From Phragmitibacter flavus (GTDB lineage: Bacteria; Verrucomicrobiota; Verrucomicrobiia; Verrucomicrobiales; Verrucomicrobiaceae), in NCBI RefSeq assembly GCF_005780165.1, contig NZ_VAUV01000010.1:124001-188000 (forward strand): a stretch of 64,000 bases of DNA, read 5' to 3'. Position 1 is the stretch's first letter. Every line of letters starts with the position of its first letter. Shown piece after piece: positions 1 through 64,000 of this stretch. A program made the position numbers and the translations under genes. The notes beneath the pieces are model-generated. The model saw nothing but the letters and a program-made list of their open reading frames with translations. It did no database searches and was not told the origin of the DNA.

Positions 1-75
1 GATGGTGGTAATGATGAGGATGATGGCATCGAGTTTGGAGAAGCGGAAGCCGTGGGGCCGGATGGTGGCGTTCAT
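1..75 (-). CDS. Unidentified membrane protein, N-terminal 25 residues only
   Basis: Only the first 25 codons lie in the window. They begin MNATIRPHGF and run into a hydrophobic stretch (AIILIITTI) that looks like the first membrane segment. The start is supported by a strong Shine-Dalgarno AGGAGG at 85-90, nine bases upstream. This gene start lies inside the open frame of an eroded CheB/CheR gene, in another reading frame, so the ribosome-binding site was carved out of former chemotaxis-gene sequence. I do not recognise the family from so short a piece. Confidence 0.5.
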   Translation of the reverse strand, partial: MNATIRPHGFRFSKLDAIILIITTI

Positions 76-81
76 GGGATT

Positions 82-580
82 TTTCCTCCTCGCCGCTGGA
101 GCAGGCAAGCGTCCAGATGCGCAGTGGCTCATTGACCGAGCGCTTGGACAGTAGGCTGGGGAAGACGTTGGCCGAGAGTGCCGCGAAGGGCTTCGGGTCG
201 CAGAAAAAGCTGGTCACGCTGATGAGGATGTCCTGGTAAAGTGCCTGCGCCTCCGCCGGGTCGTCGCGCAGCCTGGCCTCGTCGTCCTGCAGCACGCTGG
301 TCTTGTGAAGCAGCATGCGCCGCTTGATGCGGCGATGCAGCGTGCTGGGTTTGTAGTAGTTGACGTCCAGCCCCGTGGCCTTGTGCACCAGCAGGATTTC
401 CGCCAGGCTGCTCGGATGAGTGGGTGAGAGGTGCTGCACGATGATGAAGCCCATTCCGGTATCCGTCGGCATGGCCCGCTGCAGTTGCGACAGCGCCTCC
501 AGCCCGCCCGCTGAAGCACCCAGCCCCACTATGGGAAAGGCTGATCCAGGAACTGCAGAGCCGGCATCTGCTTGGGACAT
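82..580 (-). pseudogene. Eroded CheB/CheR-type fusion gene with internal deletions
   Basis: The frame starts MSQADAGS and stays open to the left edge, but only pieces of the parent protein remain. Residues about 18-65 match the N-terminus of a CheB methylesterase domain (GLGASAGGLEAL, then VQHLSPTH with the catalytic Ser and His). The sequence then jumps without a break to the start of a CheR methyltransferase domain (HKATGLDVNYYKPSTLHRRI, later ISVTSFF). The rest of CheB, including its catalytic Asp, is missing, roughly 150 residues. A shorter gap follows in CheR, and homology stops at ACSSGEE, in the middle of the SAM-binding motif. Intact relatives are very large CheB-CheR-PAS-kinase proteins. 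In-frame deletions with no stop suggest recent decay, but a short expressed relic cannot be excluded. Confidence 0.65.
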
Positions 581-942
581 GGAATTGGAGTCATTCACAG
601 GGGCTTTGGGATGAGCGGTGTGATTTTTTAGCTGCAAGACACATCCCAGCGCAAGAGGAGTTTTCCTTCTTAGCGTGTTTGCCTGCTGCTGAGTCCCGCA
701 AGCTCGCGCATCCGCCCTTTGGCTGCCGCGTGAAGGACCGCAAGGAGCATCAGGGAATGTCCTGGGCTGCGGGCCGCTGCAGATAAACCTAGATGGAAGT
801 GGTGAACGAGCAGTTGTCAATCTGCCAATGGGAGTGGCTATTTTTGCGGCAACTGACCCGATAAAATGACCTAAGGGGACGCGTGTCTGCCTTTTTGGGG
901 GCATGACGTTTGCAAGTAGTTTTTTTGGTGCAAAAGGTCGTA
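581..942. other. Intergenic region without a recognisable gene
   Basis: This 362-base stretch separates the divergent cheB/cheR remnant and the hybrid kinase. I see no convincing reading frame, tRNA, terminator or well-matched promoter hexamers. A TTG at 910 is in frame with the kinase, but the added residues do not belong to the sensor domain. Confidence 0.5.
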
Positions 943-2580
943 ATGCTCCATTTCTTCAGCAACCTTTTTAACACGGACGGCTTCGTGCCCCGCTGGAATT
1001 GTGGAGACTGGTCCGAGGGGCATGGGTGGTTGCACGTGGTGTCAGACTTGATGGTGTTTGCCGCTTATTTTGCCATTCCGCTGACGCTCTGGTATTTCAT
1101 CGCCCTCAAGAAACACCAGGTGCCTTTTACACTTCTCTTTTTCCTTTTTGGAGCCTTTATTTTTTTCTGCGGCGTGACTCATCTCATCGATGCCACTTTG
1201 TTCTGGCAGCCCTGGTATCGGCTCTCAGGACTCGTAAAACTGATCACGGCGCTGGTCTCCTGGACCACTGTGATCGCGTTGTTCCGGGTGATGCCCAGGG
1301 CTCTGGCCCTTCCTGGGATGGAGGAAATGAACAAGCGCCTGCAGGCCGAAATTTCGCAACGCCGGGAAGCTGAGGAAGAGCGTGAGAACTTGCTGACCTT
1401 GGAGCGCACTGCCAGAGAAAAAGCTGAGCATGCAAGCCGCATGAAAGAAGAGTTTGTGGCAGTGTTGTCTCATGAGCTACGGACACCGCTCAGCGCAATT
1501 CTGGGCTACACCACCTTGCTGCGCGAACAGACGTCAGCGGACCATGCGTTGTCGCAACATTTGGAAGTCATCGAACGTAACGCGCTGTCTCAAAAGCGGC
1601 TTATTGAAGACCTGCTGGATACAAACCGCATCATCGCGGGGAAGATGCGCCTGGATGTCCAATCGATGGACCTGGGAATGGTAGTGGAAAGTGCTTTGGA
1701 CACTCTTCGACCCCAGGCAATGGCGAAAGGCGTGCGTCTTGGCAAAGTCACTGACGGCTGCACAGTGTCACTGCGTGGGGATCCTGTTCGAATGCAGCAG
1801 GTGGTCTGGAACCTGGTTAGCAACGCGATCAAGTTCACCCCTTCTGGCGGGCGGATTGATGTCCGCCTTGAACGGGTGAATTCCCATGTGGAGATCACCA
1901 TTGAGGACACAGGAATCGGCATTCCTGAAGACGACCTGACAAGTATTTTTGATCGATTCACCCAGGTCGACTCATCATCTACCCGCCGCCATGGTGGCTT
2001 GGGATTGGGCCTCGCGATTGCCAAAACTTTGGTGGAGCTGCACGGAGGCTCGGTTGTGGCCAAAAGTCCGGGCGTCGGGAAAGGGTCGACATTCCGAGTC
2101 GCACTTCCTCTTCCTGCATTGGACACTGAGTCCGGTGAAAGTCATAGGAGGCATCCGCATGCGCGGCCCTCCTCAAAAGGAGAGGCTGATTTGCCATCGT
2201 TAAGCGGGCTCAAACTTCTTGCCGTTGACGACGATCAAGATGCACGGGAGTTGCTGAGATGGGGCCTGGGACAATACGGCGCGGAAGTCATCGTAGCAGG
2301 CTCGGCCGAAGAGGCGCTGGCTTTGGCGAAGGCAGAGAAGTTTGATGTTTTAATCAGCGACATTGGAATGCCCGGCATGGATGGCTTGGAAATGATCACC
2401 CTTCTTCGTGGCCAAACTGACGGCCAAAATTCGGACATACCTGCTGTCGCCCTCACCGCTTTTGCAGCCGTTGAAGATCGTAAAGGTGCGCTGGTTGCAG
2501 GGTTTGACAACTATCTTTCCAAGCCAGTGGATCTCGGTGAGGTGGTGGTGGTGGTCTCTCGCTTGTTGCGCCGCCGCTAG
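943..2580 (+). CDS. Hybrid histidine kinase with ethylene-receptor-like membrane sensor
   Basis: A 545-residue membrane kinase with a fused receiver. Residues 1-120 form three hydrophobic helices resembling the ethylene-binding domain of plant ETR1. Asp35 and Tyr42 lie in helix 1, and Cys76 and His80 (motif CGVTH) in helix 2, matching ETR1 Asp25, Tyr32, Cys65 and His69; the Cys and His bind Cu(I) in ETR1. A short coiled coil leads to the dimerisation domain with phospho-acceptor His177 (SHELRTPL), then an ATPase domain with N-box NLVSNAIKF and G-boxes DTGIGI and GLGLGLAI. The C-terminal receiver has the VDDD acidic pocket, Asp473 (SDIGMPGMDG) and Lys in SKPVD. I start at ATG 943 rather than TTG 910 because family members begin M-FFxxLFxT. 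No output domain or partner regulator is adjacent. Ethylene or copper sensing is inference. Confidence 0.88.
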   Translation: MLHFFSNLFNTDGFVPRWNCGDWSEGHGWLHVVSDLMVFAAYFAIPLTLWYFIALKKHQVPFTLLFFLFGAFIFFCGVTHLIDATLFWQPWYRLSGLVKLITALVSWTTVIALFRVMPRALALPGMEEMNKRLQAEISQRREAEEERENLLTLERTAREKAEHASRMKEEFVAVLSHELRTPLSAILGYTTLLREQTSADHALSQHLEVIERNALSQKRLIEDLLDTNRIIAGKMRLDVQSMDLGMVVESALDTLRPQAMAKGVRLGKVTDGCTVSLRGDPVRMQQVVWNLVSNAIKFTPSGGRIDVRLERVNSHVEITIEDTGIGIPEDDLTSIFDRFTQVDSSSTRRHGGLGLGLAIAKTLVELHGGSVVAKSPGVGKGSTFRVALPLPALDTESGESHRRHPHARPSSKGEADLPSLSGLKLLAVDDDQDARELLRWGLGQYGAEVIVAGSAEEALALAKAEKFDVLISDIGMPGMDGLEMITLLRGQTDGQNSDIPAVALTAFAAVEDRKGALVAGFDNYLSKPVDLGEVVVVVSRLLRRR

Positions 2581-2723
2581 GCACCCAGACCTTGGCGGCC
2601 ATCCCTGGTGACCTGGAGGGCGCGTTTGATGAGAATAATTTTGAGGGCCTCGGTATCAAAAAAGCCGAAGACGATGGCGTCGACGGTTAGTGCGGCGCGA
2701 GAATGCTCGCAGCTGTGAGGCAT
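2577..2723 (-). pseudogene. N-terminal remnant of a NUDIX hydrolase / NrtR-type protein
   Basis: A 48-codon frame beginning MPHSCEHSRAALTVDAIVFG and continuing through ILIKRAL. This is the conserved opening of ADP-ribose-type NUDIX hydrolases and NrtR regulators (ALTVDxVxFG then LLIxR). After about 36 residues homology ends, and a stop occurs where the family would have the WALPGGF segment and the catalytic NUDIX box. In another frame the words KVWVPSGG follow, possibly the frameshifted continuation. Its stop overlaps the stop of the convergent hybrid kinase. I read it as a truncated gene, not a functional small protein. Confidence 0.5.
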
Positions 2724-2884
2724 GACGGGATGTTAGTGTTTAAAATACACGAAGGCCATGCAAGAGTTGGGAAGTGTATCCAGACACGGATCGCCCCTTT
2801 GGGGCTTGAGAGATTGAACGACGCGGAGAAAATTGGAGGAGGATGAATCGATGACGAGGCGCGTCTCACAAAGTTCGTTTGTTA

Positions 2885-3250
2885 TCAGATAAATTTGACA
2901 GGTCGCTCGTAGATGGCGAGGACGATGCAGCCGGATTCGCTGATGATGGCGTGGGAAGTTCCGGGGGGATTGATGATGAGGGTGCCGGCTTCGGATTTGG
3001 CCTGGTCGTCGGTTTGGGTGCCGGAAAGAATAAAAATGTGCTCGAAGCCGGTGTGTTCGTGGCGGGGGACTTTGCCGCCGGGGCGGAATTTTAACAGGGC
3101 GGCACAGGGGCCGTTTTGTCCGTCGCCGTAGAGACGGTGGATTTCAACACCTTCCTGGAAGGGTTGCCAGGGGAGAGTGTTTTGCCATTGATCGACATGG
3201 ACAAGGTCGCGAAGGATTTGGACGGTTTGAAGGTTTTGGTCGTCGATCAT
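2885..3250 (-). CDS. Small single-domain cupin, ChrR-like
   Basis: A 121-residue protein made of one cupin barrel. The first metal-binding motif is visible as PRHEHTGFEHIFILSG, with two His and a Glu; the second motif (PPGTSHAI) keeps its His. Such cupins resemble the C-terminal domain of anti-sigma factor ChrR, but there is no zinc-binding anti-sigma N-terminus here, so it is probably a small metal-dependent enzyme or binding protein. It lies 31 bases downstream of biuH on the same strand and is likely co-transcribed. That context suggests an accessory role in biuret or derivative metabolism, which is inference only. Confidence 0.8.
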   Translation of the reverse strand: MIDDQNLQTVQILRDLVHVDQWQNTLPWQPFQEGVEIHRLYGDGQNGPCAALLKFRPGGKVPRHEHTGFEHIFILSGTQTDDQAKSEAGTLIINPPGTSHAIISESGCIVLAIYERPVKFI

Positions 3251-3281
3251 GCGAGAGTGTTAGTAGGTCGGATAGGATGGG

Positions 3282-3962
3282 CTATTGGGTGATGGTGGCA
3301 ATGAAGTTTTTGGAGTCGCTGACGGCACCGAAGACGCCGCCTTGCATGGTGACCATTTTTAGGGCGGCGAGGTGGTTGCCGTGGTCGGTGGCGCCGACGC
3401 AGTCGGAGAGAATGAGGCATTCGTAGCCGCGGTCGTTGGCGTCGCGCATGGTGGTGTGGACGCAGACGTCGGTGGTGATGCCGCAGAGGACGATGTTTTG
3501 GATGTTGCGCTGGGCGAGGAGGAGGTTGAGGTCGGTGGCGTAGAAGCTGCCTTTGCCGGGTTTTTCGATGATCGGTTCGCCGGGGAGCGGATACAATTCG
3601 GGGATGATGTCCCAGCCGGGTTCGCCGCGCACGAGAATGCGGCCGCAGGGGCCGGTGTCGCCGATGCCGGCGCCGATGCGTTGGCTGCGCCAGCGTTTGT
3701 TGGGCGGGAGATCGGCGAGGTCGGGTCGGTGACCTTCGCGGGTGTGCATGATGTGATAGCCTTGGGCGCGGGCGGCTTCGAGGACCTGTTTGATGGGCTC
3801 GATGGGGGCGCGGGTGAGGCTGAGGTCGTAACCCATTTGGTCGACATAGCCGCCTGGGCCGCAGAAATCAATCTGCATGTCGATGACGAGGATGACGGTG
3901 TTTTGTGGGCGGAGGTCGCCGTTGTAAGGCCAGGGGTAGGGATTGGAATCGACGGTGGGCAT
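3282..3962 (-). CDS. biuH: Biuret hydrolase (isochorismatase-family cysteine amidohydrolase)
   Basis: This 226-residue cytoplasmic enzyme closely resembles the characterised Rhizobium biuret hydrolase, which cleaves biuret to allophanate and ammonia. The catalytic triad is in place: Asp28 (VIDMQIDF), Lys134 (EKPGKGSF) and Cys167 (GITTDVCV), each offset by eight from the published Asp36, Lys142 and Cys175. Family words [22 protein letters not shown] and [12 protein letters not shown] are also kept. It heads a two-gene unit with the cupin. No allophanate hydrolase or urea amidolyase lies in the window, so the pathway must be finished elsewhere. A strong hairpin with a U-run sits just upstream of the start codon and may limit read-through from the barrel gene. 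Confidence 0.88.
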
Positions 3963-3967
3963 GGCTG

Positions 3968-4004
3968 GAAAAAATAAAGGCTGGAATGGGGGGACATTCC
4001 AGCC
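3968..4004 (-). terminator. Rho-independent terminator directly before biuH
   Basis: A perfect 10-bp stem GGCTGGAATG / CATTCCAGCC with a 6-base loop (3979-4004), followed on the minus strand by TTTATTTTTT. It sits 18 bases after the stop of the outer-membrane barrel gene, and its U-run ends about 5 bases before the biuH start codon. It therefore also lies in the leader of biuH. Confidence 0.8.
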
Positions 4005-4021
4005 GCAATTAGTTGGAGGTG

Positions 4022-4942
4022 TTAGAAAATGATGGTGATGCCGGTGGAGAACTGGAATTCGTCGTCATCGGGTTGGCCGGTGGCGAAGGATCCGAACTGA
4101 ACGAGGGCATCGTTTTCGAAGGCGTGGTAGGTGGCTTTGCCGTAAAGGAACCACTTGCCGAAAGATGGCGAGATGAAGGTGAGCGGGGTGCTGGCTTTGA
4201 GGGCGATGGACCATAGGCCGACGGTGGAGCTTTCGCCGTAGAAGTCGTCTGCGGGGAAGAGCACGGTGATGGGCAACTCGAAGCGCACGGGGATGCTTTT
4301 CGGACTGTAGGTGGGGTTGATGCCGACAGTGAAGTAGTAACTGGAGTCGGTGGTGGCGAAGGTGGTTTTGTTGGTGATTTCGAGCCAGTAGGAGACGAAG
4401 GGGTTGATGCTGAAGGTGTCGGTGAGGTTGTCGGAGTAGCTGAGTTTGACTTCAAGATTGTGCGGGGTGTCGTAGGAGTCGGTCATGCTTTCGAAGGCGG
4501 TCCAGGTAGTGTCGAGTTTGAATCCGCCCTGGAATCCGAAGCTGAGACCGGCGATGGGGTCGATCTCGTTCCAATAGCCGGGATCGGCTCCGCTTTTTTC
4601 AGTGTGGATGCTGTTCCAAACACCGAGGGTGAGGCTGACGTCGTTGATAAATCCGTCGCCGTCGTAGAGGTCGAAGAACAGCAGGAAGAGGGGTTGGAAG
4701 ATGACGCCCTGGTTTTCGACGGTGAGGCCGCGTGGGGTGATGTAGTGGTCGGAGATGTCGATTTGGAAAAGGCCGCCGATGCGCGATTTCGCGGGGGCGG
4801 GCTCGATGGCGGTGGGGTCGCTGGACTTGGGATCGCCAGCAGTGAGGACGCATGGGCTGAGGGTGAGCAGCACGGCGAGGGCAGTGCCGATGAGGCGGGG
4901 TAGACGGATGTTCATGGGAGAGTGGTTGATGAAGTTATACAT
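4022..4942 (-). CDS. Predicted outer-membrane beta-barrel protein
   Basis: About 306 residues with a signal peptide ([20 protein letters not shown]). The remainder alternates polar and hydrophobic or aromatic residues in strand-like blocks and ends in a hydrophobic C-terminal strand (FSTGITIIF) with a terminal Phe, the typical outer-membrane assembly signal. I do not recognise a named family. It lies between biuH and a nucleobase-type permease, all on the same strand, so an uptake pore for a small nitrogen compound is a reasonable guess. A hairpin terminator closes it on each side, so it is probably its own transcription unit. Start alternatives are ATG 4942 (used) and ATG 4915; neither has a good ribosome site. 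Confidence 0.7.
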
Positions 4943-5117
4943 GGCAGGTTTCTTTTTAGCATTCTGCGGGCCTGCGTGGGGGCAGGTTGTTAAGGCGTTG
5001 ATGATGAGGAGGTTGCTGAGTTTTTGGGGCAGTTGGTGAAGTTGACCGGGTGTGCTGGATGTCGCGGTGGGAACAGCTGGAACAGTGTCGGTTTGAGGGT
5101 GGGGAAATGGGGGCATG

Positions 5118-5150
5118 AAAAACGGCGTCAGTGATGAGCTGACGCCGTTT
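5118..5150 (-). terminator. Rho-independent terminator after the permease gene
   Basis: A perfect 12-bp stem AAACGGCGTCAG / CTGACGCCGTTT with a 7-base loop at 5120-5150. On the minus strand the stem ends in a short T-run. It lies 64 bases past the permease stop and separates that gene from the barrel gene. Confidence 0.8.
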
Positions 5151-5213
5151 GATTTATCTAACTACTTAAGACAACCAACCAATGAAAGTGGGGCTTTTAA
5201 AGGGATGGGAGAG

Positions 5214-6806
5214 TTATGCCGTTTGGGGGGATTCGTCGGGGAGTGATTCGGGTTCTTCCGCGTGTTCAGGTGCGGGTTCGGAGGCGGTGGCGAACTTGGC
5301 GCAGGCGACCAGGATGCCGGTGACCACCAGATAGCCGGCGGCGACCATGGGGGAGTGATTGATACCGATCGCTTCGCCATGCATGAAACCGAAGAAGGTA
5401 AGCAGCGCGGAGGCCAGGGTGAACATCGCGGCCTTGTAGAATTTTCGGTCGATGACAAACACCCCGATGGCACCGAGCATGAGGCCGCCGATGATGGCGC
5501 CGCCGCCTAGAATGCCGAGGCCTTCGTAGAGGACGCCGACTTGTCCGAGTTTATCAAGGCCAACCGTGGCGGCATTGGTGCCGGCAGCGCCGAGGGCGTT
5601 GTCAATTTGCGTTTTACCCCAATGAGCAACGTGGGGGGCGAGGGCGAGAATGATGGCCGGGGCGTGGCGTTTTGGGCATTCTTGAAAGGCCTGCGCACCG
5701 ATGAGCATACCGATGTAGAGGAGGATCGGGGAGATGGCGACGAGCGGGATGAGGGCGCTCATCACGGAGATGATGCCGAAGGTGGCGAAGAGGATGATCA
5801 TCACGCCGGTGGCGGCGGAGTAGCCGATGCGGCCGCCCATGGATTTCCAACCCGGATGGCCGATGTAGACGGCGAGGTTGAAGGGGTTGCCCATGAGGCA
5901 GCCGATGGTGCTGATGACACCGTCGGCGGTGAGGACCTGGGTGGTGGGGAAGCTGTCGCCAGCGACCTCGGCGCTTTCGACGTTGTCCATGGCTTCGACG
6001 AGGTCATAGATGCCGAAGGGAATGGCGGTGACGAGGATGATGCCGAGGAATTCGAATCCGGAAAAGACGTGGTCGAAGGCGGGCATCGGCAGGGAGAAGC
6101 CGAAGTTGGTGAAGGAGGCGGTGAGAGCGGTGGCTGACATGCCGCCGATGTTGGCACCGAAGAGGTTGGAGCCCCAGGCGATGAGGCAGCCGGCGGCGAT
6201 GGCGATGAGGCCTGCGGGGATGCCTTTGAAGTAACGCACGCCGCCGAACCAGCTGAGGAGGATGATGGCGAAGCAGACGATGCCAATGAGCGGGGTCATG
6301 AACATCTCAAGGGCGGGGCGCATGGAGATGAAGGTCACCGAGACCCCGGCGAGGGTGCCGAGCAGGGCGGCGCGGGGGGTGATTTTGCGAATGATGGGAG
6401 CGATGAAACCGCCGATCATAAGGAGAAACCCCTGGATGAACACCCAGGCGAGTCCGGCTTCCCAGCCTTTGATGGGGTCGCCGGTCATCAGCGAGATGGG
6501 CAGCATGATGACGAACACGACGACAAACATGTGCGGCACGCTGACGCCGGAGGGCAGGGCGCAGACGGTGTCGCGGCCCTCCTTTTTGGCGAGTCGGTAG
6601 GCCAGCCAGGCGTAGTAGACGGTGCTCATGAATAGCATGAGGCCGGTGGCGGGCAGGATGCGGCCAAAGACCAGTTCGTCGGGCAGGCCGAGCACGAAGC
6701 GCAGCAGTCCGGTGAGAACCAGCATGTTGACGATGATGTTCGTGCCGAAGCCGAAGAACGCGTTCCAGTCGCCTGGAACCCACAGTTTAGGTTTGAATGT
6801 GTTCAT
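5214..6806 (-). CDS. NCS2-like (xanthine/uracil/AzgA-type) permease
   Basis: A 530-residue inner-membrane protein with about 12-14 hydrophobic segments. It opens with WVPGDWNAFFGFGTNIIVNM, a variant of the NCS2 family entry helix, and keeps ALPSGVSVPHMF and a Glu-rich middle helix (YDLVEAMDNVESAE) like the substrate-site helices of NCS2/AzgA transporters. Such carriers usually import nucleobases or related ureides by proton symport. It lies between two BiuH-family hydrolases, and the upstream one is only 47 bases away on the same strand, so the two probably form an operon. Biuret, triuret or a ureide is a better guess for the substrate than a nucleobase, but this rests on context. Its C-terminus carries an acidic Pro-rich tail. 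Confidence 0.8.
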   Translation of the reverse strand: MNTFKPKLWVPGDWNAFFGFGTNIIVNMLVLTGLLRFVLGLPDELVFGRILPATGLMLFMSTVYYAWLAYRLAKKEGRDTVCALPSGVSVPHMFVVVFVIMLPISLMTGDPIKGWEAGLAWVFIQGFLLMIGGFIAPIIRKITPRAALLGTLAGVSVTFISMRPALEMFMTPLIGIVCFAIILLSWFGGVRYFKGIPAGLIAIAAGCLIAWGSNLFGANIGGMSATALTASFTNFGFSLPMPAFDHVFSGFEFLGIILVTAIPFGIYDLVEAMDNVESAEVAGDSFPTTQVLTADGVISTIGCLMGNPFNLAVYIGHPGWKSMGGRIGYSAATGVMIILFATFGIISVMSALIPLVAISPILLYIGMLIGAQAFQECPKRHAPAIILALAPHVAHWGKTQIDNALGAAGTNAATVGLDKLGQVGVLYEGLGILGGGAIIGGLMLGAIGVFVIDRKFYKAAMFTLASALLTFFGFMHGEAIGINHSPMVAAGYLVVTGILVACAKFATASEPAPEHAEEPESLPDESPQTA

Positions 6807-6853
6807 TTTATTGTGATGACGAGGTTGCTGGTGGTTGATGGGGAGGGGTTGGG

Positions 6854-7522
6854 CTAGGCGAGGGCGGCGATGATGGATGGGGAGTCGCAGACCCAGCCGA
6901 AGATGCCGGACTGGGCCTTGATCATGCGGAGCCCGAAGTCCTGGAATTCGGGGAAGTAGGAGCCGACGCAGTCAGCGGGGACGAGGCATTCGTAACCGCG
7001 GTCATTGGCTTCGCGGACGGTCGTGTTGACGCACACTTCGGTGGTGACTCCGGTTACGATGAGTTGCGTGATGCCGAGGTTTTGCAGGATGGCGTGGAGG
7101 TCGGTGGCGAAGAAGGCTCCTTTGCCGGGTTTGTCGATGACGGGCTCATTCGGGAGCGGGTAGAGTTCGGGGATGATGTCGTGTCCGGCTTCGCCGCGGA
7201 TGAGGATGCGGCCCATGGGACCCGGATCGCCGATGGTGGTTTTGCCTTTGCCGCGAACCTTTTTGGCGGGCGGTAAATCACTGAGGTCGGGTCGATGGCC
7301 TTCGCGGGTGTGCATCACGGCGAGGCCTTTGGCGCGGAAGGTTTCGAGGAGGACCTTGTTGGGTTCAATGGTGCGACGCAGTTGGGAGACGTCGTTGCCG
7401 AGCATTTCGCCGAATCCTCCGGGCTCGAGAAAGTCGCGCTGCATGTCGATGATCAGCAGGGCGCACCTGGAGGGAATCAGTTCAAACGGGTAGGGTTCAG
7501 CTTCTATGGAGACAGTGGGCAT
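6854..7522 (-). CDS. Second BiuH-like isochorismatase-family amidohydrolase
   Basis: A 222-residue paralogue of the biuH product. The triad is Asp26 (IIDMQRDF), Lys131 (DKPGKGAF) and Cys164 (GVTTEVCV), and the motif [15 protein letters not shown] is shared. It differs in the 89-105 region (KGKTTIGDPGPMGR instead of the tryptophan-containing [10 protein letters not shown]) and lacks the PWPYNG N-terminus, so its substrate is probably not identical. Triuret, carboxybiuret or ureidoacrylate-type amides are candidates from the family. It leads the operon with the permease. The start MPTVSIEAEPYPF fits the family; no ribosome site is visible. Confidence 0.82.
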   Translation of the reverse strand: MPTVSIEAEPYPFELIPSRCALLIIDMQRDFLEPGGFGEMLGNDVSQLRRTIEPNKVLLETFRAKGLAVMHTREGHRPDLSDLPPAKKVRGKGKTTIGDPGPMGRILIRGEAGHDIIPELYPLPNEPVIDKPGKGAFFATDLHAILQNLGITQLIVTGVTTEVCVNTTVREANDRGYECLVPADCVGSYFPEFQDFGLRMIKAQSGIFGWVCDSPSIIAALA

Positions 7523-7537
7523 GGCTGAGTTTGATCG

Positions 7538-7553
7538 AGCGTATGCCGTGCCA
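7538..7553 (-). promoter_or_regulatory. Possible sigma-54 promoter for the hydrolase-permease operon
   Basis: TGGCACGGCATACGCT on the minus strand has a perfect -24 element and the invariant GG-N10-GC spacing, but its -12 element reads ACGC instead of TTGC. The predicted transcript would start only about 6 bases before the hydrolase start codon, leaving no room for a ribosome site. That argues against it, so I rate it as a weak candidate. Confidence 0.25.
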
Positions 7554-7705
7554 TGGCGGACTGTGGAGTAAAGCTGTTGAAAGTGAGGGGGTTATGGAAC
7601 AGAGTAAGGGAGGTGGACGACGGAAAGTGTCGCGTGGGGGACAGTTGGGACAGTTAAATGAAGCTTTCATCTGCAAATCGGTTGCCGCTCAAGGAGGGTC
7701 AGTGT

Positions 7706-8149
7706 TTGTGTCTGATAGAAGTCATGCTCGAACAATTTCCTCCCGACGTTCAACTGCAGCCGAGCACTCACGGATGGGTTGCAGAGTTGCCTTGTCATCG
7801 GGGTTCGTTTTTAGGTCATTCAGTGTCTCTCAGGATTGACACTTCCAACGCACCAAACGGAGTGCTTCCTCGACATCCCAATCCCGTCGATATCGCACTC
7901 GCGATGCAAGTTCTCAAAGATCTCCCCCAACTTTTACGCGAGGCCGAGAACCAGTTCAGAGCCTACTACGCTGGCCACGATCAGGATGCTGTTAGGAGCA
8001 TTCGCGACCCCCATGTTTGGATTAATAGTGAGTTTATTGAGGGCGGCACTCATTGGGCGTTCGTCATCGGTAGCGTCGAAGCTCCGGACTATGGTTTGCA
8101 TATTGAGTTCGACGGTGAAAGTTGTATTGACTGTTGGGGCGGCGACTAA
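7706..8149 (+). CDS. Hypothetical protein, 147 residues
   Basis: A soluble protein with no family I can name. I start at TTG 7706 because a strong AAGGAGG at 7691-7697 lies eight bases upstream; ATG 7724 and ATG 7658 are in frame but lack such a site. The C-terminus ends in an acidic strand-rich segment (APDYGLHIEFDGES) and WGGD. The gene is isolated: it is divergent from the hydrolase operon and convergent with the sigma-54 activator, without a visible terminator. Its composition is less GC-rich than its neighbours, which could mean acquisition, but that is weak evidence. Confidence 0.6.
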   Translation: MCLIEVMLEQFPPDVQLQPSTHGWVAELPCHRGSFLGHSVSLRIDTSNAPNGVLPRHPNPVDIALAMQVLKDLPQLLREAENQFRAYYAGHDQDAVRSIRDPHVWINSEFIEGGTHWAFVIGSVEAPDYGLHIEFDGESCIDCWGGD

Positions 8150-8241
8150 GTCAGTGCGAGCAGTCTTGATCCCACGATATCTAACCCCGGTGGCGCATCG
8201 GAGATAAGTTAACGGTCTGGGCTGATCGAAGGCACCATACC

Positions 8242-9762
8242 TCAAGCGTCTTTGCTGGCCATCATGCGGTAGATTCTGGTGCGGTGGATGCCGAGGAGGC
8301 GGGCGGCTTGGGCGATGTTGCCTTGGGTTTGATTGAGGGCGCGGCGGATGAGGAGGGTTTCGGCTTCTTCAAGGTTGAGGGGAAGGGAGGAATCGGGCGT
8401 TAGCGCGAGTTGGGGTGGCTTGGGATGGGGGAGTGATGAAATTGTGCTGTTGCCAGGGAGGTCGAGATGCTCGGGGGAGATGGCGTCGCCGCCGCTGCGG
8501 ATGAGGGCGCGTTCGATGATGTTTTTTAACTCGCGGATGTTTCCGGGATAGGGATGAGTTTTGAGACGTGCAAGGGCGCTGGTGGTGAGGGGTGGGGCTT
8601 TGCGGCCCATTTCTTTGACGAAGAGGTCGATGAAATGACGGGCAAGGGCGGGGATGTCTTCGGTGCGTTCACGCAGGGGGGGTGGGGTGACGGTGAAACG
8701 GGCGAGGCGGAAGTAGAGGTCCTGGCGGAAGGTGCCGTTGGCGATGTGGGTTTCGAGCTGGGCGTTAGTGGCGGCGACGACGCGACAGGTGATTTTTTTG
8801 CCTTTGCTGGAGCCGATGGGATAGACCATGCCGTCTTCGAGAACACGGAGGAGTTTGGCCTGGAGGGGGAGGGGCATGTCGCCAATTTCGTCGAGGAAGA
8901 GGGTGCCCTGATGGGCGAGTTCGAAGTAACCTTTGCGGTCTTCGATGGCGCCGGTGAAAGAGCCGCGGATGTGGCCGAAAAGCATGGATTCGGCAAGTTC
9001 GGCGGGGATGGCGACACAGTTGACGGGAATGAAGGGGCCTTTGGCATGGGGGCCGCGGGAGTGGATGGCACGGGCGAGGAGTTCCTTGCCGGTGCCGCTT
9101 TCGCCAAGGATCAGGACCGTGGTATTGCCGAACGATTTGAGTTTGTCGACGTCTTCAAGAATTCGGGCCATGGAGGGGCTTTGACCGATAAGACCGGAGA
9201 CGTTCCAGTGTTCGGCTTCGCGGGCACCGATGACGTCGAGTTTTTGATCGGCGACCTGCAGTTGTTCTTCGGCTTTGGTGCGGAGTTTGATTTCAGCCGC
9301 GAGTTTTTCGTTGGTTTGTTTAAGGGCGTCGGCTTGTTCGATGAGTTGGCGGTTTTTTTGTTTGAGCGCGGCGGTAAGGCGGCGGTTTTTGAGGTGGGTT
9401 TCGATGCGGGCGAGAACTTCCTCGGCCTGGAAGGGTTTGGTGATGTAGTCGACGCCTCCGGCCTGGAAGCCTTTTACCAAGGTGCGGGTTTCGTTGCGGG
9501 CGCTAAGGAAAATGACGGGAATGTCGCGGGTGGCGGGGTTCTTCTTGAGCATTTCGCAGACGTCGAAGCCGTTGAATTCGGGCATGACGACGTCGAGCAT
9601 GATGAGGTCGGGTTTGGCGCGTTCAGCGACGCGCAGGGCGATCTCGCCGTTGGGAACGGCGAGCACGTGGAATCCGACGGGTTCGAGGGTTTGGGTGAGG
9701 ACGTCGAGGTTGGCCGGGTGGTCGTCGACGATGAGGATAGTTTCGACGAGTGGCTTTTTCAT
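8242..9762 (-). CDS. Sigma-54-dependent response regulator (NtrC class)
   Basis: A 506-residue activator. Residues 1-125 form a receiver with phospho-site Asp57 (MLDVVMPEFNG) and TKPF Lys. A coiled-coil linker of about 60 residues follows, then an AAA+ domain with Walker A GESGTGKE and Walker B LFLDEIGDM. A Fis-type helix-turn-helix (NIAQAARLLGIHRTRIYRMM) ends the protein. The loop that contacts sigma-54 reads GSFTGA instead of the usual GAFTGA. The gene lies 61 bases downstream of a hybrid kinase on the same strand, so the kinase probably feeds this regulator. Two sigma-54 promoters lie elsewhere in the window, before the ammonium transporters, but nothing in the sequence ties this regulator to them. 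Confidence 0.92.
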   Translation of the reverse strand: MKKPLVETILIVDDHPANLDVLTQTLEPVGFHVLAVPNGEIALRVAERAKPDLIMLDVVMPEFNGFDVCEMLKKNPATRDIPVIFLSARNETRTLVKGFQAGGVDYITKPFQAEEVLARIETHLKNRRLTAALKQKNRQLIEQADALKQTNEKLAAEIKLRTKAEEQLQVADQKLDVIGAREAEHWNVSGLIGQSPSMARILEDVDKLKSFGNTTVLILGESGTGKELLARAIHSRGPHAKGPFIPVNCVAIPAELAESMLFGHIRGSFTGAIEDRKGYFELAHQGTLFLDEIGDMPLPLQAKLLRVLEDGMVYPIGSSKGKKITCRVVAATNAQLETHIANGTFRQDLYFRLARFTVTPPPLRERTEDIPALARHFIDLFVKEMGRKAPPLTTSALARLKTHPYPGNIRELKNIIERALIRSGGDAISPEHLDLPGNSTISSLPHPKPPQLALTPDSSLPLNLEEAETLLIRRALNQTQGNIAQAARLLGIHRTRIYRMMASKDA

Positions 9763-9790
9763 GAGGAGTGTGACTTATGTCTGTTGGTTG

Positions 9791-9807
9791 GCCGACGATA
9801 CGTCGGC
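9791..9807. repeat. Short palindrome in the kinase-regulator gap
   Basis: GCCGACG-ATA-CGTCGGC, a perfect 7-bp inverted repeat with a 3-base loop, between the stop of the hybrid kinase gene and the start of the regulator gene. There is no U-run, so it is not a terminator. It may be a dispersed palindromic repeat or an mRNA processing hairpin that sets the ratio of the two proteins. Confidence 0.5.
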
Positions 9808-9823
9808 AGTCCCAGTGGGGTCA

Positions 9824-12574
9824 TCAAGAGGCGTCGGCGGGTGGAAGGTGGTGTTGGACGAAGTCGATGATGCCTTGCATGTCGTAACCGGCGATCATCT
9901 GATGGAGCTGAAGGGTGAGGGCGGAGTGGGGGGAATCGCTGCCTTTGAGTTCTTCAAGGCATTGTTTGAGGTCGGTGATGTTGTAGTCTCCTGCGCTCTG
10001 GCGAAGGCGCTGGGCGAGAGGGGCCGGGAGGTCGGCAAGAAGGGAGGGGAGGGCTGCGAAAATGGTTGGGGATTCGATGGTGATGAAATGATCGGGGAGG
10101 AGCGATTGCAGGCAGGCGCAGAGGCGCTCGAAGCGGAAGGGTTTTGGGAAAAAATCTTCAAAACCGGTTTCGAGATATTTGCTGGCTTCGTGGGTGAAGG
10201 CGGTGGCGGAGTGGGCGACGATTTTGAGCGGAGTTTTGCGGAATTCCCGAAGGAGATGTTGGGTGGCTTCGATGCCATTCATGTCGGGCATCCAGATGTC
10301 CATGAAGACGATGTGCGGCTGGGTCTGGCGGACCATTTCGATGGCGGAGGCTCCGTCGCCGACGGTTTCGACTTCGCAACCGGTGAGGCGCAGCATGCGG
10401 GCGAGGAGGTCGCGGTTGGCGGAAATGTCGTCAACGACGAGGGCTCTGACGATGGTTTCAGGTCGGACGCGGAGGTTGACGGGATTTTCGGATTGGAGCT
10501 GGCTGGCGGGTTGGCTGGCGGAGGGGAGGGGGAGGACGAAGCTGAAGAGGGAACCTCGACCAGGGGCGGAGTCGAGCGTGAGGGTGCCGCCCATCAGTTC
10601 GATTTGGCGTTTCAAAATGGTCAGCCCGAGACCGGTGCCGCCGCGATGGCGTCCGGCTTGGGCCTGATGAAAGGGCTCGAAGATTTGATTTTGCAGATCG
10701 GGTTCGATGCCGATGCCGGTGTCGGCGACTTCGAAGCGCCAGCGGTCGGCATCTTCAGGAACGACGCGGAGACTGACATAGCCGGTGTCGGTGAATTTGA
10801 CGGCGTTGCTGAGCAGGTTGATGAGGACTTGCCTGAGCATGGCCTCGTCGCCGGTGAGCATGCTGGGGCCGGAGGTGGCGTCGACGCGGAGTCGGAGTTT
10901 TTTCTGCTGGCAACGATGGCGGAACATGCTTTCCAAAAGCTGGACCATGCTCTGGAGGTCGAAGGCGGCGGGATGGATGTCCATGCTGCCGGCTTCGATT
11001 TTGGAGAGGTCGAGGAGGTGCTCGACGAGGCTCATGAGGTGATGGCTGCCGGAGGAGAGGGAGTTGAGGATCGACTGCTGGTCGGGCGTGAGGGTTTGGT
11101 CGCGTTGCAGGATTTGGGCGTAGCCGATGACCGCATTGAGGGGGGTGCGGATCTCGTGGCTCATGTGCGAGAGGAACACGGACTTGGCTTCGTTGGCGGT
11201 GGCGGCGCTTTTTTCGGCGCGCTTGCGATCCTCAATTTCGATGGAAAGGGCGGCATTGGTGCGGGCGAGCTGGGTGCTGCGCTCTTCGAGACGTTGTTGA
11301 AGTTCCTGACAGGCGCGATTGAGGGATTCCCGGGCATGTTGTTGCTCGGTGATGTCCTCAACGACGCCCTCATAATAAAGAAGGCGGCCATGGGCATCGC
11401 GAACACAACGGGCTTTTTCGGATATCCAAATGAGGGTGCCATCGCGGCGGCGGATCTGGGATTCGAAAGCGGAGATGGTGTCGTGTTGCTGGAGCAGTTG
11501 CACAAACTCGCTGCGCCTGGAGGGATCGACGTAAAGTTGGGCACCGATGTCGGAAAAAGCGACCATGAGTTCCCCGGGCGAGGCGTAGCCGTAGAGGTGC
11601 GCCATGGCGGTGTTGGCGGCGAGGTAACGTCCAGACGGACTGGTTTGAAACATGCCGACCATGGCGTTTTCAAACAGGCTGCGAAAGGGGTGGTCGGCGT
11701 AGGGAGACGAGGGCGTGAGGGGCGCGCTGTGATCGGTGAGGGGAACGCGAACGCGCCAGCGGGCACCGGCGAACTCGAGCCATTCGGTGGCGGTGTCGAT
11801 GGCGTCTTCGGGGAGCAGGGTGCCACGTCGGCAGATTTGTTGACCGGGTTCGGTTTTGTCGAACACGGCGACTTCGACCTGGAACAGGGGGTCGCTTTCT
11901 TCGCCGAGGAAGGCATCGACCATGTTGGTGATGCGGAAGGCGGCGGTGACGAATCCGGCGAGTTGTTGGCGGCGTTCTTCCTCGGAGTTGACGTTGCCGA
12001 AATACACGGGGAGGACGACGAGGCAGCCGAGCTGGTCCTGGGTTTCCTGGACGAGGCGCAGTGGGGTGGTGGTGAAAGGGGCGCCGGTGTCGCGGGCGCG
12101 TTCGAGTGCGAGTCGGCGTCGGGGTTCGGAGGCAAGATCGAAGCCGTGGGCGATGGCGTTTTCGGCGAGAGGGGCGAGAAAAGTGAGCGGCACGTAGCTC
12201 GGGCGCGCGGCAGCGGTTTCGAGCTGGTTGTGGTGATTGAGATCGCGCACTTCGTAGCGGTCGTCATGGAGCATCTTGCGCATGGCGGATTCATATTGAG
12301 GCCGCTCGGCGTGCTGGACCACGGGGCTCCAAGCGAGACCTTGCAGCTCCTGATGTCGCTCCATGGGATCTTTGACAAAACGCTGGAACACATCGGCGTC
12401 CATGGATTGGCGCGACATGGCGAGAAGTCCGTGAAGGGATTGCAGGGAATAAAGAACCTCCATCAGACCGAGGGTGCGGCTGCGCAGGTTGTCCAGTTTC
12501 ATCCGGGCGTAGTCGGACGCCTTGCGCAGATGGGGATGCGGATGAAGTGAAGGAGGAGGGGGAAGGGCGCTCAT
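9824..12574 (-). CDS. CHASE-PAS hybrid histidine kinase
   Basis: About 916 residues. Residues about 30-270 match a CHASE sensor (LQGLAWSPVV, YVPLTFLAPLAENAIAHGFD, LVVLPVYF). A PAS domain follows (FENAMVGMFQTSPSGRYLAAN), then a coiled coil, the dimerisation domain with His473 (SHMSHEIRTPL), an ATPase domain (NLLSNAVKFT, DTGIGI, GGTGLGL) and a receiver with Asp759 (MDIWMPDMNG). CHASE domains are normally periplasmic and flanked by two membrane helices, but I find no convincing helix before or after this one, even in the longest possible N-terminal extension. I start at ATG 12574 (MSALPPPP). It is the first gene of an operon with the sigma-54 activator and is divergent from rpoA. Confidence 0.88.
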   Translation of the reverse strand: MSALPPPPSLHPHPHLRKASDYARMKLDNLRSRTLGLMEVLYSLQSLHGLLAMSRQSMDADVFQRFVKDPMERHQELQGLAWSPVVQHAERPQYESAMRKMLHDDRYEVRDLNHHNQLETAAARPSYVPLTFLAPLAENAIAHGFDLASEPRRRLALERARDTGAPFTTTPLRLVQETQDQLGCLVVLPVYFGNVNSEEERRQQLAGFVTAAFRITNMVDAFLGEESDPLFQVEVAVFDKTEPGQQICRRGTLLPEDAIDTATEWLEFAGARWRVRVPLTDHSAPLTPSSPYADHPFRSLFENAMVGMFQTSPSGRYLAANTAMAHLYGYASPGELMVAFSDIGAQLYVDPSRRSEFVQLLQQHDTISAFESQIRRRDGTLIWISEKARCVRDAHGRLLYYEGVVEDITEQQHARESLNRACQELQQRLEERSTQLARTNAALSIEIEDRKRAEKSAATANEAKSVFLSHMSHEIRTPLNAVIGYAQILQRDQTLTPDQQSILNSLSSGSHHLMSLVEHLLDLSKIEAGSMDIHPAAFDLQSMVQLLESMFRHRCQQKKLRLRVDATSGPSMLTGDEAMLRQVLINLLSNAVKFTDTGYVSLRVVPEDADRWRFEVADTGIGIEPDLQNQIFEPFHQAQAGRHRGGTGLGLTILKRQIELMGGTLTLDSAPGRGSLFSFVLPLPSASQPASQLQSENPVNLRVRPETIVRALVVDDISANRDLLARMLRLTGCEVETVGDGASAIEMVRQTQPHIVFMDIWMPDMNGIEATQHLLREFRKTPLKIVAHSATAFTHEASKYLETGFEDFFPKPFRFERLCACLQSLLPDHFITIESPTIFAALPSLLADLPAPLAQRLRQSAGDYNITDLKQCLEELKGSDSPHSALTLQLHQMIAGYDMQGIIDFVQHHLPPADAS

Positions 12575-12844
12575 GCCGAAAGCGGGACGGGGAAAAGAGC
12601 TGTATATGGCTAACTCCATGCCAAACGAGGGTGATATTTTGGGTCCGGCAGGGAAATGCGAGGCACTTGAGAGTTCGCAATTTTGCGACGAATTTGTCAA
12701 AAACATCTTGCACAACAGGGTGGATCGTGCATCTTCATGGCCCCTTGCGAGCCAGCATTATTCGCTGTTGGTCTTCGGGTTTCTGCATTTTCACGATGTG
12801 GAGACAGCTCGCGCCGAAGGCAACCCAGCCCATCAATACCCTAC

Positions 12845-13993
12845 ATGTCCATCAGATTAGCCCGATTTGAAATGCCCAATCGTCTCGTGAAAAACGAGGT
12901 GACGGCCAATGATAACTACGCGCAGTTCGTCGCTGAACCGTTTGATCGCGGTTATGGCCACACGATTGGCAACAGCCTTCGTCGCGTGCTGCTTTCCTCG
13001 TTGGAAGGCGCTTCCATCACCAGCGTTCGCATCAAGGGTGCCGAGCATGAGTTCAGCACCCTTCCTGGCGTGCTTGAAGACGTGACCCAGATCGTCCTCA
13101 ACCTCAAAAAGGTGAAGTTCCAGCATTTCGACAATAAGGACATTCACGTTCTTTCCATCAACGCCGACAAAGAAGGCGTGGTGACTGCCGGTGACATTCG
13201 TGACGACCAGCATTATCAGGTCATCAACAAGGATCAGATCATCTGCACCCTTGATCGCAAAGGCAAATTTGAAGCGGACATCGAAGTTCGCGTGGGCCGC
13301 GGTTTCGCCACTGGCGAAGAGAACAAGCGCCCCGACATGCCGATTGGTGTGATTCCCATTGATGCCATTTTCTCCCCGGTGACCCGTGTGAAATACGCCG
13401 TGGAAGCCACTCGTGTGGGTCAGAACACCGATTACGACAAACTGGTGCTCGACGTGTGGACAGACGGACGCATTGCCCCCCAGGACGCGTTGCTTCAGGC
13501 TTCCGCCATCCTTCGCCGCCACCTTGATGTGTTCGTCAACTACGACGACAGCCAGGTGGAATTCGACGCCGCTCCAGAAGCGCAAAGCGAAGAAAACCTT
13601 GAGCTCCGCAAGTTGCTCAACATGTCCGTCAACGAGATCGAACTCAGCGTGCGTGCGGCCAACTGCCTCAACAACGCCAACATCACTTCCGTGGGTCAAC
13701 TCGCCCTCAAGAGCGAGGCCGAAATGCTGCGTTACCGCAACTTCGGCAAGAAGTCCCTCACCGAGATCAAGGAAAAGCTTCAGGAGCTTGGCCTCAATCT
13801 TGGCATGAAACTCGATGCCTCGTTGCTTGAGCCCCTTCCTGGTGGCGTCTCCATGCTGCGTTCCGGCTTCCGTCGTGAAGACGACGATGAAGGCGACGCT
13901 GACAGCTTCTCCCGTTTGATCTCCGCCAACCTTGGTGACGACGACGATGATGAAGACGATGAAGTCGAAGTCGAAGAGGAAGAAGAAGCTTAA
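12845..13993 (+). CDS. rpoA: RNA polymerase alpha subunit
   Basis: 382 residues. The N-terminal assembly domain (RGYGHTIGNSLRRVLLSSLEG) and the C-terminal DNA-binding domain are both present, the latter with the Arg, Asn and Cys of SVRAANCL and GKKSLTEIKEKL, corresponding to the UP-element-contacting residues of the E. coli protein. Start ATG 12845 gives the family-typical MSIRLARFEMP. Unusually, about 45 residues follow the C-terminal domain, ending in a run of Asp/Glu (DDDDDEDDEVEVEEEEEA). The usual upstream partners rpsM, rpsK and rpsD are absent; only rplQ follows, 55 bases downstream. No clear promoter or ribosome site is visible in the 270-base gap before it. Confidence 0.98.
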   Translation: MSIRLARFEMPNRLVKNEVTANDNYAQFVAEPFDRGYGHTIGNSLRRVLLSSLEGASITSVRIKGAEHEFSTLPGVLEDVTQIVLNLKKVKFQHFDNKDIHVLSINADKEGVVTAGDIRDDQHYQVINKDQIICTLDRKGKFEADIEVRVGRGFATGEENKRPDMPIGVIPIDAIFSPVTRVKYAVEATRVGQNTDYDKLVLDVWTDGRIAPQDALLQASAILRRHLDVFVNYDDSQVEFDAAPEAQSEENLELRKLLNMSVNEIELSVRAANCLNNANITSVGQLALKSEAEMLRYRNFGKKSLTEIKEKLQELGLNLGMKLDASLLEPLPGGVSMLRSGFRREDDDEGDADSFSRLISANLGDDDDDEDDEVEVEEEEEA

Positions 13994-14048
13994 TATTTAT
14001 TATTTGTTATCCCCATTTCCGGCACACCACCTGAATCACTAACCAGTC

Positions 14049-14519
14049 ATGAGACATAAACGTAAAACGGTCAAACTTCAGCGCTCGCAGAGCCATCGCG
14101 ATGCCTTGCTGAAAAATCTTTGCAAGAGCCTCATCGAGCATCGCCGCATCCGCACCACCGTGGCCAAGGCCAAGGCTGTGCGTCCGGTGGTCGAGAAGCT
14201 TGTCACCCTTGGCAAGAAGGCGCTTGCCGCTGAAGGTGCCAACGAGAAGGAAATCGCAGCCAAACGCGTTCACTTTGCCCGTCAGGCTTTCGCCCAGTTG
14301 CGCGACAAGTCCTTGGTGAAAAAGCTTTTCAGCGAAATCGCCGTGGCTTCCAAAGATCGCAAAGGTGGTTACACCCGCATCACCAAGCTCGGCCAGCGCC
14401 AGAGCGACTCCGCTCCGATGGCATTCATCGAGTGGGTTGACCTCGCTGCTCCTGTCGGTGCCGCCGTGGTGGAAGACGCACCTGCCAAAGAAGAGGCGAA
14501 AGCCGAAGCTGAGGCTTAA
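14049..14519 (+). CDS. rplQ: 50S ribosomal protein L17
   Basis: 156 residues of the bacterial L17 family, starting MRHKRKTVKLQRSQSHRDAL (usual form MRHxKxxxKLgRxxsHRxAl) and with the RITKLGQRQSDSAPMAFIEW segment. A C-terminal Ala/Glu extension of about 25 residues (DAPAKEEAKAEAEA) is longer than in E. coli and echoes the acidic tail of the neighbouring RpoA. Co-transcribed with rpoA and followed by a strong terminator. Confidence 0.98.
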   Translation: MRHKRKTVKLQRSQSHRDALLKNLCKSLIEHRRIRTTVAKAKAVRPVVEKLVTLGKKALAAEGANEKEIAAKRVHFARQAFAQLRDKSLVKKLFSEIAVASKDRKGGYTRITKLGQRQSDSAPMAFIEWVDLAAPVGAAVVEDAPAKEEAKAEAEA

Positions 14520-14543
14520 GCTCGATCATTCGATCAACCTTTT

Positions 14544-14578
14544 AAAAAAGCGTGGAGGCCATCCTCCACGCTTTTTTT
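14544..14578 (+). terminator. Rho-independent terminator after rplQ
   Basis: Stem AAAAAAGCGTGGAGG / CCTCCACGCTTTTTT with a 4-base loop CCAT, followed by a T-run. It starts 24 bases after the rplQ stop and ends the rpoA-rplQ operon. Confidence 0.92.
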
Positions 14579-14637
14579 GTGTCGTGCTTCCGTGCGGAAT
14601 GTGGATTGGATTGCAATGAGCGGAAGGCGACATCAGA

Positions 14638-15501
14638 TTGAAGCATCGCATGGCCTACGACATGACAGTGAAGCCGTTGGGAAGACTGGGCAATCGAATC
14701 GCCTTGTTGCTAACGGGCATATGGATGGCGGAGAGATACCAGGGAAGGGTGCAGGTCGGTCAATTGGTTGCGGGGCATCCGCTGATCGCCAATGTGCCTG
14801 CGGTCTTCGATTTCAACACGAACCAGCGACCTCTTCAAAGCATGAAGGTGGAGTGGCAGAAGTTTCCGGGCTATCAGAGACCATGGCCGCCGGAGGGTGA
14901 TGCCGGTCGCATCATGCAGACTTATGTGGTTCCGCATCTTACCATGCCGAGTTTTGCTGCCGAAGAATTTGTGTTGAACATCAGGAGTGGCGACATCTTC
15001 ACGAATCCGTCATTTTTCAAGCAGGGTTGGTCTGGGGTGGCAGGGAAATATTTTTGCCCGCCACCGTTGAGTTATTATGCGGGAATTATCGAAAGGGAGC
15101 AGCCGAAGCGCATCGTCGTGGTTTCGTCAGATCATTCGAATCCGGTCATTCCTGCACTGTTAAAACGATATCCAGAGGCGGAGTTTTTTCACCAGGGGGT
15201 GGAGGCCGATTTCGGCAAGGTTGCATCTGCGCGGACACTGGTAATGTCTTACTCGTCGTTCACTGAGTCCGCGTTTTTGGCGAGTCGGCAGGTGGAGCGT
15301 TGTTATTCCATGTTTATAGGACACATGCTTCGAGACGATGTGCAGCGCATTGAATACCAGGACAAGGCATTTGTGGAAAAACCGTGGGATTCACCGGCGG
15401 AACGGGATGATGATTTGTTGAACTGGAAGTTTAAGGGGGAATTTATCGAATATCCAGCCGGGAGAGACGGGGAAACTAAAAGTTCCACAGGCATGTCCTG
15501 A
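14638..15501 (+). CDS. Putative fucosyltransferase-like glycosyltransferase
   Basis: 287 residues. The N-terminus has GRLGNRIALLL, similar to the G-N loop of GT11 and related GT-B enzymes that use GDP-fucose, and the central FVLNIRSGDIF resembles their HxRxGD nucleotide-binding motif, with Asn in place of His. A later segment (RIVVVSSDHSNPVIPALLKRYP) looks like the second Rossmann half. I infer a surface or secreted glycan transferase; the donor sugar is unproven. Start choices are TTG 14638 (GGAAGG ten bases upstream) or ATG 14650. It stands alone between two transcription units. Confidence 0.5.
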   Translation: MKHRMAYDMTVKPLGRLGNRIALLLTGIWMAERYQGRVQVGQLVAGHPLIANVPAVFDFNTNQRPLQSMKVEWQKFPGYQRPWPPEGDAGRIMQTYVVPHLTMPSFAAEEFVLNIRSGDIFTNPSFFKQGWSGVAGKYFCPPPLSYYAGIIEREQPKRIVVVSSDHSNPVIPALLKRYPEAEFFHQGVEADFGKVASARTLVMSYSSFTESAFLASRQVERCYSMFIGHMLRDDVQRIEYQDKAFVEKPWDSPAERDDDLLNWKFKGEFIEYPAGRDGETKSSTGMS

Positions 15502-15607
15502 AAATCAAAACCCGTTCGTCGTTGGGTTGGAATCAGTAATCACAACCCCGCATCGTTGCATCCTACTAACCATCCATTGAACGATTCACCCACGAACCTT
15601 ACTTGTT

Positions 15608-16102
15608 ATGCTCTCCAAAATTACACCCTGCCTTTGGTTTGACGATCAAGGCGAAGCTGCTGCCAATTTTTATGTCTCCATCTTCAAAGATTCGAAGATC
15701 ACCGACGTTTCCTACTACCCGGAGTCCGGACATGAGATTCATCGTGGACGGGAGGGAAAGGTGCTGATGGTGGTGTTTGAGCTTGAAGGACAAAGTTTCA
15801 CGGCACTCAATGGGGGTCCACATTTCAAGTTCACCGAGGCCATCTCCTTTCAGATCGAATGCGAAAACCAGGAAGAGGTAGACTATTATTGGGAAAAACT
15901 TGGCGAAGGCGGACCGGTGGAGGCGCAGCAATGTGGCTGGGTGAAGGACAAGTTTGGCCTTTCCTGGCAGGTGGTGCCAAAGAGGATGATTGAGATGCTG
16001 AATGATCCTGACAAGGCCAAGTTTCAACGTGCTTTTGAGGCCATGATGCAGATGAAAAAGCTCGATATCGGCGAATTGGAGAAGGCGTTCAATGGGAAGT
16101 AA
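15608..16102 (+). CDS. VOC-family (PhnB / glyoxalase-like) protein
   Basis: 164 residues with the paired beta-alpha-beta-beta-beta units of the vicinal-oxygen-chelate fold. The words ITPCLWFDDQGEAAANFYVSIF, FELEGQSFTALNGGPHFKF and GWVKDKFGLSWQVVP are characteristic of the PhnB-like subgroup (once mislabelled 3-demethylubiquinone methyltransferase). Members are small metal-binding proteins of varied or unknown activity. The C-terminal 40 residues (MMQMKKLDIGELEKAF) form the helical tail common in this subgroup. No operon partner. Confidence 0.85.
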   Translation: MLSKITPCLWFDDQGEAAANFYVSIFKDSKITDVSYYPESGHEIHRGREGKVLMVVFELEGQSFTALNGGPHFKFTEAISFQIECENQEEVDYYWEKLGEGGPVEAQQCGWVKDKFGLSWQVVPKRMIEMLNDPDKAKFQRAFEAMMQMKKLDIGELEKAFNGK

Positions 16103-16199
16103 CTCATTTTGGATTATAGGTGAATGAATTGAGTTCGAGTTCGTTGAAAGTGAGAGAGCATCGGGGGCGTATGCTGTGTTCTCTCAGTTAGATCTTTTT

Positions 16200-16871
16200 A
16201 TGAAAATGCATGCTTCTTTGAAATGGTTGTTGGCGGGCTTTTTGGCTTGTGGTGCTGGGATGGTGTCGAGTTCGGCTTTGGCTGGCGAGGCCGTTGCGAT
16301 TTTTGATGGCAAGACGTTGACCGGTTGGAAACAGAACAATGGGACGGCGACTTTCGCGGTGGTGGATGGCACGATTGTGGGGACAACGGCAGAGGGGAGC
16401 CCGAACTCATTTTTGTGCACGGAGAAACTGTATGGTGATTTTCAGTTGGAGTTCGATGTGAAGGTGGACAATCAATTGAACTCGGGAGTGATGATTCGCT
16501 CGCAAACGAAGGATGGCACGTCGGAAGGTCGTGTGAATGGTCCACAGGTGGAGATCGAAGCGAGTGGAGAGAAGGGCGCGGAGTCAGGTTATATTTATGG
16601 TGAGGCGATTGGAGGCTGGATGACCAAACCGGAGAAGCTGATTCCTCACAAGAAGTTCAAGGACGGTGAGTGGAATCATTACAAGATCGTTGCAAAGGGG
16701 CCGCGGATTCAGGTGTGGATCAATGGTGAAGAGGTGGAAGATCTGACAGATGAGAAGGTGTTTGCCTCGCATCCGAAGGGTTTCATCGGCTTGCAGGTGC
16801 ATGGCATCAAGAAGGGCACGGGGCCTTACTCGGTGGCATGGAAGAACATCACACTGAAGGAACTGGAATAA
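16200..16871 (+). CDS. Secreted DUF1080 (3-keto-disaccharide hydrolase family) protein
   Basis: About 223 residues with a signal peptide (KWLLAGFLACGAGMVSSSALA) and one concanavalin-like DUF1080 domain. The family words IFDGKTLTGW, DFQLEFDVKV, NSGVMIRSQ and GFIGLQVHG are clear. Some DUF1080 proteins hydrolyse 3-keto-glycosides made by Gfo/Idh oxidoreductases, and the family is greatly expanded in Verrucomicrobiota and Planctomycetota. I start at ATG 16200. It is a single-gene unit closed by its own terminator. A Gfo/Idh gene and a sugar isomerase lie 18-20 kb away; a shared pathway is possible but not shown. Confidence 0.88.
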   Translation: MKMHASLKWLLAGFLACGAGMVSSSALAGEAVAIFDGKTLTGWKQNNGTATFAVVDGTIVGTTAEGSPNSFLCTEKLYGDFQLEFDVKVDNQLNSGVMIRSQTKDGTSEGRVNGPQVEIEASGEKGAESGYIYGEAIGGWMTKPEKLIPHKKFKDGEWNHYKIVAKGPRIQVWINGEEVEDLTDEKVFASHPKGFIGLQVHGIKKGTGPYSVAWKNITLKELE

Positions 16872-16894
16872 GGTCCACGTGTGAGAATGTTTTA

Positions 16895-16928
16895 CGGACG
16901 AGGGTTCAGTTCCTCGTCCGTTTTTTTT
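16895..16928 (+). terminator. Rho-independent terminator after the DUF1080 gene
   Basis: 9-bp stem CGGACGAGG / CCTCGTCCG with an 8-base loop and eight T residues (16921-16928). It ends just before the stop of the convergent DUF1826-like gene. Confidence 0.9.
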
Positions 16929-16930
16929 GT

Positions 16931-17644
16931 TTAGCTGATGAGAAGCAGGCGGGGTGGTTGACCTGGAATGGGATCGGGGGCGCGATGGATACAGGGGGGG
17001 ACGGGGCTGCCGGGGTATTGGACGGCAATGCGCCAGAGGTTGTGGAGGCCAAAGATCACGGGTTCGGCGTTGGGCAAGGGAACGTAGTGGAGGTCGTAGC
17101 AGTAGTCGCTCAAGTATTCGAGGAAGTCGGCGTCGTCCTTGCCGCCATGCTGGGCGAGGAGGTGCTCGCGAGTGGCAGGGATGTCGATGTGACGCTGGGC
17201 TTGATCGTTGCGAAGGAGTTCGCTGGAGGCTCCGAAATAGGTGCAGAGCCAGGTGTCGGCTTCGGCGGTGGCGCTGTCGACGTGGAAGGAACAAACGTCG
17301 GTGCGCAGGGGTTCGGGTTCGTCGGGAGGGAGGTAGCCATTGACGGTGTCGAGAACGGGATCGAGTCCGTGTTCGCGGAGGAGGCGCTGGTCGTTGAGGA
17401 GGGTCGAGACGGCGAGCTGGCCTGCGGGAGTGAGATTGGCGGAGAGGTTTTGAAGCTGGTCTTCGTCGATGGTGGTGATGCCGAGGGGGGCGTTGAGATG
17501 GTCGACGACTTCGGCGAAATCGCCGGGGAGGGTGCGCGGCCAGCAGACGGCATTGATGCCGTTGGAGAAGGGGGTGGTGATAAGTTCGTGAAAGCTGGCG
17601 ACCCGTTTGATGCGCGGGTAGTCGGCGGGGAGGGGGGGAGGCAT
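16931..17644 (-). CDS. DUF1826-like protein
   Basis: 237 residues. The middle has a pattern typical of DUF1826: a Cys-x-x-Phe-His-x-Asp segment (CSFHVDSATAEADTWLCTYFG) and, near the C-terminus, conserved PVIFGLHNLWRIAVQYPG and a Cys-Ile-His-Arg-Ala motif. The His and Asp residues suggest a metal-dependent enzyme of the cupin or dioxygenase type, though the family has no established function to my knowledge. No partner genes; it is convergent with the DUF1080 gene and upstream of fabF's 3' end. The assignment is by pattern and could be wrong. Confidence 0.5.
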   Translation of the reverse strand: MPPPLPADYPRIKRVASFHELITTPFSNGINAVCWPRTLPGDFAEVVDHLNAPLGITTIDEDQLQNLSANLTPAGQLAVSTLLNDQRLLREHGLDPVLDTVNGYLPPDEPEPLRTDVCSFHVDSATAEADTWLCTYFGASSELLRNDQAQRHIDIPATREHLLAQHGGKDDADFLEYLSDYCYDLHYVPLPNAEPVIFGLHNLWRIAVQYPGSPVPPCIHRAPDPIPGQPPRLLLIS

Positions 17645-17687
17645 GGGGTTGTCGGATTAGGACATCAATGAGGCGCTGCGCGTCCGG

Positions 17688-17728
17688 GTTCCCGGCAAGA
17701 TGCCGAGAACGACACGCAAGATGCGTGT
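17688..17728. repeat. Pair of AAGAT-loop palindromes
   Basis: Two adjacent hairpins share the same five-base loop AAGAT: GTTCCCGGC-AAGAT-GCCGAGAAC (one C/A mismatch) and ACACGC-AAGAT-GCGTGT. They sit between the stop of fabF and the start of the DUF1826-like gene. The shared loop with different but compensated stems is the mark of a dispersed, structure-conserved repeat. No T-run follows, so this is not a standard terminator. Confidence 0.6.
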
Positions 17729-17744
17729 GCTCCCCAATTCCCTG

Positions 17745-18989
17745 CTAGATTTTCTTCACGAGGAGGGCCGCGTTGTGGCCGCCGAAACCGAAGGAGTTGC
17801 TGAGGGCGGCGTCAAGTTTGACTTCCCGGGCGACGTTGGGAACGACGTCGAGATCGCACTCGGGGTCCTGATTTTCGATGTTGATCGTTGGGGGGACGAT
17901 CTGATCGCGCAGGGCGAGGACACAGGCGGCGAGTTCGATGCCACCGGCGGCTCCGAGAAGGTGGCCGGTCATGGATTTGGTGGCGCTGACGACGAGTCCG
18001 TCTTTGGCGTGGGCGCCGAAGGTGGCTTTGATGGCGAGGGTTTCGCCGATGTCGCCAAGTGGGGTGCTGGTGGCGTGGGCGTTGACGTATTGGACGTCTT
18101 CGGGATTGAGTTTGGCATGTTTAAGGGCCATGCGCATGCAGCGGGCGGCACCGGAACCGTCGGGGAGGGGGGCGCTGAGGTGATAGGCGTCGGCGCTGAG
18201 TCCGTAGCCGACGAGTTCGCAGTAGATGTGGGCACCGCGAGCTTTGGCGTGTTCGTATTCTTCGATCACGCAGCAGCCGGAGCCTTCGCCCATGACGAAA
18301 CCGTCGCGGTCTTTGTCGAAGGGACGGGAGGCTTTTTCAGGAGAGTCGTTGCGGGTGGAAAGGGCGCGCATGTTGCCGAATCCGGCCATGCCCATGGGGG
18401 CGATGGAGGCTTCGGATCCACCAGCGACGATGGCGTCGGCGTCGCCGAATTTGATGATGCGCCAGGCCTCGCCGATGGAGTGGTTGGAGGTGGCGCAGGC
18501 GGTGACGATGCACATGTTGGGTCCGAGGAAACCGTATTCCATGGAGATCATGCCGCTGGCGATGTTCGCGATCATCATCGGAATGGTGAACGGAGAGACG
18601 CGGGAGGGGTGTTTGGTGATGAGCTGGGTGTGGTTGTTTTCCAGCACGGTGAGGCCGCCGATGCCAGAGCCGACCATGACGCCGATGCGCTCTTTGTTGA
18701 CGTCGGCGGTGTCGAGTCCGCTGTCGATGATGGCCTGTTTGGCTCCGCCCATGGCGAGCTGGGTGAAACGGTCGGCGCGGCGACCGTCTTTGAAGTCGTT
18801 GAAATAAACTTTGGGATCGTAATCGACCACTTCACCGGCGAACTTGGTGGTGTATTCGGTCGTATCGATGGACTGGATGGTGCGGATGCCGCTTTTGCCA
18901 GCGATGAGGTTTTTCCAGAAATCTTCTTTGTTGTTGCCGAGAGGGGAAACAATGCCAAGGCCGGTGATGACTACGCGTCGGTCGCTCAT
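17745..18989 (-). CDS. fabF: 3-oxoacyl-[ACP] synthase II
   Basis: 414 residues, the elongating condensing enzyme of type II fatty-acid synthesis, which joins malonyl-ACP to the growing acyl-ACP in the cytoplasm. The Cys-His-His triad is present: TACATSNHS, NAHATSTPLGD and KSMTGHLLGAAGG. The C-terminal NSFGFGGHNAALLV is also typical. Start ATG 18989 gives MSDRRVVITGLGIVSPLG. The acpP gene that usually precedes fabF is not here; the gene is flanked by a helicase and an unrelated protein. Confidence 0.97.
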   Translation of the reverse strand: MSDRRVVITGLGIVSPLGNNKEDFWKNLIAGKSGIRTIQSIDTTEYTTKFAGEVVDYDPKVYFNDFKDGRRADRFTQLAMGGAKQAIIDSGLDTADVNKERIGVMVGSGIGGLTVLENNHTQLITKHPSRVSPFTIPMMIANIASGMISMEYGFLGPNMCIVTACATSNHSIGEAWRIIKFGDADAIVAGGSEASIAPMGMAGFGNMRALSTRNDSPEKASRPFDKDRDGFVMGEGSGCCVIEEYEHAKARGAHIYCELVGYGLSADAYHLSAPLPDGSGAARCMRMALKHAKLNPEDVQYVNAHATSTPLGDIGETLAIKATFGAHAKDGLVVSATKSMTGHLLGAAGGIELAACVLALRDQIVPPTINIENQDPECDLDVVPNVAREVKLDAALSNSFGFGGHNAALLVKKI

Positions 18990-19104
18990 GAGGAAAGGGT
19001 CGATGATGAAATTAGGTGGGGGGAAGGATAAGACACGGATTTGAGTGGGGGGCAAGAGAAAAGGAAAGTCGGCGAGCCGGGGCCGGTGGGGGATATGTTC
19101 AATT

Positions 19105-21558
19105 TTAAGCGTGTTTGCGCAGCAGGTAATGCAGGGGTCGCTCGTGTTTTTGTTTGGGGGTGAGAGGGGGAAGTTTGGGGTGGAGGGTGTGGGAAGAGTT
19201 TGCAAGGTGGCTTTGGAGAAGAGCAGCGGATTGGGATTTTAGCTGGGTCCATCGCGTCCAAGGGTGGTCCGGCGAATGGCTGAGATGCCGCAGAAGGCTG
19301 AGCCATTCGGTGTAGGCGCGGGCGAGGTCGCCGTTCTGAAAGGATGAAGGCGAAAGGATGAGGGATGAAGACAAACCGAGGAGTTCGGCGGTGGCTTCGC
19401 CGTAGGCGAGGGGAAGGCCGGCTTCGAGGTAGCCGGTGTGGTTGACGAATCCGTAGGTGGCGCGGCAGATGGCGGAGAGTCTTTCGCTGGGGTTGGCGAT
19501 GGGGAGGTCGATGTGGGTGTTGCCGCGCAGGTTTGCCAGATGGGGAAGGAGTTCGTCGATGGGATAGGATTCGTCTTCGAGGGCGGCGGCAATGGCGAGG
19601 CCTTCGCCTTGTTGGAAGAAGCTGAAGATGATGCCGCGTTGAGTCGGAGTGCCGTCGCTTTCGATCAGACCGAGCGTGCGCCAGGCGTAAATGGCGCTGC
19701 CGCTGGAGGGTTTATGGTGGGAGGTTGATGGTTGATGGATCTCGGTGTCGACCTGACGTTCCAGGGTGCGAAATTGCGGAGTAACGAGCCAGTGGCCGTG
19801 GCTGTCCTGGGTGGCTTCGACGGGGAGGTTGGAAAAGTCGTAGGTGGCCCACAAGGTGTCACCACGGGTGGTCATGCCGAAGAAGGTGGCGTTTGGAAGT
19901 TGGGCGTCGAGTTTGGGAAGGGCGACGAGATGGAGTTTTTCCGGGGTGAGGGATTCGATGTGACGGGGGATTTGCAGGAGTTTGCGGAGGGATAAAGCGA
20001 TGGTTTGCAGGCCGATTTCGCCGGTGGGATCGGGGACGCTGGGTCTGCCTAGGGCGATCTCGCGCCCGTAGATTTTTTGATCGCCCGGGAGTTTGGTGAT
20101 GCGGCCGAGCGTGGGGAAAAGGGTGCTGAGGTAGCGGGTGCTGGAAAGGGTGGGGCCCTGAAAGGTGTCGTTGGCAAGGTGGGTCTGGCTGAGAGGGACG
20201 GTCTGGGTGACGGGTTTGGTGATGGGTTCCCAATGGCCCTGGCTGTTGAGGAGTTCGCGCTGGGTGGCTTTGAGGCCAAAGAGGGCGGTGGTAGTTTGGG
20301 GGGTGGCGGTTTGTTGAGGTGTGAGGCCGAGGTCGGGCGGGGTTTTGGCGAACAGTTTGGTGGTGAATTCGGTGGCGGCGATGAAGGGGTCGCGTCCGTC
20401 CTGGGCGGCGCGATACATGATGCGGAGGAAAAGAGGCCAGCTAAGTTTGTTGCCGCGACGGAGTCGGACGGGACGGGAGTCGTTGAGCGTGGGGCTGTCG
20501 CGGGTGGTGAGGACGTAACCACGTTCGTCGAGTCCGCGTCGGCCAGCGCGACCGAACATTTGCAGGAGTTCGTCGGCGCTGAGTTGTTGCTCCGAGACGC
20601 CGTCGTGGAAGGTGGTGCCGGAGACGTGGACGCTGCGCACGGAGAAATTGATCCCGGCGGCAAGGCCCATCGTGGAGACGATGACGCGCAGTTGTCCGGC
20701 TTTGGCGAGGGGTTCGATGAGTCCGGCGCGCAGCGGATAGCTGATGCCGCTGTGATGGAAGGCGACACGTTTTTCGAGCATCGACGCGATGTCTTTGCCC
20801 GCGAGGATGCGTTGTTCGTGGGTGAGCGATAGGGGTTCGCCGGGAGGAAGATGCGTGGCGATTTTGGCGGCGATGGACTCGGCGTCTTTGCGTCGGGGAG
20901 CGAAAATGAGCAGCGGGGCTAGGTCGGCAAGGAGGGCGGCGGTGGCGAGTTTGGCCCAGCGATTTTCAATGTTTTTGAAGCGGGGCTGGTGGTAATCGAG
21001 AGGGAAGTCTTCGAGGGGAACGGGACGGTTATGGGTGCTGATGACTTCGACTTGACGTCCAAGACGGCGCATCCATTCAGCGAGATCGTTGGGGTTTTCG
21101 ACGCTGCCGCTGAGGAGGAGGAGTTGGGTGTTGGGCGGCGTGAGGATGATGGCGCCTTCATAGTGACTGCCGCGTGAGGAGTCGGCGATCATCTGGTATT
21201 CGTCGATGACGAGAAGCGCGGGACCATCGCCGCTGATGAGGCGTTCGATCTGGGTTTCGAGGGTGGCGACGAGGACAGGTGCGTGGACGTTGAGCGCAAG
21301 ATCGCCGGTGGCGAGGCCAACATTCCAGCCGGCTTCGGTCCATTCGGCTTGTTTGTCGTTGGCCAAGGCGCGGGTGGGGACGGTGTAGACGAGTTGGCGT
21401 TTGTGATGACCGGCTTTGGCGATGAGTTCGAAGATGAAGGTCTTGCCGGCACCGGTAGGGGCGCTGACGATGACGTCGCTGCCCGCGCGCAGGTGACTGA
21501 CGGCGCTGTGCTGCCAGGGGTCGGGGAGTTTCAGGGTTTGGGTGAGACCGGAAAACAT
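19105..21558 (-). CDS. Ski2-like superfamily 2 helicase with DEYQ box
   Basis: 817 residues. Motif I is SAPTGAGKT, Ia YTVPTRALAND, motif II IDEYQ, III LSGSVEN, IV region LLIFAPRRKDAES, and motifs V-VI run STMGLAAGIN then QMFGRAGRRGLDERG. The ring-type arrangement and the GRAGR-x-G-x-D-x-RG motif place it with Ski2/Hel308-type helicases that unwind RNA or DNA. The usual DExH box is DEYQ here. After the helicase core, about 400 residues are not recognisable to me and may hold a substrate-specific domain. Start ATG 21558 is used. No nuclease or partner gene is adjacent. Confidence 0.85.
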   Translation of the reverse strand: MFSGLTQTLKLPDPWQHSAVSHLRAGSDVIVSAPTGAGKTFIFELIAKAGHHKRQLVYTVPTRALANDKQAEWTEAGWNVGLATGDLALNVHAPVLVATLETQIERLISGDGPALLVIDEYQMIADSSRGSHYEGAIILTPPNTQLLLLSGSVENPNDLAEWMRRLGRQVEVISTHNRPVPLEDFPLDYHQPRFKNIENRWAKLATAALLADLAPLLIFAPRRKDAESIAAKIATHLPPGEPLSLTHEQRILAGKDIASMLEKRVAFHHSGISYPLRAGLIEPLAKAGQLRVIVSTMGLAAGINFSVRSVHVSGTTFHDGVSEQQLSADELLQMFGRAGRRGLDERGYVLTTRDSPTLNDSRPVRLRRGNKLSWPLFLRIMYRAAQDGRDPFIAATEFTTKLFAKTPPDLGLTPQQTATPQTTTALFGLKATQRELLNSQGHWEPITKPVTQTVPLSQTHLANDTFQGPTLSSTRYLSTLFPTLGRITKLPGDQKIYGREIALGRPSVPDPTGEIGLQTIALSLRKLLQIPRHIESLTPEKLHLVALPKLDAQLPNATFFGMTTRGDTLWATYDFSNLPVEATQDSHGHWLVTPQFRTLERQVDTEIHQPSTSHHKPSSGSAIYAWRTLGLIESDGTPTQRGIIFSFFQQGEGLAIAAALEDESYPIDELLPHLANLRGNTHIDLPIANPSERLSAICRATYGFVNHTGYLEAGLPLAYGEATAELLGLSSSLILSPSSFQNGDLARAYTEWLSLLRHLSHSPDHPWTRWTQLKSQSAALLQSHLANSSHTLHPKLPPLTPKQKHERPLHYLLRKHA

Positions 21559-21586
21559 GGCATGGCCGGGAGTCGAATGCAGGAGA

Positions 21587-22774
21587 TCAGGGGACCAAGA
21601 GGATTACGTTCGTGCCAGCGGCGAGGGACTGGTTGGCTTCGAGTCGAAGCATCGCATTGGCCTGGCTGAGGCCGAAGAGGGCGTGGGATTGTTGGACGCC
21701 GGTGGGTATGAAGGTGTTTTGCTGAAGGGTGCCGCGGAGATAATGAGGACGATCGCCGGGGTTGTCGACGGCTTGATTGAGGGTGGCGGGAACGGTGGGT
21801 AGCTCAAATTGAAACGATCCCATCGATTTCAAGAGGGCGGGACGGACGAAGATTTGATAGGTGACGTAAGAGGAGACGGGGTTGCCGGGGAGTCCGAAGA
21901 TCTGGCAGGGGTTGGTCTCGGTGCGGGCGTGGAGAAGGGGTTTGCCGGGTTTGATTTTGACGCGCCAGAGATTGGGGAGGATGCCGAGGGATTGGAGGGC
22001 GGGTTTGATGTGGTCGTGATCGCCCACGGAGACTCCGCCGCTGAGAATGAGGAAATCGTGGGTGCCGGTGAGTTCGCGCAGGGCAGAGATGGTTTGGTCG
22101 AGGTCGTCGGGGAGATGATGGGTGCTGATTGCGGAGATGCCGAGTTGGGCGACGAGGGATTGGAGAAGGATGCCGTTGCTGTTGTAGAGCTGGCCGGGAA
22201 GGAGGGGTTGGCCGGCGGGGATCAGTTCATCGCCGGTGGTGATGATGGCGACGCGTGGAGGCCGGATGACGGAGATTTCGTTGAGGCCTTGTGAGGCGAG
22301 AAGGGCGAGGCGGGTGGGGGTGAGGGCGTCACCGGGTTTGAGGAGCTGCTGGCCGAGGCAGATGTCGGTGCCGGTGCGGCGGAGGTTTTCTCCGGAGACG
22401 ACGGGTTCGCGGCATTGAATATGAGTTTTATCGGGCGAGAGGTCGACGTCTTCCTGCATGATGACGGCATCGGCTCCCTCGGGCATAGGGGCACCGGTGA
22501 AAATGCGGATGGCGGTCCCGGAGTTGAGGGTGAGATTTTTTGAGGTGCCAGCGGGTTGCTCGGCGATGATGGGGAGGGGACTCGTGGTGGTGGTATCGGC
22601 GGCGAACACGGCATAGCCGTCCATGGCGGAATTGTCGAAGCCGGGGAGGGCGACGGTGGCGTGAAGGGCGCGTGCGGCGAAGTGATGAAGAGCGGAGGTC
22701 AGCGGGACGCGGATCGGATCGAGGGGTGAGACGCTGTCGAGGATGCGGGCGAGCGCGGTTTCGATTTCAAGCAT
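21587..22774 (-). CDS. moeA: Molybdopterin molybdenumtransferase
   Basis: 395 residues of the MoeA family, which inserts molybdate into adenylylated molybdopterin. Visible words are LPGFDNSAMDGYA, IFTGAPMPEGADAVIMQED, the MoCF-biosynthesis core RVAIITTGDEL and LSGGVSVGDHD, and GLPGNPVSSYVTYQIF. Start ATG 22774 (MLEIETALARILD) is typical. It is on the same strand as the helicase, with a 28-base gap downstream, and a lipoprotein gene ends 20 bases upstream, so the three may be one transcript. Other molybdopterin genes are not in the window. Confidence 0.95.
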   Translation of the reverse strand: MLEIETALARILDSVSPLDPIRVPLTSALHHFAARALHATVALPGFDNSAMDGYAVFAADTTTTSPLPIIAEQPAGTSKNLTLNSGTAIRIFTGAPMPEGADAVIMQEDVDLSPDKTHIQCREPVVSGENLRRTGTDICLGQQLLKPGDALTPTRLALLASQGLNEISVIRPPRVAIITTGDELIPAGQPLLPGQLYNSNGILLQSLVAQLGISAISTHHLPDDLDQTISALRELTGTHDFLILSGGVSVGDHDHIKPALQSLGILPNLWRVKIKPGKPLLHARTETNPCQIFGLPGNPVSSYVTYQIFVRPALLKSMGSFQFELPTVPATLNQAVDNPGDRPHYLRGTLQQNTFIPTGVQQSHALFGLSQANAMLRLEANQSLAAGTNVILLVP

Positions 22775-22793
22775 GGCTGGGCTGGTGCGATCG

Positions 22794-23336
22794 TCACGGA
22801 ACGGTTGGCGGAACTTCGGAGGCGGGATTGATGAACGGATTTTGCAGAGGAGGTAGATTTGACTCGGTGTTGACGGGATTCGGAGTTGGGGCACCGGGAA
22901 CACCGCCCCAGTTGAGCTGGTTGTCCAGCGGAGGTGGTTCGCTGCCGGTTCCGGTTCCATTGGCTTTGGCGGCGGCCATGGAGGCGCTGACGGCTTCACG
23001 GGTGGCGAACACGGGATTGCCTTTTTGTGGGTAACCTTCGATGATGTCGGCGGAGAGGAATGTGTGCTTGCGTTCGGGAGTGACTTTGAGTTCGGCTTTG
23101 AGTCCGCTGGGGGAAAAGGTATAAAGTGCGGTGCCAGCGACGATGGCATATCCCCGATGGGCGCTGATGAGGACGAATTTTTGCTCGGGATTAACCATCT
23201 CGATGGCTCCGATGGCGAGGTCACCAGTGGATTCGTCGGTTTGCTGAGCACGTTTTTTGCGCAGCAGTCCGCAGCTGGTGGTCAAAATGGCCAACAGCAA
23301 CAGGACGGTGAGGGGAAACAGGGCTTGAGGTCGCAC
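22794..23336 (-). CDS. Predicted lipoprotein of unknown function
   Basis: 180 residues. The N-terminus MRPQALFPLTVLLLLAILTTSCG looks like a lipoprotein signal with Cys22 as the modified residue, although the lipobox is weak. A basic stretch (LLRKKR) follows, then a beta-rich domain of about 85 residues (GAIEMVNPEQKFVLISAHRGYAI type), and finally a Pro/Asn-rich low-complexity tail of about 50 residues. The small domain resembles proteins found near verrucomicrobial cell-envelope genes, but I cannot name a family. It is divergent from dnaX. Confidence 0.7.
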   Translation of the reverse strand: MRPQALFPLTVLLLLAILTTSCGLLRKKRAQQTDESTGDLAIGAIEMVNPEQKFVLISAHRGYAIVAGTALYTFSPSGLKAELKVTPERKHTFLSADIIEGYPQKGNPVFATREAVSASMAAAKANGTGTGSEPPPLDNQLNWGGVPGAPTPNPVNTESNLPPLQNPFINPASEVPPTVP

Positions 23337-23473
23337 GGTAAGAAACAGTCACTAGGATTGAATGAGCGGGTGGGGAAGCGCAAGCCCAACCCGAAAAAAA
23401 TGCGTTTCTTGAGGAAATCAAAAAAGCCGAAATGCGCGGTGGAAACCTCGCGACGGACCGCTAGGATGCCCGC

Positions 23474-25336
23474 GTGAGCTATCAGGTCTTCGCCCGTAAA
23501 TATCGTCCCCGCACTTTTGATGATGTGCTTGGTCAGGAGCATGTTGTGCGCACGTTGCGCAATGCCATTGCCCAGAAAAGGCTGGCCCATGCCTACCTGT
23601 TTGTGGGTCCGCGTGGCACCGGGAAAACCAGCACGGCGAGGATCTTTGCCAAGGCATTGAATTGTCCGGGTGGTCCGATGGTGGATTTCGATCCGGACAA
23701 TGAGCTTTGTGTGGAAATTGAAAAGGGCATCTGCCTAGATGTGCGGGAGATTGACGGCGCGAGCAACAACGGGGTGGAGCAGGTGCGTGAACTGCGTGAG
23801 GAAGTGAAGTTTGCGCCGACTCGGTGCCGGTTTAAGATTTATTACATTGATGAGGTTCACATGCTGAGCACGGCGGCGTTCAACGCGCTGTTGAAGACGT
23901 TGGAGGAACCGCCGGAACATGTGAAGTTCATCTTCGCGACGACGGAGGCGCACAAAGTGCTGCCGACGATCATCAGTCGTTGTCAGCGTTTCGATTTGCG
24001 GCGCATTCCGGCGGGGGTGATTGCGAATCATCTTCTGCACATTGCGACCTTGGAGAACGTGGCGCTGGATCAAAAGGCGGCTTATGCGATTGCCAAGGGA
24101 GCGGAGGGCGGCATGCGTGATGCGCAGTCGATGCTGGATCAGTTGGTGGCGTTCTGCGGGGAGAGGATTGAGGAGCAGGACGTGCTGGACATTTTCGGGT
24201 TCACGCGAGGGGAAACCGTGGCGCATCTGGCGCAGGAGATTTTGCAGCAGGACACGGTGGGGGCCTTGAAACATTTGCACACTCAGGCGGATGGCGGGAA
24301 GGATCTTTCGAGGTTGCTGGCAGATTTGATCCAACATTTCCGCAATTTGCTGGTGCATCAGGTGGATGCGGGAGCGGCGGAGGAGGATCTTTCGCCGGAG
24401 ATGACGGCGTTGGTGCGTGGTCAGTCGGCCATGGTCGAAGCCGAATCGGTGTTGCGGGTGATGGATGGTCTTGCCGAAGTGGATGCGAGGATGCGTTGGG
24501 CGAGCAACAAGCTGCTGCATCTGGAGATTGGCATCATCCAGGCCGTGCAGACCTTGGGCGAAGTGACATTGACCGAAGTCATTCAGGCGATTGGTGGCGG
24601 TGGTAGCGGGGGGGCTCCGAGGACGATCACGCGGCGGGCAATCGCACCGGTGGCGGCGGTGCCTGTGCCGGTGGTGGCTACGGTTCCAACTCCGGTTGCT
24701 CCGATTCCGGTGCCCGCATCTGAGGCGGTTAAAGTTCAGCCCGAGCCCCAGACCGAGCCTGCGCCGCAACCAAAACTTCAGCCTTTGGTGGCTCCACCTG
24801 AACCGCCAGCGAAGCTTCCTGAACCGGGTGCAGATCTGTCTTTTGATTTGGATATCGAGCCTGCTGCCATCCCTGCCAAGGCGGAACCGTTGAGCCTCGA
24901 AGCCCTCTGGACGCTGTTTCTTGAGCGAGTGACGGTGGAACGTCCGTTGTTTGCCAATTGGGTGGAGTTTGGCGCATTTCTTCGGCAGGAAGGCAAGGTG
25001 CTGGTATTGGGATTGCCGACGACCGAGGACTCAGCACGGGACAACTTGATGCGACCAATGGCCCGCAAGTTTTTGGAAGAGATGCTGGCCGATTTGACGG
25101 GCAAACCGGTGAATTTAGACATCGTGCTCGATGCGACCCTGGCGCCGCCTCCGGTGAGTGAGATGTCATTGGGGTTGTTGGAGATGGATTCTCCCTCTCC
25201 GCAGAAGGCCGGTGGAAAAGAGCCGGAAGCTGCGCCCAAAGAAGAAACGCCCAAAATCGGAACGGACCCCGATTTTTACAAAGACCCGCTGGTGAAAGCC
25301 GCGATTGAAAAGTTCAAGGCGACCTTGGTGAAATGA
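23474..25336 (+). CDS. dnaX: DNA polymerase III subunits gamma/tau
   Basis: 620 residues, the clamp-loader ATPase of the replisome. It starts at GTG with the canonical MSYQVFARKYRPRTFDDVLGQ. Walker A is VGPRGTGKTS and Walker B IYYIDEVHML; the Sensor-1 region is KFIFATTEAHKVLPTI. The zinc module is atypical: Cys residues occur as NCPGG, then ELC and GIC, but the CxxCxxC cluster is missing. A Pro/Ala-rich linker (residues about 375-470) leads to a tau-type C-terminal domain. I see no slippery A-run for gamma production. ybaB follows 39 bases downstream, the usual arrangement; recR is not adjacent. Confidence 0.96.
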   Translation: MSYQVFARKYRPRTFDDVLGQEHVVRTLRNAIAQKRLAHAYLFVGPRGTGKTSTARIFAKALNCPGGPMVDFDPDNELCVEIEKGICLDVREIDGASNNGVEQVRELREEVKFAPTRCRFKIYYIDEVHMLSTAAFNALLKTLEEPPEHVKFIFATTEAHKVLPTIISRCQRFDLRRIPAGVIANHLLHIATLENVALDQKAAYAIAKGAEGGMRDAQSMLDQLVAFCGERIEEQDVLDIFGFTRGETVAHLAQEILQQDTVGALKHLHTQADGGKDLSRLLADLIQHFRNLLVHQVDAGAAEEDLSPEMTALVRGQSAMVEAESVLRVMDGLAEVDARMRWASNKLLHLEIGIIQAVQTLGEVTLTEVIQAIGGGGSGGAPRTITRRAIAPVAAVPVPVVATVPTPVAPIPVPASEAVKVQPEPQTEPAPQPKLQPLVAPPEPPAKLPEPGADLSFDLDIEPAAIPAKAEPLSLEALWTLFLERVTVERPLFANWVEFGAFLRQEGKVLVLGLPTTEDSARDNLMRPMARKFLEEMLADLTGKPVNLDIVLDATLAPPPVSEMSLGLLEMDSPSPQKAGGKEPEAAPKEETPKIGTDPDFYKDPLVKAAIEKFKATLVK

Positions 25337-25375
25337 CCGATCGGCAGCAACCCTTTATCCCAACCAAATCTTTCT

Positions 25376-25690
25376 ATGAATATACAAAAAATGCTCAAGC
25401 AAATGCAGCAGATGCAGTCGAAGATGGCAGAGACCCAGGCTGATCTCGCTGCTCAGACCGTGCAAGCTTCGTCCGGTGGTGGACGGGTGACGGTGACGGC
25501 CAATGGTTCGCAGGAAATCACAGCGATCAAGATCAGCAAGGAGGTGGTTGATCCCGAAGATGTGGAGGTGTTGGAGGACTTGGTGTTGAACGCAGTTCAG
25601 CAGGCGCTGGCGAAGAGCAAAGAACTCGCGGCAGGGGAAATGGGCAAGCTGACCGGTGGACTTGGATTGCCGCCAGGGTTGGGACTGTAA
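25376..25690 (+). CDS. ybaB: YbaB/EbfC nucleoid-associated protein
   Basis: 104 residues of the YbaB/EbfC family, small dimeric DNA-binding proteins. The sequence shows the long N-terminal helix (MLKQMQQMQSKMAETQADL), the turn SGGGRVTVTANG, and EVVDPEDVEVLEDLVLNAVQQAL. Its position directly downstream of dnaX is conserved across many bacteria. The Gly/Leu/Pro C-terminus (GGLGLPPGLGL) is common in the family. Confidence 0.95.
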   Translation: MNIQKMLKQMQQMQSKMAETQADLAAQTVQASSGGGRVTVTANGSQEITAIKISKEVVDPEDVEVLEDLVLNAVQQALAKSKELAAGEMGKLTGGLGLPPGLGL

Positions 25691-25709
25691 ATCATAGCTT
25701 GCTTAGGCC

Positions 25710-25907
25710 TTATTCGGCCGCTTCAGAACGTTCGATGCGCCAGGCATCGCGATGTTCGGTGACCCATTCGACGAGGGCACGTTCGAAGCCGATGTCCTCT
25801 TTGGCCTTCTGGCTTTCGATCCACTTATAACGGCGGATCTCGTCCAGTTCAGCGAGGTATTCTTCGTAGTAACTGATGGCGGTGCGAGATTGAGCGGGGG
25901 AGGCCAT
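25710..25907 (-). CDS. Small conserved protein, 65 residues
   Basis: A short soluble protein with a motif I have seen in small conserved proteins of several phyla: YKWIESQKAKEDIGFERAL followed by EWVTEHRDAWR. The function is not known to me. A 36-bp pyrimidine-rich element lies immediately before its ATG and occurs again before a cysteine desulfurase gene; no Shine-Dalgarno is present. It lies between ybaB (convergent) and argS (upstream on the same strand, 57 bases). Confidence 0.65.
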   Translation of the reverse strand: MASPAQSRTAISYYEEYLAELDEIRRYKWIESQKAKEDIGFERALVEWVTEHRDAWRIERSEAAE

Positions 25908-25943
25908 ATCGGGAAAGGCTAAAGGATAAGGGATAAAGGATAA
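25908..25943 (-). repeat. Copy A of a start-codon-proximal 36-bp repeat
   Basis: On the minus strand it ends CCTTTAGCCTTTCCCGAT and is directly followed by the ATG of the 65-residue protein. The last 25 bases are identical to copy B (49144-49168, plus strand) and the full 36 bases differ at only two positions. It is built from a repeated TTATCCTTTA-like unit. Confidence 0.75.
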
Positions 25944-25964
25944 TGGACAAAGAGGGCAGTTACA

Positions 25965-27722
25965 TCACATGCGCTCGGTGGTCTTGATGCCGAGGAGATC
26001 GAGACCCTGTTTAAGGATTTTCGAGGTGACTTCGCAGAGGACGAGGCGGGTGTTGCGCACGGTGCCTTCGGAGCGCAGGACGGGACAGGATTCGTAGAAT
26101 CCGTGGAAGGTGTCGGCGAGTTCGTAGAGGTATTGGGCGAGCAGGCTGGGACGGAAGTCCTGTTCAAGAACATCATGCACAACTTCGCCGAACTGACGAA
26201 GTTTGACGGCGAGAGCGCGTTCGGCTTCTTCGGTGATTTCGCATTCGGCATCGAGCGTCGGAGCAGCGTCGCCGAGTTTGCGGAAGATGCCGCGAATGCG
26301 GACATAAGCGTTGATAAGATAGGGGGCGGTGTTGCCTTGAAACGACAGCATTTTCTCCCAGGAGAATTTGTAGTCGGTCATGCGATGCTGGCTGAGCTCG
26401 GCATACTTGACGGCGGCGATGCCGATGATCTCGGCGATCTGGTCCTTGGCGGATTCTTCCAGGTCGCGTTCGTCAACGATTACACGTGCGCGTTCGACGG
26501 CTTCGTCGATGACTTCGATCAGGCCGACCGATTCGCCGGAGCGGGTTTTGAACATTTTTCCATCAGGTCCGAGGATGCTGCCAAAGGCGATGTGTTCCAT
26601 GCGCGTGGCTTGACCGCGACGCGTGGACGCGGCGAAGAGTTGACGGAAATGAAGTTGTTGGGGAGCGCCAACTACATACCAGATCTCATCAGCCTTCCAT
26701 TCGCGAACCCTGAAGTCGATGGTGGCGAGATCGGTGGTGGCGTAGAGAAATCCGCCGTCGGATTTACGCACGATGCATGGAGCATCGGTCCACTCGCCAT
26801 CGCGTTGGGTTTTGAAGGGATCGTGGTTGGGAGATTGGGTTTCGTCGGAGAAAATGCAAGCGGCGCCGTCGCTGATGCGGGCGATGCCTTTCTCTAGAAG
26901 ATCGTCGACCAGCGGAGCGAGGGCTTCGTTGTAAAAGCTTTCGCCGAGGTAATGGTCGAAATGGATGCCGAGTCGATCATAAACTTCGTTCAACTGATCC
27001 AGCGTGAGCTTGACGCAGCGTTTCCAGATTTCGAGGTTTTCGGCGTCGCCTTTCTGGAGTTTAACGAGCTCGAGTTTGCAGGTTTCCAGGATTGATTCAT
27101 CGGCCTTGGTCAGAGCGTTGACGGCACGGTAAACGCGCACGAGTTCATGAATCGGATCTTTGGCGAGGGCGTCGTGATCGAGCAGCGTTTTGAAACCGTG
27201 CAGGATCATACCGAATTGGGTGCCCCAGTCACCGACGTGGTTGTCGGTGATGACCTGGTGGCCGACGAAACGGGCGATGCGCGCGAGGCTGTCGCCAATG
27301 AATGTGCTGCGGATATGGCCGACATGCATGGGTTTGGCGACGTTGGGGGCGCTGAAATCGATGACAATGCGACGAGCCTGGTCCACCTCGGAAACGCCGT
27401 TGCGGTCATCTTCGAGAAGCAATCCGATGGTTTTTGCGAGCGCAGGTTTGCTGAGTCGGAAGTTGAGGAAGCCGGGTCCGGCAATCTCTGGCGTGTCGCA
27501 AAGGTCGCTGACGTCGAGGTTTTCGACCAAAGTCGCGGCAAGTTGACGGGGATTGGTTTTCAAGGCTTTCGCTGCCACCATGGCCGCGTTGCTCTGGTAG
27601 TCTCCGAAGCGGGTATCGGAGGCCTGGGCAACGGTGATGGGAATGCCTTCAGGAGGGGTGATGCGTGCTTTTTCGAAAGCGAGCAGGAGGCGTTGGGTGA
27701 GAAGCTGGCGACAGGTAGACAT
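25965..27722 (-). CDS. argS: Arginyl-tRNA synthetase
   Basis: 585 residues, class I enzyme charging tRNA-Arg. The HIGH signature is present as NVAKPMHVGHIRST and the KMSKS-like loop as KMFKTRSGE. The N-terminal additional domain (RFGDYQSNAAM) and the C-terminal anticodon-binding all-helical domain (YLYELADTFHGFY) are complete, and the length is normal. Start ATG 27722 (MSTCRQLLTQRL) is chosen over longer upstream frames, which overlap the PTS gene and read as non-protein sequence. Confidence 0.97.
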   Translation of the reverse strand: MSTCRQLLTQRLLLAFEKARITPPEGIPITVAQASDTRFGDYQSNAAMVAAKALKTNPRQLAATLVENLDVSDLCDTPEIAGPGFLNFRLSKPALAKTIGLLLEDDRNGVSEVDQARRIVIDFSAPNVAKPMHVGHIRSTFIGDSLARIARFVGHQVITDNHVGDWGTQFGMILHGFKTLLDHDALAKDPIHELVRVYRAVNALTKADESILETCKLELVKLQKGDAENLEIWKRCVKLTLDQLNEVYDRLGIHFDHYLGESFYNEALAPLVDDLLEKGIARISDGAACIFSDETQSPNHDPFKTQRDGEWTDAPCIVRKSDGGFLYATTDLATIDFRVREWKADEIWYVVGAPQQLHFRQLFAASTRRGQATRMEHIAFGSILGPDGKMFKTRSGESVGLIEVIDEAVERARVIVDERDLEESAKDQIAEIIGIAAVKYAELSQHRMTDYKFSWEKMLSFQGNTAPYLINAYVRIRGIFRKLGDAAPTLDAECEITEEAERALAVKLRQFGEVVHDVLEQDFRPSLLAQYLYELADTFHGFYESCPVLRSEGTVRNTRLVLCEVTSKILKQGLDLLGIKTTERM

Positions 27723-27780
27723 TGAGAAGAAATAATTGAGGGGAGGAAGGGAAAATTTTCGGCCGATGAAGGGGCCGGGG

Positions 27781-28347
27781 TCACTTGTCCGCGTGTTTGC
27801 GGAAAACTTCAAGGATGGCAGTGGCATCAGGTGCCTCGAGCAATTGTCGTCGCAACTTGCTGCTGAGGAAGTTCTTGGCGACCGCCCGCAGGGTTTGCAA
27901 ATGCAGCAGGTGACGGTCCTGTGGCACGATGTAGAGGAGAATGTAGTGAACCGGCTCTCCATCGGGCGCATTGAAATCGATGCCTTGAAGGGAACGTCCG
28001 AAGATGAACACGGTTTCGGATACCGCGTTGGAATAGCAATGAGGGATGGCGACTCCAGAACCGATGCCAGTGGTGTGGATGTTTTCCTTCTCAATGAGAG
28101 CGTTCAGTAGCGTGGGGCGGGCTTCGCGTGGAATCGCGTTAAGGGCGTCGAGGCGTTCGAGAAGCTCGGCAATGACTCCCGGGCGTTCCAGCGCAACCAT
28201 GTCCGCGATCACTCGATCTGCCGACAGGGTGTTGGCAAGATTGATGTCGAATTGAGGAGCGGTGATCGGCTGGGCCAAGGCAAAGATGATTGTAGACGGG
28301 AGATTGTGGGTGGCAATGGACAAATGCGGCGCATTGCGGTGCTTCAT
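27781..28347 (-). CDS. PTS EIIA type-2 (PtsN-like) domain protein
   Basis: 188 residues. The fructose/mannitol-type EIIA fold is recognisable, with the phospho-acceptor His in GSGVAIPHCYS. The paralogous group that includes PtsN usually has regulatory roles in nitrogen or potassium metabolism rather than sugar transport. The first 40 residues are an unusual extension before the domain (SADRVIADMVALERPGVIAELLERL). The start codon overlaps the stop of the upstream membrane-protein gene as ATGA, so the two are translationally coupled, which also supports this start. No EIIB/EIIC or HPr gene is nearby, so a regulatory role is likelier. Confidence 0.85.
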   Translation of the reverse strand: MKHRNAPHLSIATHNLPSTIIFALAQPITAPQFDINLANTLSADRVIADMVALERPGVIAELLERLDALNAIPREARPTLLNALIEKENIHTTGIGSGVAIPHCYSNAVSETVFIFGRSLQGIDFNAPDGEPVHYILLYIVPQDRHLLHLQTLRAVAKNFLSSKLRRQLLEAPDATAILEVFRKHADK

Positions 28348-29258
28348 TTCATCTCTGCGGGTGACTGGCTGAAGGTCGGGCCCTCCTGCATGCTCATGGT
28401 TTCAAGACTGGGAAGGTTCTCAAGTGGTTTACGATGGTCAACGAGCCGGCGCTCAACCTGTCGTGTCCAATCGGCGGCCAACTGGCCCAGACGAGATGCT
28501 GCTTTTTCGATGTTCGAGGCTTGAACAGAGCGCCATAGAACTAAGGGAAGGGTGAGGAGCAGGGCAGTTGTTGCAGGCAACAATGCCGGGTAGAGGTTGG
28601 GGGGAAGAGCCATGAAACTTTGCTCCATGAACAGCAGCAGCGTGCCGGCGAGACCGATGATGGCAAGGATCTTCATCGGCAACTTGCCAATGTTGGCATT
28701 CAGGCCGACGGCCTCGCTCTCGCAGGCATGCAGAAGCGTGTGTCGCACGGCATCCATTTGCGAGGGGCTGATCCGACCGGCGGAACGAAGTCGCGTGATG
28801 AGTTCAGTATTGATGGTGAACGACCCGGTGAGATGCTGGCAGAGCTCGCGGCAGGCATTCTCATAGGTCCGGTAGCACGGTGATTTGGCCTGGATGCGCC
28901 GGGCGAGATACATCTCCAATGGCTGCTCGGAAAGCTGGTAGCCATCGAAGAATTCAGCGTCCGCATGCTCCCTTTCGCGAATTCGAAAGCCCTGTGCGAG
29001 CATATTGACGGCACCTGCGACCGCTATCAAAGCCAGCAGCGAGAGGATTCCCAAGGCCAGGGGAGAAAGCGGCTCCAGAAGTGTTTCCAATCCGCGCAGA
29101 ACCTGCGGCAGTGGGGTGTCGGCATTGTTTAATAAAATCACTAAGGCCATGGTCGCGATTTCGATAACACACCATGCAACTGATGTCCCATGAAATTGCT
29201 TCGTGGCGCTTCGTGCGATGGGAATTTCGTATCCGATGCGTCCATTTTTCACAGACAA
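28344..29258 (-). CDS. Membrane protein, distant MotA/TolQ/ExbB-like topology
   Basis: 304 residues with four likely membrane helices: about 27-45, 65-88, then after a 110-residue cytoplasmic loop the pair MKILAIIGLAGTLLLFM and ALLPATTALLLTLPLVLW, followed by a cytoplasmic tail. This layout and the GLAGTLLLF helix recall MotA/TolQ/ExbB proton-channel subunits. However, no MotB/TolR/ExbD partner is adjacent and the family motifs are weak. Its gene is translationally coupled to the PTS-IIA gene by a 4-base overlap, so the EIIA protein may regulate it. The assignment is tentative. Confidence 0.5.
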   Translation of the reverse strand: MSVKNGRIGYEIPIARSATKQFHGTSVAWCVIEIATMALVILLNNADTPLPQVLRGLETLLEPLSPLALGILSLLALIAVAGAVNMLAQGFRIREREHADAEFFDGYQLSEQPLEMYLARRIQAKSPCYRTYENACRELCQHLTGSFTINTELITRLRSAGRISPSQMDAVRHTLLHACESEAVGLNANIGKLPMKILAIIGLAGTLLLFMEQSFMALPPNLYPALLPATTALLLTLPLVLWRSVQASNIEKAASRLGQLAADWTRQVERRLVDHRKPLENLPSLETMSMQEGPTFSQSPAEMK

Positions 29259-29327
29259 CGTTATGATGATTGACGACCGGGGCTGTCACAGTCCCGGTAG
29301 TTGCATCAAAGCCCCCATTTATCTCTT

Positions 29328-30434
29328 ATGAAACGCTGGTCATTTTCTATCGCCACGGTCGCTGGCACCGAGGTTCGCATTCATGCGACCTTTCTTCTGC
29401 TGCTTGCATTTATTGGCTGGCAGGCGTCCCAGGTTGGGGGGCTTGAAGCGGCGCGCAATGCCGTGCTTTTTATCGTGGCGATGTTTGCCTGCGTGCTGCT
29501 GCATGAATTTGGGCACGTGTTTGCCGCTCGCAGATACGGGATTTTGACTCCTGACATCACGCTGCTGCCCATTGGTGGGCTGGCGAGGCTGGAACGCATG
29601 CCTAAAGAACCTGTTCAGGAATTGGTGGTCGCTTTGGCAGGCCCAGCGGTGAACGTGGTGATTGCCGGGTTGATCATCGGATCGATCCAGGTGATGCCAC
29701 CGGTATCGTTCGATATTGATCCGCATGGACGGAGCTTTTTTGTGCAACTGGCGCAGTGGAACATCATCATGGTGCTGTTCAACATGATTCCGGCGTTTCC
29801 GATGGATGGCGGCAGGGTGTTGCGTGCCGTATTGGCGATGTTGACGGGGAACTACGCGAAGTCCACCCAGTGGGCTGCGACGATCGGCCAGGGTTTTGCG
29901 GTGATCGGAGCAGTGGCTGCGATGTTCTTTTTCAAGAACCCTTTTCTTATCATCATCGCCATCTTCATCTTTTTAAGTGCCGGCCAGGAGGCGGCATATG
30001 TGAACGAACAGGAAAGCATGGATGGGATGAAGGTGAGGGATGCCATGATGACCAATTTTCAGACGCTGGGTGATCATTCACGGCTGCAGGACGCGGTGAC
30101 GTTATTACTGGCCGGTTCGCAGCATGATTTTCCGGTGGTGGATCGGGGAGGGGGTTTTGTTGGATTGTTGCGGCGCAAGAACCTCATCAGCGCCTTGTCG
30201 GAGCACGGTCCTCAACATCCGGTAGCAGAGGTGATGGAGTCCTGCGACATTTTACTGGAACCGCAGCAGGCCTTGACCGAAGCGATGGACAAGCTGCGGC
30301 AAAGTGAATGTCCGGCCTTGCCAGTGATGGACCCACTGGGTGGCGGGTTACGAGGATTGCTTACTGCCGAAAATATCGGCGAAATGATTATGGTGCGCAG
30401 TGCCATGATGAATCGGGATGACCGGCTTGGATGA
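29328..30434 (+). CDS. Site-2-type M50 membrane metalloprotease with CBS pair
   Basis: About 368 residues. The N-terminal half is a polytopic M50 protease with the zinc motif LLHEFGHVFAAR and the third ligand in NMIPAFPMDGGR. The C-terminal half is a tandem CBS domain (VRDAMMTNFQTLGDHS, then VAEVMESCDILLEPQQALTEAMDKL), which usually binds adenine nucleotides and may gate the protease by energy state. Such enzymes cut membrane-bound anti-sigma factors or transcription factors. Start ATG 29328 (MKRWSFSIATVAGTEVRIH). Divergent from the MotA/PTS pair; no obvious substrate gene adjacent. Confidence 0.92.
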   Translation: MKRWSFSIATVAGTEVRIHATFLLLLAFIGWQASQVGGLEAARNAVLFIVAMFACVLLHEFGHVFAARRYGILTPDITLLPIGGLARLERMPKEPVQELVVALAGPAVNVVIAGLIIGSIQVMPPVSFDIDPHGRSFFVQLAQWNIIMVLFNMIPAFPMDGGRVLRAVLAMLTGNYAKSTQWAATIGQGFAVIGAVAAMFFFKNPFLIIIAIFIFLSAGQEAAYVNEQESMDGMKVRDAMMTNFQTLGDHSRLQDAVTLLLAGSQHDFPVVDRGGGFVGLLRRKNLISALSEHGPQHPVAEVMESCDILLEPQQALTEAMDKLRQSECPALPVMDPLGGGLRGLLTAENIGEMIMVRSAMMNRDDRLG

Positions 30435-30727
30435 TCCAGACGAGCCCCCAAAGGTCTTTGTGCCGGGCCCCAACCCGCTTTGCATTACATGTATTGTTTA
30501 ATGTTATAAAGCCTGACTTAAGGTGGGGTATAAATCGACCATAAGAAAGTTTTATTGGTTCGTCGTATTGCCCGCTTCATCCGTTTGGGCCTTTGCCTAT
30601 CGATGAAAATTGTTTTCCTACGCGGCTGTCAGTAGGACCAGAGATTTGAGGACGCCCTAAGGCGTTGCTGATGACGACCTTGTCTGGCTGTCCCTGTTTG
30701 TCCACCAAACAGCCGCGCTAGAAAATC
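30435..30727. other. Upstream region of the first ammonium-transporter promoter
   Basis: No gene is apparent. It contains a perfect inverted repeat CTGTTTG-TCCAC-CAAACAG (30694-30712) and a smaller one, ACGCC-CTA-AGGCGT-like, near 30652. The first lies 16-34 bases upstream of the -24 box. Enhancer sites for sigma-54 activators are usually 80-150 bases upstream, so this may instead be a repressor or auxiliary site. I cannot pick an NtrC-like enhancer with confidence. Confidence 0.35.
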
Positions 30728-30743
30728 TGGCACGTCCTTTGCT
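30728..30743 (+). promoter_or_regulatory. Sigma-54 promoter of the first ammonium transporter
   Basis: TGGCACGTCCTTTGCT matches the -24/-12 consensus TGGCACG-N4-TTGCW at every specified position. The predicted transcript starts near 30754, about 70 bases before the start codon. It implies activation by an NtrC-class protein. Confidence 0.9.
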
Positions 30744-30825
30744 TACCCCTCAGTTGGAATGCCTTGCTCCCAACTCGTTGGGAGCCGGGCTCGCCATAAA
30801 AAGAAGACAACCTACTAACAACCTG

Positions 30826-32346
30826 ATGATGACGCCAACCCACTTGATTCGTAAAACACCTATCGCGGCACTTGTTGCCGCGCTCCTGGTCGGGACCTTC
30901 GTGTCTCCGCTATCCTACGCACAAGAAACACCTCCGCCTGCACCGGTCGCTGAAGCTCCCGCAGCGCCCGCCCCCGAGGCTGTAGCACCGGCTCCCGCTC
31001 CAGCGGAAGTAACACCTGCTCCAGCCCCGGCGGCCGAAGCACCAGCACCCGAAGCTCCTGCAGAGGCCCCCGCCGAAGCAACAGCAGAGGCCCCCGCTGA
31101 AGAAGACGCGGGTCCTTCCGTCGAATTGTTCACCGTCAACAACGTGTGGATGATGGTTTGCGCCGCGCTGGTGTTCTTCATGAACCTCGGCTTTGCCTGC
31201 GTTGAAACCGGTCTCACCCAGGCCAAAAACACGGTCAACATCCTCTTCAAGAACGCCATCATTCCCTGCATCGGTATCCTTACCTATGCTTTGATCGGCT
31301 TTAACTTGATGTATCCGGGATTCGGCGAAGGAGATAATTTATGGTTCAAGTTTGCCGGATTTGGCATTACCACGGACGAAGCCGGTATCACCTCCGCCTA
31401 CAATGCGGGTTACACCTACTGGACTGACTTCCTGTTCCAGGCCATGTTCGCCGCCACCACCGCCACCATCGTTTCCGGTGCTGTCGCAGAACGCGTCAAA
31501 CTCTCCTCCTTCATGGTGTTCACCGTGATCTTCGTCGCCATTGTCTACCCACTCGCAGGCAGCTGGAAATGGGGCAACGGTTGGGCCAACCAAATGGCCA
31601 CTCCGTTCTATGACTTTGCAGGTTCCACCTTGGTTCACTCCGTGGGCGGTTGGGGCGCGCTTGCAGGTGCCATCATCCTTGGAGCTCGTCGCGGCAAATA
31701 TGTCGACGGCAAAATCAAGCCTATCCTTGGTCACAGCATGCCACTCGCCACTCTTGGCGTGTTCATCCTCTGGCTCGGCTGGTTCGGCTTCAACGGCGGT
31801 TCCGTTCTGTCCGCTGATCCTGGTTTGGTTTCTCTGACCTTGGTCACCACCTCCATGTCTGCTGCTGCTGGCGGTTTTGCCGCGAGCATCGTTTCCTGGA
31901 TCTTCTTCAAGAAGCCCGATTTATCCATGACCCTCAACGGCATCCTTGCCGGTCTCGTCGGCATCACCGCAGGTGCGGATCAGATGTCCCCGATGACCGC
32001 CACCTACATCGGCCTCATCAGTGGCGCCCTGGTGTTCTTCTCGGTGCTGTTCTTCGACAAAATCAAAATTGATGATCCAGTTGGTGCCATTTCCGTTCAC
32101 TTGGTTTGCGGTATTTTCGGCACCCTCGCCGTTGGCCTCTTCGGTGCCAAAGCCGGTGGCGAACAGCTCATGAGCCAGATCAAAGGCGTCGCCGTTTACG
32201 GTGCATTCACCTTCGTGGTGACCCTGATCCTGTTCTCGGTGATCAAACTGGTCATGGGACTGCGTGTTTCTCCTGAAGAAGAGTCCGAAGGACTCGACAT
32301 TGGCGAACACGGTGGTGTTGCTTACGACATCCCCCCTGCCAAATGA
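30826..32346 (+). CDS. amt: Ammonium transporter with Ala/Pro-rich periplasmic extension
   Basis: About 506 residues of the Amt family, which moves ammonium across the inner membrane. The pore twin histidines are in TLVHSVGGW and SVHLVCGIF. A signal peptide (IAALVAALLVGTFVSPLSYAQ) precedes about 70 residues of nearly pure Ala/Pro/Glu, then the first core helix (NNVWMMVCAALVFFMNLGFACVE). The start is ATG 30826 or 30829. The C-terminal tail GLDIGEHGGVAYD is the region that contacts PII proteins in relatives, but no glnK or glnB gene accompanies it. A sigma-54 promoter precedes it and a terminator follows. Confidence 0.95.
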   Translation: MMTPTHLIRKTPIAALVAALLVGTFVSPLSYAQETPPPAPVAEAPAAPAPEAVAPAPAPAEVTPAPAPAAEAPAPEAPAEAPAEATAEAPAEEDAGPSVELFTVNNVWMMVCAALVFFMNLGFACVETGLTQAKNTVNILFKNAIIPCIGILTYALIGFNLMYPGFGEGDNLWFKFAGFGITTDEAGITSAYNAGYTYWTDFLFQAMFAATTATIVSGAVAERVKLSSFMVFTVIFVAIVYPLAGSWKWGNGWANQMATPFYDFAGSTLVHSVGGWGALAGAIILGARRGKYVDGKIKPILGHSMPLATLGVFILWLGWFGFNGGSVLSADPGLVSLTLVTTSMSAAAGGFAASIVSWIFFKKPDLSMTLNGILAGLVGITAGADQMSPMTATYIGLISGALVFFSVLFFDKIKIDDPVGAISVHLVCGIFGTLAVGLFGAKAGGEQLMSQIKGVAVYGAFTFVVTLILFSVIKLVMGLRVSPEEESEGLDIGEHGGVAYDIPPAK

Positions 32347-32398
32347 TTTACTGCCTGTCGGGGACGATGATTTCCTGACAGCGCTTTTAATCACGATA

Positions 32399-32430
32399 AA
32401 ACTCCCCGGCGAAAGTCGGGGAGTTTTTTT
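32399..32430 (+). terminator. Rho-independent terminator after the first amt
   Basis: 10-bp stem AAACTCCCCG / CGGGGAGTTT with an 8-base loop and a seven-T run. It separates the two ammonium-transporter genes, so each is transcribed from its own promoter. Confidence 0.92.
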
Positions 32431-32457
32431 ATATTCCTGACTCGAGATTACTCAGGC

Positions 32458-32473
32458 TGGCACAAGGTTTGCT
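32458..32473 (+). promoter_or_regulatory. Sigma-54 promoter of the second ammonium transporter
   Basis: TGGCACAAGGTTTGCT matches TGGCAC-N5-TTGCW with correct GG-N10-GC spacing. It lies 95 bases before the start codon and directly after the terminator of the first amt gene. Confidence 0.9.
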
Positions 32474-32567
32474 ATGAGCAGCGATAACGCTCGATCGCAC
32501 AAATCTCATTGCGACCCCTAAAGGTCGCGATTGGTTCGCTCAAGCGCCAAGCTAAACACGCCATTCT

Positions 32568-34061
32568 ATGATCCAAACCATTCGCCAGCGCGTCCTCGCC
32601 GCAGCTCTAGGAGCTGCGTTTTTTGTCACCGGAGCCATCCATGCTCAGGAAACTGCCCCCGCTCCAGTCCCAGCTCCGGCTCCCGTGGTCGAAGCAGAGG
32701 CACCAGCCGCAGAAGCCCCCGCCGACGGCCCAACCGTCGAACAACGACTTTACGATTTGGAAGCCTACATCAAGAACGGCGCTCCTGGGAAAGATGGTGA
32801 TGTCGAGTGGACCTCGAATATTGCTGGCCCCGGTCCCGGTCACAGTGCATGGCAGATGACCAGCAGCGCTTTGGTGCTGTTCATGACCCTGCCCGGTCTC
32901 GCCCTTTTCTACGGCGGTCTGGTTCGCAAGAAAAACGTGTTGAGCGTTCTTGCTCAATGCCTTGGACTTGCCGGATTGGTGACCATCCTGTGGTGGGCAG
33001 TGGGATACAGCCTTTCATTCAGCGGCGGCGGTCCGTTTCTTGGTGACACGGCCATGGCCTTCCTCAAAGGCGTTGAACCCGGTGCCTCAGGTGCAGGCTA
33101 TTACTGGATCTCCGACAGCATGTGGGTGGTGTTTCAATTGACCTTCGCCATCATCACTCCGGCACTGATCGTTGGAGCCATTGCTGAGCGCATGAAGTTC
33201 ATCTCCGTGCTGGTATTCTCCGCCATCTGGATGTTCGCTGTGTATTTCCCTTTTGCCCACATGGTCTGGGGCGGCACCGGTTTCATGTGCGGTCCTCTCA
33301 ACGCGGACGCGGGCATCAAAGCCATCGATTTTGCAGGCGGCACCGTCGTTCACATGACCTCTGGTTGGAGCGCCCTGGTTCTCTGCATCATCCTTGGTAA
33401 ACGCAAAGGCTACGGCAAAGAGCCCCTCACCCCACACAGCATGGTGCTTTGTATGGTCGGCACCGGCATGCTTTGGGTCGGATGGTATGGTTTTAACGCC
33501 GGTTCCGCACTTGGTGCCGACGCCCTTGCAGCCAACGCCTTCATGACCACGACGCTTTGCGCCGCCGTTGCCTCCTTTGTCTGGGGCATCACCGAATGGA
33601 TCTTCCGTGGTAAACCTAGCGTTCTTGGTTTCTGCTCCGGTGTGGTGGCAGGTTTGGTGGTCATTACCCCTGCTGCTGGTTTCGTCACCGCCAATTCGGC
33701 CGTCATCATGGGTGTGATTGCTGGTATCGTTCCGTTCATCGCCGTCATGGGCATCAAGAAAATGCTCGGTTATGACGACTCCCTCGACACCTTTGGCATC
33801 CACGGCGTGGGCGGCACCATCGGCGCCATCCTCACCGGTGTGTTTGCTGATCCTGCGGTGAACAGCGTGGTTGAGCCACTCAAAGACGGCCTTCTGATGG
33901 AGCAAATCAAATCCGTTCTCCTTACCATCGTGTGGAGCGTGGTCGCCACCACCGTGATCGCTCTGATCGTGAAATTCACCGTCGGTCTGCGTTGCAGCGA
34001 TGACGTGGAAGAAGCCGGCCTTGACCTTCCTGAACACGGCGAAGCAGGTTACGAACACTAA
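32568..34061 (+). CDS. amt: Second ammonium transporter (AmtB type)
   Basis: 497 residues, a second Amt protein of a different subtype. Core motifs are GLALFYGGLVRKKNVLS, AGGTVVHMTSGW (first pore His), GWYGFNAGSALGADA and FGIHGVGGTIGAILTG (second pore His). A signal peptide ending AIHAQ is followed by a 30-residue Ala/Pro stretch and a short helix. The tail LDLPEHGEAGYEH is the PII-contact region. It is closer to AmtB than the upstream paralogue, so the pair is not a recent tandem duplication. It is controlled by its own sigma-54 promoter, with no PII gene nearby. Confidence 0.96.
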   Translation: MIQTIRQRVLAAALGAAFFVTGAIHAQETAPAPVPAPAPVVEAEAPAAEAPADGPTVEQRLYDLEAYIKNGAPGKDGDVEWTSNIAGPGPGHSAWQMTSSALVLFMTLPGLALFYGGLVRKKNVLSVLAQCLGLAGLVTILWWAVGYSLSFSGGGPFLGDTAMAFLKGVEPGASGAGYYWISDSMWVVFQLTFAIITPALIVGAIAERMKFISVLVFSAIWMFAVYFPFAHMVWGGTGFMCGPLNADAGIKAIDFAGGTVVHMTSGWSALVLCIILGKRKGYGKEPLTPHSMVLCMVGTGMLWVGWYGFNAGSALGADALAANAFMTTTLCAAVASFVWGITEWIFRGKPSVLGFCSGVVAGLVVITPAAGFVTANSAVIMGVIAGIVPFIAVMGIKKMLGYDDSLDTFGIHGVGGTIGAILTGVFADPAVNSVVEPLKDGLLMEQIKSVLLTIVWSVVATTVIALIVKFTVGLRCSDDVEEAGLDLPEHGEAGYEH

Positions 34062-34091
34062 GCGGCCAGCCGTTTTAGTTAAAACTTAGTG

Positions 34092-34124
34092 AACTGGGGT
34101 GCAGCGATGCGCCCCAGTTTTTTT
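34092..34124 (+). terminator. Rho-independent terminator after the second amt
   Basis: 11-bp stem AACTGGGGTGC / GCGCCCCAGTT (one G-U pair) with a 6-base loop AGCGAT, followed by a T-run. Confidence 0.9.
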
Positions 34125-34235
34125 GTGTCCCTCCCCCGTTACCCCGCATTTTTCCGCTTGCCCTCCTGCCTTGGACTGCGCGAGTATTTGCGTTCATTTC
34201 CTTATCATTCTCAACCCTTCTTCAATACCTATCGC

Positions 34236-35393
34236 ATGAGCAGAAAAATTCGTTACGGCATGATCGGCGGCGGTCGCGGTGCCTTCATTGGCGGCGTGCA
34301 TCGCATTGCAGCAAACATTGATGGTCAGATTGAACTGGTCTGTGGCGCATTTTCATCCGATCCCCAGCGTTCGAAAGACAGCGGTGCGGATTTCTTTCTG
34401 TCAGCCGACCGTTGCTACGGAAGCTTTGAGGAAATGATCACCAAAGAAGCCGCGCTGCCTGCTGATCAACGCATGGATTTTGTGTCCATCGTCACGCCCA
34501 ATCACGTCCACTTCCCTGCTGCCAAAGCCGCACTCGAAGGAGGCTTTCACGTGCTCAGCGACAAACCTGCCACCTTAAATCTTGAAGAAGCCAAGGCCCT
34601 GGCGGAGATCGTGGAAAAAAGCGGCAAACTCTACGGACTCACCCACAACTACACTGGCTATCCGATGGTGAAACAAGCCCGCGAGATGGTGTCGAGCGGC
34701 CAACTGGGCAAAATCCGCAAGGTCGTGGTGGAGTATCCGCAGGGATGGCTCGCCACACGCATTGAAGCAAGTGGACAAAAACAGGCCGAGTGGCGCACCG
34801 ATCCCAAACGCTCCGGAGCCGCTGGTTGCATCGGCGACATCGGCACCCATGCTGAAAACCTCGCCGAATACATCACCGGATTGAAAATTTCCGAACTCGC
34901 CGCCGACATCACTTCATTTGTTGAAGGTCGTCAATTGGATGACGATGGCAACGTTCTGCTCCGTTTCGACAACGGGGCCAAGGGCATCCTTCACGCTTCC
35001 CAAATCAGCGTTGGAGAAGAGAACAATCTGAACATCCGCATCTACGGCGAAAAAGGTGGACTCGAATGGCGGCAGCAGGAGCCCAACACCCTGCTTGCCA
35101 AATGGAACGATCAACCCACTCAAATTTACCGCACCGCCAGCGGTTATCTTTGTCAGGCTGCAGCGGCTGCCGGCCGAATTCCTGGGGGCCATCCCGAGGG
35201 TTACCTTGAAGCGTTTGCCAACATCTATCGCAATTTCGCCGCGCATGTTCGCAGCGAAATCGACGGCACCGCTCCCGATGCCAATGTTCTCGACTATCCC
35301 AAGATTGAAGACGGAGTGCGCGGCATGGCGTTCATCGAAGCCGTGGTTCAATCCTCCGCCGAGAACGCTGCCTGGACCAAACTCAACGCCTAG
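34236..35393 (+). CDS. Gfo/Idh/MocA-family NAD(P)-dependent oxidoreductase
   Basis: 385 residues. The Rossmann nucleotide-binding motif is MIGGGRGAFIGGVHR, the catalytic-region motif is SDKPATLNLEEA, and GDIGTHAENLAEYI lies in the substrate domain. The substrate domain ends with the family's HPEGYLEAFANIY. Such enzymes oxidise or isomerise sugars, often making 3-keto-glycosides. Start ATG 34236 (MSRKIRYGMIG). A TIM-barrel isomerase 1.1 kb downstream on the same strand is a frequent partner, though a terminator and an opposite-strand esterase lie between them. Confidence 0.93.
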   Translation: MSRKIRYGMIGGGRGAFIGGVHRIAANIDGQIELVCGAFSSDPQRSKDSGADFFLSADRCYGSFEEMITKEAALPADQRMDFVSIVTPNHVHFPAAKAALEGGFHVLSDKPATLNLEEAKALAEIVEKSGKLYGLTHNYTGYPMVKQAREMVSSGQLGKIRKVVVEYPQGWLATRIEASGQKQAEWRTDPKRSGAAGCIGDIGTHAENLAEYITGLKISELAADITSFVEGRQLDDDGNVLLRFDNGAKGILHASQISVGEENNLNIRIYGEKGGLEWRQQEPNTLLAKWNDQPTQIYRTASGYLCQAAAAAGRIPGGHPEGYLEAFANIYRNFAAHVRSEIDGTAPDANVLDYPKIEDGVRGMAFIEAVVQSSAENAAWTKLNA

Positions 35394-35424
35394 AAAATCC
35401 GGCGCGGATTACCTCCTAAAATCA

Positions 35425-35467
35425 CGAAGCGCCGATGGCTATAGACCATCGGCGCTTCGCTTTTTTT
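35425..35467 (+). terminator. Rho-independent terminator after the oxidoreductase
   Basis: A perfect 14-bp stem CGAAGCGCCGATGG / CCATCGGCGCTTCG with a 7-base loop and seven T residues. It also stands between two convergent genes, but the minus strand lacks a T-run. Confidence 0.92.
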
Positions 35468-35483
35468 CGGCAAACCCCCACGT

Positions 35484-36335
35484 TCACCGAAATTGTCTGT
35501 CGAGGAACTTGATGGCCGCGCGGACGGCGGCTCCATCAGACAAGAACCCGATCACATGGCCCCGTCCTCGTATCCAGAATAATTCATTGGGAACTCCCGC
35601 CGCAGTGAGAGCCTTGCGATAATCCACCGGTTGATCACTGCGCACCAGAAGATCAAAGCCACCGTGATAGAGAAATACTGGCGGATCATCCGGCGAAATA
35701 TGAGTGACCGGCGAAGCCTCAACATACGCATCCGGATATTCGGTCATCACTCCACCGATGAAATCAGCAATCAACCCCGGGCCGGGATACTTCCGCAAAT
35801 CGACTGGCGCCCCACCGGCGACCACCGCCTTGATTGGTGGAGTGTTCGGATCATCCATAGAACCGAGCAACGCCGCCAGATGCCCCCCCGCCGAGTAGCC
35901 AAACACCGCCATGGGACGTGGATCGAGATTGAAGGTGTCCCCTCGTGCGCGGAACCAGCGCATGGCCTCCTGCAAATCTTGAACCGGTGCCGGATAATGA
36001 TATTTCGGGGCCAGCCGGTAGGTGGCATTCATCACCACATAACCGCGACGTGCCAGACGACCCGCGATGGATTCCATGTCACTGCGCCGATCGGTCTTGG
36101 CCCAACCACCACCATGAATCAACAACACCCCGGGCCATGGCCCATCGCCTTTCGGTTCATAGATATCAGCCCTCAAAGCCTCGGGCCAGCCTTCCGGCGT
36201 GTAAACGGCATTACGCCACACCTTGAACCCAGGAGCCGTCACCACCTTGCCCGGACTCGAGTCCCCAGCACTCTTCAAATGCGAAGAGCACGACATCATG
36301 GAAAGCAATAAAATGGCGGATAAGAATTTAAGCAT
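35484..36335 (-). CDS. Lipoprotein-like alpha/beta-hydrolase (BD-FAE/carboxylesterase type)
   Basis: About 283 residues. An N-terminal lipoprotein-like signal (MLKFLSAILLLSMMSC) suggests envelope anchoring. The alpha/beta-hydrolase core has the oxyanion motif LLIHGGGWAK, the nucleophile elbow GYSAGG, the acid Asp in LYHGGFDLLV and the His in GRGHVIG. This matches the family of small esterases that act on acylated sugars or polysaccharides. It lies between the sugar oxidoreductase and sugar isomerase genes, which suggests carbohydrate ester processing. Start ATG 36335 is chosen because the lipoprotein signal begins there. Confidence 0.88.
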   Translation of the reverse strand: MLKFLSAILLLSMMSCSSHLKSAGDSSPGKVVTAPGFKVWRNAVYTPEGWPEALRADIYEPKGDGPWPGVLLIHGGGWAKTDRRSDMESIAGRLARRGYVVMNATYRLAPKYHYPAPVQDLQEAMRWFRARGDTFNLDPRPMAVFGYSAGGHLAALLGSMDDPNTPPIKAVVAGGAPVDLRKYPGPGLIADFIGGVMTEYPDAYVEASPVTHISPDDPPVFLYHGGFDLLVRSDQPVDYRKALTAAGVPNELFWIRGRGHVIGFLSDGAAVRAAIKFLDRQFR

Positions 36336-36509
36336 TGAGGACGAGAGGTGATCCGAGCAGAACGAATGTTCAGATTCAAAAAAGCCCAATTTCATGATTT
36401 TTTGATCGTGGCCCTCAGGAGATTTTCCATTGCCATCAAGGCGGCCTCATGACAGCATGCAGGTCTCCAAATTCTGAACTGAATCTCAAATCACCAATCA
36501 ACAGACACC

Positions 36510-37511
36510 ATGCCACGTCCAGTTACCCTTTTCACCGGCCAATGGGCCGACATTCCCTTCAACACCATGTTGGAGAAAGCCAAAACTTTTGGTTACGACG
36601 GCCTTGAACTCGCCTGCTGGGGCGATCACTTCGAAGTCGCCAAGGCCGATCAGGCCTACTGCGATGCCAAGCGTTCCGCACTCGACGCTGCCGGTCTAAA
36701 AGCTTTCGCCATCTCCACCCACCTGGTCGGCCAGGCAGTTTGCGATCGCATTGATGAGCGCCACAAAACCATCCTCCCCGATTACATCTGGGGCGATGGA
36801 GACCCGGAAGGTGTCCGTCAACGCGCTGCCGAAGAAGTCATTAAAACCGGCCATGCCGCCAAGCGTTTTGGTGTCAATGTGGTCAACGGGTTCACCGGCA
36901 GCAGCATCTGGCATCTGCTCTACAGCTTCCCTCCCACCCTTCCCGGCCAGATCGATGCGGGCTATGAAGACTTCGCCAAGCGCTGGACCCCGATCTTTGA
37001 CGAGTTCCAGAAAATTGGCGTGAAGTTCGCGCTGGAGGTTCACCCCACCGAAATCGCTTTCGACATTTCCTCCGCCGAGCGCGCCCTCAAAGCCGTCGAT
37101 TACCATCCGGCTTTCGGTTTCAACTACGACCCTAGCCACTTTGGCTACCAAGGCGTCGACTACGTCAAGTTCATCTACAAATTCTCCGACCGCATTTTCC
37201 ATGCGCACATGAAAGATGCGGCATGGGATCTTGGACACGACGCCGGGGTTTTTGGCGGCAACGTCGACTTCCACAAACCCGAGCGTTATTGGGATTTCAA
37301 ATCGGTCGGTCGCGGTAACATCAACTTTGAAAAAATCATCCGCGCCCTCAATGACATTGGTTACACTGGTCCGTTGAGCGTCGAATGGGAAGATGGCGGC
37401 ATGGACCGCGAGTTCGGTGCCACCGAATCCGCCGCTTATGTGAAATCCAAGGACTTTCCGCCGAGCAACATCGTGTTCGACGCCCAGTTCGACAAAAGCA
37501 AACAAGCCTGA
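36510..37511 (+). CDS. Sugar phosphate isomerase/epimerase (AP-endonuclease-2 TIM barrel)
   Basis: 333 residues of the xylose-isomerase-like TIM-barrel family. Metal-ligand segments are visible as [13 protein letters not shown] (Glu), [13 protein letters not shown] (Asp, His), [10 protein letters not shown] and [11 protein letters not shown] (Glu). Such enzymes act in sugar, inositol or keto-sugar catabolism, and in this phylum often sit beside Gfo/Idh oxidoreductases as here. Start [16 protein letters not shown] is typical. The precise substrate cannot be told from sequence. Confidence 0.93.
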
Positions 37512-37616
37512 GTTCCAAGTGTCAGACCCCTGCCCGCAATCAAATCATTTGTAAAATCTAGTTGCGGGCAGGCTGGAGTTCGATACCTTCTCCTCCCCTG
37601 TCCAACACAGCAGGAA

Positions 37617-37700
37617 GCCGGCGTGGCGAAATTGGTAGACGCGCTAGACTCAAAATCTTGTATGAGTGATCATGTGTCGGTTCGAGTCCGACCGCCGGTA
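37617..37700 (+). tRNA. tRNA-Leu (anticodon CAA)
   Basis: 84 nucleotides with acceptor stem GCCGGCG / CGCCGGT, D-loop AAATTGGTAGAC, anticodon loop CTCAAAA (anticodon CAA, reading UUG), a long variable arm typical of class II tRNAs, and T-arm GTCGG-TTCGAGT-CCGAC. The discriminator is A, as expected for Leu. The 3' CCA is not encoded. The anticodon stem CTAGA / TCTTG has one T-T mismatch. A terminator follows 25 bases downstream. Confidence 0.95.
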
Positions 37701-37724
37701 TTTTAAATTTCCAATCTTCAGATC

Positions 37725-37752
37725 GCCCGGGATTACATTCCCGGGCTTTTTT
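37725..37752 (+). terminator. Rho-independent terminator after tRNA-Leu
   Basis: 8-bp stem GCCCGGGA / TCCCGGGC with a 6-base loop TTACAT and six T residues. Confidence 0.9.
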
Positions 37753-37889
37753 ATGCCATACTCGCAAAAATCTTGTCCAGTTCACGGCTTGTTTTGAAGA
37801 TTGAATTGGCCGAATGCGTTACTGTCATGGTCACCGAGCGGGAAACCTTTGCTACCGCCTCCAGACTACTTAATTTTATCATTCCTATC

Positions 37890-38897
37890 ATGTCCACCGA
37901 CACCCAGGCAGCCGAACAATTCCGCCACAGCTATCAAAAACTGCGCACCGAACTCGCCAAACGGATCGTCGGCCAGGAGGACACCGTCGAGCAAGTCTTC
38001 ATCGCCATGGCCGCTGGTGGTCATGCGCTGCTTGAAGGGGTTCCAGGACTTGCCAAAACATTGCTCGTCAAATCATTCGCCGATGCCCTTGATCTCAGCT
38101 ATCGCCGCATCCAGTTCACCCCTGATCTCATGCCTGCGGACATTACCGGCACGGAAATCATCCAGGAGGACGAACAAACCGGTCGACGCAAACTGGTTTT
38201 CATGCGCGGCCCCATCTTTTCGCAGATCATCCTCGCCGACGAAATCAACCGCACTCCACCCAAAACCCAGGCCGCCCTGCTGGAGGCCATGCAGGAACGC
38301 AGTGTGACCATTGGTCAGGAAACCTGCATGCTGCCGCAACCGTTTTTCGTGCTTGCAACGCAGAACCCCATTGAGCAGGAAGGCACCTATCCCCTCCCTG
38401 AAGCGCAAAAAGACCGATTCTTGTTTCTTATCAAGGTAGGCTATCCCAGTCGCGATGCCGAGAGGGAAATCCTCGCCCGCACCACCGGTGCCCCCACCGA
38501 GGACATCAAGCCCGTATTGAGCGCCGCCGATCTTCAGGACGCCCAAGCGCTCGCCCGCCGCGTTCCGGTTCCTGACCACGTCACCGATTTTGTGCTTGAT
38601 CTGGTCCGCGCGACTAGAACCACCGAGCCCGATGTCAGTTCCTTCGTGAAACAAATGGTCGGCTGGGGCGCAGGTCCTCGCGCGTCTCAGCATCTGATCC
38701 TATCCAGCAAGGTCCGCGCTCTGCTGCAGGGGCGCACGCATGTGACTTTGGACGACATCGAAGCCCTGGCGCGCCCCGTCATGCGGCATCGTATCGTCCC
38801 CACATTCCACGCCGAAGCCGAGGGCATCACCGTGGACCACATCGTCGATCACCTTTTGAAGACGGTTAAAAAACCGCAGGTTTCGAAAGTCCTCTAA
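37890..38897 (+). CDS. MoxR-family AAA+ ATPase
   Basis: 335 residues. Walker A is [11 protein letters not shown], Walker [25 protein letters not shown], and Sensor 1 [26 protein letters not shown], all diagnostic of the MoxR clade. These chaperone-like ATPases assemble or activate metalloenzymes or von Willebrand-A proteins. They normally lie next to a DUF58 protein and VWA-domain genes; none is present here, so this one is an orphan. Start ATG 37890 ([11 protein letters not shown]). Confidence 0.95.
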
Positions 38898-38913
38898 AGC
38901 TGCTTTTTTCAAT

Positions 38914-38993
38914 CACAGATGGACGCAAATCAACACAGATTTTCACTGGTCTGATTTGAAGCAGCTATCTGTGTTTATCGGTGTCCATCTGTG
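38914..38993. repeat. Imperfect 27-bp inverted repeat (dispersed-repeat type)
   Basis: Arms at 38914-38940 and 38967-38993 match at 23 of 27 positions; each arm begins CACAGATGGAC and ends AACACAGAT. A second, shorter inverted pair AGCTGCTT / AAGCAGCT (38898-38905, 38959-38966) is interleaved. The arms resemble a CACAGATGGACACAGAT-type motif found in intergenic regions of many environmental bacteria. It lies between the convergent moxR and rlmI genes. Confidence 0.75.
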
Positions 38994-39032
38994 GTTAAGA
39001 ACTAAATCTCAACCACGAACCCAAGCGAAAAA

Positions 39033-40202
39033 TCACCAGCCACCCATCACTTCGAGGGCATAACCACGCAAATATTCGGTTTCAGGAATGCCCGAAACAA
39101 TCGGATGATCAGTGCGCTGGGAATAAACCGCGAGCTGACGCATGTGCCGTTTCGAATCAACCGCCGCTTCGTTGATCATTCGTCGGAAATCGCCCGCACT
39201 TACGTGATGGGAACAGCTGAACGTCGCCAAAATGCCACCCGGTTGCAGCATCTTCATCGAACGCAGATGGATCTCCTTGTAACCACGCATCGCATCGTTG
39301 AGCGACATCTTGGTTTTGGTGAAACTCGGGGGATCCAAGATGATCAGATCATAACTATCGCCAGCTTTCTCGGCCGCCTTAAGGAAATCAAAACAGTTCT
39401 CAGCACGGGCACCAATTGAAACGCCGGCTTTGCGGGCGTTCTGCAGCACCAGATTGATGGCTGGTTCGCTGACATCCACCGCAATGACTTCCGTTGCACC
39501 AGCAAGCGCACAGGCCTGCGCGAAGCCACCCTGGTTGGTAAAACAATCAAGAACCCGTCGACCTTTGGCGAGTTTGGCGACCGCCGCGTAGTTGTCGATC
39601 TGATCGAGATAAAGGCCGGTCTTCTGACCTTCAAGCATGTCGACCTGGAATTGCAATCCGGCGGTTTCTATTTCGAAAAGCTCAGGTGCTTCGCCGTAGA
39701 CGGCTTTCTTTTCCAGTTCAAGGCCTTCCGCGCGACGCACGGGAGCGTCGTTGCGGGCAACAATCGACGTGGGTTTGAGCAATTCGACCAGCGCGGCGAT
39801 GATCAAATCCTCGCGCTGTGCCATGGCCATGGTCAGCGTTTGATAGACGATATGATCGCCGTAACGATCTACAATCAAGCCGGGAAGGCCATCGGATTCA
39901 CTCCACACCAAACGGCACAGTTTTTGATCGATGGGCAACGAGGCGCGGTGTTCAATGGCGCGTTCGATCCGACGCAGGAAAAACTCCGCATCCAGATCCT
40001 GTTTGCGATACGAAAACCGCCGCGCAACGATCTGCGAGTTCGGATTGTAAATGGCGCTTCCTAAAGTGCGACCTTTCGTGTCGCGAAGAGAGATGACATC
40101 GCCAGGAGCAGGATTTCCCAGGACATTTTTAACATCGCTCGCATAGACCCATTCGTGGCCATGAAACAAACGGGAACGAGGCTGAACGGTGAGCGCAAAC
40201 AT
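39033..40202 (-). CDS. rlmI: 23S rRNA m5C methyltransferase, RlmI type
   Basis: 389 residues. A PUA-like N-terminus (SRLFHGHEWVYASDV) leads into a Rossmann methyltransferase with VLDCFTNQGGFAQACALAGA (SAM motif), ILDPPSF and the catalytic Cys in ATFSCSHHV. This is the RlmI/YccW layout, which methylates a cytosine of 23S rRNA. The length is normal. Its neighbour upstream on the same strand is an aminotransferase, about 105 bases away, so co-transcription is possible but not functionally suggestive. Confidence 0.93.
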   Translation of the reverse strand: MFALTVQPRSRLFHGHEWVYASDVKNVLGNPAPGDVISLRDTKGRTLGSAIYNPNSQIVARRFSYRKQDLDAEFFLRRIERAIEHRASLPIDQKLCRLVWSESDGLPGLIVDRYGDHIVYQTLTMAMAQREDLIIAALVELLKPTSIVARNDAPVRRAEGLELEKKAVYGEAPELFEIETAGLQFQVDMLEGQKTGLYLDQIDNYAAVAKLAKGRRVLDCFTNQGGFAQACALAGATEVIAVDVSEPAINLVLQNARKAGVSIGARAENCFDFLKAAEKAGDSYDLIILDPPSFTKTKMSLNDAMRGYKEIHLRSMKMLQPGGILATFSCSHHVSAGDFRRMINEAAVDSKRHMRQLAVYSQRTDHPIVSGIPETEYLRGYALEVMGGW

Positions 40203-40307
40203 AGGGAACTTTTCTTGCCATCCACCGTTATTTTTGTGAAACCACGCGGCGGTCGTGCAAACCTCAGGACAGATGCGACAGCACCTGCCCCAAAATCGAC
40301 AGCATTT

Positions 40308-41474
40308 TTAGTGCTGGTTGCAAAACTCTTCGAAGCGGTCCATGCCGGCGTTGATCACATCAAGGCTGGTCGCATAGCTGAAACGGATGGTGTAGTCGGA
40401 ACCAAAAGCGATGCCTGGAACGGCAGCCACCTTCTGCTTGCTGAGAAGTTTCTCGGCGAAGTTGACCGACTTGATGCCGAACTGTTCGATGTCGACCAGG
40501 AAGTAGAAAGCGCCTTGTGGCTCGACGACGCGCAATTTTTTGATGTTGCGCAAACGGTCGAGCATGAACTCACGACGCACGTTGAACTCATCACGCATGT
40601 CCGAAACGATGTTCTGGTCGCCATTGAGGGCGGCGATCCCACCGTATTGGGCAAATGTGGTGGGGTTCGAAGTGGTGTGGCTCTGGATCGTGTCGATCGC
40701 TTTGGCGATTTCTTTCGGAGCAGCCGTGTAGCCAAGACGCCAGCCGGTCATCGCGTAAGCTTTGGAGAAGCCGTTGATGGTGATGGTGAGGTCGTAAACT
40801 TCTTTGCCGAGCGAAGCGATGCTGACATGCTCGTTGTCGTTGTAGACAAGTTTTTCGTAAATCTCATCGGAGAGGATGACGATGTCTTCGCCAACCGCGA
40901 TTTCGGCAAGCTTTTCGAGTTCATCTTTGCTGTAAACCGATCCAGTGGGGTTGCCGGGGGTGTTCAAGATGATCATCTTGGTCATCGGCGACATCGCCTC
41001 TTCAAATTCCTCAGGAGTCAGCTTCCAGCCGTTTTCCGCCTTGGTTTCGACGAAAACAGGCACCGCGCCAACCATGCGCACCATTTCAGGATAGCTGGTC
41101 CAGTAAGGGGCAGGGATGATCACTTCGTCGCCAGGGTTGCACACGGCGAGGATGGCGTTGTAACAGGAGTGTTTGGCTCCGCAGTTGACGCTGATCTGGG
41201 AAGGCTCATAGCTGATGCCGTTGTCCATGCTCAGTTTGGCAGAAAGGGCTTCACGCAGCTCAAGCAGACCGGCGCTCTCAGTGTAGCGGGTGTGACCATC
41301 TTGAAGTGCCTTGATGGCAGCTTCGGTGATGTGCTTTGGAGTGTTGAAATCAGGCTCGCCAGCACCGAAGCTGAGAACATCGACTCCTTGTTTTTTCAGT
41401 TCCTTGGCCTGACTGGTGATTGAGAGCGTCAGTGAGGGGGAAAGTTCGGCGATGTGCTTGGCAATAAGGTCCAT
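40308..41474 (-). CDS. Aspartate/aromatic aminotransferase, class I
   Basis: 388 residues of fold-type I PLP enzymes. The internal-aldimine Lys is in NGFSKAYAMTGWRLGY, the phosphate/ring-binding Asp in ILSDEIYEKLVY, and the carboxylate-binding Arg in TIRFSYATS. The N-terminus (SPSLTLSITSQAKELKKQG) and NTPGNPTGSVY identify the Ib/AspC-like subgroup, which typically transfers the amino group of aspartate (some accept prephenate). Substrate preference is not decidable by eye. Confidence 0.93.
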   Translation of the reverse strand: MDLIAKHIAELSPSLTLSITSQAKELKKQGVDVLSFGAGEPDFNTPKHITEAAIKALQDGHTRYTESAGLLELREALSAKLSMDNGISYEPSQISVNCGAKHSCYNAILAVCNPGDEVIIPAPYWTSYPEMVRMVGAVPVFVETKAENGWKLTPEEFEEAMSPMTKMIILNTPGNPTGSVYSKDELEKLAEIAVGEDIVILSDEIYEKLVYNDNEHVSIASLGKEVYDLTITINGFSKAYAMTGWRLGYTAAPKEIAKAIDTIQSHTTSNPTTFAQYGGIAALNGDQNIVSDMRDEFNVRREFMLDRLRNIKKLRVVEPQGAFYFLVDIEQFGIKSVNFAEKLLSKQKVAAVPGIAFGSDYTIRFSYATSLDVINAGMDRFEEFCNQH

Positions 41475-41570
41475 GAGTGCGGGCTGTGGTAAAATGGTGG
41501 GCGGGTATAAAACGAGAGCAACATGCCTTTGTCAACGAAAGCGAAACAAAAGCTCGCGAAGGGGCAAACG

Positions 41571-41708
41571 ATGTCCACGCAATTTTTTGATGGCATGCCT
41601 TCCATTCTTCGCTATGGAAGCTCCATGCTTTTAGGAACCATCTATGCCATCGCATTTCTCATCCTTGGGGGTATCGCCTTCGCCTACCTCAAAAAAGGGG
41701 AATCATAA
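41571..41708 (+). CDS. Possible 45-residue single-pass membrane protein
   Basis: The frame reads MSTQFFDGMPSILRYG, then one hydrophobic helix (SMLLGTIYAIAFLILGGIAFAYL), and ends KKGES. An AAGGGG six bases upstream is a plausible ribosome site. An in-frame ATG at 41523 would add 16 residues. The hydrophobic helix and the good ribosome site favour a real small protein, but short membrane-like frames also arise by chance. Confidence 0.45.
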   Translation: MSTQFFDGMPSILRYGSSMLLGTIYAIAFLILGGIAFAYLKKGES

Positions 41709-41843
41709 CGCTTCGACGTCAAACAAGGCATTAAAAGGCGGGGCACAGGCACAAGAAGCCGTGCACTCTCCATAATGGCCATCCCTGAAGATTGGGGCAC
41801 TTGTGGATCACCCACGCCCTTGTTCAAACTGAAAACTGAATAG

Positions 41844-42797
41844 CTATCTCAAGCCATCACTCGCGCTGCGGCGGGACTTCAAAATGATTCGTGAACTGGT
41901 CGCCGTGTTGGTGGTCGGAGGTGTGTAAACCACCGTTCCGTTAGCCATGGTCTTCGACTGATATCCATTTGGCGTAACCGCCGTGTTTTGAGCAAGAATC
42001 ACCGGCGATTCATACGGGGCCGGAGCAGGAAAATTCTGCGGCGGTGGCAGCACCGATGGCACCGGAGCCCGTCCAGGCACATTTGGCTTCGGATCGAGGA
42101 AGATTGGTGGTTGCTGACCAGGCCGAAGCGTCGGAGCAGGTGAAGATGGCAGCGACATTCTCGATGGGAGTTTTCCCTGAACAATGAGAACGCGTGTGCC
42201 GATGCCAACCCTCTCGAACAAGTCGATGACATCTTGCGACTTCATTCGCACGCAACCATAGCTCACCGGCTTGCCAATATTCAGCTCATCTGCCGTGCCA
42301 TGAATGTAAATGCAGCGGCGATAGGCGTTTTTGTTTTGCGCTTCCATGCCACGCAGCCACATGATTCTAGAAACAATTGGATCTCGCCCTGGAGTGCCGG
42401 GTTTGATCACCTCTCCCGTCGGCTGGCGTCCTTTGTAAACGGTGCCGCTTCTCGCGCCGTGCCCCACCTTGGCCACCACTTCATGCAAACCCAAAGGAGT
42501 GCTGTAGGTGCCGGGTTTGTCCCCGAGACCAAATTTCGAAGTGGACACTGGAAACGACTTCGCAGTCTTTCCATCCGAGCCATACAGGGCAATTTTCTGC
42601 TGCGCCACACTCACCACCACATTCGCCGCTTGAGCGGGTTTTGACTCCTTTTTGAACGAACTGCACTGGCAACAAAGCATTGAGATCATGCCGACAGCCA
42701 ACCCTCTTCCCAGCGAACCAGGATTCCACGAAATCAGAGAATGGATTTCTAATGGTTTCAACGACAGAATAAGTTTGGCTGTATAATTAACAAACAT
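41844..42797 (-). CDS. L,D-transpeptidase, YkuD family
   Basis: 317 residues. The catalytic motif IHGTADELNIGKPVSYGCVRM contains the His and Cys of YkuD enzymes, which form 3-3 peptidoglycan cross-links or attach lipoproteins. The N-terminus contains a hydrophobic, Cys-rich segment (AVGMISMLCCQCSSF), so it may be a lipoprotein; the start could be internal. The C-terminal third is a Pro-rich low-complexity tail (LPSSPAPTLRPGQQPP) with no domain. The position next to a GT2 synthase fits a cell-envelope cluster. Confidence 0.9.
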   Translation of the reverse strand: MFVNYTAKLILSLKPLEIHSLISWNPGSLGRGLAVGMISMLCCQCSSFKKESKPAQAANVVVSVAQQKIALYGSDGKTAKSFPVSTSKFGLGDKPGTYSTPLGLHEVVAKVGHGARSGTVYKGRQPTGEVIKPGTPGRDPIVSRIMWLRGMEAQNKNAYRRCIYIHGTADELNIGKPVSYGCVRMKSQDVIDLFERVGIGTRVLIVQGKLPSRMSLPSSPAPTLRPGQQPPIFLDPKPNVPGRAPVPSVLPPPQNFPAPAPYESPVILAQNTAVTPNGYQSKTMANGTVVYTPPTTNTATSSRIILKSRRSASDGLR

Positions 42798-42888
42798 TAA
42801 CTTTTTTGCAAGCGGTTGATTGATTTTCGCTCAGAAAGGCGAATGAGCCCGATTTAGACGCCGCAAGATGTGTGCCGTTCAATTCACT

Positions 42889-44409
42889 TCATGCAATCGC
42901 TGGATCTGAACTGGCCTCCTGCGGCGGAGGCGGAGGTGACAAATTCAGTCCGGAAAACCAGCGCATGGCGGAAGATGCGACGACGTAAGTGAAGCCGAAT
43001 TGAAACAACCCGAGAAAAACTGCGTTGAGCCAGCGCTCATCGAGCATGGCACCCACGAGAAGGGCGGAAAAATAAATGGCCAGCGCGAATTCCAGCCAGA
43101 ACGAGATGGATCGGGTCGCCTTGTAGCGACTGCGCTTGCGTTGAGCCACGGCCTGCTGGCCATATTTCGGGGTCCGGACAAAATCCGACTGCTTGTTGAA
43201 CAAAGCCTCCAAAACCGCCATGCCATTGTTGATGCTCATGCCAATTCCCAATGCCAGCAGCAATGGAAGCAACGGCAGACATTTGATCCAATCCCAAGCT
43301 GAACGAGCCAGCACCATCTGGGCGCTCGTGTAAAAAACGATGCTCGAGACAGTGGCAAAAAAGAAAACCGGCAGGTCAACGAGCAGCATCTTCACGGGGC
43401 CACTCTCGAACACGAAGTTGGATGGATAAACCATGATCAGCACGCACAGCATCAACAAATAGGTAAAGTTCACCGTCAGATGAGCCGTGGCTTCGAGTTT
43501 GACTCGCAAGGATTGGTCGCTTTTCCAAACACGCCCCAGCATTTTCTTGCACACCTGCACGCTGCCTTTGGTCCAGCGATGTTGTTGCGATTTAAAGCCA
43601 TCCATGTCCGGTGGAAGTTCCGCCGGGACCGACACATCCTTGAGATAATGAAAGCGCCATCCCTTCATCTGAGCGCGATAGCTGAGGTCCATGTCCTCGG
43701 TGAGGGTGTCATGTTCCCAGCCTCCGGCATCGATGATGGCCTTCTTCCTCCAGATGCCCGCAGTGCCATTGAAGTTGAAGAAAAGCGAACCGCGACTGCG
43801 GGCCGGCTGCTCCAAGGCTAGGTGACCATCCAGCATCATAGCCTGGAGGCGGGTCAAAAGGCTGTCCTTCCGATTGCCGTGTTCCCAACGAGCCTGCACC
43901 AATCCCACTTTTTCATCCGTGAAAAAATCGATCATCTTGCGCAGCACATCCGGTCCCGGAAGAAAGTCCGCGTCAAAAATCATGATGAACTCCCCTTTCA
44001 CCCGATTCATCGCCTCGTCCAAGGCACCCGCTTTGAAACCAACCCGGTTGGTGCGATGGAGATGCTCGACATCAAATCCCTGCGCCCTCAGTTCAGCAGC
44101 CCCATCTTCACAAACCGCCTTGGTTTCATCCGTGGAGTCATCCAAAATCTGTATCTGCAGCTTCTCTCTCGGGTAATCCAACTGGCTCACCGACTCCAGA
44201 AGACGCCTCACCACGTGAACTTCATTAAAAACCGGCAACTGCACTGTTACTACGGGCAACTCTGCAAATTTTGATGTTGGCTCGGGCTCCTCCTTCCGAT
44301 GTTTCCAATACAGCCACAGGATTCGTAATCGATGGGCACCAAAGGCGCTTAATCCGGCAAATACGATCACGTAGCATATTAGCCAGAGCGTCAAGGTCCA
44401 GGAGGTCAT
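42889..44409 (-). CDS. Processive GT2 polysaccharide synthase (cellulose/mannan-synthase-like)
   Basis: 506 residues. One N-terminal membrane helix precedes a GT2 domain with the signatures VQLPVFNE, ILDDSTDE, IFDADFLP, TEDMDLSYR and QQHRWTKG, i.e. the D, D, D, QxxRW set of processive beta-glycosyltransferases. At least four C-terminal helices form the export channel. The closest resemblance is to the CESA_CaSu_A2/CslA-type group (glucan or glucomannan). There is no PilZ domain or BcsB partner, so c-di-GMP control is not evident. The product sugar is unknown. Confidence 0.88.
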   Translation of the reverse strand: MTSWTLTLWLICYVIVFAGLSAFGAHRLRILWLYWKHRKEEPEPTSKFAELPVVTVQLPVFNEVHVVRRLLESVSQLDYPREKLQIQILDDSTDETKAVCEDGAAELRAQGFDVEHLHRTNRVGFKAGALDEAMNRVKGEFIMIFDADFLPGPDVLRKMIDFFTDEKVGLVQARWEHGNRKDSLLTRLQAMMLDGHLALEQPARSRGSLFFNFNGTAGIWRKKAIIDAGGWEHDTLTEDMDLSYRAQMKGWRFHYLKDVSVPAELPPDMDGFKSQQHRWTKGSVQVCKKMLGRVWKSDQSLRVKLEATAHLTVNFTYLLMLCVLIMVYPSNFVFESGPVKMLLVDLPVFFFATVSSIVFYTSAQMVLARSAWDWIKCLPLLPLLLALGIGMSINNGMAVLEALFNKQSDFVRTPKYGQQAVAQRKRSRYKATRSISFWLEFALAIYFSALLVGAMLDERWLNAVFLGLFQFGFTYVVASSAMRWFSGLNLSPPPPPQEASSDPAIA

Positions 44410-44624
44410 AAAAGATGGTCAGCAGTTACAAGAAATCGGACGCGAACGATGTTTCCCATAAGGTGAACCGTCAAGCAGCAAATGTGCCGTCCCTCAGATC
44501 CTGCGCAATGGGCGCTGAATTTTTGGCTCTGTGAATCTCCAATTTTATGTTCTCCGCACAACAACCGCTTCAAGTCTTGCTGGCGCTCAACTCGTTCTCC
44601 GCTATAATTCACCTCTTGTTCACC

Positions 44625-45482
44625 ATGTGTTCCACGTCATTTTTCCGTCTTCCTTGCGCAGCAATGGTCATTGCCGCCCTTTCATTGCCAGGGATTCTCT
44701 GCGCTCAGGAGAAGCAGGAGACGAAAACGGCCAAGATTCCTGAGTCGCTCATCGGCGACGAACATTTGCGGGAGGAATTCGGCGTTAACGAGTTCACCAC
44801 ACCATCCATCCGCAAGGTGTTTGATCAGCTCGATGCCTTGGGCACGTTGCCCTACGACAAGCTGAAGCGCCCTATCAGCGAAAAGGCCCCGGCTGATCGT
44901 GTGGTCATTGCGCTCGGCTTGGGCATGCTGATCGGAGACGGATTCCTCATCGTCCAGTGCGAGAAGGTGGAAGAGATGGAAGGATTGGGTCGTGCGCTTC
45001 TTCGTTACGCCAAGGCCCTCGGTGCTGGCGTTCGGATTGGCAAACACAGCCAAAGTTTGCTCGAGAACAGCATTTTGGGCGACTGGGACAAACTTCGCGA
45101 TGAACTTGCCGCCACGCAGGTGGATGTCGAAGCGGAAATGGTGCTCCTACGTGACGTCGAAGTTGCCCACCTGATCGCCCTCGGAGGCTGGTTGCGTGCG
45201 TTCGAGATCAGCACCGAAGCGGTTGCGGAAAGCTACTCCGAAGAAAAGAGCCGTAATCTCGGTCGGGCCGACATCGTCGAATATTTCATTGCCACCCTGG
45301 ACGGATTGCACCCCAAACTGCGTCAGTTGCCCTACATTGTCGATCTCATCGAAGGCCTTCATGCCATGCTTCCGCTCCTGGATGTTCCCGAAGGCAAAGC
45401 TTTCACAGAGGCCGAAGTGAAGGACTTGCGCGAAAAAGCCCAGCTTCTGGCGCGAGTGGTCACTGGTCAACTGCCCCGCTAA
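44625..45482 (+). CDS. Exported protein of unknown function
   Basis: About 285 residues with a signal peptide (AAMVIAALSLPGILCAQ). The mature part is mostly helical, with repeated Leu/Ala heptad-like stretches and many Glu and Lys residues (EKAPADRVVIALGLGMLIGDGFL, AEAEVKDLREKAQLLARVV). I recognise no family; similar proteins may be verrucomicrobial. The stop codon overlaps the stop of the convergent tilS gene on the opposite strand. Start ATG 44625 is used because it sets the signal peptide at the right length. Confidence 0.7.
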   Translation: MCSTSFFRLPCAAMVIAALSLPGILCAQEKQETKTAKIPESLIGDEHLREEFGVNEFTTPSIRKVFDQLDALGTLPYDKLKRPISEKAPADRVVIALGLGMLIGDGFLIVQCEKVEEMEGLGRALLRYAKALGAGVRIGKHSQSLLENSILGDWDKLRDELAATQVDVEAEMVLLRDVEVAHLIALGGWLRAFEISTEAVAESYSEEKSRNLGRADIVEYFIATLDGLHPKLRQLPYIVDLIEGLHAMLPLLDVPEGKAFTEAEVKDLREKAQLLARVVTGQLPR

Positions 45483-46486
45483 GGCTGGTCGATCAAGTGC
45501 TCCACAAACAGACGCTTTGCCTTGCGTCTCAGCCAGCGATCACCCGGCAGATTGATTTTTGCCGGACCATCCGGCTTGATCATGGACATGGCTGACTCCA
45601 ACTCATGGTTTCCAATGCCTCTCGCTTGATCGATATGGCGGAGCCAAATATCAATCACCCGTGACAGGAGGGCACCGTGCAATTTTTGTAATCTGGTCGT
45701 GATTTTCAGCCCTCCATCCGCCAACAACAAGCCTTCCTCCTCAGCGAACTCCATCGCCTGCCCATGTAGAAACTCATCATCCCGCGATGCCGCGGCCCCA
45801 GCACGAACCAGCATCGTCGATACATCACGATCGAGCACCTCATTCAACAACGGCAACACCTCATTCCTCAGGCGGTTACGCCTAAACGAACCCAAGGCAT
45901 TGCTGCCATCCTCGCGATATATTAATTTGTTCTCCTCCACATAGGCATCAATCTCCACACGGGTCACGTTCAGCAGCGGCCGCAGTTTGACCAGTCCCCT
46001 ACCCGTCTCCGCCGACAAATTGATGCCTCGCATGCCTCGTAAGGCGGTTCCCCGACAGAGATTGCCCAGGATCGTCTCCGCCTGATCGTCCGCATGATGC
46101 GCCAGGAAAAGAAACCGCGTCTCCACCATCGAAGCCAAAGACTCGAAAAATTTCTCCCTCACTTCTCTCGCCGCGAGTTCCAATGAGATCTTGCGCTGTG
46201 CGGCTACGCGCTGCACCTCCACCTTTCGCGTCTCGCATCGCATTCCCAATCTCGTCGTCAGCCGCTTCACAAATGCTGCATCCTGCCCCGACTCACGACC
46301 GCGCAAAGCATGGTTGAGATGCCCCACCACCAGACCTTTCCATCCGAGTGAAACCATCGCGCACAGTAAAACCACCGAGTCCCGCCCGCCCGACACGCCG
46401 ATCAACACCGGAGCTTCTGGCGTCAGATCCGTATGCTGCGCACGCAGCTTCTCCAGGGCGGATTGGAGCTCGGTAAGCAGTGACAC
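45479..46486 (-). CDS. tilS: tRNA(Ile)-lysidine synthase
   Basis: 335 residues. The PP-loop is VLIGVSGGRDSVVLL, followed by HLNHALRGRESGQDAAFV and LAHHADDQAETIL, all specific to TilS, which adds lysine to the anticodon C34 of tRNA-Ile2. The C-terminal part is shorter than in E. coli TilS, as in many compact versions. Start GTG 46486 lies 1 base after the serS stop with AAGGA at the right distance, so the two are tightly linked; TTG 46495 is less likely. Its stop overlaps that of the convergent exported-protein gene. Confidence 0.95.
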   Translation of the reverse strand: MSLLTELQSALEKLRAQHTDLTPEAPVLIGVSGGRDSVVLLCAMVSLGWKGLVVGHLNHALRGRESGQDAAFVKRLTTRLGMRCETRKVEVQRVAAQRKISLELAAREVREKFFESLASMVETRFLFLAHHADDQAETILGNLCRGTALRGMRGINLSAETGRGLVKLRPLLNVTRVEIDAYVEENKLIYREDGSNALGSFRRNRLRNEVLPLLNEVLDRDVSTMLVRAGAAASRDDEFLHGQAMEFAEEEGLLLADGGLKITTRLQKLHGALLSRVIDIWLRHIDQARGIGNHELESAMSMIKPDGPAKINLPGDRWLRRKAKRLFVEHLIDQP

Positions 46487-46487
46487 T

Positions 46488-47759
46488 TCATCCAATCCTT
46501 TCCGCACCAAAGTAAGGGCGCAAGGCTTCAGGAAGCAGAATGCTCCCGTCCGCTTGCTGACCACTCTCCACCAAAGCCACGAACAGACGCGCCAGCGCCG
46601 TGCCCGAACCATTCAAGGTGTGGCAAAATTTGTTTTTCCCGTCTTCATCCTTGTAGCGCATCATCATGCGACGCGCCTGATAGTCGCCGAAGTTGCTGCA
46701 GCTCGACACCTCAAGGTAGCTGTTCTGACCCGGTGCCCACACCTCAATGTCATAGGTCTTCGCCGAACCAAATCCGATGTCGCCCGTGCAAAGCTCGATC
46801 ACCCGATAGTGCAGACCCAACAATTGCAACACCCGCTCCGCATGCCCGGTGAGCGTTTCCAACTCTGCCATGCTTTGCTCCGGCGTGGTGATCTTCACCA
46901 ATTCAACCTTGTCGAACTGGTGCATGCGAATCAGTCCCCTTGTGCCCAATCCGGCCGAACCCGCTTCACGACGAAAACATGGCGTGTAAGCCGCATAGTT
47001 CACCGGCAACTGCTCCAGCTTCAAAATCTGCTCACGATGCAAATTGGTCACCGGAACCTCCGCCGTTGGCAGCAGATAAAGATCATCATGCCCACAGTGG
47101 TAAACCTGGTCCGCAAACTTCGGCAACTGACCCGTGCCGACCAACGCCTCTGCCTTCACCAACAACGGCGGCGCGATCTCCTCATACCCGTGATCCACCG
47201 TGTGCAGATCCAGCAAAAAGTTGATCAATGCCCGCTCGAGTTTGGCACCTTTACCACGATAAACCACAAACGCACTGCCGGCGATCTTCACCCCCGCTTC
47301 GAAATCCAGCATTCCCAATGCCGTTCCAAGGGCCACATGGTCTTTCGGCTCAAAATCGAAATTAGGTTTCAGGCCCCAGGCACGGATTTCCGGATTCTGA
47401 TCCGCGCTGGTTCCCACCGGACATGCCTCATGGGGTAGATTGGGAATCCCCATCAACAAATCATTCCGCTTGATGTCCCAGGCGTCCGCCTCCGCTCCGA
47501 TCTGGTCAATGCGCTCGCCGATGGCGCGCACCTCCGCCTCTTTCGCTGAGGTGTCCTCGCCCTTTTTGCGCCCCATGCCGATTTCCTTGCTCAGACGATT
47601 GCGATCGCTTTGCAAGATCTGGCGCTCGGTTTCCGCCGTGCGAAGCTGCGTATCAATCGACAGCACTTCGTCCACCAGCTCAGACAAGCCCTCTCCGCGC
47701 GTGGCGAGGCGTTGTTTTACCAAATCAGGCTGATCTCGGAGGAGGCGAATGTCTAACAT
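46488..47759 (-). CDS. serS: Seryl-tRNA synthetase
   Basis: 423 residues, class II synthetase. The N-terminal coiled-coil arm (residues about 30-100) binds the tRNA long arm. Motif 2 is FRREAGSAGLGTRGLIRMHQFDKVE and motif 3 is GSGTALARLFVALVE. The length is normal. It is the first gene of a tight pair with tilS (1-base gap). Confidence 0.97.
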   Translation of the reverse strand: MLDIRLLRDQPDLVKQRLATRGEGLSELVDEVLSIDTQLRTAETERQILQSDRNRLSKEIGMGRKKGEDTSAKEAEVRAIGERIDQIGAEADAWDIKRNDLLMGIPNLPHEACPVGTSADQNPEIRAWGLKPNFDFEPKDHVALGTALGMLDFEAGVKIAGSAFVVYRGKGAKLERALINFLLDLHTVDHGYEEIAPPLLVKAEALVGTGQLPKFADQVYHCGHDDLYLLPTAEVPVTNLHREQILKLEQLPVNYAAYTPCFRREAGSAGLGTRGLIRMHQFDKVELVKITTPEQSMAELETLTGHAERVLQLLGLHYRVIELCTGDIGFGSAKTYDIEVWAPGQNSYLEVSSCSNFGDYQARRMMMRYKDEDGKNKFCHTLNGSGTALARLFVALVESGQQADGSILLPEALRPYFGAERIG

Positions 47760-47877
47760 AGGACGCGCAGAATAACGTCAAAGCCAATCCTGCAAAGCAC
47801 AAACTTGCATGTGGCAGAAGGTTCAACCCGGTGTATCTACTCCCGCACCGTTTCCATTCGTTTCGTCACCTTCCATC

Positions 47878-49122
47878 ATGCCCACTCCACCAACCGGCTC
47901 CAACCGGCTCCATCAGCACCTCATCGAGCAAATCCTGTTCACCCTCAGACGCATCATGGGGGAAGGCGTGTATGCCGACAAAGCCATCGAACAAGCCTTC
48001 AAATTTCACCCCAAATGGGGCTCACGTGACCGCCGCCTGTTCGCTGAATCCACCTACGACATCGTGCGCTGGTGGCGCATGCTCTGGCACCTTGCCGCCC
48101 TTCCCGAAAAAGATTATCTCAAACCCACCGCGCTCTCCGACACGGCGCTTTGGCGCGTTTGGGGCGTTTATTGGCTCAGCCGGGGCAAAGCCTTGCCTGA
48201 CTGGGACGTCTGCCGGGGCATTCGGATGCTCAAAAATCCCCAGAGCACCCCTGCCATCGAAGCCTCCGTGCCCGACTGGCTCTACGAACGCGCCGAACGC
48301 GAACTCAAAAAAGACTGGCCCTCGATCCTCGAAGCCCTCAACAAACCCGCCGACGTCTTTTTGCGTGTCAACACCCTCAAATACAAACTGCGCGACCTTC
48401 AGATCAAACTCGGTGCTGAAGACTGCGACACCCAGACAGTTCCCGACGTTCCTGATGCCATTCGACTGATCGAACGTCGCAACGTCTTCACCTCCCCTCT
48501 CTTCAAAGCCGGTTATTTTGAAGTCCAGGACGCCGCCTCGCAAATTATCGCTCCGTTCGTTCAGGTCGAGCCCGGCATGCGCGTCATCGACGCCTGCGCA
48601 GGAGCCGGTGGCAAAACCTTGCATCTCGGCACCCTCATGAAAAACAAGGGCCGCATCATCGCCCTCGACGTCCACGAATACAAACTCAAGGAACTGCGCA
48701 AACGCGCCACCCGCAATGGCGTCGACAACATCGAAGAACGCGTCATCGAAGGCTCCCAGACCATCAAGCGTCTCATCGCCAGTGCCGACCGCGTCCTGCT
48801 CGACGTCCCGTGCAGCGGCACCGGCGTCTTGCGTCGCAACCCCGATGCGAAATGGAAACTCTCCGATGAAGAAATCGAGCGACTCATCCTTCTCCAGGCC
48901 GAAATCCTCCGCAGCCACAGCCGCATGGTCAAACCCGGCGGAAAACTCGTCTACGCCACCTGCAGCATCCTCCCCAGCGAAAACGAGAAGCAGATCAAGT
49001 CCTTCCTCGCTGAAAACGGCGGCGAATGGTCCCTCGAAAACCAGATTCATCTTCGCCCCGACAAACAAGGTTTCGACGGCTTCTACGCCGCCCGCCTCAT
49101 CCGCCTCGCCCCCAAAGCGTAG
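47878..49122 (+). CDS. RsmB-like 16S rRNA m5C methyltransferase
   Basis: 414 residues. An N-terminal NusB-like helical region (HQHLIEQILFTLRRI, AIEQAFKFHPKWGSRDRRLFAES) is followed by a Rossmann methyltransferase with DACAGAGGKTLHL (SAM), LLDVPCSGTGVLRRNPD and YATCSILPSENE, which carry the two catalytic Cys of the NOL1/NOP2/Sun family. This is the RsmB arrangement, methylating C967 of 16S rRNA in E. coli; the exact target here is not certain. Start ATG 47878 (MPTPPTGSNRLHQH). Followed 47 bases later by a cysteine desulfurase. Confidence 0.9.
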   Translation: MPTPPTGSNRLHQHLIEQILFTLRRIMGEGVYADKAIEQAFKFHPKWGSRDRRLFAESTYDIVRWWRMLWHLAALPEKDYLKPTALSDTALWRVWGVYWLSRGKALPDWDVCRGIRMLKNPQSTPAIEASVPDWLYERAERELKKDWPSILEALNKPADVFLRVNTLKYKLRDLQIKLGAEDCDTQTVPDVPDAIRLIERRNVFTSPLFKAGYFEVQDAASQIIAPFVQVEPGMRVIDACAGAGGKTLHLGTLMKNKGRIIALDVHEYKLKELRKRATRNGVDNIEERVIEGSQTIKRLIASADRVLLDVPCSGTGVLRRNPDAKWKLSDEEIERLILLQAEILRSHSRMVKPGGKLVYATCSILPSENEKQIKSFLAENGGEWSLENQIHLRPDKQGFDGFYAARLIRLAPKA

Positions 49123-49132
49123 CCTCATCGGT

Positions 49133-49168
49133 TTATCGTTTAGCCCTTATCCTTTAGCCTTTCCCGAT
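49133..49168 (+). repeat. Copy B of the start-codon-proximal 36-bp repeat
   Basis: It ends CCTTTAGCCTTTCCCGAT and is followed after one base (C) by the TTG start of the cysteine desulfurase. Its last 25 bases are identical to copy A (25908-25943, minus strand), and two mismatches occur in the first eleven. No Shine-Dalgarno is present. Confidence 0.75.
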
Positions 49169-49169
49169 C

Positions 49170-50345
49170 TTGCCCTACCTCGATTCCAACGCCACGACTC
49201 AGGTAGACCCAGAGGTCTTTGAAGCCATGCTCCCCTTTCTCAAGGAGCAATACGCCAACCCGTCCGCGTCCTACCGTCAGGCAAGGCAGGTCCGGAAAGC
49301 CATCGACATTGCCCGCCAACAGGTGGCGGCCTTGATCGACGCCGAACCCGAAGAGATCATCTTCACCAGCGGTGGAACCGAAGCCAACAACGCCGCCGTC
49401 TTCTCCGCCCTCACTCTTCACTATCCCAACAAAACTCACCTCGTCACCGCCAAAACCGAGCACAGCGCCGTTCTTGAGCCGGCCAAACGCTGGATGATGG
49501 AAGGCCAGCCGGTCAGCTTCCTCAACGTCTCCGACGACGGACAGGTCAACCTGAACGAACTCGGTCACTGCATCATCCCGAACCAGACCGCCCTGCTCAG
49601 CATCATGTGGGCTAACAACGAAACCGGTGTCATCGGCCCCATCGCCCAGGCCGCTGGATTCGCTCATGAAAATGGTGCTTTGTTTCACACCGACGCCGTC
49701 CAGGCCATCGGCAAAGTGCCCGTCTCCGTCAAAAAACTGCCCATCGATTATCTCGCCCTCAGCGGTCACAAATTCCACGCACCCAAAGGCATCGGTGCCC
49801 TCTACGTCAGCAAACGCGTCAGGTTCAAACCCTGGATGCTTGGTGGCGGTCAGGAAAACGGTCGCCGATCCGGCACCGAAAACGTTCCCTTCATCATCGC
49901 CCTTGGCAAAGCCGCCGAACTGGCCATGAACCACCTTTCGCAAGGCACCAGTGCCGCCATCGCCACCCTGCGCGACACCTTCGAGCAAACCTTGCTGAAC
50001 GCGATTCCCGGCAGTCGCGTGCATGGCGCATCCGCCATCAGACTCGGCACCACCAGCAACCTCTACTTTCCCAACATCGACGCGGCTGGTCTGCTGATCA
50101 TGCTCGATGCCAAAAACATCGCCTGTTCCGGCGGTTCCGCCTGCCACACCGCCCAGTTGCATCCCTCCCATGTGCTTGAGGCGATGGGCGTGAGCGCCGA
50201 AGACGCCCAACGCTCCATCCGTTTCTCTTTCTCTCGCTTCAACACGCAGGACGAGGTCGCTTTAGGCACCCAGACCGTCATTGAATGCGTCAAAAAGATG
50301 CAGGAGCTCAAGGGCGACAACCTTGTGGTGCAATCGACCCCTTGA
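49170..50345 (+). CDS. Cysteine desulfurase (IscS/NifS-like)
   Basis: 391 residues. The N-terminus PYLDSNATTQVDPEVFEAM, the PLP-Lys region LALSGHKFHAPKGIGALYV, the conserved GGGQENGRRSGTENV and the active-site Cys in SGGSACHTAQLHPSHVL place it in class I (group I) cysteine desulfurases. These mobilise sulfur from cysteine for Fe-S clusters or tRNA thiolation. No iscU or regulator is adjacent, so which pathway it serves is unknown. The start is TTG 49170, preceded by the 36-bp repeat instead of a ribosome site. Confidence 0.93.
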   Translation: MPYLDSNATTQVDPEVFEAMLPFLKEQYANPSASYRQARQVRKAIDIARQQVAALIDAEPEEIIFTSGGTEANNAAVFSALTLHYPNKTHLVTAKTEHSAVLEPAKRWMMEGQPVSFLNVSDDGQVNLNELGHCIIPNQTALLSIMWANNETGVIGPIAQAAGFAHENGALFHTDAVQAIGKVPVSVKKLPIDYLALSGHKFHAPKGIGALYVSKRVRFKPWMLGGGQENGRRSGTENVPFIIALGKAAELAMNHLSQGTSAAIATLRDTFEQTLLNAIPGSRVHGASAIRLGTTSNLYFPNIDAAGLLIMLDAKNIACSGGSACHTAQLHPSHVLEAMGVSAEDAQRSIRFSFSRFNTQDEVALGTQTVIECVKKMQELKGDNLVVQSTP

Positions 50346-50359
50346 GCGATCCGTTCTGC

Positions 50360-51478
50360 TCACACGTCGTAAGTTGGCAACGCTGCCGTATCAAACTTCG
50401 GCAAGCCACACTCCTCAGCGATCTCGTTCAATGCATCAACTTCGGCATCGGTGAACAACAATCCGCCCGCCTTCGCGGTATGTTTGGCATTGTCGGCTTC
50501 AGGCTGCCCTGGAAGCAAACAGTTCTCGTTGCCGTGACCAAGAATATCATCAATCACTGCCTTGACGTTCTCCTGCTGACTGCGCCCTTTGGCAAACAGA
50601 CCCGAACCCATCGCATCGGGATGAATCACTTGGAAATAGAACGAAGAGGTGCGTTTCTCACCTTCAGCCAGAGGCTTGTCCTTAAAATCTGGATGACCGC
50701 CCCCACCACGAATCGTCGGCAGCGAACCGCCGATCAATCCACCAAACACCTCGATCAACAGCGACAAACCATACCCTTTGTGTGCCCCAAACGGCAGCAA
50801 CCATTGCGCCTTGTCAGGATCGGTGGTCGGATTCCCGTCCGCATCCACCGCCGCGTTTGGAGGCAAAGGTTTGCCCTCACGCCGAAGCTGCTGCACCCGG
50901 CCCATCGCCACGGTTGAGGTCGCCCAATCGATCACAATCGGATATCCAATCGCCTCTGTCGTCGGCAATCCCCAGGAGTGTGGATTCGTTCCCAACACCG
51001 GGAATTTCCCGCCAAAAGGCACTACTTCGCCGAGGGTCGACGTGCAATTCGTGTAAGCAATGTAACCGCGTTTCGCCGCCTCCATCACATAACCACCGCC
51101 CCACAGATAATGGAAGGCGTTGTCGACGCTCACCTGCCCGATGCCATACTGGTCCGCCAGTTCCATGCAACGGTCCATCGCCGCAAACGCCACGCTCTGA
51201 CCCAACTTCAATTTCGCATCCCAAACTTCGCTGGCTGCAAACGGCTTTTTGATCACCTCGACCTCAGCTCCGGGCTTGCAGCCACCCACCGCCGAACCAA
51301 ACAGGTGATCGAGGTGCAATGCCTTGATCGCGTTGTGAGTCCGAATGCCATGAACCGAAGCCAGTTCACAAAAACGCGCTGCATCCTCAGCCTCCGCTGC
51401 CGTGTAACCGCGATGCACATAAGCTTTGCGGACAAGATCGTTGTGGGCGTCAGTGGGAAGAATTCGGTAGGTCGGCAT
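50360..51478 (-). CDS. Ldh2-family malate/L-lactate/ureidoglycolate dehydrogenase
   Basis: 372 residues of the LDH2/MDH2 NAD-dependent oxidoreductase family, which has a fold unlike classical LDH. Typical segments are CELASVHGIRTHN, GIGQVSVDNAFHYLWGGGYV, LGTNPHSWGLP, VIDWATSTVAMGRV and PFGAHKGYGLSLLIEVFGGLIGGS. Members oxidise malate, lactate, ureidoglycolate or sulfolactate; ureidoglycolate is attractive given the biuret and ureide genes elsewhere in the window, but not shown. Start ATG 51478 (MPTYRILPTDAHND). Confidence 0.9.
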   Translation of the reverse strand: MPTYRILPTDAHNDLVRKAYVHRGYTAAEAEDAARFCELASVHGIRTHNAIKALHLDHLFGSAVGGCKPGAEVEVIKKPFAASEVWDAKLKLGQSVAFAAMDRCMELADQYGIGQVSVDNAFHYLWGGGYVMEAAKRGYIAYTNCTSTLGEVVPFGGKFPVLGTNPHSWGLPTTEAIGYPIVIDWATSTVAMGRVQQLRREGKPLPPNAAVDADGNPTTDPDKAQWLLPFGAHKGYGLSLLIEVFGGLIGGSLPTIRGGGGHPDFKDKPLAEGEKRTSSFYFQVIHPDAMGSGLFAKGRSQQENVKAVIDDILGHGNENCLLPGQPEADNAKHTAKAGGLLFTDAEVDALNEIAEECGLPKFDTAALPTYDV

Positions 51479-51507
51479 GATCGATTGGAAAAACAGTGGG
51501 CTGTCAT

Positions 51508-52140
51508 TCAAGCCGAAGGTGGCACAAGAGGCAATATGAAAGGTTCAATTGCATCCGCAAGAAGCACGCTCCCTCCCGGCGGCACCACATTTACCATTAA
51601 GTCGACCGGCATCACCGCCCCCGTCGCCCCGTCCTTACGAAAATTGCGTGGAAACGCATCCGTGATCAAAATCCCATCCCGCTGTCGATACCAAGTGCAA
51701 TATTGGTTTTCCGGATTCGCGATCAACTTCGCATCCACCTTCTCGAAGCCCATCGCCATCATCAGCGCCTCCACGTCTTCAAGTTCCGGCACCGTCTGGC
51801 CCACACCGATGAAAGCCTGGGAAATCGCCATGCGAGGCTCCGCATTTCCCAATCGCACAATCCCTTCGAATTCTGTTTCGAGTCCAAATACATGATCCAG
51901 CAGTGCCCATCTCGCCAGATATTCAGCAGGCAATGCGTCCCTCAGTTTGAGCTTGGAGACATTCAAAAAAGTCCTCGAATCAAACAACACATCCTCATCC
52001 ATCGTCCTCCCGTAATAGCCCGGCAAGGTCACTTTCAACACCCGATCCTGCTCGCTGAGTTGAAGCGCAAAAACCTCATGCTTACCTCCAACACCAAGAA
52101 GCGGAAGCTTATCAATACCCATCGAAGCAAATGCCGCCAA
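51508..52140 (-). CDS. PolyVal-type protein kinase-like protein
   Basis: 210 residues. The layout is kinase-like: a Gly-rich loop (LLGVGGKHEVFAL), a Lys (RVLKVTLPGYYG) and, near the C-terminus, DAFPRNFRKDG followed by PVDLMVNV, equivalents of the catalytic D-x4-N and the metal-binding Asp. This pattern matches the kinase domain found in polyvalent proteins of phages and mobile elements. Start TTG 52140 (or ATG 52122). It lies 5 bases after the stop of a 57-residue gene, and the two form an operon with a sigma-70-like promoter. A toxin, anti-defence or regulatory role is possible; no activity is proven. Confidence 0.5.
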   Translation of the reverse strand: MAAFASMGIDKLPLLGVGGKHEVFALQLSEQDRVLKVTLPGYYGRTMDEDVLFDSRTFLNVSKLKLRDALPAEYLARWALLDHVFGLETEFEGIVRLGNAEPRMAISQAFIGVGQTVPELEDVEALMMAMGFEKVDAKLIANPENQYCTWYRQRDGILITDAFPRNFRKDGATGAVMPVDLMVNVVPPGGSVLLADAIEPFILPLVPPSA

Positions 52141-52145
52141 CTCGG

Positions 52146-52319
52146 CTATTTGCTGGGAACGACTTTGCGCGAATTGCTTGAGTTGATCCCTTCCAAAACG
52201 GAACGCCTCATTTCCTCCAGCGAGGCGCGCGGCTGATTTCGCGCAATCTGCCGCAGCACCGCTGGATCCGTAATGATCTGCGTTTTGGTTTTGGGAGTTG
52301 TGGCGTTGGTGTTCGACAT
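52146..52319 (-). CDS. Small 57-residue protein upstream of the kinase-like gene
   Basis: The frame reads MSNTNATTPKTKTQIITDPA, then a helical segment (VLRQIARNQPRASLEEMRRSVLEGI) and a Ser/Lys-rich tail. It is short, charged and probably helical, as antitoxins or small DNA-binding adaptors often are, but I recognise no family. The stop lies just before the kinase-like gene start, a coupled arrangement. A strong sigma-70-like promoter and paired direct repeats lie upstream. Confidence 0.55.
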   Translation of the reverse strand: MSNTNATTPKTKTQIITDPAVLRQIARNQPRASLEEMRRSVLEGINSSNSRKVVPSK

Positions 52320-52364
52320 AGATCTGAACTTCAATCGGAGAAACAAGTCAAGGATTTGTCGATG

Positions 52365-52383
52365 CGTATCAAATCACGTATCA
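52365..52383 (-). promoter_or_regulatory. Possible operator: two direct repeats TGATACG
   Basis: On the minus strand TGATACG-TGATT-TGATACG gives two identical 7-mers 12 bases apart, close to one helical turn. They begin at the predicted transcription start (about 52382) of the small-protein/kinase operon, an ideal place for a repressor, such as one of the operon's own products. Confidence 0.4.
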
Positions 52384-52388
52384 TGAGC

Positions 52389-52417
52389 ATTATAAAGACA
52401 TTTAGAACCGGCTGCAA
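52389..52417 (-). promoter_or_regulatory. Sigma-70-like promoter of the small-protein/kinase operon
   Basis: TTGCAG, 17 bases, TATAAT on the minus strand: a perfect -10 with optimal spacing and a -35 matching the TTG core. The predicted start is near 52382, about 63 bases before the small-protein ATG. Confidence 0.6.
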
Positions 52418-52457
52418 ACGCGATTTTCCTCGGATGAAAGCAATTAGATGTTCATCG

Positions 52458-52483
52458 GAGCGAGTTCCCGTGTGAACTCGCTC
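52458..52483. other. Perfect 10-bp hairpin between operons
   Basis: GAGCGAGTTC-CCGTGT-GAACTCGCTC. It follows the stop of the hydroxyacid dehydrogenase gene on the minus strand by 31 bases, but neither strand has a T-run after the stem. It may be a weak terminator, an RNA-stability hairpin or a protein-binding site. Confidence 0.5.
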
Positions 52484-52513
52484 GCGAAAAAAATATCCGA
52501 ATTCCGTTCACTA

Positions 52514-53473
52514 TCACCACTTGTTCGCCTGAATGAAGTCCTTCTCGCCATTCAAATAGTTCACCAAGTTCAACGTCGCGCGCATCGCCTGACGCGGCAC
52601 GCTCTCATAAGTCCGTGAACCAATGTGTGGCGTGATCAGCGCCTTCGGGTGCCTCAACAAAGCATGATCCGCAGGAGGTGGTTCTTCATCCAACACATCC
52701 GTCCCATAGCCGCCCAACTTGCCCGCGTCCAAGGCGGCAATCATGTCCGGCATGTTCACCAGTTCCGCACGCGAAGTATTGATCACCAGTAACTCCGGTT
52801 TCGAAATCGCAATGCGCTCCGCATTGATTAAATGCCGCGTCGACTCACTCAAGTTGGCATGCAGACTCAGCACATCGATCTCCGGCAACATCGTCTCGAT
52901 TTTCTCATGACGCGTCACCCCGTGTTCCGTCGCAAAAGCCTCCGGCCAGTAAGGATCCAGACCATGCACCTTCATGCCAAAAGCAAGTGCCCGCTTGGCA
53001 ACCTCTTGTCCGATCCTTCCAAGCCCAACAATGCCAATGCTCTTGTTCCAAATCTCATGGCCGGTTACCCGCTTCCACTCCCCTGCCCGCACCGCGTTGG
53101 CCGAATCTACCAAATTCCGCACCAGTGCCAGCAACAAACAAAACGTATGTTCCGCCACCGTGGTGTGATTCACCCCAGGAGTGAAAAGCACCGGCAACTT
53201 CTGCGCCGAACACGCTGACACATCAATCTTGTCCAAGCCGATCCCATACTTGCTGATCACCTTCAATCTCGGCAACGACTTGTCCAACACCGCCTGGGTG
53301 ATCTCGTCATCCCCGCACAAAAACGCGTCAAAATCTCCCGCCAGTTCCAGCATGCGGCTTTCCGGCAGTGGCCCACGCTCGCGATGAATTTCAAAATTCT
53401 GCGACGCCAGCAGCTCGTGATGAGCGCCTGGAGTGTCCTGATAGGAGGTGGTGGTGAGAAGAACGCGTGTCAT
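52514..53473 (-). CDS. D-2-hydroxyacid dehydrogenase (phosphoglycerate-dehydrogenase-like)
   Basis: 319 residues. The NAD-binding motif is GIVGLGRIGQEVAKRA, the catalytic Arg is in NTSRAELVNMPDM, the Glu in DVLDEEPPP and the His in LITPHIGSRTYES. It lacks the C-terminal ACT domain of long SerA proteins, so a role in serine synthesis is possible but so are other 2-hydroxyacid substrates (glyoxylate, hydroxypyruvate). The start MTRVLLTTTSYQDTPG fits the family. It is divergent from the 91-residue gene. Confidence 0.9.
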   Translation of the reverse strand: MTRVLLTTTSYQDTPGAHHELLASQNFEIHRERGPLPESRMLELAGDFDAFLCGDDEITQAVLDKSLPRLKVISKYGIGLDKIDVSACSAQKLPVLFTPGVNHTTVAEHTFCLLLALVRNLVDSANAVRAGEWKRVTGHEIWNKSIGIVGLGRIGQEVAKRALAFGMKVHGLDPYWPEAFATEHGVTRHEKIETMLPEIDVLSLHANLSESTRHLINAERIAISKPELLVINTSRAELVNMPDMIAALDAGKLGGYGTDVLDEEPPPADHALLRHPKALITPHIGSRTYESVPRQAMRATLNLVNYLNGEKDFIQANKW

Positions 53474-53517
53474 GATCAGTATGGCAAATAGCAGAACCAG
53501 TGCTAGTGTCCAGAAAG

Positions 53518-53793
53518 ATGACAGCAGAACCTACCGCTAATGGCGATCAAATCATTGAACGCAACCTCGGCCAGCAGCCTATCGACACCGTTTTGACGGA
53601 GCTGCAATTGAACAATCACGATCTCGTCGCTCTCTGCGGCGAAGGCCTCACTCACAAAGCCATGCAACGCGCCCGCAAAGGCCGGCGCCTCACACCCAAG
53701 ATGAAAGTGCGCATCACCGAGACCCTCAACATCTGGATTCGCGCCCAAAACCGCGAAACGCAATACCGGGTGCGCGACCTGTTCAATTACTGA
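53518..53793 (+). CDS. Small conserved basic protein, 91 residues
   Basis: A compact, mostly helical protein: IDTVLTELQLNNHDLVALCGEGLTHKAMQRARKGRRLTPKMKVRITETLNIW. The segment from LTELQL to RRLT resembles a small helix-turn-helix of the Cro/C1 type with a basic recognition-like turn (KAMQRARKGRR), so DNA or RNA binding is a plausible guess. The C-terminus is also basic and aromatic. I do not recognise a named family. Start ATG 53518 is used. Confidence 0.65.
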   Translation: MTAEPTANGDQIIERNLGQQPIDTVLTELQLNNHDLVALCGEGLTHKAMQRARKGRRLTPKMKVRITETLNIWIRAQNRETQYRVRDLFNY

Positions 53794-54009
53794 GGACCAA
53801 CGATTTTGGGGCGCTGGAAAAAAATCATAAATATTGTCCAACAATTGGCCGTTGAGTTGTCTTAGAGGGTGCAACATCTCATGCGCCGCACCGCGCTGGA
53901 GACTCATCGTCGTCAGATTGGGTGCAACGCACGGGATGTCGTAAAAAAGCTCTCAAAAGAGTATTTGATAACCAAAAACCTATCAAAAAAACAAAACACG
54001 ACACTACAC

Positions 54010-54396
54010 ATGAAAAAATTATTCGCATTTCTCGCCGCCGCCCTCATTGCCGCTCCTGCTTTCGGAGCTGAGTATCCAGACATCAGCGTCACCGAACTCA
54101 AAACCGCCATCGAAGCCAAAAAAGTCACCGTCATCGACGTGAACGGCTCCGATTCCTACAAAAAAGGCCACGTCCCAACCTCCATCAACTTCGCTGAAGC
54201 CAAGGACGAACTCGCCTCCAAACTCCCTGCCGATAAAGACGCCCTCGTCGTCGCCTATTGCGGCAGCGAAAAATGCTCCGCCTACAAAAGAGCCGCTCAA
54301 GCAGCCAAAGACCTCGGTTACACCAACGTCAAACACCTTTCCGCAGGTCTGAAAGGCTGGAAAGAAGCTGGCGAAAAAACTGAAGCCGCCGAATAA
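54010..54396 (+). CDS. Exported rhodanese-domain protein
   Basis: 128 residues with a signal peptide (LFAFLAAALIAAPAFGA) and a single rhodanese domain. The active-site loop is AYCGSEKCSAYKRAA, with the expected Cys and a second Cys six residues along; VIDVNGSDSYKKGHVPTSINF is the family's opening strand. Periplasmic rhodaneses shuttle sulfane sulfur or serve as redox partners. Followed by a terminator and then two further exported thiol/metal proteins. Confidence 0.9.
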   Translation: MKKLFAFLAAALIAAPAFGAEYPDISVTELKTAIEAKKVTVIDVNGSDSYKKGHVPTSINFAEAKDELASKLPADKDALVVAYCGSEKCSAYKRAAQAAKDLGYTNVKHLSAGLKGWKEAGEKTEAAE

Positions 54397-54422
54397 GCCG
54401 CTTCGATTCGTAGTCTTTAATG

Positions 54423-54459
54423 GAAGCCTGACGGAACCAACCTTCCGCCAGGCTTCTTT
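54423..54459 (+). terminator. Rho-independent terminator after the rhodanese gene
   Basis: Stem GAAGCCTGACGGAA / TTCCGCCAGGCTTC with one A-C mismatch, a 6-base loop CCAACC, and a T-rich tail (TTTATTTT). Confidence 0.8.
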
Positions 54460-54527
54460 ATTTTCGGGAATATTTTCCCTGAATCCCCTCCTACCTAGTG
54501 CCACCTTTGCTTGTTGCTCCTTTCCCC

Positions 54528-54848
54528 ATGAAATCCATCCTCTGCACCGCCGCCCTGCTTCTCACCCTGAACTCCCTCGGTCACTCGGCTGACGAAGGAA
54601 AAAGCATTCCCTATACTGCCACCGTCACCGGCGTTGTTTGCGGTTCCTGCAAAGCCCATGTCACTGAAGCCTTCAAAAAATTGCCCGGAGTCGAGGAAGT
54701 TCGATTCGCCAAAGGTGAAAAAGAAGGCACCCAAGTCGTCTCCTTCAATGCCGCCTCCACCACGCTCGCCAAAGAGGACGTGGTAAAAACTCTCGGCAAA
54801 GATGCCGCCCGTTACGAAGTGCTCGCTTTAGAAAAATCGGCCGACTGA
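54528..54848 (+). CDS. Exported heavy-metal-associated (HMA) domain protein
   Basis: 106 residues: a signal peptide (ILCTAALLLTLNSLGHSA) and one HMA domain. The metal-binding loop is GVVCGSCKAHVTEAFKKLPGV, where the paired Cys of CxxC bind Cu(I) or another soft metal. Free-standing periplasmic HMA proteins act as copper or mercury carriers. The gene sits between a rhodanese and a thioredoxin-like gene. Confidence 0.88.
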   Translation: MKSILCTAALLLTLNSLGHSADEGKSIPYTATVTGVVCGSCKAHVTEAFKKLPGVEEVRFAKGEKEGTQVVSFNAASTTLAKEDVVKTLGKDAARYEVLALEKSAD

Positions 54849-54913
54849 CCGGTATTTTTTGAATGAATCATTCCAACCCACTGTCTCACAAAACTCAGAC
54901 CAAACACCTACTC

Positions 54914-55342
54914 ATGAAATCCATCCTTAAATTCTCAATCCTCAGTCTGTTCGCCGCCGCCTCTCTCGCCGTTGCCGCCGACTTCCCCAAGGGCAGCCCC
55001 AAGTTCAACGACAAACTGGACGCCGCTCTTGCCGAGGCCAAAACCAGCAACAAGCCTGTCATCGCCGTCTTCTCCGCCGTCTGGTGCCCACCCTGCCAGA
55101 TGATGAAAAAAGACGTTTATCCCAGTGAAGAAATCAAAGCGTATCAGGACAAGTTCGTCTGGGTTTACATTGACACCGACATCGAATCCAACGCCAAAGA
55201 CGCTGCCAAATACAAAGTCAGCGGCATCCCCCACATTCAGTTCATTTCAGCTGACGGAAAATCCCTCGACAGCCAGATCGGTGCCTCCAGTGCCTCCGAG
55301 TTTGCCAAAACGCTTGATGGTGTTTTGAAAAAAGCAGGCTAA
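54914..55342 (+). CDS. Exported thioredoxin-like protein
   Basis: 142 residues: signal peptide (SILSLFAAASLAVAA) and a thioredoxin-fold domain with the active-site WCPPCQMM and the cis-Pro in VSGIPHIQFISADG. This matches periplasmic thiol reductases or DsbD-gamma/TlpA-like proteins. It lies 65 bases downstream of the HMA gene and may share its transcript. Its start peptide MKSIL is nearly the same as that of the HMA protein, which hints at a shared origin of the signal region. Confidence 0.9.
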   Translation: MKSILKFSILSLFAAASLAVAADFPKGSPKFNDKLDAALAEAKTSNKPVIAVFSAVWCPPCQMMKKDVYPSEEIKAYQDKFVWVYIDTDIESNAKDAAKYKVSGIPHIQFISADGKSLDSQIGASSASEFAKTLDGVLKKAG

Positions 55343-55450
55343 GCAAGCGGCTCCCGAAAGTCGTTGTCCCCGAGACGTTGTATAGTGTTTACCACTTCAG
55401 GGAACACTCAACTCATCCGCGTGAAAATACACGGGCGACAATATCTCAAC

Positions 55451-55484
55451 AAAAAAAAGCGGAGCCGTTCGGCTCCGCTTTTTT
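55451..55484. terminator. Bidirectional terminator
   Basis: AAAAAA-GCGGAGCC-GTTC-GGCTCCGC-TTTTTT: an 8-bp GC stem flanked by A and T runs on both sides, so it works for the thioredoxin-like gene (plus) and the histone-like gene (minus). Confidence 0.92.
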
Positions 55485-55515
55485 AAAACTATTGGTCGGT
55501 TGACCAAGCGATGGC

Positions 55516-55881
55516 CTACTCGGCTGCTTTTTCAGTTTCAGGAGCTTCGGCTTCGACAGGGGATTCTTCAACCGCAGGAGCTTCAGCTTCCAATTCTTCG
55601 ATTGCTGGGGTTTCAACCGCTGGAGTGTCTTCAGCAACGGGAGTTTCAACCACCGTTTCTTCAACTGCGGGAGCTTCGGCTTCAGGAGCTTTCGCGGCAA
55701 CTTTCTTGGCCACTTTCTTTTTCACGGCTTTTTTGGCCGCAGGTTTTTCATCGGCTTCAACGGCGGCTTTTGAGGGGCGGCTGATCTTGCGGGCGACACC
55801 TTGCTTGGCGAGTGCCTTCTTGCGTTCAATGTAAGCTTTGAGACGGCGGCGTTTGACGATTTTTCTGAGTTGTTGTCCCAT
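55516..55881 (-). CDS. Histone-H1-like / Lys-Ala-rich protein with acidic tail
   Basis: 121 residues. The N-terminus (MGQQLRKIVKRRRLKAYIERKKALAKQ) is strongly basic; the middle has Ala/Lys repeats (AAKKAVKKKVAKKVAAK) like bacterial histone H1 tails; and the last 55 residues are almost pure Glu/Ala/Pro/Val. The charge split (basic then acidic) is unusual. Basic tails of this kind bind DNA or rRNA. Start ATG 55881 is used; a longer frame from 55923 has no supporting signal. A terminator follows. Confidence 0.65.
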   Translation of the reverse strand: MGQQLRKIVKRRRLKAYIERKKALAKQGVARKISRPSKAAVEADEKPAAKKAVKKKVAKKVAAKAPEAEAPAVEETVVETPVAEDTPAVETPAIEELEAEAPAVEESPVEAEAPETEKAAE

Positions 55882-56043
55882 GATGTTGGATGAAGTGGAA
55901 AAAAGTGATTCGTAAACTCCCACCTTCCTTTGCAGTAATCAAGACAAATTCGACAAAGAGCGGCATTCAAGTTGCAAACTGACCCGTCCCTGACGTATCC
56001 AAGAAGCCTCTCCCTCCCCTCATCCGACCCATTTCGCCTGATC

Positions 56044-57594
56044 ATGTCTCGTTCGCTTCTCGTTCTTTTGCTCATCACCGCCGGAGGTGTTGCCGCTGGC
56101 TTCTTTCTCCAGAAAAATTATGAGTCCGCCACGGCCAGCACTGGCAAAAAATCCGCGACAGGCAAACTCAGCGCTCAAGACCTTGCTCCGCTCACTGGCA
56201 TGGATCCCAATGCCTCCCCGGCGGGCGAAGGAGGCGACCTTCAAGTCAACATTCTGCAAAGCCAGATCGAATATCTTGAGGAACAGAATCAACTTTTGCA
56301 GTCGGAAAACTCGCAACTCATCGATCAACTCGCCGCCCTCCGTGGCAAACCTGGCGGATCCACCTCCACGCCCACTCCATCGCCAGCACCCATGGCTTGC
56401 GCTCCCGATGCATCTACAGAAAAGGGCAGCGCGCCCGATCCCGATTTTGCCGGGATTGGCATGGAACTGCTAAAAATTCGCGGCATTACCGACATCCCGA
56501 TCCCCACGGCCTTGGTGCCTCCAGCGGAAGTTGAAAAACGCATCTCCAAATGGTTAAGCACCCAGTTTGCTGCTGATCACGGTCGCAAACAAGGTCGTGC
56601 ACTGGCCGCCCTTGGAGCCATCCCCCGCCCCGTTGACACCATCGCCTTGAAGGCTGCGTTTCTCAGTTACCAGATTGGTGGATGGTATGATGCCAGCGAT
56701 GCCACTCTTTATCTTGCACAAGGAGTAGACGCCATCGGCCCGGCCAAAGAAAACGCCATGGCCCTGAGCTATGGTTATCTGTTCAAACAAAAAGGCTCCA
56801 CTCTTTTCCCGCCAAACACCAAACCTCTGACCCTTGACGCACGACTCGGAAGAGAATCGATCCTCGCAGGTGACGCTGCCCAGTTGCGTTTTCTACATGC
56901 CCTGCAAAATCCCGCCACGGGTGGCGGCGGTGGGGTAGGCGAAGACCCTGATGATCCGTCGCGTCTCGTCCCGATTCCGAACTTTTTGCGCGAACTGGAG
57001 CTTCTCCCGTTTAGTATGGGACTTGATTTCATGCAGGCCATGCACAGCATCGGCAACTGGGAGCAAGTTGATGCCACCTACACCCGACCTCCCATCTCCA
57101 GCGCCGAGCTGCTCGACTCCCAAGTTTACCTTCAGGACGTTCCGTTTTCGTTGCTGCCTCTGGAATGGCCTGACATCAGCATCAATGGAGCTCAACCTTT
57201 CTGGAACGACACCCTTGGTCCTATTGGCGTGGTTTTGCTGCTGAAACAACACATCCCCGAACCTGTGGCCGCAGAAACGGTTCCTGGCTGGCTCAACGAC
57301 CGACTGATGGTTTACGAAAACCAGAATCCCGGTCGGGACCACGTCGTTTGGCAGAGCCTTTGGCGCGACAGCAATGCCGCCGATGCGTTTTTTGGCGCGA
57401 TGAGGACCTTTGTTTCCAACCGGCTCAAGGATGCCACCCCCAATCCCGAACCTTCCGCAGGAGTTTTCCAACTGGAGCACAAGGGCCGTATCATCCGCTT
57501 GACTCGCACTCATGGTGGCAAAGGCGTCCTCTACGTTGACGCGGCTGATCTCGCCGTTGCCGACGAAGCCTTCAAAAAGCTCAGCGGTTCCTAA
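56044..57594 (+). CDS. Membrane-anchored degenerate metalloprotease-like protein
   Basis: About 516 residues. An N-terminal membrane helix (RSLLVLLLITAGGVAAGFF) is followed by a coiled coil (QSQIEYLEEQNQLLQSENSQLIDQL) and a Pro-rich linker. The large C-terminal domain resembles a family of zinc peptidases in which a helix before the active site reads about ALGAIPRP, then a GGWYDASDATLYLA segment, an HExxH helix and a later EGDA motif. Here the HExxH position reads ALSYGYLF and the motif is lost, while LAGDAAQLRFLH is kept. Probably a catalytically dead structural or binding protein. Confidence 0.55.
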   Translation: MSRSLLVLLLITAGGVAAGFFLQKNYESATASTGKKSATGKLSAQDLAPLTGMDPNASPAGEGGDLQVNILQSQIEYLEEQNQLLQSENSQLIDQLAALRGKPGGSTSTPTPSPAPMACAPDASTEKGSAPDPDFAGIGMELLKIRGITDIPIPTALVPPAEVEKRISKWLSTQFAADHGRKQGRALAALGAIPRPVDTIALKAAFLSYQIGGWYDASDATLYLAQGVDAIGPAKENAMALSYGYLFKQKGSTLFPPNTKPLTLDARLGRESILAGDAAQLRFLHALQNPATGGGGGVGEDPDDPSRLVPIPNFLRELELLPFSMGLDFMQAMHSIGNWEQVDATYTRPPISSAELLDSQVYLQDVPFSLLPLEWPDISINGAQPFWNDTLGPIGVVLLLKQHIPEPVAAETVPGWLNDRLMVYENQNPGRDHVVWQSLWRDSNAADAFFGAMRTFVSNRLKDATPNPEPSAGVFQLEHKGRIIRLTRTHGGKGVLYVDAADLAVADEAFKKLSGS

Positions 57595-57601
57595 AGGGCG
57601 A

Positions 57602-58699
57602 TCACAAGGATTCACGCGATGCGAAATTTGGCATCACCTGCCCCCCTGATTTGGTGGCATGACCATCCGACGTTGGCTGCATGACCAGTCGGAAGATGCG
57701 TTTGGCAAATCCACCTGGTGATACCGTGTAGCGAGCCATGCGCGGCACCACATGATCCAGAAACGCATCATCGTCGCGGCACAGAAGCGCCATGTCCTGC
57801 GGGATGCGAATGCCGTGCCCCAACAGCACCGTCAGCACCGTCAAGGCATGCGCCGAGCGCGCCACCAACAAGGCTGTGGGTCGATTCACCTGCCGGATCA
57901 ATCGCTGCACTGCGCGCTCGATCTGCTCCAGAGAACCATCATGATGCACGATGCGCCCTTGAACCGTATTCTGGCGCAACGCAGCCAGCCCTTCTTCGAA
58001 TCCTGCTTCACTCTCCCAGTCGCCGCCAAACCGTTGCTGCTGGATCAGCATGGCTAAACGCCGATGGCCGCGCGCCACCAGCAGTCCCACCGCGTGCCGG
58101 CACGCAGCGCGGTAATCCTTGTCGACTGACGGCAGTTTCACCCCCTCAAACACCGAACCCACCACCACACAACGCACGGATTGCGCGGCAAACCATCGCT
58201 GCATCGCCTCAGTGCTTTGATACAACACCCAAACGGTTGAAGAGGCCGACTCGATCAAGGGGCGCAAAGCATGCTCCGGCTGTTCGCTCGAGAATCCGGC
58301 CTTGCCTACCTGCACATGCAAAAGATTCCCCGCCGCCGCAAGCTGACGACGCAATTCATCCAACCAAAGCATCACAAACGGCGGCATCATTTCCAGAGGT
58401 TCCGGAGACAGCAGGCACACCGACATGGGGCCTTTTACCTGCTCAGGCGCGGTCATCAACACCTTCGTCCGACACCCCTGGGTGATCTCGATTAATCCTT
58501 CCTTTTGCAACATCTGCATCGCCGCCCGCAGCGTTGGTCGGCTGATCTGCCAAAGATCGCACAGCACCCGTTCCCCCGGCAAAAATTCGCGCCATTTCCC
58601 CTGATTGATGGTCTCCCGCAACACCTTCGCCGTCTCCATCACCAGCGAATAACGTCGGGGACTGAGATCAATCGAAGCACGGTCGGAAGAGGCGGACAT
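57602..58699 (-). CDS. GntR-HTH / LacI-type sensor fusion regulator
   Basis: 365 residues. An N-terminal GntR winged helix-turn-helix (LPGERVLCDLWQISRPTLRAAMQMLQKEGLIEI) is joined to a LacI/GalR-type periplasmic-binding-fold effector domain (SVCLLSPEPLEMM, VLVARSAHALTVLTVLLGHGIRIPQDMALLCRDDDAFLDHVVPR). Such fusions are frequent in Verrucomicrobiota and usually respond to sugars. It is upstream of, and on the same strand as, no obvious target except itself; the Ate1-like gene ends 26 bases before its start, so it may be co-transcribed with that unit. Confidence 0.9.
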   Translation of the reverse strand: MSASSDRASIDLSPRRYSLVMETAKVLRETINQGKWREFLPGERVLCDLWQISRPTLRAAMQMLQKEGLIEITQGCRTKVLMTAPEQVKGPMSVCLLSPEPLEMMPPFVMLWLDELRRQLAAAGNLLHVQVGKAGFSSEQPEHALRPLIESASSTVWVLYQSTEAMQRWFAAQSVRCVVVGSVFEGVKLPSVDKDYRAACRHAVGLLVARGHRRLAMLIQQQRFGGDWESEAGFEEGLAALRQNTVQGRIVHHDGSLEQIERAVQRLIRQVNRPTALLVARSAHALTVLTVLLGHGIRIPQDMALLCRDDDAFLDHVVPRMARYTVSPGGFAKRIFRLVMQPTSDGHATKSGGQVMPNFASRESL

Positions 58700-58724
58700 C
58701 GACCACGCTCCGCTAGGCCACAGG

Positions 58725-59450
58725 TTAAATCAACTGTCCAGTATCGAACGGATTCCTCACCCAAGTCTCCGATGCCCAATCGAAGCCCTCCAGTCCCGCA
58801 AAGCGTTTTTTGTAATCGTAAATCCCCGCTTCATGCGAGGCATAACCAAGATAGTGCCAGCGCCGCCCCTGCTCCATGGCTCGCTCGATTTCCTTCAACA
58901 AGGTGAAGATCCCCAAACTTCGGATGGAATGATCCGGTGCGAACAATCCATACACACTTGACGTTGCCAGCTCATCCACATCACAAAAACTCGCCGCCAC
59001 ACAAGTGCCCCCCAACCGGCACCTCAACAATTCGCAAGCACACGGGAAATTGCCAGGCATCAACGACACGAAGTCGTGCAAACTGGTCGGCACATTGTCG
59101 TGAAATCGATTCTTGTGGGCCTCAAAAACCTGCACCAGCTCTTCGTCCACCGACGCCGGCAGCCATTCACAGACGAGGTCTTCATTCTTACGCAAACCCC
59201 GCCGCTGACTTTTGCTCAACTCAAAGCGCTCCAGATCGATCCGCACCGGCACGATGTGCTGCCACTCACCGGCATGCACGTTCATGCTGTAGCGGAAGAA
59301 CTGCGCTCCAAAATGTCGCCAGCCCAGCTGCCACAAATGATCCATCACACCTGTTGCGACCACCGCCTCCACCGCAAACTCTTCAAACAGCATCGGGTGG
59401 TGCTGCATGGTCTCGACAATCAGGAGGTCAAAACACCCGCGCCCGATCAA
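58725..59450 (-). CDS. Arginyl/leucyl-tRNA-protein transferase-like (Ate1/Bpt) protein
   Basis: 241 residues. Segments match the Ate1/Bpt GNAT-like fold: LGWRHFGAQFFRYSM, HIVPVRIDLERFELSKSQRRGLRKN, and the end YLGYASHEAGIYDYKKRFAGLEGFDW. Classical Ate1/Bpt transfer an amino acid from tRNA to protein N-termini, marking them for degradation. The usual CxxC pair near the N-terminus is not seen. The start is TTG 59450, overlapping the stop of the SGNH gene (TTGA); ATG 59408 is the alternative. The pairing with a secreted esterase is unexplained. Confidence 0.65.
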   Translation of the reverse strand: MIGRGCFDLLIVETMQHHPMLFEEFAVEAVVATGVMDHLWQLGWRHFGAQFFRYSMNVHAGEWQHIVPVRIDLERFELSKSQRRGLRKNEDLVCEWLPASVDEELVQVFEAHKNRFHDNVPTSLHDFVSLMPGNFPCACELLRCRLGGTCVAASFCDVDELATSSVYGLFAPDHSIRSLGIFTLLKEIERAMEQGRRWHYLGYASHEAGIYDYKKRFAGLEGFDWASETWVRNPFDTGQLI

Positions 59451-61762
59451 TACAGACGCATGGTCCAGCGGTTGGTGGGTTTGTCGGTCAACTCCAGCAC
59501 GTTCAGCGCATCCACCTGATCCCGATGAAGGCCGCCAAGGGTGATAAAATACGTCTCAAACGCCCCGCCCGTCGGTGAAGCCGCGTCCTTCTGCCACAAA
59601 GACAAATAGGTATTGAATCCGAGCTGGCTGTTGCCGTTTCCAATCTTCCATTCATGCAAATAGAGGTAGGCGCGCGGCAAAGCCACCGAGATGCGCCGCG
59701 AGCCGTCAGGGCGACTGCTCAGCTTGGCCTGAACCTTCTTGGCATCGTAAAACATCGCATACCCCGTGCCAAACACCCAAGGTTGCAATGCGCCCACCCG
59801 CCCGTCTCCATCGGCTGCCGCACCACTGATTCGCAGGGAATCCGTCGCCCCAGGCGTCAATCGTTTGCCATAGCTGCGGGCATCAATGTTGGTATCAATG
59901 AGGTAGGCCGGCTGCCCGCCCGGCGCATCCATCATGTTGGCACCAAACACCTCCCAGGTGAGATAGAGTGCGTTGCTGTCAGCATCCGCCCGGAAACGCA
60001 CCCCCGGATTGTCCGCGTCGGGCATCTTCTCATCGATCGGCTGGCCGAAGTCCGTCGCAGGATTCCCCTTCACCAGCTTCACCTCCTGCTTCAAACCCAT
60101 GTTGCGCGACAGCTCAACCTTGCGATCAAATCGATAGGTCAACCCTTCGCTCACCAAAGTCATTGTGAGGATGCCCTTCAAGCGGGTTGCCCCTGTCGAA
60201 GGCAATGCAAACGGCAGATTGATCGGCGAAGCCTCACCTCCGGCTGCGTTGAAAGTGCCGTTCCACTTTTGACCCGAAAATGCAGCCTCCCAGGTTCCCT
60301 TGATAGGATTCTTCGACGTATTGGCCACGCGTGCCTGCAGTTCCACCGTGTTTTCAAGATTGAATCGCGTGCCCAAATCCCAAACCACCGCCAGCGGCTG
60401 GATCATGGCATCAATGTCATTGATGTGAACCATCTCGGTGTTCGCATGCATGATCGAGAAACAAATCGACGCATCCGAGAAAGGCATCCCGCCTGCGAAG
60501 GTCTCCTCAGAACGCGGCAGCCAGGTGATTTTCACCTCCGTCTTTTTGCCCGGTTGCAGCACCAGCCGCGTGGGAGCCTGCAAAGGTTTCCAATGCCTGG
60601 CCACCAATGGCAACAGGGTAATGGTTTGCTCGTCTTTGGTGGTGTTCTCCAGATCGTAGGTCAACACGCACTGTTTGGTGCCTTCCATGATCAAATTGGA
60701 ATTGGACACCTTCCAGGGCAGAGCTTTCTCTCCGTTGAGCAACTCCTTGAAAATGCGTTTGCCCAACTGACGGTGAAAATTCGCATCAGGGTGAACCCAA
60801 TCAACAATCTCGCCGTGATTGAAAAATTTGCGGTAGTCATCCACCACCTGATTGAACAATTTTGCCGCCCGCTTCTCGGGGTCAGGATCGAGCTGCTCCA
60901 GCATCGGGCTGATTACCGGACTCTTGTGCACAGGAGCAGTAACAGGGCTCGGAGCCCCAGTCTCGGTCTCCGTTTGAGCCTTGGCCTCTTCAGCCTTTCT
61001 CTTCTCCGCCTCTTTCTTCGCCGCATTCAAATGCGCACTGCGATCATCCAACCTCACAAACCAGTTCAAATCCCCCAAATCCGCAAACCACACTTCATTC
61101 GCCACCGCCACTTCACGCATCGCGTTGGCATAGGGACGCGTCAGCGCTAAAAGCTCCTCTGGCGGATCTTCCACCGTCAACGAAGGCCCAAACAACAACA
61201 GATCAGCCCCATTGGCACGCACCAGAGCAATGATCTCCTCCAGCGACTTGCGGTATTTCTCCAAACCCTCGTTCAGCGTCGCGTCATTGATCCCAAAACT
61301 CACCATCACGAGATCCGGCTTGTTCTCGAAAGCCTGCGTGGTCAGCGGCTGCAGCGCATGAAACATCAGCTTCCCGCCGCGAGACAAATTTTGCAGCGTG
61401 ATCTCCACCCCGACCACTTCGTTCAACTTCTCGGGCTTGCCCTTCCCGGGTCGGATCACCCTCACCCCGCCCGGATAATAAAACTGCGAGGACAACTCAT
61501 TCAAAAACACCGTCTGATAAGCCAGCAGGGTGTTGTTGTATTCATCGCCATACCCATACATGGTCATCACGCTATCGCCCAAACTAACCACATGGACCGG
61601 ATTGCGCTTTGCCAGCTTGGCATAGGTCCGCGGCAGGAATTTTTTCATGCGCTCCTCCTGCTCTGGAGACAAATCATAGTCATTCGCCCGCAGCGAGGTG
61701 ACTCCAATGGCAATCAAGGCCAGCAAAAAGGAACAGCGAAGAACGGAAGCGATCATGGGCAA
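59447..61762 (-). CDS. Secreted SGNH/GDSL hydrolase with large C-terminal region
   Basis: 771 residues with a signal peptide (LLALIAIGVTSLRA). The SGNH core has block I SLGDSVMTMYGYG, a Gly block (NLSRGGK), block III FGINDATL and block V WVHPDANFH. A Glu/Lys/Ala-rich insert (about residues 243-275) interrupts it. The last 420 residues form beta-rich domains with a conserved FALPSTGATRLKG style, typical of carbohydrate-interacting exported proteins in this phylum; the family is not named here. It is translationally coupled to the Ate1-like gene and faces the coaC operon. Confidence 0.85.
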   Translation of the reverse strand: MPMIASVLRCSFLLALIAIGVTSLRANDYDLSPEQEERMKKFLPRTYAKLAKRNPVHVVSLGDSVMTMYGYGDEYNNTLLAYQTVFLNELSSQFYYPGGVRVIRPGKGKPEKLNEVVGVEITLQNLSRGGKLMFHALQPLTTQAFENKPDLVMVSFGINDATLNEGLEKYRKSLEEIIALVRANGADLLLFGPSLTVEDPPEELLALTRPYANAMREVAVANEVWFADLGDLNWFVRLDDRSAHLNAAKKEAEKRKAEEAKAQTETETGAPSPVTAPVHKSPVISPMLEQLDPDPEKRAAKLFNQVVDDYRKFFNHGEIVDWVHPDANFHRQLGKRIFKELLNGEKALPWKVSNSNLIMEGTKQCVLTYDLENTTKDEQTITLLPLVARHWKPLQAPTRLVLQPGKKTEVKITWLPRSEETFAGGMPFSDASICFSIMHANTEMVHINDIDAMIQPLAVVWDLGTRFNLENTVELQARVANTSKNPIKGTWEAAFSGQKWNGTFNAAGGEASPINLPFALPSTGATRLKGILTMTLVSEGLTYRFDRKVELSRNMGLKQEVKLVKGNPATDFGQPIDEKMPDADNPGVRFRADADSNALYLTWEVFGANMMDAPGGQPAYLIDTNIDARSYGKRLTPGATDSLRISGAAADGDGRVGALQPWVFGTGYAMFYDAKKVQAKLSSRPDGSRRISVALPRAYLYLHEWKIGNGNSQLGFNTYLSLWQKDAASPTGGAFETYFITLGGLHRDQVDALNVLELTDKPTNRWTMRLY

Positions 61763-61912
61763 ATCGCCTATTACCCAGCCTGCCGATCATTTCCAGCGCT
61801 TTTAATTGCCACCGATCGCTAGTTGCTTGCATCCTTGCAGTGACCAGCCACACTGCGAAGCCGGACGAGTCGCACCACTTTGCCTCGCTCCAGCGTATCT
61901 GATCCTATTCCC

Positions 61913-62458
61913 ATGAAAAATGTCCTCCTCGGCATCAGCGGTTCCATCGCCGCCTACAAGGCCGCCGACATCACCAGCCAGCTCGTCAAGGCCGGCTGCC
62001 AGGTCACCTGCATCATGACCACGCACGCGCAGGAGTTCATCACCCCACTCACCCTGCAAACCCTTTCCAAAAACCCCGTGGTCACCAACCTCCTCGACGA
62101 AAAAGAAAGCTGGCGGCCCACCCACATCCAGCTCGCCGACAACGCGGATCTCCTGCTCATTGCCCCCGCCACCGCCAACCAGCTCGCCGTATTGGCCAAT
62201 GGATTTGCCCACGATGCCCTCAGCGCGATTGCCCTCGCCACCCGCGCGCCCATCCTCATCGCCCCCGCCATGAACGGCAAAATGTGGCTGCATCCTGCCA
62301 CCCAGCTCAACGTCGAAAAACTTAAATCGTGGGGCTGTCAGTTCATCGATCCCGACGAAGGCATGCTTGCCTGCGGCTATGAAGGCGTCGGACGCCTCGC
62401 CCCCGTCGATCTCATCGTCAACATCACGCTGAAACTCCTTCAACCCACCGACGAGTAA
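61913..62458 (+). CDS. coaC: Phosphopantothenoylcysteine decarboxylase
   Basis: 181 residues of the flavin-dependent HFCD family. Clear motifs are GISGSIAAYKAADI, HIQLADNADLLLIAPATANQLAVLANG, APAMNGKMW and the substrate-clamp Cys in GMLACGYEGVGRL. It makes 4'-phosphopantetheine in coenzyme A synthesis. Most bacteria carry CoaC fused to CoaB; here the two are separate genes, 12 bases apart. Start ATG 61913. Confidence 0.94.
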   Translation: MKNVLLGISGSIAAYKAADITSQLVKAGCQVTCIMTTHAQEFITPLTLQTLSKNPVVTNLLDEKESWRPTHIQLADNADLLLIAPATANQLAVLANGFAHDALSAIALATRAPILIAPAMNGKMWLHPATQLNVEKLKSWGCQFIDPDEGMLACGYEGVGRLAPVDLIVNITLKLLQPTDE

Positions 62459-62470
62459 AACCCAATCGCC

Positions 62471-63133
62471 ATGCGTTTTCTCATCACCGCAGGCCCAACC
62501 CGGGAACCCCTTGATCCGGTGCGCTACCTCAGCAACCGCTCCTCTGGCAAAATGGGCTATGCTATCGCCACGGCCGCCGCTGAAGCCGGTCATCAGGTGG
62601 TTCTCATCAGCGGTCCCGTCAATCTTCCCGCGCCTGCGGGTGTCACCATTCATTCGATCCAAACCGCCCAGCAAATGTGGGAAACCACGCGCGAACTCCT
62701 GCGCGACGAAGCTCCCGACATCGCCATCCTCGCCGCCGCCGTCGCCGATTACCGTCCCAAATTCCAGCACGACCAGAAGATCAAGAAACATCAGGATAGC
62801 CTCACCCTCGAACTTGAACGCACCCCCGACATCCTCGGCTCGATGCGCCAGCCGTTCAACTTCAGCGGACTCCTCGTCGGATTCGCCGCCGAAACCGAAA
62901 ACCTCATCGCCAATGCCATGGACAAACTCCAGCGCAAACACTGCGATCTCATCATCGCCAACGACGTCAGCGGCAGCGACACAGGGTTTGACACCGATCA
63001 AAACGAAGTCATTCTCTGCTTCCCCGACGGTCGTGCCGAAACCCTGCCCAGGCAGTCCAAACACGACCTCGCCCGCAACCTTATCCAGCGCCTCACCGCC
63101 CTCGCTTTCGCCATCGACAAACCATCATCATGA
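62471..63133 (+). CDS. coaB: Phosphopantothenate-cysteine ligase
   Basis: 220 residues, the partner of CoaC in coenzyme A synthesis. Diagnostic segments are FLITAGPTREPLDPVRYLSNRSSGKMGYAIA, AAVADYRPKF, and the Lys-rich loop HDQKIKKHQDSL that activates the carboxylate. It is freestanding rather than fused to CoaC, as in some other phyla. Its stop overlaps the ATG of the inositol-phosphatase gene (ATGA), so the three genes are one operon. Confidence 0.95.
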   Translation: MRFLITAGPTREPLDPVRYLSNRSSGKMGYAIATAAAEAGHQVVLISGPVNLPAPAGVTIHSIQTAQQMWETTRELLRDEAPDIAILAAAVADYRPKFQHDQKIKKHQDSLTLELERTPDILGSMRQPFNFSGLLVGFAAETENLIANAMDKLQRKHCDLIIANDVSGSDTGFDTDQNEVILCFPDGRAETLPRQSKHDLARNLIQRLTALAFAIDKPSS

Positions 63134-63882
63134 GTTCCCTGTTAAGCGCCGCTCTTGAAGCCGCACACGCCGCCGGTAAATTGCAAAAGGAACACTTCGG
63201 TTCCGATCTCGCCGTCAACGAAATGCTCAAGCACGACATCAAGCTCGACCTTGACGTCCGCAGCCAGGAACTCATCACTGAAATCCTGCTGAAACATTTT
63301 CCCGACCATCACATTCTCGGCGAGGAAGGCGACGCGGGCACCGTCGGCAGCGACACGCAGTGGATCGTCGATCCCATCGACGGCACCGTAAACTACTTCT
63401 ACGGCATCCCCCATTTTTGCGTCTCCATTGCCGCCCGTCATCAGGGCGAACTGGTCGTCGGCGTCATCTACGACCCCATCCAGGATGAAACCTGGGCAGT
63501 TGAAAAAGGCGGCATCCCCACCCTCAACGGCAAACCCATCCGCACCAGCTCCCGCGCTCACGTCAGCGACGCCGTCGTCACCGTCGGATTCTCCAAAAGC
63601 CGCAAAGCCCTCGAAGCCAGCTTTGATCGATTCAAACGCATCGCTGTCGACGTCCGCAAAACCCGCATGCTCGGCAGTGCCGCCCTCGCCCTCGCCTACA
63701 TTGCCTGTGGCCGGCTCGATGCCTACATTGAAGAACAAATCAGCGACTGGGACATCGCCGCTGGCAAACTCCTCCTCGAAGCCGCCGGTGGAGATTTCAA
63801 TGTCACCCCCAGCGAAGTCCATCCCGGCAAGCTGTTCGTCTACGCCACCAACGGCAAGGTCGATCTCTCGTCCTATCTCTGA
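63130..63882 (+). CDS. Inositol monophosphatase family protein
   Basis: 250 residues. Metal-site motifs are LGEEGDAG, WIVDPIDGTVNYFYG and the C-terminal SDWDIAAGKLLLEAAGG, all standard for Li-sensitive inositol/3'-phosphoadenosine-phosphatase enzymes. A 4-base overlap links it to coaB. Possible substrates include inositol phosphate and 3'-phosphoadenosine 5'-phosphate; the latter would recycle a by-product related to coenzyme A and sulfate metabolism, but this is inference. Confidence 0.93.
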   Translation: MSSLLSAALEAAHAAGKLQKEHFGSDLAVNEMLKHDIKLDLDVRSQELITEILLKHFPDHHILGEEGDAGTVGSDTQWIVDPIDGTVNYFYGIPHFCVSIAARHQGELVVGVIYDPIQDETWAVEKGGIPTLNGKPIRTSSRAHVSDAVVTVGFSKSRKALEASFDRFKRIAVDVRKTRMLGSAALALAYIACGRLDAYIEEQISDWDIAAGKLLLEAAGGDFNVTPSEVHPGKLFVYATNGKVDLSSYL

Positions 63883-63887
63883 TCCAA

Positions 63888-64000
63888 ATGTTGAAGGCCC
63901 TTCTTTCGTCAACTCCATCATCAACCCGGCCCGCCTGTCCGCGTGTAGGCATCGGCTACGACGTCCATTGTTATGCCGAAGGTCGCCCCTTCATTCTCGG
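63888..64000 (+). CDS. ispF: 2-C-methyl-D-erythritol 2,4-cyclodiphosphate synthase (partial, 5' end)
   Basis: Only the first 37 codons fall in the window. After an unconserved start (MLKALLSSTPSSTRPACPR) they read VGIGYDVHCYAEGRPFILG, the invariant opening of IspF with the zinc ligands Asp and His of YDVH. IspF is the fifth enzyme of the MEP isoprenoid pathway. It starts 5 bases after the inositol-phosphatase stop, so it is in the same operon as coaC-coaB. Confidence 0.9.
   Translation, partial: MLKALLSSTPSSTRPACPRVGIGYDVHCYAEGRPFIL

Follow-up and report, generated by a model that had tools for sequence, protein, structure and literature searches.

The window analysed here, a stretch of 64,000 nt that forms part of contig C10 of a 5.91-Mb assembly in 44 contigs, contains two closely similar copies of a pyrimidine-rich element, termed copies A and B, each of which lies between two co-directional genes. 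The features that matter for the following analysis are listed by their positions in the window:

19342-19369, minus strand: degenerate four-unit heptamer array, on the same strand as a DEAD-box helicase gene
25710-25907, minus strand: 65-codon open reading frame (ORF), with an ATG start immediately 3' of copy A
25908-25943, minus strand: copy A, TTATCCTTTATCCCTTATCCTTTAGCCTTTCCCGAT, directly followed by the ATG at 25907
25914-25943, minus strand: four heptamers plus TT of copy A
25908-25913, minus strand: CCCGAT tail of copy A
25965-28094, minus strand: argS (arginyl-tRNA synthetase), co-directional and upstream of copy A
30673: maximum of cumulative G-C, i.e., the GC-skew reversal and putative replication terminus
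47809-49122, plus strand: RsmB/RsmF-type 16S rRNA methyltransferase gene, co-directional and upstream of copy B
49133-49168, plus strand: copy B, TTATCGTTTAGCCCTTATCCTTTAGCCTTTCCCGAT, with a single C between it and the TTG at 49170
49133-49162, plus strand: four heptamers plus TT of copy B
49163-49168, plus strand: CCCGAT tail of copy B
49170-50345, plus strand: cysteine desulfurase-type aminotransferase class V gene with a TTG start

Copy A occupies the gap between argS, which stops 21 nt upstream of the array, and the 65-codon ORF, for which no Pfam family was matched. Copy B occupies the gap between the methyltransferase gene, which stops 10 nt upstream of the array, and the cysteine desulfurase gene. 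The original prediction, made from the letters of the window, described a single 36-bp element that abuts two start codons and lacks a Shine-Dalgarno (SD) sequence. These claims hold: 34 of 36 positions match, the 25 bases at the 3' end are identical, copy A runs into its ATG, copy B ends one base from its TTG, and neither leader contains an SD motif. The comparison with relatives that had been proposed as a check also backs the TTG start, since homologues of the cysteine desulfurase begin at the equivalent residue; their genes start without a heptamer leader of the copy B type. The pyrimidine-rich element is thus real, yet its make-up of heptamers, its restriction to one replication strand and the size of the family to which it belongs had not been recognized.

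Both copies are also called tandem heptamers by Tandem Repeats Finder. Allowing up to 3 mismatches, the core 16-mer occurs eight times in the window compared to 0.18 expected occurrences. This excess, together with 105 arrays in the genome against none for a control pattern, rules out that A and B resemble each other by chance. The degenerate array at 19342-19369 lies within the C-terminal part of the DEAD-box helicase gene, with no start codon nearby. A search of the window for Rfam-type structured RNAs matched only a tRNA at 37617-37700 and nothing at the array.

The genome-wide search that had been suggested as a further check reveals a large family. The pattern TTADCCYTTADCCYTTB identifies 105 array ends throughout the genome, while the reversed pattern used as a control yields 0 matches. 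Positional statistics were derived from 2.35 of the 5.91 Mb (40%; six contigs and part of a seventh), which were tiled and contain 45 arrays, and from a hold-out set of 12 arrays on contigs outside those used before. Genes were called with a home-made procedure, by which some genes were missed or mis-started. On the C-rich strand the arrays follow the consensus (TTA[TG]CC[CT])4-TTTC, often with GAT within a few bases, and on the G-rich strand they read GAAAGGNTAAAGGNTAA... Exactly four units are present in 30 of the 45 arrays, and most units carry GG, with GGG in a minority. GAT falls within the first eight tail bases of 18/45 arrays compared to 15/464 control starts, and this tail is also kept in some copies that do not precede a start codon. 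Copying of whole arrays, assessed by a slot-shuffle test, was not significant (P = 0.10).

The arrays are oriented almost uniformly with respect to base composition. In the tiled contigs 44 of 45 lie on the C-rich strand, as do all 12 hold-outs. The genome is strongly asymmetric, with a GC skew that often amounts to 0.2-0.4 over 20 kb (contigs C1-C3, C7, C9 and C10). By the usual convention the G-rich strand is taken as leading, which would make the C-rich strand the lagging one. Third codon positions are 63% C in lagging-strand genes and 46% G in leading-strand genes. Copies A and B are found on opposite strands, which fits their positions on either side of the skew reversal at about 30.7 kb. 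Matches to a dif site at this reversal occur at chance level only, and therefore the putative terminus is placed by the skew alone. Part of the strand bias of the arrays reflects base composition, since isolated units are themselves distributed 278:149 in favour of the C-rich strand; against the cube of this ratio, 44/45 has P = 0.013. The sole array on the G-rich strand (the pair C7:13989 / C7:14156, given as contig and position) has an array of opposite orientation as a neighbour, at a distance of about 150 bp, and is perhaps the result of a local inversion.

With respect to genes, the arrays are polar. In 27 of the 45 cases the 3' end precedes the start codon of a gene on the same strand by 1-7 nt, and in 11 the same end lies at -9 to +10 from the stop codon of a gene on the opposite strand, a class that includes C2:302828 and C7:13989, which were scored as starts by the script but judged spurious and moved. 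Four further arrays are located within genes, and three fall into neither class, two of which are the upstream member of a double array. The hold-outs are divided into nine at starts and three at opposite-strand stops. The genome family of about 105 is nearly confined to one replication strand, and its arrays end at gene edges, about two thirds a few bases before starts and about one quarter at opposite-strand stops. Gaps between two lagging-strand genes carry an array in 27 of 435 cases. For gaps between leading-strand genes the figure is 7/529, for convergent gaps 4/245 and for divergent gaps 0/245 (first class versus the rest: Fisher p = 1e-7). Most of the occupied gaps are 30-60 nt long and separate co-directional lagging-strand genes, such that the transcribed array covers about -35 to -5.

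The random-placement test proposed for the start bias is strongly positive: when the arrays are slid randomly inside their own gaps, 0 of 20,000 runs place them as tight to the start. Arrays in the longer gaps lie towards the start. If only tight gaps are considered, start-side placement retains P = 0.0002, or P = 0.12 when an 8-nt prefix is counted as part of the element. A relaxed search for at least three degenerate units between -45 and -1 retrieves 35 of 501 lagging-strand starts, 1 of 487 leading-strand starts and no control stretches. Accordingly, the arrays form a pyrimidine-rich, SD-free region before about 7% of the lagging-strand genes. Copies away from start codons had been named in advance as evidence against a role at starts. 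Such copies do exist, at opposite-strand stops and, in a few instances, within genes, but most of the family is found at starts.

Some arrays are part of coding sequences. Several leading-strand genes obtain their stop codon from an array. By our own reading, the arrays at C9:263997 and C9:268308 are translated in frame as N-terminal parts of secretion-type leaders, with the peptide FSLYPLSFSL ahead of a prepilin-like SAFSLLEV in one case and LSFSLYPLAF in a signal-peptide-like stretch in the other. The array at C9:277333, also by our own reading, is found after about 430 codons of an ORF resembling glycine dehydrogenase, near the expected junction of its halves.

The TTADCC family is not the only heptamer repeat in this genome. 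Tandem repeats are dominated by period 7 and include unrelated units such as ACTTCCG, ACTGCCC, AAGAACC and AAATCAT. Among 50 arrays of other heptamers, 46 lie on the C-rich strand, and the nearest gene edge is found at a median distance of 9.5 nt from the C-strand 3' side versus 56 nt from the 5' side (p = 0.009). These families therefore share the polarity of the TTADCC family, albeit more weakly. ACTGCC-type arrays favour divergent gaps (5/10), unlike the TTADCC family. Long intergenic arrays of unrelated heptamers with up to about 20 units occur, e.g., at C2:13852, C3:24803, C3:27310 and C3:141223, and a long intergenic tract at C2:386880-387035 is C-rich and mostly poly-C.

The translational context is that of a genome which hardly relies on SD sequences. 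Neither gene class shows an enrichment of SD-like 5-mers ahead of its starts; SD-like motifs show a small excess at -15 to -12 and at overlapping starts. The 3' end of the 16S rRNA retains an intact CCTCC. Some Verrucomicrobiota, with Akkermansia listed among them, are likewise SD-scarce with an intact CCUCC (PMC10783764). The possibility that the arrays are SD leaders, i.e., contain a purine motif that pairs with CCUCC at about -12 to -5, was rejected, as they are pyrimidine-rich and devoid of SD sequences. Pairing of the array with 16S rRNA was also rejected, as no complementary 9- to 11-mer is found. The start regions of array genes are predicted to be more accessible than those of other lagging-strand genes (0.70 versus 0.61, P = 4e-4), and a full-length rpsA gene is present and scores above the family cut-off. 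The arrays thus appear to combine the features of an S1-type leader, namely a putatively unstructured pyrimidine-rich stretch before the start and an S1 gene in the genome.

Heptamer repeats at gene edges have been described in other bacteria. Rehm et al. 2015 reported the G-rich repeats GGGAATC in Xanthomonas and GGGGA(C/T)T in Nostoc (PMC4692102). The 5' side of their G strand is located near an ORF edge irrespective of the direction of the ORF, including overlap with stop codons, and the Xanthomonas repeats most commonly comprise four units and show no replication-strand preference (PMC4692102). The arrays studied here resemble both systems, as they are mostly intergenic heptamers with a G-run on one strand, are under-represented in divergent gaps and obey an edge rule for either ORF direction (27 starts and 11 opposite stops; hold-outs 9 and 3); with Xanthomonas they also share the preference for four units. 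In contrast to these repeats, the heptamer is a different one and carries mostly GG instead of the GGG tracts that would allow three-layer G-quadruplexes, nearly all arrays occupy one replication strand (44/45 and 12/12), and the spacing to the start is tighter (1-7 nt) with a dominance of copies in the sense of the following gene.

The TAACTGA direct repeats of marine Beggiatoaceae, which MacGregor 2015 proposed as possible S1 sites (PMC4679880), are placed similarly: the majority point forward, end no more than several nt before a start codon and mostly lack an SD sequence, as do 27/45 arrays here, where the unit is TTA[TG]CC[CT]. The stop-pointing class is small in Beggiatoaceae, and a relation to the replication strand was not derived, the genomes not being closed (PMC4679880). 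Long simple-sequence repeats with units of 5-11 nt and the heptanucleotide repeats of cyanobacteria are a further group, as far as they are covered by the citations in PMC4679880 and PMC4692102. They have in common with the present arrays that heptanucleotide tandems are over-represented in bacterial genomes and largely intergenic. To our knowledge, no start-codon or replication-strand rule exists for them. Finally, an SD-poor genome with an intact CCUCC and an unstructured pyrimidine leader matches non-SD, possibly S1-assisted initiation (PMC5397173). However, the signals described there are a diffuse compositional bias (PMC5397173; PMC10783764), while the signal here is a repeated element.

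Within the genomes sampled, the expansion of the array is specific to the source lineage. A three-unit match is found in 11 of 388 sampled genomes of the phylum, including the source genome, with at most 12 matches in the others compared to 140 here; 35 additional genomes of its taxonomic family contain 0 to 2 matches each. By protein comparison, the nearest named relatives belong to the Verrucomicrobiota (54-59% identity), among them records under the names Prosthecobacter and Akkermansia, and the relatives searched included no genome of the same genus. Related heptamers occur in a few other Verrucomicrobiota genomes, some just before an ATG. The reversed control pattern yields up to 19 matches in some other genomes of the phylum, which suggests that further families of heptamer arrays exist there. 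Outside the phylum, plasmid pA of Kovacikia minuta, a cyanobacterial megaplasmid, carries TTATCCT/TTATCCC arrays, one of at least 11 units, for which adjacency to start codons is not clear. A phage origin was rejected, no match having been found, and so was a plasmid origin, given that similar heptamers were seen only in the cyanobacterial megaplasmid and in one Vibrio record.

Taken together, copies A and B probably belong to a dispersed, polar and strand-locked heptamer repeat, which is tolerated at its sites and was possibly co-opted as an SD-free leader. The arrays look like a new, strand-locked variant of the repeats of Xanthomonas, Nostoc and Beggiatoaceae. They would be generated and dispersed at the DNA level through a process with two polarities: the G-rich array strand would coincide with the leading strand, and the C-strand 3' end would come to lie against a gene edge, either a lagging-strand start or a leading-strand stop. 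Surviving arrays would mark sites that tolerate insertion, mostly short gaps between co-directional lagging-strand genes. Since the genome hardly uses SD sequences, an unstructured pyrimidine tract would be compatible with initiation at such sites and may have been co-opted for it. The original prediction had left three options: a ribosome-entry leader, a transcript-linked regulatory element or a dispersed repeat that ends at genes. The repeat explains more of the data and a pure leader less, because arrays are also found at opposite-strand stops and within genes, and because their polarity is common to unrelated heptamers. A point against the repeat reading is the preference for lagging-strand starts over leading-strand stops (27/435 versus 11/774 edges), which would not be expected of a process entirely blind to orientation. 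The non-significant slot-shuffle test and the share of base composition in the strand bias also weigh against it.

The most serious competitor, which we nevertheless consider rather unlikely, holds that the array is a selected initiation element, a pyrimidine-rich unstructured leader (e.g., a site for ribosomal protein S1) that replaces the SD sequence in lagging-strand genes, the mRNAs of which are C-rich and G-poor and hardly offer purine motifs. The 27 tiled and nine hold-out arrays (of 45 and 12) just before start codons, the proximity to the start even in long gaps, the 35 lagging-strand starts versus a single leading-strand start with at least three units, the greater predicted accessibility, the lack of enriched SD-like 5-mers along with a full-length rpsA, and the similarly placed candidate S1 sites of Beggiatoaceae (PMC4679880) are all in its favour, and the genes downstream of the arrays appear, by our own reading, to be conserved housekeeping genes. 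Yet a selected leader leaves unexplained why arrays terminate at opposite-strand stops or reside within genes and why unrelated heptamers show the same polarity; moreover, arrays are absent from divergent gaps, where the first genes of operons start, and the cysteine desulfurase genes of relatives manage without such a leader.

It is improbable that the arrays are merely functionless products of replication slippage under an extreme strand composition, which would adjoin starts owing to short gaps. The GC skew over large contigs, the dominance of period 7, the contribution of composition to the strand bias, the shortness of the gaps and the loss of significance in tight gaps upon counting the 8-nt prefix would agree with such a passive origin. 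It does not account for the presence of one sequence, with a preferred unit number and a recurrent tail, at over 100 sites, nor for a start-side placement that no random run over all gaps reproduced and for empty divergent gaps. An intercistronic element that acts at the transcript level, e.g., as a Rho-loading or mRNA-processing site in lagging-strand mRNAs or as a fail-safe stop for genes on the leading strand, is highly improbable, even though the array is C-rich, G-poor, unstructured and mostly located between co-directional genes, and a TAA every 7 nt covers all three frames in addition to the stop codons that several leading-strand genes derive from it. The anchor of the array is the start of the next gene and not the preceding stop, unless the neighbour is oppositely oriented, and in lagging-strand transcripts that are C-rich throughout, an array would add little as a Rho site.

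Heptamer repeats that hug ORF edges are known from unrelated bacteria, so far without an explanation. In the family analysed here, this edge geometry is combined with another unit, with a tail containing GAT that recurs ahead of start codons, and with an almost complete restriction to one replication strand; within the same genome, several heptamers of unrelated sequence follow the geometry as well. The arrays thereby separate two readings that were previously mixed, a translation signal and a polar process at the DNA level. As a speculation that we regard as unlikely, a strongly asymmetric, nearly SD-free bacterium might have recruited a spreading heptamer array as a ribosome-landing site for lagging-strand genes, with the replication strand setting the initiation signal. 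If the arrays indeed act as leaders, the replication strand on which a gene resides would shape its recruitment of ribosomes.
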